26,630 nt of DNA from Haplosporangium gracile (Eukaryota; Mortierellomycota; Mortierellomycetes; Mortierellales; Mortierellaceae): contig JAAAUF010000584.1 of assembly GCA_015499985.1 (NCBI GenBank), positions 1 through 26,630 on the forward strand, given 5' to 3'. This document shows positions 1 to 26,630 of this stretch, one piece after another. Position numbers and translations under genes: made by a program. Under the pieces are notes generated by a model that saw only the letters and a list, made by a program, of their open reading frames with translations, was not told the DNA's origin and ran no database searches. The first letter of the stretch is position 1. Each line of letters starts with the position of its first letter.

Positions 1-219
1 ACGCGCACTATCATCAAGCGAGTCCCAGCATGGCTCATGCGAAAAATGGAGTCTCGGCAATACTGCCATCGTCCTCAGGTTGCATTCTTGCCTCCTGCAG
101 AGGACAAGGGTACCTTCCGACCCGCATATCAGCCCAGCTTGTATGTCAAGGCACCTCAAGAAAAGTCGGCGACTGATCCTGCCGTCAATGAAACTGAGCA
201 ATCGACCACTGTAGTTTGA
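1..219 (+). CDS. C-terminal end of an unidentified protein (partial, 5' end outside window)
   Basis: Frame 1 is open from the first base to a TGA at 217-219, giving 72 residues of a protein that begins upstream of the window. An ATG at 37 is probably internal because the frame is already open before it. The visible part is basic at first (IIKRVPAWLMRKMES), then Pro-rich, and ends in a polar Ser/Thr/Glu-rich tail closing in TTVV. I recognise no domain. The composition would suit a cytoplasmic tail, but this is inference. An AATAAA at 248-253, about 30 bases after the stop, is a plausible polyadenylation signal on this strand and supports this as a real 3' end. Confidence 0.55.
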   Translation, partial: TRTIIKRVPAWLMRKMESRQYCHRPQVAFLPPAEDKGTFRPAYQPSLYVKAPQEKSATDPAVNETEQSTTVV

Positions 220-557
220 AGCAACTTGTTTGAGTAGAGAGAAAAAAAATAAAACAACTAAATATATTTGAGAAAACGATACTGCAAGTGATTTTTTTTT
301 CATGGGTAGTATTCAGCAAAGCAAGCAATGGTCGCTTAGATGGGTCACAGTCGGTTGTCAGGAGTAGTGTTAATTCAAAGAAGCGCCGGGGTTTCGCCAG
401 GTCGGACGAGCGATTGATAGTTGTATGTCAAGGTCGTGACATGCTTGCGAGTATCTGCCAGCTTAAACAACCGTCTCAAAGCCCGAGCGAAAACTTGAGG
501 ACCGCCCAAATCGAAGGGTCTGTACCAGCCCATGATCGGGTGGATCTCTGAGATTTC
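220..557. other. Short convergent intergenic stretch
   Basis: This lies between the 3' ends of the partial + strand gene and the - strand F-box relic. It begins with an A-rich run containing AATAAA (248-253) and then becomes mixed sequence. The open frames here lack codon bias and lie opposite the end of the F-box relic. No gene is supported. Confidence 0.5.
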
Positions 558-1869
558 CTAAATCTCGTCATCTCGACTAGCATACTCGTAATCCTCCGGA
601 TCGTCGTCGCCGACTCTCCACAAACCAAGACAGAATTCGATCTCTTCAAGCTGCGGGCATCCCCAGGTATGACTGTCCAACACGCCAAAGATCTCACGAC
701 AGATTGGAGAGACAGCTGTGATCCCGACGTACTCGAGGTGACGGCATGCGAGGAGGAGACCAAGGACAAAATATGCGCCAAACAGGTCGACTTCAGGGCC
801 GAACAGCAATTTGTCCCAATGAAGGTACGTAAGATGATGGCGGAGAGCAAATCGTCGCATTATGGGCCTTGGTTGATGTACAGCCTGACTAGTCTTGCGT
901 CTGAGCACTTGCGCAGGCGTGTTTCGAGTGCGGCCGGTTTACCTGGAGGGAAGTTCCAGTAGATCTCGACATCGTCAAGCAAAGGGTGGGCGCTACGGAG
1001 ACACTCCGCAAGACTTGCATAGGCGGCAGCACCATCGTCCCCATAGACTGTCAGTTTCAAGCTCTTGAGCGTTAAGGTGAGCTTCACCAGGCCTTGCAAA
1101 AGCCTTGGCAAAATGAGAGGATCGTTTTCATTAGGATTTATATCCACTCGAAGTACGACAAGATGTGGCAGGGTCATCGAGGCGTTCGAGCTCTTACCGG
1201 CATCAGCGGGACCGTGAATAGCAAATCCATGGATGCAGTCAAGATCCAGGATACGAAAGAGTGCCTGCCAGAGGTCGGAGGATCTTGCTCATGGGTATTC
1301 CCTTGTTGGCTCAGTTGCGCAACGTCAACCCCTGTAGTTTCGTCAGCCGCACAAAATCTGCCACTCCGAGATCGTCTCGCCTAAAACCATTCAAGAGCAA
1401 GACCTTTAGATCAGGATTCGACTGTACAAATCGTCGCTTTATCTTAATCTCAGATTCACCTTCGCCGCCGGTTTTAGTGAGCTCTAACAGGACAAGTGGA
1501 GTACACCGAAAAGGCATCAGATCCATATCACTCTGACGCAGATGTTTGAGGTGATGGCTGTTGATTGAAATCGCCTCCGGTATGAACCGGCGGGTCTTGG
1601 TAGCGTCAGGGTGGGACCAGAGAGTTGGATGAAAGGCCTTGAGCCAGAGTCGAGAGACTTGCATGGATGAGAGAAGGTACTCGACATGTTGTTTGCTGGT
1701 CTACCGGCCGATCGATGAACGGCACTCGAAAAAAGAAGGAGTCTCCAATGGTGTGCAGGATCTCGGAGCAGTTGAGAGCGCGGGTTGATGCAGATGCCGA
1801 AGAGACTTGGTTGTCTTTTGTGGAGGTGACGGTACTAAGTAGTGTGAGTTGGTTTGCCGGGTCCATCAT
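558..1869 (-). pseudogene. F-box / leucine-rich-repeat protein gene, frame-broken (probable pseudogene)
   Basis: Read from 1869 downwards, a start (MMDPANQLTLL) leads into an F-box: CSEILHTIGDSFFFR, then in another frame YLLSSMQVSRLWLKAFHP. Joined, these match the F-box pattern ExLxxIGxx...LLxxxxVSRxW. LRR-like segments follow: VLLLNGFRRDDL, LWQALFRILDLDC, LPHLVVLRVDIN, LVKLTLTLKSLKLTVYG and a tail LACRHLEYVGI...ASRDDEI ending at 558. F-box proteins recruit substrates to SCF ubiquitin ligases. Coding similarity moves between frames at about 1680-1725, at an in-frame TGA (1313-1311) followed by another frame change near 1275, and at about 861-870. Two of the breaks could be spanned by hypothetical 46-nt introns, but their ends (CGAG, CAAG) are unlike the TAG acceptors of other genes here. 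Decay is therefore more likely than splicing. Confidence 0.6.
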
Positions 1870-2532
1870 GTCGACGAAGGGGTCAGAACAATAGGTTCAG
1901 TGTGAGTGAGGAAGGGAAGGAAAAAGAAGGGTTGATGGTAATGGAAAGGGAGAAGAGAAGGGACAGAAAGAAAAAAGAGAAAGGAAGAAAAGCAAATGCG
2001 GGGCGGAGGATGGATGTGGTTTGGTTTGATCATGATGGGCGAAGTGAGGGTTGATCTGTGCTGACGCTTATGGCAGCAAGTCCACGTCACCGAACATACC
2101 AACGGTCGCTTCATTGTAACGAATGGCTTGATTAAGCAAAAAAAAAAAACAAAAAACGACAGAGGCATTGAATCGGAACACAAAAGTTGACAGTTTTTTA
2201 CGTCCAATATGTGAAAGCACAAAAAGGCAAAGAGGCTAAAAATCGCTTCGCCCAAATAAGTCCCACCTTCTCGGCGCTTACCTTTTCTTTCTTGTCACCT
2301 TCTTATGTTCCTCTTCTGCCTCTCACTTTACAAATGTCCTATTTTTTACCTCTCTCCCTCCTTTCATTGCATCGGTACAGTGTCGGTACCACCCCTCTAT
2401 TTGATTTCATTGAGTAAAATATGTCTATAAACTTGAAATTTGGGTAAGGGGAAATTTATGTAAAAATGGAAATTGCCCCCTCTCTCACTCCGCACCTATC
2501 TTCCTTCTTTCACCTCTACACAAATACCCGGA

Positions 2533-2659
2533 CTGATGTGAGAACAGGTCATTCTTTGGGCTGATTAGGTCAGTTAGGCCAGGTTTACTCCCTTTTTTGC
2601 ATTTTTTTAGACTACTTTTTGACCTGATTAGCCCAAACGTTGACCTGTTCTCACATCAG
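2533..2659. repeat. Foldback (inverted-repeat) element with 40-bp arms
   Basis: The left arm 2533-2572 and right arm 2620-2659 are inverted repeats matching at 35 of 40 positions by eye. The outer 19 bases are perfect: the right arm ends in TGACCTGTTCTCACATCAG and the left arm begins with its reverse complement. The spacer is 47 bases and T-rich. The arms are too long and too exact to be chance. It resembles a small MITE-like foldback element or a strong hairpin. No clear target-site duplication flanks it; a GGCCAGG lies just inside the left half (about 2577-2583) and just outside the right arm (about 2659-2665). No transposase is present. Confidence 0.75.
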
Positions 2660-3040
2660 GCCAGGTCTCTGCCTCCACGTAACAATAGAGCCAATAGACC
2701 CACAATACCGTCGCACACTAAAAAAGTCAACCCTTTTTTTATTCAATCTACACCTTACACAAACACTTCGATAACATTAAAAGAAATATTAGGCAATAGT
2801 CCCTGTGCAATGAACCACGGAATCAAAGGCAAGCAAGAAGTTCTTTCAGCCATCGATCAGATTGCTGTCTTCGAGACGCGATAAAGTTGGTGCATGTAAT
2901 GAAGCTATTAACTGTGAATGACTTTATGAATGAATCGTGAGCGTACCTCATGCAGCTCATCCTCGTCATCAAAACTCAGACTCATACTCATCGCTCCAAC
3001 TCATTTTCGTTCCCGGATTTTTATTCAAAGTCAATCCAAG

Positions 3041-3200
3041 ATGGCCAAGGACACTCCTCGAATAGGGCCTGTCTTCGTCGTACCCAGCACAATCGTGGCT
3101 GTCGTCGTGGGGACTCGGAGCCATCTTTCAAGCCATAGCACATGGGACCATTGGTACTGTTATCGCCGCCATATCTGCCATCCAGCGCTCTCCGCGGTGA
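3041..3200 (+). pseudogene. Possible relic of a small hydrophobic protein
   Basis: An ATG at 3041 opens a frame beginning MAKDTPRIGPVFVVPSTIVA. It loses hydrophobic character at a GGGG run near 3109-3112. In the neighbouring frame, just past that run, the reading becomes GLGAIFQAIAHGTIGTVIAA, strongly hydrophobic with small residues, and stops at 3198-3200. This resembles the small Ala/Ile/Gly-rich membrane proteins common in fungi (pattern GAIFxAI...). A single-base difference in the G run could therefore break one short membrane protein. It could also be chance. No homologue can be checked here. Confidence 0.3.
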
Positions 3201-5632
3201 CGTCTTTTGTGATAAGAACACACTCGACTTGCGCCCCTCGTCATCTACAAGACCTCGCCGCATCTGCTTGTACAGTCAACCAGTCCTCGGATACACCAAC
3301 GACATACGACTCCCGGCGATATAAGTCGCGCATTGTATGAAAGTGCGAGATAGATGATTGAGACGAGTCTTGTACCTTGAAAGGTCGGCAAGGTCAAGGA
3401 CGGATCCGAGTAGTACTGGGTCCGCAGGTTCTGGAAACGGCTGGAATGGAGGTCCAGCGGGCTGAGAAGTGTAGATATAGGGACCAGAGATAATGGAACC
3501 CTCTTGCTGCAGAGCTGAAGTCTATCCATGGACCCCGTCAAGCGCGATCAATTGCGTTCTATATCGCTAGATAACATGGTCCAGCTTGTAATGGTTCTTC
3601 TCTGCCATGGGAGAGAGGCGACCAGGCGGGAACGCTGAGGTTGGACGGCGTCGCTGTAGGAGCAAAAAGAGAAGGAGGAAGAAAAGGAGAAGAGGGCGGC
3701 TTCTTCAGTTGTAAATTTCTTGCTGGAATGAACATCAACCTCGGTGGCGCGTTTCGAGACAGAGTATCGGATGAGGCCGTTTTTGAAGAGGGGGATTCAA
3801 TTCTGGGTTGTCTTGAGGGGACTTTGGGGGTTCAAGTCATGACATCGACGCCGCTCCATGTTCCCTTCACCATCCTCCAGGGGGATATTTTAGGGTGGAT
3901 AGTTGGCGAGGGGTAGAAGTGTGTCTAATCCGTGATTGACCGACACAGCGGAGACAAAATAATAGCGTGTTAATTCGAGGGTACCAAAAGACAAAAAGGT
4001 GCGACATTGTACAAAATTTATTCAACATAGCAAAAAAATAAAAAATAAAACTACACACAAACAAAATCAAATACCTTACTGTCATCCCCTCGCGCTCGCG
4101 GCTAGGTAGGGGTGAGCTGTGAGCGCTGACTTGGTTTCAGAGTTCGTCGGGAATACTTCGATAACTTACCGGAGTTGTTGGCCGATGGTTAGAAGGATCA
4201 AAGATGTATCGTCAGACGAAGGGAATGCCAGGAAAGGTATACTTGGGTGATGTATGCTCAAATGGTGCGAGTATCCGCAGGATGGGAAGAAAGTCAACTG
4301 TTGTGAGAGGAATGGTAAGGGAGAGGGCGGTAGTGGGCGGGTGAAGAGGGACTGATGATATTAATGAGGACTAGGGTGAAATCTTCCTTCTGGATCGGAC
4401 CCCCAGGTCCAGTTGGACACAGGAGAAAGAAAGAGTAGTCGAGTCGCAGGCGGATGGTGGCTGGAGGATAGGAAGAAAGAGAAAGATGCATTAAAGCGAA
4501 ATGGAATAAAAGACTGTGGATATGGGGGAGATAGGGGCTATGCTAACGCCTTTTTTTTTCCTGAGACCAATAGTCTCATACACACCCATAATCGAGTGAA
4601 TGCAGCCCGTCAGACTACCGTTGTCCCATTCCAACCATCCCTCTGCAATTGAACCATCACTAAGGGGCGAAAACTAGAGGCGAGTAGGTTTATTTTCAGT
4701 ACATGTCCATTGTCAAGACTTGTTTTATTTTGTGTCACCTAGCTTTGAAAAAAAAAAGGGTGGAAGTGAGAGGGGGAGACATGCAGGCGACAGGCCTCTT
4801 GCGTTACCTTTTCGTTATAACAATAAGTGCTGTCTAATACACTCCACCTTGTTATTTTGATTGTGCTTGTTCACCGTTGTCCGGTTCCATATCGGGGCTG
4901 TAAAGCAATCCATGAGATGACCAAATCGGATCGGTTACCTGTTTTCCCAGTGTCAATTTTTTTTCTACGCCCAATGGACTGTGAGTGCTTGAATTCTGGA
5001 GTAGATTGCTCCTGAGAATTGATAGCCTGTCATACAAGAGACCCTACATCATACTTCCCTCTCATGGCCTCCTTTCCTCCACATGTAACCACATGGTGCA
5101 TAGTCTGCGATTTTGCCAACCAGTCACAGACACCAGCTCTTTTATTTAATGCCCAAACATATTCATTTCATGATATGAATCCTAAAGTACAATCTGACGA
5201 TTTATTGTTAGGATTGAGCTGTAAATGACAACAAGAGATAGACTACCCTAAATAAACGAACAAGGCGCGCATTGCATATTGCATATCCTCAACGGATAAT
5301 CTTCCCTTCAGCCCCTGGAAAAGAAAAAAAGGAATTACAAATGGACTAGCAAGAAAGTCGATTCGGCGGAGCAAAGAAAAAAAAAAGAGTTGAAATGAAA
5401 ATGAAAAAAGAAGTATCAAGGAGAAAAAAAAGACGTGTTGTAATGCGGTTCACCGACTACTACTTTTTTTGATGATATTCACTGTCTGCGGTGTTTGCCG
5501 TTGCTAGGTGTGTTTACTTATTTTTTTTTCGTTTTTTGTCGAATACATGTGCTGTTTGTTGACTTTTTTTTTTGTTTCATTTGGTGGGTTGTCGAATGAC
5601 GCGTGTCGTTTCTGTGTCGAGTGGTGACCCGT

Positions 5633-8600
5633 TTACTGATGGTGTTCCATGGCCACGACGGCGTTCGCCTCAGACTCTGCCTCTACACCTATGTACACAA
5701 GTCACAAAAAAAACATAAAGCATGTCAGTAAGTACATGCAAAGGCGAGATAATCACGTAAAAAAAATAAACCACGTTCAAAGTCAAAAAAAAAAGCCTTA
5801 CCATATCGCTCACGGATAAAGGCCTTGAGACGGAGGATCTCATGGACAAGACGATCGTTACTGGATTGCTGAGACTCTTCAACGGTTGTCGTGATAGTCC
5901 CAGGAACGGGTAAGATGGAGATGACAGACGAGGTCGACATGAACGTCTTGGATTCAAGAATCGTTGTCTTCATCATTCGAGGGTCCGGATGGAACCCTCC
6001 ATTGCCAAAAGAACTGCTTGCCGCACAGTGGTTGTTGCTTCCACCAGGACCGTAATCATAGGGACCAGACATATTGCCTGGAGCGGTTCTTGACCGGCCA
6101 CCAGATGTGACGGATGACGGTCCAGAGTGAGAAGAGCCCGAAATAAGCAAGGATGGGGTCGAAGTCCCTGATCCAAAGACCGACATTGTCGGGACAACAC
6201 TATTGACGCATCCACCGTCGTATCCAAACGCTATAGTGGGGAATTGCACTGATGAATTTTCGTGTGGGTTCAAAGTGGAAGAGGGCACCAGGCTGACCAT
6301 AGAAGAGTTGTTGGCTGCTGTGGCTACCGAATTCATCGCCGCAAGTTGCTGGAAAGTGAGAGGGTGGCCAGATCCATCAACGTCGTCAGCAACAACAGTG
6401 CTGGCTGCTGATGCTGCAGGCGCAAGGTCCTGGCCAAGGTTCGCGGTATTCTGATCCCAGAAAAACTGCTGGTACCACGAAAGAGATGCGGGAGCCGGGG
6501 CCGTGTTCAACGCCAGGACAGCCGAAGTCTTTGCAGCAACCAAATCGGAGCACTCGAGCTCGGTCGAGGGAACTTGCAGAGAATTCTGGTGTGACATGAG
6601 ATCGACCTCGCCAAGGGGTCCAAGAGAGATCGAAGGGATGGATGGGTTGATCTGGATCAAGTCTGCGCCGCCGCCGTCGTCGTCAAGAACGCTGCCGTTG
6701 GGCACCGAGGAGATATATGGTGGAGGAGGACTGGTTATTGAAAGAGTGTTGCTGGCAGTGTCGCTGGCGTGTGTAGGGATTTGGTTCATTCTGACGGTAG
6801 GGGCTCTGTGGAAAAATAGTGGTTGAAAAGGAGAATCTCTCTGCTGCTGCTCGTCCATTTTGTTGCTGTTCTGACCACCGTCACCGCCGTCACCACCACC
6901 GGGAATCAACAGGGACTGCTGTTGATGATACTGGTGGTGATTGTGCTGCCCCTGCTGATTGATTTCATTGAAATGTCTCGATCGCACGAGACTGTCTTCA
7001 GAAGTGTTCTGCGCCAGAGGCAGAAACTGCTGATCCATACAAGTGACTTCGCTGGCAGTAGAGCGAGAATGGAATCCGGTAATGTCGACCGCGGGATCTC
7101 CGTTCAGAGAGGCATTCTGGTCAAAGTAATGATGCGTCGTCCGTTCCGAGACCTTGGAGACCTCTAGACCATCCTTGCCGAGAGATATCGTAACGAGCGC
7201 ATTGTTGCCCTTGTCCAAGCGACAGGTTGGGCTAGTATTTTCCTCGGGCAACCTTGATATAGACGCATCAACAACAGCAGAGTGCATTCCCAGTCTGACT
7301 CCATTCGGCATCGCACCGACCGAATCCATGACCACCGACTCGATCACATCCGCCTCCTCGCTACCTGGATCATAATCACCTTCCATTCCGTCATCAGAAT
7401 CACTCTCATCCGACCGCCAACTCGAACAGGCGCGTTTTTTGGACGTCGACGCGAGATTGGTCAGAGAAGGGTGGTTGTCCAGTCCTTCTCGATAGTGCTG
7501 TCCGGCCGGGAACTTGACAGGTGGAAGGATCTTGCCGATGGTTCCTCGAAAACCCTTGGCGTGTGGATTATGAGACTTTTTCAAGTCATTCACCTTATAG
7601 TTCTGGTAATGAGTGACCGCCATGAACTCTGTCCTGTCGAATCGGTAAACGATAGAGTTGATGATGTCGTGCGAGTTCTTTGCGCGCTGTGTGAGGTAGA
7701 TCCTAGGGCAATACTTGTGGAACGAAGTCATATGAAACACATTTGTGTTGATGTCGTTGACTCCGGTCAGCTCTGCGTATGGATCACCGTAGCCGCTGTT
7801 GCTATTGGTGCTGATAGTAGAATCGGTCCTCTGTTTCGAGGTCCTCTTGGCAACACTGAACGAACTCTCAACCTTGTTTGTGAGCTTGACTTTGGTGAAT
7901 GAGATTGGGTTAGCCATCCAATGGCTTCCCAGCTGAAACCGGTCCGGGTGGGTATAGGACTCGCGCAAGTGATCGGACGTGGTGGTGGTAGAGTGATGGG
8001 CAGGGTCATAAGAGTCATGGCTTCCTGAGGAAAAGCAGTCATCGATCTGTCGCAGGGGCTCAACCGGCTTCCATCCTCCATTATAGAATCGATATCGATT
8101 TGGTGTCAGCATTTCAAAGTCGATCCGCATCGAGTAGTACGAATCCGGGTCCAGGCCGAGAATCTTGAAGCGGAGACAAGGGAAAAGGCAGCGGCCTGAC
8201 TTTGTAATGATCATCTCATTGTGCTGCTCATGAAACTGCGCCCACAGATCAGCGTCCAAGATCAACAGCGCTGGTGGAGGCTCGTTGTTATTAATACTGC
8301 TGCTTGAAGAAGGGGGAGCAGTCGAGCTGCTGTTGACCGGCGTTCTGAGCGGAGGGATCCTGACGGGAGCAGAGAGCGCGAGACGGCCGGAAGGTGTGGT
8401 ACTGTTAAACAACGATGATGGTGATGGAGGAGGGGCGTAGTGCTCTTCTCGTCTCCGCTTGCTGGAAGGTCGGCCGCTACTGTTGTCCTGGAAGGACTGC
8501 GACTGAAATCGCGCTGACTGGATGTCGTAGTCTGTTGGCTCCTTCATGTTGGCTGACTGGATCTTTGGGGGAGCAGGGTCTCCCAGAAGCATGCTATCAT

Positions 8601-8944
8601 ACCAAGGTCTATATGGATGAAGAAGACAAGCACTAGGAGTCAGGTACACATTGCAGCACACCTTTGAAAGAAAGGCTACAACAAACGAACAAGTCGATGA
8701 ACATAACATACTCGGAGGATCGATAGTCTGGTCGTGTGTCGCTTCGAAAATTCCTTGGAGGAATTTGGCGAGGATCAAAAAGATGTAAAGTCGACTCCAT
8801 CTCCTTGTGAACGTGTTCTTGCCGAGAGGAAGTCATAGCGGAGACTTGTGTGCTCGAGGAAGAAGATTGAGCGGAGACAAAGTAGCCGTCTTGCGGTTGT
8901 GAAGAAAGGTGTGGAGGCGGTGGTTGGTGTTGATATAGAGGCAT
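5633..8944 (-). CDS. T-box transcription factor (Brachyury-like DNA-binding domain), 1031 aa
   Basis: Three exons: 8944-8712, 8608-5802 and 5688-5633. The introns have donors GTATGT and GTAAGG and acceptors TATAG and CATAG, and phases close exactly. Start chosen at 8944 (MPLYQHQPPPP), because the longer frame's own Met at 8778 lies out of frame inside exon 1. The T-box spans about residues 193-432: LWAQFHEQHNEMIITKSGR, GLDPDSYYSMRIDFEM, HPDR...GSHWMANPISF, KLTN, SFHKYCPRIYL, FMAVTHYQNYKVNDLKKSHN and AKGFRG. These match the canonical NEMIVTK, HPDxxxxGxxWM, MHKYxPR, AVTxYQN and NPxAKGFR signatures. Two extra segments of roughly 24 and 39 residues sit in loops between WKPV and HPDR and between KLTN and HKY. 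A basic cluster SSKRRREE near residue 127 is a likely nuclear signal. The rest is Ser/Gln/Gly-rich and probably disordered. Role: sequence-specific DNA binding in the nucleus; targets unknown. Confidence 0.93.
7546..8265 (-). other. T-box DNA-binding domain
   Basis: This is the coding span of the T-box itself, from LLILDADLW to NPHAKGFRG. At about 240 residues it exceeds the usual 180 or so, because of the two loop insertions described for the gene. The major-groove and dimer-side landmarks of animal T-box proteins (HKY.PR and AVT.YQN) are intact. Confidence 0.9.
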
Positions 8945-11708
8945 TGTGTGTTTTTTGTTTGTTTGAGAGGGGAGTGATTATGTATTTGGCGGAAGGGACG
9001 AAGAGTCGCCTGAGTGAAGGAGGGAGTTTATCGATCAATGCACCTCAGCACCTATTATAACAAAAAAACAAAGGACATTTGCAACTGAGAATGAGAATGA
9101 GGAGGAGGATGAGGATGAGAACCAATATAAAGGCGAGGATAAGAGTCAGGGATGAGAAGAGGTGAATGGGAGGAAAAGTTGGACAAGCCCAAACAATGAC
9201 GACGGAGTTTTGTACACAGCAACTCTCCCACAGCTTGTCTGTCTGTTCTCTCCTTCGGCAAGTCAAAGTACAAAGCGAATGCCAAGGCAAATGCAAAAAA
9301 GGAGACAGAAAGAGAAACAAGAGAGGTTATTATGCACTACCACGCCTTCGATGGCCCCGTACCATATTTCTTCATTTCTTCATTTCTTTTTTTTTTTTTT
9401 TCATTTTTCATTTTTCAATGACTAGCAAACCAACAACCATTCAATCAAGAACATAAACAACATGTCATACACAAACGCCCCAAACAATTAAAATGAAGGG
9501 ATTGTTAATGCATCCAACGGATTGTCATCGATATTCGGAATCATTTCCGAGGTAAGGGAAGAGACAGAAACAATGATGATGGGAAACAGCAAGAGCGGGC
9601 AAGCAGACCAACAAAAAAAAAAGGGTTAAGTGACTCAACAGCTTCGTCCATTCGTCTCTGGTCCTTTGTGTGTGTGTGTGTTTAGACCTCTGTCTCCTTC
9701 ATCTTTGTCATCCTCGTCACCCGACCACAACAATAGCCAAGTAACTGTTCCCTCTGTTTCTCTTCTCCCTCCACCCCTTGTGGGTACCTCTGTTCGTACC
9801 AGCGTCAACCCTGTACAACCCCTTGCTTTATTTTTTTTTCGCTTGTTAGTGGTCTTGGCGTTGGACGTTATGAGACCATCTTTTCCCAAAAAACAAAAAG
9901 AAAAAAAAGCGAATGCATCGGGAGAGGGGCGAAGGGGAGGCGAGTGGTGGCGAGTGGTGGTCGTGGGAAGATGACTGACTCCTCTCTTCCCTCTCGCTTT
10001 TACTATATTGCGCCTGATTCCACAGTAAACAAAGTGAATGAAGGAATGGGTAAAAAGATGTTCAGTGAGAGACGAAAAGAACTAGCGGAAAATCGACAGC
10101 CAATCAGCCGCCATTCAGATCTTGCGAAAAACGCGATTCTTGAGATTTTCTCCTTTCCTCTCAAGGTAAACTCGTCCAAAGGGGATATGTTATAGCTATG
10201 TGTGTGGTGCATGGTCAAGAGAAGATGCTATCCTCAAAGTTCAATACTTATGGCCTGGATACCAATACTCCTCCCTTTTCCTCTTCTCATCTCTCTCTAA
10301 CCTGCACCCCTTTGAATACGGTGAAATCTCTTATCGGGTTTCGGTGGCGTTATTATCAAAAACCAGGCATGTGATACCCCTTCCTTCCCTTCCTCGAGCC
10401 TTTTCTTTTGCCTTCTTGGCATACATACAAAAGCGACATGAAGTCAAGCTGAGAAAAAAAAGGTATACGATAAACAAAAGAAGTAGTTGGGTTGGAGACC
10501 CTAAGAAGAAGAGAACGAAGAGATATGTGGAGGTAGGTTACGCTGACTGTCTCTCCTTCTTTCTACTCAGAAAAGCATAATCTTCGGAAAATTATTTGAC
10601 CTCATCAGCCCTCAGCGGTTTTTCTCCTCGGAAAGGCCTTCCTTGTGATGATGGATGGGAGGAGGGGTAGAAACACACGCGCACAGTGCTGTAACAGAAG
10701 GAACGAAAAGAAAAAAATGTGAAAGGGAGAAACAGAAGGGCGACAACGACAGAAGTGACCAAGGGTATTCAACGACAAACAGACCCTGTGGTTATGAACA
10801 AAGAAGAAAAGCAGCGGTTGTGGTAGCGCACATCTAAAGCGGCGTATCATTTTGAGAGTGCCATGAATAAGGGAAGTACTGGAGAGTCGTGGGTAGTGTA
10901 TGTTGAGAAGAGTGACAAACAGGGTCTTTGGTGTGCGCGAGGTAGGGGTGTTTTGTATGGAGAGGGCGGTGAGTAAAGGAGACAAAAGAGAGAGTGTGTG
11001 TGTGCGGTACCTGTTGATGGTGTGATGTGCAAAGGAGAGGAGCGGTCGACGAAGAGGAAGAAGAAGAGGGTGTGTCCTGACTGATGGTGGGGTTAAAAGG
11101 TGTTCTACGCGAGTAGAGTGAGGTGGTAGTGAGGAAGTAGTTGGGGAGTTAGGTGTAGCAGCGAAGGAGGAAAGGAGAAGGTGGTGAGAGTGAGGGTGAG
11201 AGTGAGAGTGAGAGGGCTGAGGAAAGAAGAGAAAGAAAGAAGAAGAGCGAAGTTGATATAAAATGTATGGAGTGGGGGGGGAAAGAAAAAAAAAAGGGTG
11301 GCAACTGAAAAACACGATATATTTTGGAATTAAATAATTTTAGCAATGGCACATTTCGTATCACCCATCACCCATCACCATCAAATATCAATCATGAGTT
11401 TACTCTGCCCAACAATCCCCTTGCTTTGCTGCCTTTTCTTTTGTCGTTCATTTTCCTTGACAATAACATCCTCACCGCTGCTGCTGCTGCTACTGTCTGT
11501 TATTTCCCTAATAACAAACGGACAAACCACTCTCTCTCGCCTGGCCACACCAGCGACTATATGCTTGCATATGGCCCTCAAAACACATTTCCTTCTGCCC
11601 TTCAAAATAGCGCGTAACGTTGTACATTGTCTTTAATAATACAATACATCCTGCTCCTGCTCCTGCTCTTGCTCCTGCTCCTGCTCGAGCTCCTACCCTG
11701 CTCTACGC
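8945..11708. other. Large gene-free region upstream of the T-box gene
   Basis: About 2.7 kb lies between the T-box start and the stop of the twin-CX9C gene. It holds a purine-rich tract (9088-9180), poly-T (about 9387-9402), a TG run (9666-9681), GA-rich tracts (about 11040-11250) and a CCTGCT-type repeat (11649-11690). The longest frame (11315-10605, -) is Pro/Ser/Leu/His/Phe-rich purely from pyrimidine bias. It is best read as the upstream regulatory region of the T-box gene plus the 3' region of the neighbour. Confidence 0.5.
11649..11690. repeat. CCTGCT hexanucleotide repeat
   Basis: About seven imperfect copies of a CCTGCT unit (variants CTTGCT and CGAGCT) lie just beyond the 3' end of the twin-CX9C gene. 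They are probably a microsatellite in its 3' untranslated or intergenic sequence. Confidence 0.8.
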
Positions 11709-12540
11709 TCAAACACCTCCGCGGTACCCATACCCACTCGCAGCAGGCTTATCCCTCTCCTCCCTACCACCAACAGACACTCTAGGAGGTCCCGAAGGAG
11801 GCAACTTGCCATGCTCCTCAGTGCAATGGAAAAGTCGCTTCAACGACTCCAAGCAAATGGTGGGATCCTGCTGGTTCTTCATCACGCATGCGTCATAGTC
11901 CTTGATGAATGGATCGCACATCTCCTTGACATGCTTGATGATCGGCACGCTATTATGTTGTAGTAGTTATGTTTGTAAATGTCAGGGGAGTTTTTTTCCG
12001 GAGAATAGAATGGGGAGGAGAACCAAAAAGTAGCCAGCGTGAGAGAATAAGAAGGGATCGCAGGCCAATAGGAGAATATATGCCCTTTGTACTGAAATGG
12101 CAACGATAATGTATATGTGTAATAATAATATAGGTGATGGGCAGTGGCATAACTGATGTCGGTGATATGGTGGATGTAGAGTCGTAGCGAATAGGAGAAT
12201 TGATTTTGTTCGCTGTGTCGTTTTTCCTTGTTTTTTTTTCCTTGATCAATATCAAATCGACGCAATAATAAACTCGATACACTCATCACAATAAAAAGAA
12301 AACAGAACATATTCAATTTTACACAGGCCTGACATAACTGAAACAGAAGTGAGAAAGAAAACAGAAAACGTACTTGTCCTCGGAGCACTTGGCAAGGGCC
12401 CGCTTCTGGGTGATGCACTTGATGTCCCAGTTCTCAGGGTTCTGCGTCACGCACTTCTGGTACAGCTCCAACTGCAATCCACAGTGCTTCGTCACTAGTG
12501 CTACGGTATTGTCTGCAACGTCCATGTGGAATATGGTCAT
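11709..12540 (-). CDS. Twin-CX9C mitochondrial protein, CHCHD5/Mix14 family
   Basis: Two exons: from 12540 (or the inner Met at 12525) to 12374, and 11949-11709. They are separated by a 424-nt intron with donor GTACGT and acceptor AATAG. Numbered from the inner Met, cysteines fall at 15/25, 37/47, 62/72 and 83/93, which is four CX9C motifs forming two CHCH helical hairpins. The spacing and the KHVKEMCDPF...YDACV stretch fit human CHCHD5 and yeast Mix14/Mic14. Such proteins enter the mitochondrial intermembrane space through Mia40, which oxidises the paired cysteines. The exact role of this family is not settled. Total length is 130-135 aa, with a short basic, Gly-rich tail. The inner Met (MDVADNTVALV) aligns better with family N-termini; the outer adds MTIFH. 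Confidence 0.88.
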
Positions 12541-12954
12541 GTACTTCTTGGTAATGGAAGGGGAAAAGGGTTAATGGAATGAAAAGTTGATGCAACTTTT
12601 TCTTGGAAAGTGATCTACTGTAAGCATGTTTACGTGACTGTTATTGAAATGGAGAACGAAGCAGAGTGGACAGACATGAGAGCAAAAAGCGCGACCATGT
12701 TTTCATTTAGGGCGAGGAAGAAAGTTTCCTTTTCTGGAATTGTAACTATGCTTTCTCTTGTCAGAGCAGTATAAGAAAAGGTCATGTGCTTCAAGAGCTT
12801 GTATGCAAAAAGTTCTTTTGTGTAGGACAGATAGCACAAGTAGAGAATAGATGAAAAGAAAAGTAACTGGCACAGCAAAAGAAAAATAGCACTGATCCAA
12901 AGGGAGTAATCAAGCAATCAATCATCCACGGCCCGCCATAAGCATCATCCTTTC
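12541..12954. other. Intergenic stretch between two co-directional genes
   Basis: These 414 bases separate the RBR ligase stop from the CX9C gene start. They serve as terminator of the first and promoter of the second. The open frames across 12630-12917 are AT-rich with no family signature. The frame reading DGQIARDWCSQRVYDP just upstream is a shadow of the last RBR exon. Confidence 0.5.
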
Positions 12955-15900
12955 CTACGCTCGTGATCGCTTGGCTTGGATCATAAACACGTTGGGAACA
13001 CCAATCTCGGGCTATTTGTCCATCAGTAGCAAGAAAGTAGAAAATCATTCAGTTAGTCATCGATCCTCATGAAAGAAAATATTTCATACCTCATCAACGG
13101 CACACAAAGCCTACCTTCTCAAAGATGATGGCGGAGAGGTCGTCGGATCGTCGTCTTCTGCGATCATGGCGCATCGCCCCGGCATCAACCTGGCCATGTC
13201 CAGTATGTGGCGGTTCTCCTTCCATAACAGTGGCCAGCGTCTCAATCTGATCCGTATCACCATCGGCTTGAACATCATTGTCCTCCCATTCTTCAGGATG
13301 CTTCTCCCACTGATCATCCGATTCCTTCTCTACAGCAGGCTCCTCAACAGCCAGACGGCATCTAAAGAAGCCGCACCCAACATCCCATGCTTCCCGGCAC
13401 ACCCAGCAAAAGCGATGTCCGCACAGCATGCAATCCACCTTGTTGCATCCATCGTCCCGATGAATCAGAATGCAGCAGTTTGGGCACGGGTTCGTGTTGG
13501 CCAGCTTCCACTGCATCGTTCCAGTATCCAGGTCCGATCGCTCTTTGCCCTTGTGTCCCATAGAGCCAGCCAATGACGAGGTGTACGGTGAATAGCTGTC
13601 GACCTTGCTAGCTCGGCTTCGTCGAGATGTGGTTGTGTTGGTCGTAATGACCGACCTCATGTGGTCAAAGCAACTCTCTGACTCGTGGTGGCTCGACACT
13701 CCGCACTGCAAACACAATTCCAGATCGCAGTTGTTGCTATCATATCGATCAAGCGGAACGAATGCGATGTTAGAACATGGACCAACAATTGAGGTAAAAA
13801 GAGAGGCAGGGTTTTAGCGACAACTATAGAGAGAGAGAGTGAGAGAGAGAGAGAGAGAAAGAGAGAGAGATCTTACCACCACTCCCAGCGGCACCAGCGC
13901 ACATGCAAGAACTGAAGTTCTTTCCACTGTTCAGGCCGAACCTCAAGACTCAACAACTCCTGGCTAAAGCGCACCAGAGCCTTTTTCACCTCCAATCGGC
14001 GTTTGTTCTCTGCACGAGTAATGATCTTGGAGCGGTCGGCGATCGTCCGTTTTGGTATCCTGACAGACTCGATCGTAACTCCCCCGCACGGATCTGCGAC
14101 TGTGGTGACTTTGCCAGGTGCAGCGATCCCTGTAACTTCAGTAGGGATACCCAGATGACCATATTCTTCCGTTTCCTTCACAGTATCAGTTCGAGTAACC
14201 ACCCTCATGCTGTCGTTCTGCTCCGGGGGTTGTAGGTTGAACAGCTCGATCAAAGACACCATTAGATCCTTGTACATCTCCAGAACGCCAGTCGGCTTGG
14301 CAGGCTGCTGCTGTTTTCTCTGAAACAATGAGCTCGGGGCGGATCTGTAGGCCGAATCCTGTTGAGGGTGAGCTGCCCGCGCATCGAGATGCGGCTGAAA
14401 GTCGACTGACTGTCCTCCTGCAGGTGCTGCGTGACTCCCCAACTGAAATGTCCGAGCATTCGAATGTTGCCCTGGGTCAACTGGGGCTGGAGCTGGAGTC
14501 GGTGTCGGCGGTGCAGCTCCTCCGCCTAGAGCGCGCATAGCCAGACTTGAAAAGTACGACTGAGCCATTGAAGGAAGCGTGGCTGCATTGCCTTGAGGAG
14601 TGCCGCAGAATGATCGATAGTCTTTGATGAATTGCTGGACGAGCCCCTGTGCTCGGACATCGCGCTTTGAGTGTCCAGTGCCGCTGTACTTGTGTCGTTT
14701 GCGTCCGTCCATTGACGAAAACTTCGTAGACGCCGACGAGGTTGATGCAGATGCCTCAGGGTTCAGACCTTCCAAGAACAAGAGCGATTTTAGCTGCTCC
14801 AGAAGGCTCTCGAACAAGGGCAGAAGATCCCGCGAAGGCAGACTCACAATCGACTGTTTGACACGGGAAATGGCGACCTCGTTATCGCATCCATTACAGA
14901 ATCGCGAGAATGAGCGGTATGGCTGATTGTACTGCTGATATTGAGCGAGTGTTTCCTGGTCCACATACTAAAGAGAGTTGAAACGAAGAAGGGTAAAGGT
15001 AGGTTAAAACAACCGACACGTGTCACAGCATTGATCCCGAAGGCAAGTGACAAGTGGAAATTATTTTTTTAGTTGCACCAATGTCTAATAGAAAGAGACT
15101 CGAGTAATTGTTGTACCTTGGACCATTCTGCGAGAGGGAGGGGATCTTGGCAGACTGGGCACTTGATCTTTGTAACGTCCAGTCCCCATGAGTTGCTGAC
15201 GACCTCTTTGACGTATCTATTTTGCAGGATACACAGGTACGATAAAAACACTGGTCAGTAACAGATTTCGGATATATCCGTATGCTGCTGTTAATATAGG
15301 TGGTCTCTTGTGTCCTTTGTGTAATAAAAGGCGAGCATTGATATTTCTACGCGTGGTACGAACAATTTTTTTTTCTTTTTTGGTTTGTTTGGTATGTAAG
15401 AAGGGAAAGGAGAGAGGGTGCTGTACTGTGCAATGGCATTTAAGGCTGGTCCAATCAGACGCCGGATTATCAAATGACCATGTTTTTGTTTTTTGAGTTC
15501 ATTTTTACAATTCATACAACATAGTTCACCCTTTTTTTTTTTTTTTTGGTTCGAGTTGAGGAGAGATGTGTATCCATAAACAAGAAGACTCTGGTACATA
15601 CTTCTGGAAGCAATCTCTGCAAAATTGATCTCGGCACAACTCGAGGCAAAAGTCCAGCCGTGAGTCAAAGCAGATCGAGCACCGTTGGAGATAGTACTCC
15701 ATTTCATTCGACATTGCGTCGCCTTCTGATTCGTCGTCGCTGCCGTTGTCGTATTCATGATCATGCTCGTACTCGTGGTCATGGTCGTGGTCGTGGTTGT
15801 GCTGCTCGTGATGCTGCTGTGCACCGTCATAGTCCATGGTTGACTCAGAGTTGTTGTTGTGCCTTGGCAAGGGTTGACGAAATTGGAGCTGTTGCTGCTG

Positions 15901-17874
15901 CTGTGTCAGTGGTGGTGGAGGAGCAAAAGAATGTTGGTTGAAGTGGGCTCGTTGAGAGGATGCCTGTGCCTGTGTTCGTGTTGTTGCTGCTGCAGTTGTT
16001 GTTGATGAGGATAAGGCTGGTGAGGCAGATGAAGAGGAGGCTGCGTTCCAAGGTGTTTGGCGTGGTGGCGGTGGAAGAGGAGGGAAGGCAAGTCTGAAGC
16101 TAGAGGAAGAGCCGCCAGTCACATTGGATGACGATGAGGAAGAGGATGATGATGACATAGGCGTCCGTCTTGTTGTCGTTGTCGTCGTTGTTGCTGCTGG
16201 TTGGGTATGAGTCGAGGGATTGTTGTTATTTGTAAAGTGTCGACGCTGTGTGCTTGTTGAAGTAGAAGACGAAGGAGAGGATGAAAAGAAAGAGAATAGG
16301 AAAGAAGGCGATGATGGTTTTGATGTCGTTGATGTGGTGTTTTTGATAATGTTCCTGTGGTTGGTTGCAGTTGTTGTTATCTTCTCGAGAGAGGAGGAAG
16401 AAGAATGTGGCTGATCAGAAGAAGGAGAAGAGGAAGAGGAAGAAGAGGCGATCAGGCTGAGGATCTGAAAGATACTCAGGGGGATAACGAGACGTGGGGT
16501 CAGGCAGACGAGGAGCGGGAGAGAGTAAGCCACAAAGAGGCTCTGGAGAGACCACGCCTGCAGGTGGGAAAGAAGAGCTCGCTGGAGAAGTAATGGTAAC
16601 GAGCCACGACTACTACAGGTGTAGGTGGAAGAGTGGTGACAGCAGGTAGGGTTGAAGGGAAGTAACAAGAGGTCTGTGGGGGAACAATAATGGCCGAGGA
16701 GACTACTAGATTGATCCTTGTCCGAAGTAGTGGTACTTGAAGAAAAAGAAGGAGAAGAGACGATAACGACCAGTCGGAAGGGAAAGAGAAAAGAAAGCGA
16801 AAGGGAGCCAAGGCCGAAGAGGGGAACTGTCTGTCGTCTGAAGGCAAAGGAGGGGGACAGGCCGGGAATGTCAGCAGGTGATAGCAGTCGTCTTTGTCCT
16901 TGTCCTTGTTTTTGCTGTTGATAACGACCTTTATTTTTTATAATATTATTCGCGCGAGGGGCAGCGGCGGGAGACAGAGGTTGCTCTTCCTGTTCCGGTT
17001 CTTGTTCTGGTAAGAGTGGTTGTCGGGAGCGAGGATGGGGATGGGCGACAGGGGCAAGAAGGTGAGTCTCGTTGGTTTCGAGTAGGCTGCTACTGTTGTT
17101 GTTGTCGTCGTCGTCGTCGTCGTGTGTTGTCGTCGAGTCGTCTTGTTGTTCTGGCGCAGTCTTTGCAGCAGCAGGAGTGATGTCGTTAGGTGATGCAGTA
17201 ACACTACTCACAGGTACTGGTGGGGACGAATGAGTTGACAGCGACAAGGACGATGTCGAAATAGAAGGAGGAGGTAATGTCAACAAAGTTGGTGAGGAAG
17301 GAGGAAGTGAATGAGAAGGAGAATGGGAAAAGAAAATGGATAGGGAAGAAGGGGAGGAAGAAGAAGGAGAAGAAGAAGGAAAAGTAGGAAGAGTCAAAGC
17401 CGAGGAGGGCACGAGGGGCGGAGAGGAAGAAGAAGCAGTCGTGGTTGTAGTGGAGGGTGGGAATGAGGGTAGGAGTGGGAGTGGGAGTGGCGAAGGAGAA
17501 GGACTCGCGACTGAGGGTGTTTCCGTGGCTGGTGTCGATGGTGACTGTCCGGGTAAGAGGGGTACAGATGCAGGTGAGAGTGAAGGTGAACGTGGTGAGT
17601 TGGTAGAAGGAGGGGGAGTCATAATTGCTATCGTCGAGGAAGAAGAAGGAGGAGTAAAGGAAAGGGACGAGTCTGCTGCCAGTGTAGTTGTGGTTGTAGT
17701 TGTAGTCATTCCTGTTGTTGTTGTGCTTTGTTCCGAAGCCAAGGACTCGCCTTGACTCCTGTTATCATCGAATAAGGCGGCCTTGCTCATCCACGAGGAT
17801 AGCAGGCCCACGTCCTGCTCCTCTGCCTCGCTTGCTGCCATTGACCTGATATTCTGGTCCTCGTTTGCATTCAT
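12955..17874 (-). CDS. RBR (RING1-IBR-RING2) E3 ubiquitin ligase, 1380 aa
   Basis: Five exons: 17874-15602, 15216-15117, 14967-13877, 13736-13115 and 13011-12955. All junction phases close, and the last exon encodes PEIGVPNVFMIQAKRSRA. RING1 starts at Cys732 (CSICFDSRLDFCLELC, then FCRDCFQK) and ends with CPVC at 777-780. The IBR begins with C815/C818 and resumes at C1155-x2-C1158-x4-C1163-x2-C1166, ending in a HHESESC zinc ligand set. RING2 is NPCPNC...DDGCNKVDC..C...FCWVC, with the catalytic Cys expected at C1252. RBR ligases take ubiquitin from E2 onto this Cys before passing it to substrate. The first 700 residues are Ser/Thr/Pro-rich, with a His/Asp repeat before RING1. Start taken as ATG 17874; a hydrophobic stretch coded at about 16400-16850 looks atypical, so the N-terminal model, or an alternative start at 16158, is uncertain. 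Confidence 0.88.
13829..13870. repeat. GA dinucleotide repeat inside RBR intron 3
   Basis: A nearly pure (GA)n run of about 42 bases, read as (CT)n on the coding strand, starts just after the donor GTAAGA of the 140-nt intron 13737-13876. It is a microsatellite and a likely length polymorphism. It does not remove the donor or acceptor. Confidence 0.85.
15735..15830 (-). repeat. In-frame His/Asp/Glu repeat coding tract
   Basis: Degenerate trinucleotide-pair repeats (GTCATG/GTCGTG on the + strand) encode alternating His-Asp and His-Glu residues followed by an acidic run (DNGSDDESEGD), placed 20-50 residues before RING1. The chemistry would suit weak metal binding or simply a disordered linker. 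Confidence 0.75.
17092..17125. repeat. GTT/CGT trinucleotide run in RBR exon 1
   Basis: Runs of GTT then CGT on the + strand encode a short Asp-rich then Asn-rich tract on the gene strand (DDDDDDNNNNS). It is one of several homopolymer-coding runs that make the N-terminal part of the ligase low in complexity. Confidence 0.7.
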
Positions 17875-19258
17875 TGCAAGGTGCACTTAAAGGAAGTCAA
17901 GTTTGTGACTGGGTAGGTTTCTGAGTTGCTGGCTTTTCTTAAGAAACAAGGTTGCTGTGCCTAGAGAGTGATTGAATTCTCAAGTTGGTGGCAAACTTGT
18001 CTGTAAAGGTTCGGAGCAAAAAAAAAGTGCAATGGAGAGTAGTGCAGTGGAGAGCAGTGTAGTGGAGAGCAGTGAATGAAATGCGTCGGGAAAGAAAGAA
18101 GGGGAGTGAAGAGTGAATGAACGAAAGAAGGAAGGAAGGATGAAAAAGAGTGCATGCATTCCTCCAAGGTCTTTTTTGTTTTATGTTCAAGTCTACTCCA
18201 CAACATACACACGCGCACACAGAAAAAAAAGGAGAGACGCCCTATTCCCTCCCCCTCTGACATCTCTCCTTTTCCTCTCCTTCTCCCTCTCCCTCTCCTT
18301 CTCCCTCTGTGCACGTCCGCACCGATGGCCCCCCAATGGGTCAAAGGAAAATAAAAATGATTATTTTAGTTTGATCTGCGTCCACTCCGACCCTTCCAGT
18401 TCCTCGCAGACCCTCGCTCCTGTCCGCCCCCATTCCTTTCCTCGGGGTTGTTTAGACCTATTCATCATATTCACTCGACAAAGACGGGAACGCAAGGCAA
18501 TGGAGAGGCGAGAAATGGACGGGCGAGGCATTGGGCCTAAGCATCGACGAAAAAATACTGAGGACGAAGACATAACAGAAGAGGGCGATAATTACTGTCA
18601 CGCGCGCATTGAACAAGGGGTGTGCGTGCACATTCACTTCTACCCACACTATTCACACACAACCAAGGACACAAAGTCCATTTTACAGAATCCGGACCTG
18701 TGCACTCGCAAAAAGGAGAAAGGGAAGCACGGGAACCATGCGGATATTTTTGTTGGTGTCTGTTGTTTGTTGTCCATCTGTCCATCTTTCTCATCAACAA
18801 AGATCAAGATCGTAGGGAGAAAGAAGATCCCAGACAGGGTCAGGGAAGGAGTACCGAGCAAGTAAACCAGTAGTGATTAGATGGAAGAAGCATAGTAGTA
18901 TTGAATCGTGGATTTTTTTTATTTCTCTCGAAAAAGACGATACAATGGATGCCCAAGGATGAAAAAAGTATCGAGCTAGATCTATTATCACATCGATAAA
19001 TAGAGAGAGAGAAAGAAATTTAAATGTTAACGACTTTTCGTCTTTCTTTTTTGGTGTTTGTTGGTTATAAAAAGAAAAAAAGAACCAAACTCCCTGTATA
19101 TTGTGGCGAAAAGGTAATAAAATCAGGAAAACGAAGGTTGTCCACATGTAGGTTCGGACAATGTAGATAAGTTTTGAAGCATCATATTAAAACATAGTTT
19201 TAAACCGCCACAAAAAGAAAAGAGTGGTTCACACGAACAGGAGTAAGAGACTTACAGT
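17875..19258. other. Intergenic region upstream of the RBR ligase gene
   Basis: These 1.4 kb carry the RBR promoter and the 3' flank of RPS18. They contain three 15-bp tandem copies (18031-18075), a C/T tract on the + strand (about 18241-18309) and A/T-rich sequence at 18900-19250. A 250-codon + strand frame at 18113-18865 changes composition abruptly along its length and shows no domain; I do not accept it as a gene. Confidence 0.5.
18031..18075. repeat. 15-bp tandem repeat, three copies
   Basis: Three head-to-tail units at 18031-18045, 18046-18060 and 18061-18075 follow the consensus AGTGGAGAGCAGTGT with 1-3 changes each. They lie about 160-200 bases upstream of the RBR ligase start and so within its likely leader or promoter. 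Confidence 0.85.
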
Positions 19259-20407
19259 TTACTTCTTCTTGGAGACACCGACAACGCGACCGCGACGACC
19301 AGTGGTCTTGGTGTGCTGACCACGGACACGGACGCCCCAGTAGTGACGGAGACCACGATGGGCACGGATCTTCTTGAGACGCTCCAAATCCTCACGCATC
19401 TGGTTGTCAAGACCGTTAGCCAAAAGCTGGGTGTACTTTCCATCAGTGAAGTTCTTCTGTCTGTTAAGGAACCACTGGGGAACCTTGTACTGGGTGGGGT
19501 TCTGCATGATGGTGACGAGGCGCTCGAGCTCTTCGTTGGTAAGCTCACCGGCTCTATTGAGGACAAAAGGAAGAATGCAATGATGGACAGATGGTCAGCC
19601 TCATAGTCCTTGAAGGTATAAAAAGTATATTCCTGGATACAATGTCTGATTGCCTCCTGAGAATATGATCACTGGTCTCCGAAGTCATGTCGATGGGTGC
19701 ACAGCAGTTGGTGACGGCGGTGTTAAAGAAAGAGTAATTTAAAAGTAGTTGCTCCTTCTCATGAAATGATACGGGCTGACCCCATAGTCCCTATTCGGTC
19801 GAGTTGGATTGTTTAAGGCTCTCTCGTTCCATTGACCTGGAGTGTCTCTGGCACAAAATGGAGACAGGTTCCTGGTGGCCAGTTGACCAGGTCGTATGGG
19901 AGTGATAGTGAGAAATGGTGGTGTGATCCTGTATCCATGCTTTAGACTTTAGCAGAGAATAACGACCATTCTTGAACCAATTGCTGTTGCTGTTACTGTT
20001 GTGTTTAACCCTGCTGTCGCTGTCATTTGCTTGACTTGTTACGCCACTGTCCTGGCTCTCCAATTGTATCCAGCTCTCCCGTTGTAGTGGTGTGAAGTTG
20101 CTAAAAACTAGCACGCACCTCTTCTTCAAGTCGATATCAGCCTTCTTGCAGACCAAGTTGGCATAACGACGACCGACACCCTTGATGTTAGTCTATTATG
20201 TTTCGGAAAGATGAAAATAAAAAGTATAAGTTAAAAAAAAAACGCTCCTAAGGCCAGTATACAAGTCCAAAGATTAAGTATTATTGAAAAAAAAAGATGT
20301 TGGGTTTTGCTTACCATGGCGAACATGATCTTAGTCTTGCCCTCCACGTTCGTGTTAAGAACACGAAGAATGTGCTGGAACTGGCCTTTCTCAGGAACAA
20401 GGAGAGA
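19259..20407 (-). CDS. RPS18: 40S ribosomal protein uS13 (RPS18), first codon exon upstream
   Basis: Coding exons 20407-20315, 20192-20119 and 19553-19259 join in phase to read [20 protein letters not shown], then [20 protein letters not shown], then AGELT...[16 protein letters not shown] and [13 protein letters not shown]. This is the full small-subunit head protein uS13, which contacts tRNA and the inter-subunit bridge. The acceptor before Ser2 (AATAACAG) implies that the initiator ATG lies alone in an upstream exon. An ATG directly followed by GTAGCG at 20852-20850 would fit, giving 154 aa, but this is tentative. The introns are 122 and 565 nt, both ending in AATAG. It is divergent with RPL19, matching co-expression of ribosomal genes. 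Confidence 0.95.
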
Positions 20408-20849
20408 CTGTTATTTGTCGAAAGAACGGATGAGTAGATGCAAGGGGAATCCAGAGTTAGCGAGGTGATCTTTCTTTGTACTGAAAAAGAGTGGTCTTCC
20501 TGTGGTGCTGGCTTCGGACCAGGCGGTTGTAGAGGTGGCAAGTTTGATCTCTGTCATCCCGTCATCCTGTGTAAGCTAGTCCATCCTGCCAAGCTGCGTT
20601 TGAAGTCAAGTTCATCCCTCCTTTAAAGGTCTCCGAGTAAAGAAAGGACAACGATGATATTTTGGGCATGGATTCTCCATAGACATGGTATCCTGTGTTA
20701 TTTTGCTAGTAGTTTGGCAGTGTTCCGGGGGATGTGAGTTGCTGTTGAGGTGATCGATGGGTTTGTGTAGCATCGATGGTTGACGATGTCGGGATGGATG
20801 GTTTTCATTGCCCTGTAGCGGTTTCCCTCCTCCTTTTTTGATGCGCTAC

Positions 20850-20852
20850 CAT
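20850..20852 (-). other. RPS18: Candidate single-codon first exon of RPS18
   Basis: An ATG immediately followed by a GT dinucleotide (GTAGCG) lies 443 bases upstream of the exon that begins with Ser2. Splicing would give Met-Ser-Leu-Leu, as the family requires (MSL...PEK). The donor is only fair, and other ATG/GT pairs nearer RPL19 cannot be excluded. Confidence 0.3.
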
Positions 20853-21639
20853 AATGAAAAAAATGAAAGAGGGTGTGCGGATTCTCCGCTGAGGCAATTT
20901 ATCCCAACTCAGTCTTCGTGACCGCTAATTTAACACACTATCCAGCTCACTCTGCTCAACTTGGACAACTTTGCACTTTTGAGGTGGTCGATTACCTTGC
21001 TCATATGCTAGATTTGCTTGACTCACTTTGCTTTGCAAGGAAACGAAGACAAAGTGAGATGATATAATTTTACATTTAACTAGGAGCAAAGTTCGTCGTC
21101 ATCGAGATCGATTTTCTGCGTGCGTATCAATACAGTCCTTAGCTTTTCAATGGGAAGTGCTCTTACTCTTCTGGAGTGTTCAAATTCTCTCTATTTCCTT
21201 TCAAAGCATTCATCATTTCAGTCTGAGTACTCAGTCCTGTCTCTCATAAACAGTGCATTTGGCGATATGAATGAAGGTCTGAAGCTAGGGAACAGTACAT
21301 TGGCGATTGACTATCGAAAAGATGAGTGATAGCTTACTCTTTGTGACAAAGAAGGCAGGTCAAGCCAGCCTCGGACCGATAGGATTGCAGCTGAAAAAAA
21401 AATATGACGCCTGATTGAATGGCTAGCGCCTGGTAACACGGTGCAATAGAAAAAGTTTCTTTGTTCTTCGCCCAGTTGTGAAGAAGAGTCGCGTGGTGTT
21501 CAAGTTTTCCTATGAGCGACCACCTTTTGAAAATGAAGGAGTGACGTGGTCACGAAGCACGTGACGACTAATATTGTTTGAAGTTCTTGGCCGGCTTGAG
21601 TTTTCGCTCATCCTTTTTCTCAAATTTTATTGAATCAAC
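20853..21639. promoter_or_regulatory. Shared divergent promoter region of RPS18 and RPL19
   Basis: The two ribosomal genes are transcribed away from this stretch, so it should hold both promoters. Near the RPL19 side are an inverted GTGAC/GTCAC pair (21541-21553) and CACGTG followed by AC (21558-21565), about 75-100 bases before its ATG. The rest shows no gene. Confidence 0.6.
21541..21565. promoter_or_regulatory. GTGAC inverted pair and CACGTG element
   Basis: GTGACGTGGTCAC is an inverted repeat with a 3-nt spacer, followed five bases later by CACGTGAC. CACGTG is the core site of bHLH factors of the Cbf1/USF type. The clustering and the position just upstream of RPL19 suggest a real regulatory site, but the binding factor is inferred. 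Confidence 0.45.
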
Positions 21640-23477
21640 ATGTAATAACCAGATTCGGGAAGAGAGGGAACAACACAAAGGGAACGGGAACAGGAACAAA
21701 GTCCAAGGGTTTTGAACAATCAGCAAGTCGGGATCAACAATACAACTTTTTCAGATCATTGGGAGTATTATGAAGCGAGGGTCATGGTGTTATTTTGATC
21801 CATCACCCTTCATGGAGGGAATTCAATATTTGACATTCTGGGAATTCGACTTCATCCGAATCCAGAAGACCCATCATCCAGAACCTTTGACCCTACACCC
21901 CTCAGAGGCCTTCAACACCCTTCAGCAATCACTCTTCAGCACCTAGAACCTCCTCTTTCTACAACACATCAACAAAAGGAAGCAGTGAAAAGAAAAAAAA
22001 TTCCAACAATAGTGACTGACTCCCGTCACACCCACTCTCCCTTCTTGTTCTACCTACAACAGGGTTTCTTTGAACAGTCAGAAACGTTTGGCCGCCGCCG
22101 TCTTGAAGTGCGGACAGCGCAAGATTTGGCTCGACCCTAACGAGGTTACCGAGATTGCCAACGCCAACTCCCGTAAGTTGTGGATCACCACCCCTTTAAT
22201 CCAGCAAGATTCTTCAACTCGGGCTTTGTCTTAGGAGTTGTCTTGGCGGGCGAGCCAGGGTTACTGACTCCCACTGGCCAGCCGTTGACATCCATTCGTC
22301 TATTCGCACATTTATCTTGGCTGGCATCACCCATAACGACAGATATCAACACCTTTTTGCACATCTATACTTCGCTATCAGGACGTACTGGAGGAAGAAA
22401 ACGGGAGACATACAAGACGCAATTTTGGTTCACGGGGTCACTGAATTTCCGCAGCAAGGGTCCAATTGTTTGCTGGAAATTGGTGTGATACTGAGGTCAT
22501 TCTACCTGAATGGAATGCTGCCATTCTATTGTTCAGCTCGTCAGACATACCCCCAACAATTCCCCACCCCTCTCGCTTTCACACAGGTCGGGGAGACATC
22601 TTGACTTTTATTCGTTCTCTTTTGGCGAGATTTTAATTATCAGAACAATACGAGAGACACTGGCACGATGCCTTGCTCTCCCGCAGCTTTCCCGCAGCCC
22701 GCAGTTTTTGTGTTCAAGGGCCAAAGAGGGAGAGGCCCTTGCGACAATGCAATCAATAGGACGCATGTCAGCAGCAACACACTTTTTCAGAACAGGAAAG
22801 GAGCACTGTAATAACCCCACGTTTTCTTTTGACTAAAATTTACGATCAAAAATAGGCCAGAACATCCGCAAGCTCGTCAAGGATGGCCTCATCATTAAGA
22901 AGCCCCAGACCATGCACTCGCTCTTCCGTCACCGTGAGAAGCTCGCTGCCAAGCGCGCTGGTCGTCACTCTGGCACCGGTAAGCGCCAGGGTACCGCCGA
23001 GGCCCGTATGCCCACCACCGTCATCTGGATGCGCCGCCAGCGTGTTCTCCGCCGTCTCCTCCGCAAGTACCGCGAGACCGGCAAGATCGACCGTCACTTG
23101 TACGTTATTCTCCTTTTGTTTCTTGTATAATGAGGCAGATGGCATGGCGCTACGTTGGGTTGATATATGTAATGCAATGCGCATCACTGTCTTTTTTTTT
23201 TTTTTTTTGCTATTGCTAAATTTTTCCTTTTTTCTTCATCTTCATCCACAGGTACCACGTTTTGTACATGAAGGCCAAGGGTAACGTCTTCAAGAACAAG
23301 CGTGTCTTGATGGAGTACATCCACAAGGTTAAGGCCGAGAAGCTCCGTGCCAAGTTGATTGCCGACCAGGCCGAGGCTCACCGCAACAAGACCAAGGCTG
23401 CCCGCACCCGCCGCAACGAGCGCGTCGCCGAGAAGCGCGCTGCCTTTACCGGTACCGAGGCCGAGAAGAAGAAGTAA
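21640..23477 (+). CDS. RPL19: 60S ribosomal protein eL19 (RPL19), start codon split by an intron
   Basis: Four coding exons: 21640-21641, 22063-22172, 22856-23099 and 23252-23477, total 193 aa. The first coding exon supplies only AT of the start codon; after a 421-nt intron (donor GTAATA, acceptor CAACAG) the next exon starts GGTTTC, giving Met-Val-Ser-Leu-Asn. The rest reads [80 protein letters not shown] and the basic tail ending AEKKK, matching eL19 from end to end. It is a large-subunit protein with a long C-terminal helix that forms an inter-subunit bridge. As I recall, the yeast RPL19 genes also carry an intron within the ATG, supporting this model. The introns are 421, 683 and 152 nt. 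Confidence 0.96.
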
Positions 23478-23845
23478 ATTACTTTACTCTTCTTGTTTAT
23501 CGATCTCTTATCAAACAAATGAACCACACTTTCTTTCCCTTACCAAATTTGAGAACATTAAATTTGCTTTTCTGTCGCATTTGTTTTTGCTTGTTGTTGA
23601 TGATGTTGTTTGTACTTTTTTTTGAAAGATTCCTTGTGTCACTATCAATTACCTGTCTGGCGGTCCTTTGGGATAGTGAACATGGAAGATCGTTAGTTTG
23701 ATTGGAAGGTGGTCAAGGTGATGATGTGTCAAAAGATCGATTGGGGTGTGGGGAAACATAAGGCAAATAAAAAAAGGCAAGGAACATTCATGATAATTTA
23801 TAAAAAAACCCCTACCCCCGCGACTCAGAACTAAATGACTCAACG
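23478..23845. other. Convergent 3' intergenic stretch
   Basis: These 368 bases separate the RPL19 stop from the SARAF-like stop on the opposite strand. The stretch is T-rich directly after RPL19 and contains AAATAAAA at about 23765 on the + strand, a possible poly(A) signal. No gene is seen. Confidence 0.5.
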
Positions 23846-25312
23846 CTATCGTCGTCGAGTACCTCCAAACCCAGTCGCAGTCCTTGTAGGTCCAGAACTC
23901 GACCCCGCCGATGATGATGACGATCTCCCTCCCATACCACTTCCTCCAGAGTAAGATCCATACGACGACGAACCCCATGATGAAGACGACGGTGAGGCAT
24001 TCGCATTCGCATAGGCAGAGCTTGGACCAGCGTAGGCGTTTGCCTGTGCCTGTCGACGGTTCCGGTTCTGTGCGGCTAGATAGGCTCCCAGACCTCCTAA
24101 CCCCACGCCTGACCAGAACCCTGGTCTAAATCCTCCTGCTTCTGCCGTCGATGATGCTATGTCGAAAAGTTGAGAAGTAAAAAAAAGAAAGTGAAAAAGG
24201 AATATCGTTCAGTTCTGTCCTGTTCATAAATGGATCATATTGCCATTCAATAATTCATAGGTTAATTATTCTTGGATGGAATCCATACCTGAGGGTTTGT
24301 ACTGGTTGCTAGGGTTCCATCCACCACCTCCTCCACCTCCTCCACCGCCACCAAATCCACCACCGCCATGTCCACTAGATGGCCTATAAGGTGGTGGCGG
24401 GTCGTCGTTTCTAGCATCTTCCCGATAATGCTGGAAACAGTTCTTCAAGAACGAGTACAAGATAAAACAGACGACGCTGATCCATGTACCGAGGTATAAC
24501 AGCTCCACCCACGACTGCCTCTTTGCTATTGTCGTTCAGCAATGTGCAAACAAAAATGTTAGCAAATTAACATGAGCTATTACTTCCAATGAGAAAAAAA
24601 CGAGAAACTGAGAAAAAGACCGGGTTACAAAAAAGATAAAGTCTTGTCAACTTCTTACCTCGACGGGTCCACTCGTTGAAGGCAGGATTCTTCCACGTAT
24701 CCCCACCATAATTATTATTCGTATTATACCGGACATTGGTATACTGAAGCTTATACTCGAGTCCACAACTACCCTTGAGGATGTAGGGGTCGTCAGGGTA
24801 GGTGTAGCCCTCACAAAAGACATCTAGTTGTCCGAACCGCAGGTTGTCTGGTAGATCTGCCTGACATTTCCACTGCACATCGTTCCCGTCGAATCCTGCG
24901 TTTGTGCATTGCACCACCTCTATTGTTGTTATGTGTGATTGATATAATAAGGCAAGGCAAGGAAAGAAGCGCTTGTTAATGATATGGCATAAAAAATAAT
25001 ATAGAAGCTGGAAGAATGGAAAGCTCAAAAGAAAAAGCCTTTAATAGAAAAAACAAATGGATGAAAATTACCAGGCTCAAAGTCGCCACAGGCGTTGCCG
25101 CCGACACACTTGATCTGGGGAACGGGGCTGGTTCTCCGGCCGGTAGTCATAAGGCCTTGATGCAGGGTCAATGTCTGCACATCCTTGAGAAGAACTTTCT
25201 TGTGATTGTTGCTCCCGAACGCAGAGACGGTGGAGGGGGTTGTGGCGAGAAGACAGGCGGCGGTGGCGAGTGCCAGTACTGTTGGCGAGAAGAGGCGTCG
25301 TCTTGTTGACAT
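23846..25312 (-). CDS. SARAF (TMEM66) homologue, ER calcium-entry regulator family, 349 aa
   Basis: Four exons: 25312-25072, 24919-24659, 24525-24289 and 24156-23846, phases closing. The start at 25312 gives a signal peptide (MSTRRRLFSPTVLALATAAC, cut near residue 31). The lumenal part carries KVLLKDVQTLTLHQG, PQIKCVGGNACGDFEPE, VVQCTNAGFDGNDVQWKC, FCEGYT and SCGLEYKLQYTNVRY, aligning with the six-Cys SARAF domain. A membrane helix follows at about 174-194 (LLYLGTWISVVCFILYSF), then PPPPY at about 210, a Gly-rich run, RPGFWSGVGLGGLGAYLA, and a C-terminus TRTATGFGGTRRR nearly the same as in animals. In animals SARAF is an ER membrane protein that inactivates STIM-Orai calcium entry; the fungal role is unknown. 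It follows GDI in the same direction, 552 bases away. Confidence 0.93.
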
Positions 25313-25376
25313 GTTGTCCTTCATTATGTTCTTTGACCTGCGTTCGGTCATCAGTTGGTGGTGAGTTGTTGATGGA

Positions 25377-25407
<31 letters not shown>

Positions 25408-25864
25408 TAGACAATATGAAAGATGCAAAAGAGGCGTGCGATGTCAAGAAAGCATAAAATAAGGAACAAACGGTCCGCGTATGTGTTGTATGAATGTGGT
25501 TGGTGCGAGTCGACGGAGAGTGACTGTGAGATCCGAAAATTGATCAAAATATGGGCGAGCAAAACGTGTTCAATGAGCAGTGGTCCCTAGAATTGACCTT
25601 GGCTTGGCAGAAAAAGAACACAAACAACCTCCTCTCTTCACATACACATTATTATTACCCCTCCAAGCAATGAGAAAGAGGGCAAAGAACAAACCTAGAT
25701 ATTGTTTTGGTGTTTTTTCTGTTTTTTTTTTTTTTTTTTAATTAAACGATTGTCAAAACAGACACTTTCTTCATGCTTCTCTTTCTTTCGGTGCGATAAA
25801 AAAAAAAAAAAGATCTCTAACAACTCGAACTGAGACTGCACTGGCAAGATGATGATTTCCTGCC
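25313..25864. other. Intergenic region between GDI and the SARAF-like gene
   Basis: This is the promoter and leader of the SARAF-like gene and the 3' flank of GDI, both on the - strand. It contains a GAA repeat (about 25377-25405) that would read as poly-Ser only if translation began at the more distant ATG at 25447. A poly-T run is at about 25722-25739. No gene is recognised. Confidence 0.5.
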
Positions 25865-26608
25865 TTACTGGTCAGCCATCTCCTTTTGCTCCTCCTCCTG
25901 GGTCTGACGCTGCTTGAGGACAAGGTCGTTGCCGGTGATACGCTTGTAAAGATCCTTGACATCATCGCAGACAGTCTCGAAGTGAGAAGTGGCATCGTAC
26001 GACTTGGAGATAAAGACCTGGTCATCTTTGCCATCCTTGATAGGCTCGCAGATATCAACGACCTGCACGAACCTATTGGGAGAAAAGAGGTGAAGAAAGA
26101 AGTGGTTAGTTACCAGGATCAGTTTGATCATCATATTCAACTACAACTTTTGACAACAACAACGTCAACACAACTGTAAAAAAGAACATACTTGTCGACG
26201 ATGGGTCCGAGGAGGGCAAGACCGGGCTGGATCTCCTCCTGGGGGTTGGCGGTCTCGACGACGGTGGAAACGATGGCGAGGTAGTGGTTCTTTTCGCAAA
26301 CGTTGTGGGAGGCAGAGACACCAGCAATGTAAATGTCGTTCTTGCGCTTGACCTGGTTCTGAGGAATAATCAACTGGAAAGAGTCAACGTTGTCGGTGTT
26401 GGGGATGGGGCCCTTGAGCAAGCAAATGGCACGGATGACGCGGTCGGTCTTGTGGACCTTCTCGGGAGCATAGGAGGGGTCGCAAATGACCTGGGAGCAC
26501 TTGGCAACCTCATCACCAGAGCGAACACCGACGACCTTGCCATTCTCGTAGACAATCTCGTCGACCTTCTTGTCGAGCATGTAGGTACCACCGTAGATAG
26601 CAGAGAGA
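25865..26608 (-). CDS. GDI1: Rab GDP-dissociation inhibitor, C-terminal part (partial, runs off right edge)
   Basis: Two exons are visible: 26608-26192 and 26072-25865, joined across a 119-nt intron (donor GTATGT, acceptor CAATAG). They give about 207 C-terminal residues; upstream exons lie beyond the window, since an acceptor (AATATAG) sits at 26609-26610. The text LSAIYGGTYMLDKKVDEIVY, VICDPSYAPEKV, DRVIRAICLLKGPIPNT, PQNQVKRKNDIYIAGVSASH and DVKDLYKRITGNDLVLKQRQ is diagnostic of GDI. It extracts GDP-bound prenylated Rab GTPases from membranes and recycles them for vesicle transport; it acts in the cytosol. The protein ends in a Glu/Gln-rich tail, EEEQKEMADQ. Codon choice is strongly biased to C-ending codons, as expected of a highly expressed gene. 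Confidence 0.96.
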
Positions 26609-26630
26609 CTATATTATATTAAAAAAAAAG

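Follow-up and report, generated by a model that had tools for sequence, protein, structure and literature searches.

T-box factors shape animal development, and their fungal copies offer an outside view of the job that the family held before animals. The origin of brachyury is placed in the opisthokont ancestor (PMC5592810), Brachyury-type genes are described from several early-branching fungi (PMC10256749), T-box is listed among the transcription-factor families of fungi (PMC5415576), and T-box is reported as completely lost in the ancestor of Dikarya (PMC10406608), in line with the absence from Dikarya stated in an earlier note on the DNA analysed here. In human brachyury, according to PMC11828899, R69 touches a guanine; T196 and A197 lie close to the methyl groups of thymines; and two phenylalanines, F213 and F217, are inserted in the minor groove, F213 also making contact via its main-chain carbonyl. 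The DNA preference of T-box monomers was formerly thought constant across phyla, and nematode T-boxes with altered contact residues bind new motifs (PMC4434323).

The gene described here comes from Haplosporangium gracile (family Mortierellaceae, phylum Mortierellomycota) and lies on the minus strand of the window, i.e. the whole stretch of 26,630 nucleotides that was analysed, which is contig 723 of 1157 in its own assembly. The earlier note had claimed an intact gene of three exons and 1031 aa, and it could indeed be reconstructed as one open frame with GT-AG introns, comprising 1031 codons plus a stop (Table 1); judged from the DNA, the gene is apparently intact, and its splicing pattern is predicted from the sequence. 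Exon 1 is supported by an L. elongata protein (P0003), whose own start corresponds to Met37 of the window model and whose matching sequence crosses the same junction; the N-terminus is conserved more weakly in P0011. Met37 is an alternative start of the window protein. At the exon 2/3 junction, orthologues show the identical spliced tail, and two predicted proteins (P0023 and P0025) carry extra residues directly behind the same Gly. The top database match, the public model P0001 (hypothetical protein BGZ47_008840, Haplosporangium gracile), is identical to the window protein across the searched region; it comprises 948 residues, lacks exon 1, and has its first residue within exon 2, at Met84 of the window model.

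All five T-box signatures noted earlier are found on the minus strand: NEMIITK, HPDRFQLGSHWM, HKYCPR, AVTHYQN, and NPHAKGFR. The Pfam check that had been proposed for the domain returns PF00907 with 159.8 bits against a cut-off of 26 (E 8.4e-47), the match covering profile positions 5-181 of 182 over the domain listed in Table 1; among solved T-box structures, 1xbr is matched by sequence with E 2.6e-34; and the immunoglobulin-like T-box fold is present in the predicted model, as judged by fold search, within full-protein models whose confidence is low overall (mean pLDDT 51.7 and 59.1). Profile, structure match, fold, and the tree described below all agree with the reading as a fungal T-box transcription factor; the gene is a real relative of animal Brachyury, in a soil fungus. 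By sequence and model, the protein combines a complete T-box fold with a long, mostly disordered tail and a conserved two-helix end, and it is probably (at roughly 0.85) a nuclear, sequence-specific T-box transcription factor, vertically inherited in fungi. New here relative to the earlier reading are the fungal contact residues, the C-terminal module, and the variability of the loops, which other fungal T-boxes have too.

Table 1. Features of the T-box gene of H. gracile, in window positions.
Feature	Position	Strand	Description
Exon 1	8712..8944	-	start codon ATG at 8944-8942; codes for residues 1-77 and, in part, 78
Intron 1	8609..8711	-	GT-AG, 103 nt
Exon 2	5802..8608	-	residues 78-1014, codons shared at both ends
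Intron 2	5689..5801	-	GT-AG, 113 nt; between two predicted C-terminal helices
Exon 3	5633..5688	-	stop codon TAA at 5635-5633
T-box DNA-binding domain	7546..8256	-	residues 196-432; profile match and fold
Arg217	8191..8193	-	equivalent to human brachyury R69; followed by Cys218, which is Arg in the four compared animal domains
Loop insertion 1	7963..8073	-	about residues 257-293; poor conservation, model confidence mostly low
Loop insertion 2	7738..7872	-	about residues 324-368; poorly conserved; its first part is a helix predicted at middling confidence
His411	7609..7611	-	equivalent to human brachyury A197, thymine methyl contact
His427	7561..7563	-	equivalent to human brachyury F213, minor groove
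Aromatic island LSWYQQFFWD	6454..6483	-	residues 787-796, disordered tail; conservation
Conserved island LESKTFMSTSSVIS	5917..5958	-	residues 962-975; conservation
C-terminal two-helix module	5636..5877 (span includes intron 2)	-	residues 989-1030; first helix encoded by exon 2, second by exon 3

By chain counting, human R69, T196, A197, F213, and F217 correspond to Arg217, Thr410, His411, His427, and Phe431 of the window protein; three of the five base-contacting residues (R69, T196, F217) are thus kept, and A197 and F213 are each replaced by His. The earlier note had written two of its signatures as AVT.YQN and NP.AKGFR; the signatures are present, but the dots masked the His residues of the fungi. 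Among 83 fungal-type sequences, made up of 82 retrieved ones and the window's own (also represented by P0001), all but one have His at the A197 place, the exception being P0013 with Arg, and the F213 place is His in all 71 that are readable, 12 being unreadable by pattern; in the animal-type sequences (n=20), the F213 place is Phe throughout, and the A197 place is Ser in 16 (all TBX5-type), Ala in three, and unreadable in one. Other early-diverging fungal T-boxes carry the same His residues and mostly the same Cys behind R69 (43 of 47 fungal-type sequences, the least strict of the fungal differences), and the proteins of Podila and Haplosporangium bisporale that are named tbx20 or tbx22 likewise have a T-box with His at both places.

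Brachyury/TBXT and TBX5 are the closest animal counterparts; compared with four animal domains, the fungal ones show A197H, F213H, R70C, I203V, T204N, and I208K in human numbering. With the exception of A197H these are fixed differences, defined by one residue in all four animal domains and another in at least 90% of the 47 fungal-type sequences; there are five of them in 159 comparable columns, and all five sit in two stretches around the contact residues. When A197H is included, six of the seven fungal-conserved residues unseen in the four animals are found around the contacts, the seventh near position 163. The clustering of the fixed differences (5/20 vs 0/20, p 0.047, with four animal sequences and stretches picked after the data) serves as description only, a shared change being one event on one branch; as the stretches are post hoc and the animal set is small, we take it as a pattern and not as a test. 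An analysis of early T-box evolution by Sebe-Pedros et al. (PNAS, 2013) may already document the fungal residues.

We infer that the window protein binds a T-box-like element, and that its last T-box helix enters the minor groove, as in Brachyury; the end of the site would be read differently from Brachyury, because His replaces A197 and F213. Such a changed reading of the end of the element is what the contact-residue pattern predicts from sequence. The foremost alternative is a factor that has the DNA preference of animal Brachyury, in which the two His residues make no difference, what counts at these places being contacts by backbone or shape only; its chances are only a little short of even. 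The direct hydrogen bond of F213 comes from its main-chain carbonyl (PMC11828899), so the preference could be unchanged; against this, both F213 and A197 contact bases through their side chains as well, all five fixed fungal-animal differences fall around contact residues (in stretches picked afterwards), and nematode T-boxes with changed contacts have new motifs (PMC4434323). A candidate metal site formed by Cys218, His411, and His427 was also considered. The two His replacements bear on the supposed constancy of T-box DNA preference beyond animals and their close relatives.

Outside the T-box, three islands rise above the conservation threshold among 25 Mortierellaceae-type proteins, window included: the aromatic island and the conserved island of Table 1, and the C-terminus (residues 1001-1026), which is conserved into Glomeromycota. 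The aromatic island is a candidate activation or cofactor motif, and judging by its conservation it might recruit the transcription machinery; the three Podila-type proteins examined for it (P0061, P0062, P0065) have a similar island, WYQQFFVWDQ. The C-terminal module forms two helices in both models (906-930 and 932-947 in P0001, with a block pLDDT of 82-93). When the 99 retrieved proteins were searched with a profile made from 17 tails, 58 had the module, and 41 of the 58 had not contributed to the profile. It ends at most 46 residues from the end of the protein; its named carriers are Mortierellaceae or Glomeromycota, most of whose T-box proteins have it, as does the window protein. Reversed decoys give no match to the module at E <1. 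It is absent from the chytrid, Neocallimastigomycota, Podila-type, and animal (n=17) proteins examined; the Podila-type ones, in which it is missing in six of six (P0061, P0062, P0063, P0065, P0067, P0069), differ in this from the window protein. Six Mortierellaceae/Glomeromycota-type proteins are also without it (P0014, P0018, P0037, P0043, P0090, P0096); three of these are labelled partial, and P0043 and P0096, which are Mortierellaceae, are not, which argues against full conservation of the module.

In a six-frame search of the genome, limited to the best candidates, a peptide of 32 residues from the module matched the T-box gene only. A protein search with the module found four proteins among 16 candidates, each with a T-box; 16 candidates are too few, so that carriers lacking a T-box may exist. 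Pfam matches, such as those to INO80F (E 0.031, in one of 17 members) and to FCH (in three of 17 members), are weak and inconsistent and were not accepted as homology, and neither was the one match in a search of solved structures (E 1.2); the rows of the fold search cover the T-box, and none of them the module. Judging by its conservation, the two-helix tail could dock a partner or dimerise, and a partner would be one common to Mortierellaceae and Glomeromycota. The conserved tail could serve as a bait for partners, including those of arbuscular mycorrhizal fungi.

Taking contacts and tail together, fungal T-boxes might form a distinct recognition class with a two-helix docking piece from the ancestor of Mortierellaceae and Glomeromycota, a proposal that we hold tentatively and, on balance, rather doubt: His at A197 and F213 and Cys beside R69 would go back to a change on the branch that separates animals from fungi, altering the DNA reading, and the docking piece would have been acquired for a partner that animals are not known to have. 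It is very improbable that the gene is a decaying, non-working copy, as a fast-changing tail and varying paralogue lengths might suggest, in view of its 1031 open codons, the family-wide conservation of T-box and C-terminal module, and the retained equivalents of R69, T196, and F217.

The tree comprises 53 of 55 chosen sequences over 197 columns (best model Q.pfam+I+G4); P0056 and P0069 were dropped for incomplete coverage of the domain, which is fully covered in 91 of 103 sequences. It is unrooted, and its animal side consists of one Brachyury, one TBX3, three TBX5-type sequences, and one unnamed animal-like sequence, with no protists. In it, 47 fungal-type sequences are split from the six animal ones with a support of 100; further clades are those of the Glomeromycota-type sequences (96), of the 23 Mortierellaceae-type sequences without the Podila-type genes (84), and of the Linnemannia group with its 10 sequences (99); and the window protein pairs with that of L. 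schmuckeri (99). The Podila-type T-boxes sit on a long branch, and support is poor (26 to 73) at the deeper nodes among fungi. The closest relative is the Linnemannia schmuckeri T-box, with 90% identity in the searched region. On the question of a Brachyury class, the fungal sequences are a group of their own in this tree of six animal sequences and no protist. A transfer of the gene from animals to fungi, for which the family's being best known from animals and its named fungal matches in few phyla only might speak, is highly unlikely, given the fungal-type group that stands apart from animals, the clades that track fungal groups (in an unrooted tree without protists), and the fungal residues shared at six places around the contacts.

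The two loop insertions claimed for the DNA-binding domain are real (47 and 49 residues by anchors), but they are no peculiarity of this copy, since other fungal T-boxes carry them too; long loops are among the differences from animal T-boxes. The first loop has a median of 23 residues in animals (range 23-54, n=19), and the second has 11 (anchors readable in one of 19 animal sequences); the medians are 36 (36 of 44 readable) and 46 (24 of 44 readable) in Mortierellaceae-type proteins, and 40 and 29 in Glomeromycota-type ones (9 of 13 readable each). Poorly conserved, modelled with low confidence except for the helix that opens loop 2, and present elsewhere in fungi, the loops look like spacers, not like a new domain.

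Protein searches returned 71 proteins and then 39, partly overlapping, the latter search having scored the 7985 candidates with most shared words. The named fungal matches belong to Mortierellaceae; to Rhizophagus, Gigaspora, Acaulospora, Paraglomus, Geosiphon, and others, which we take to be Glomeromycota; to Powellomyces, Cladochytrium, Blyttiomyces, Caulochytrium, and others, presumably chytrids; and to Piromyces and Anaeromyces, which we count as Neocallimastigomycota. Dikarya and Mucorales are absent among the named matches of these searches, as are protist T-boxes (Capsaspora, ichthyosporeans). That the family occurs in a few early-diverging fungi, as had been stated, is an understatement, given the many Mortierellaceae, Glomeromycota, chytrids, and Neocallimastigomycota with a named T-box protein. 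The surprise value assigned to the gene was likewise too high, because the H. gracile T-box gene is a typical member of its family, and the fungal T-box branch has already been published. A literature search, with most subscription papers outside its coverage, gave no title on fungal T-box function.

In the 37.5-Mb assembly (1157 contigs, possibly incomplete) there is no second PF00907 match at E <=0.001, and a search with the diverged second copy of L. hyalina as query also found no further T-box copy. L. exigua and L. hyalina, in contrast to the one copy found here, have second, faster-evolving T-box copies (P0012, P0013). In P0013, the A197 place is Arg, and NPHARAF stands in place of NPHAKGF.

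The T-box element AGGTGTGAAA is not enriched in the window: AGGTGTGA has 0 matches against 0.92 expected, and GGTGTGAA with one mismatch has 22 against 27.2 expected; as the window is one contig, this says little about enrichment. Autoregulation of the T-box gene was set aside, the element not being enriched in the window.

Further matches to known families lie on the minus strand of the window. Two open stretches (23846-24208 and 24567-25040) match SARAF (PF06682, E 2.8e-13 and 5e-39), which regulates store-operated calcium entry, and are probably exons of one gene. An IBR domain (13094-13813; PF01485, E 1.4e-7) is perhaps part of a gene for an RBR-type ubiquitin ligase; Ser, Thr, and Pro are highly abundant in the minus-strand frames that adjoin it, up to 17886. 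A weak match to ribosomal protein S13/S18 (19791-20192; PF00416, E 7.1e-5, 23.7 bits against a cut-off of 31) is perhaps one exon. Near the contig end, at 26137-26613, lies a partial Rab GDP dissociation inhibitor (PF00996, E 7.2e-66), matching profile positions 240-385 of 436.
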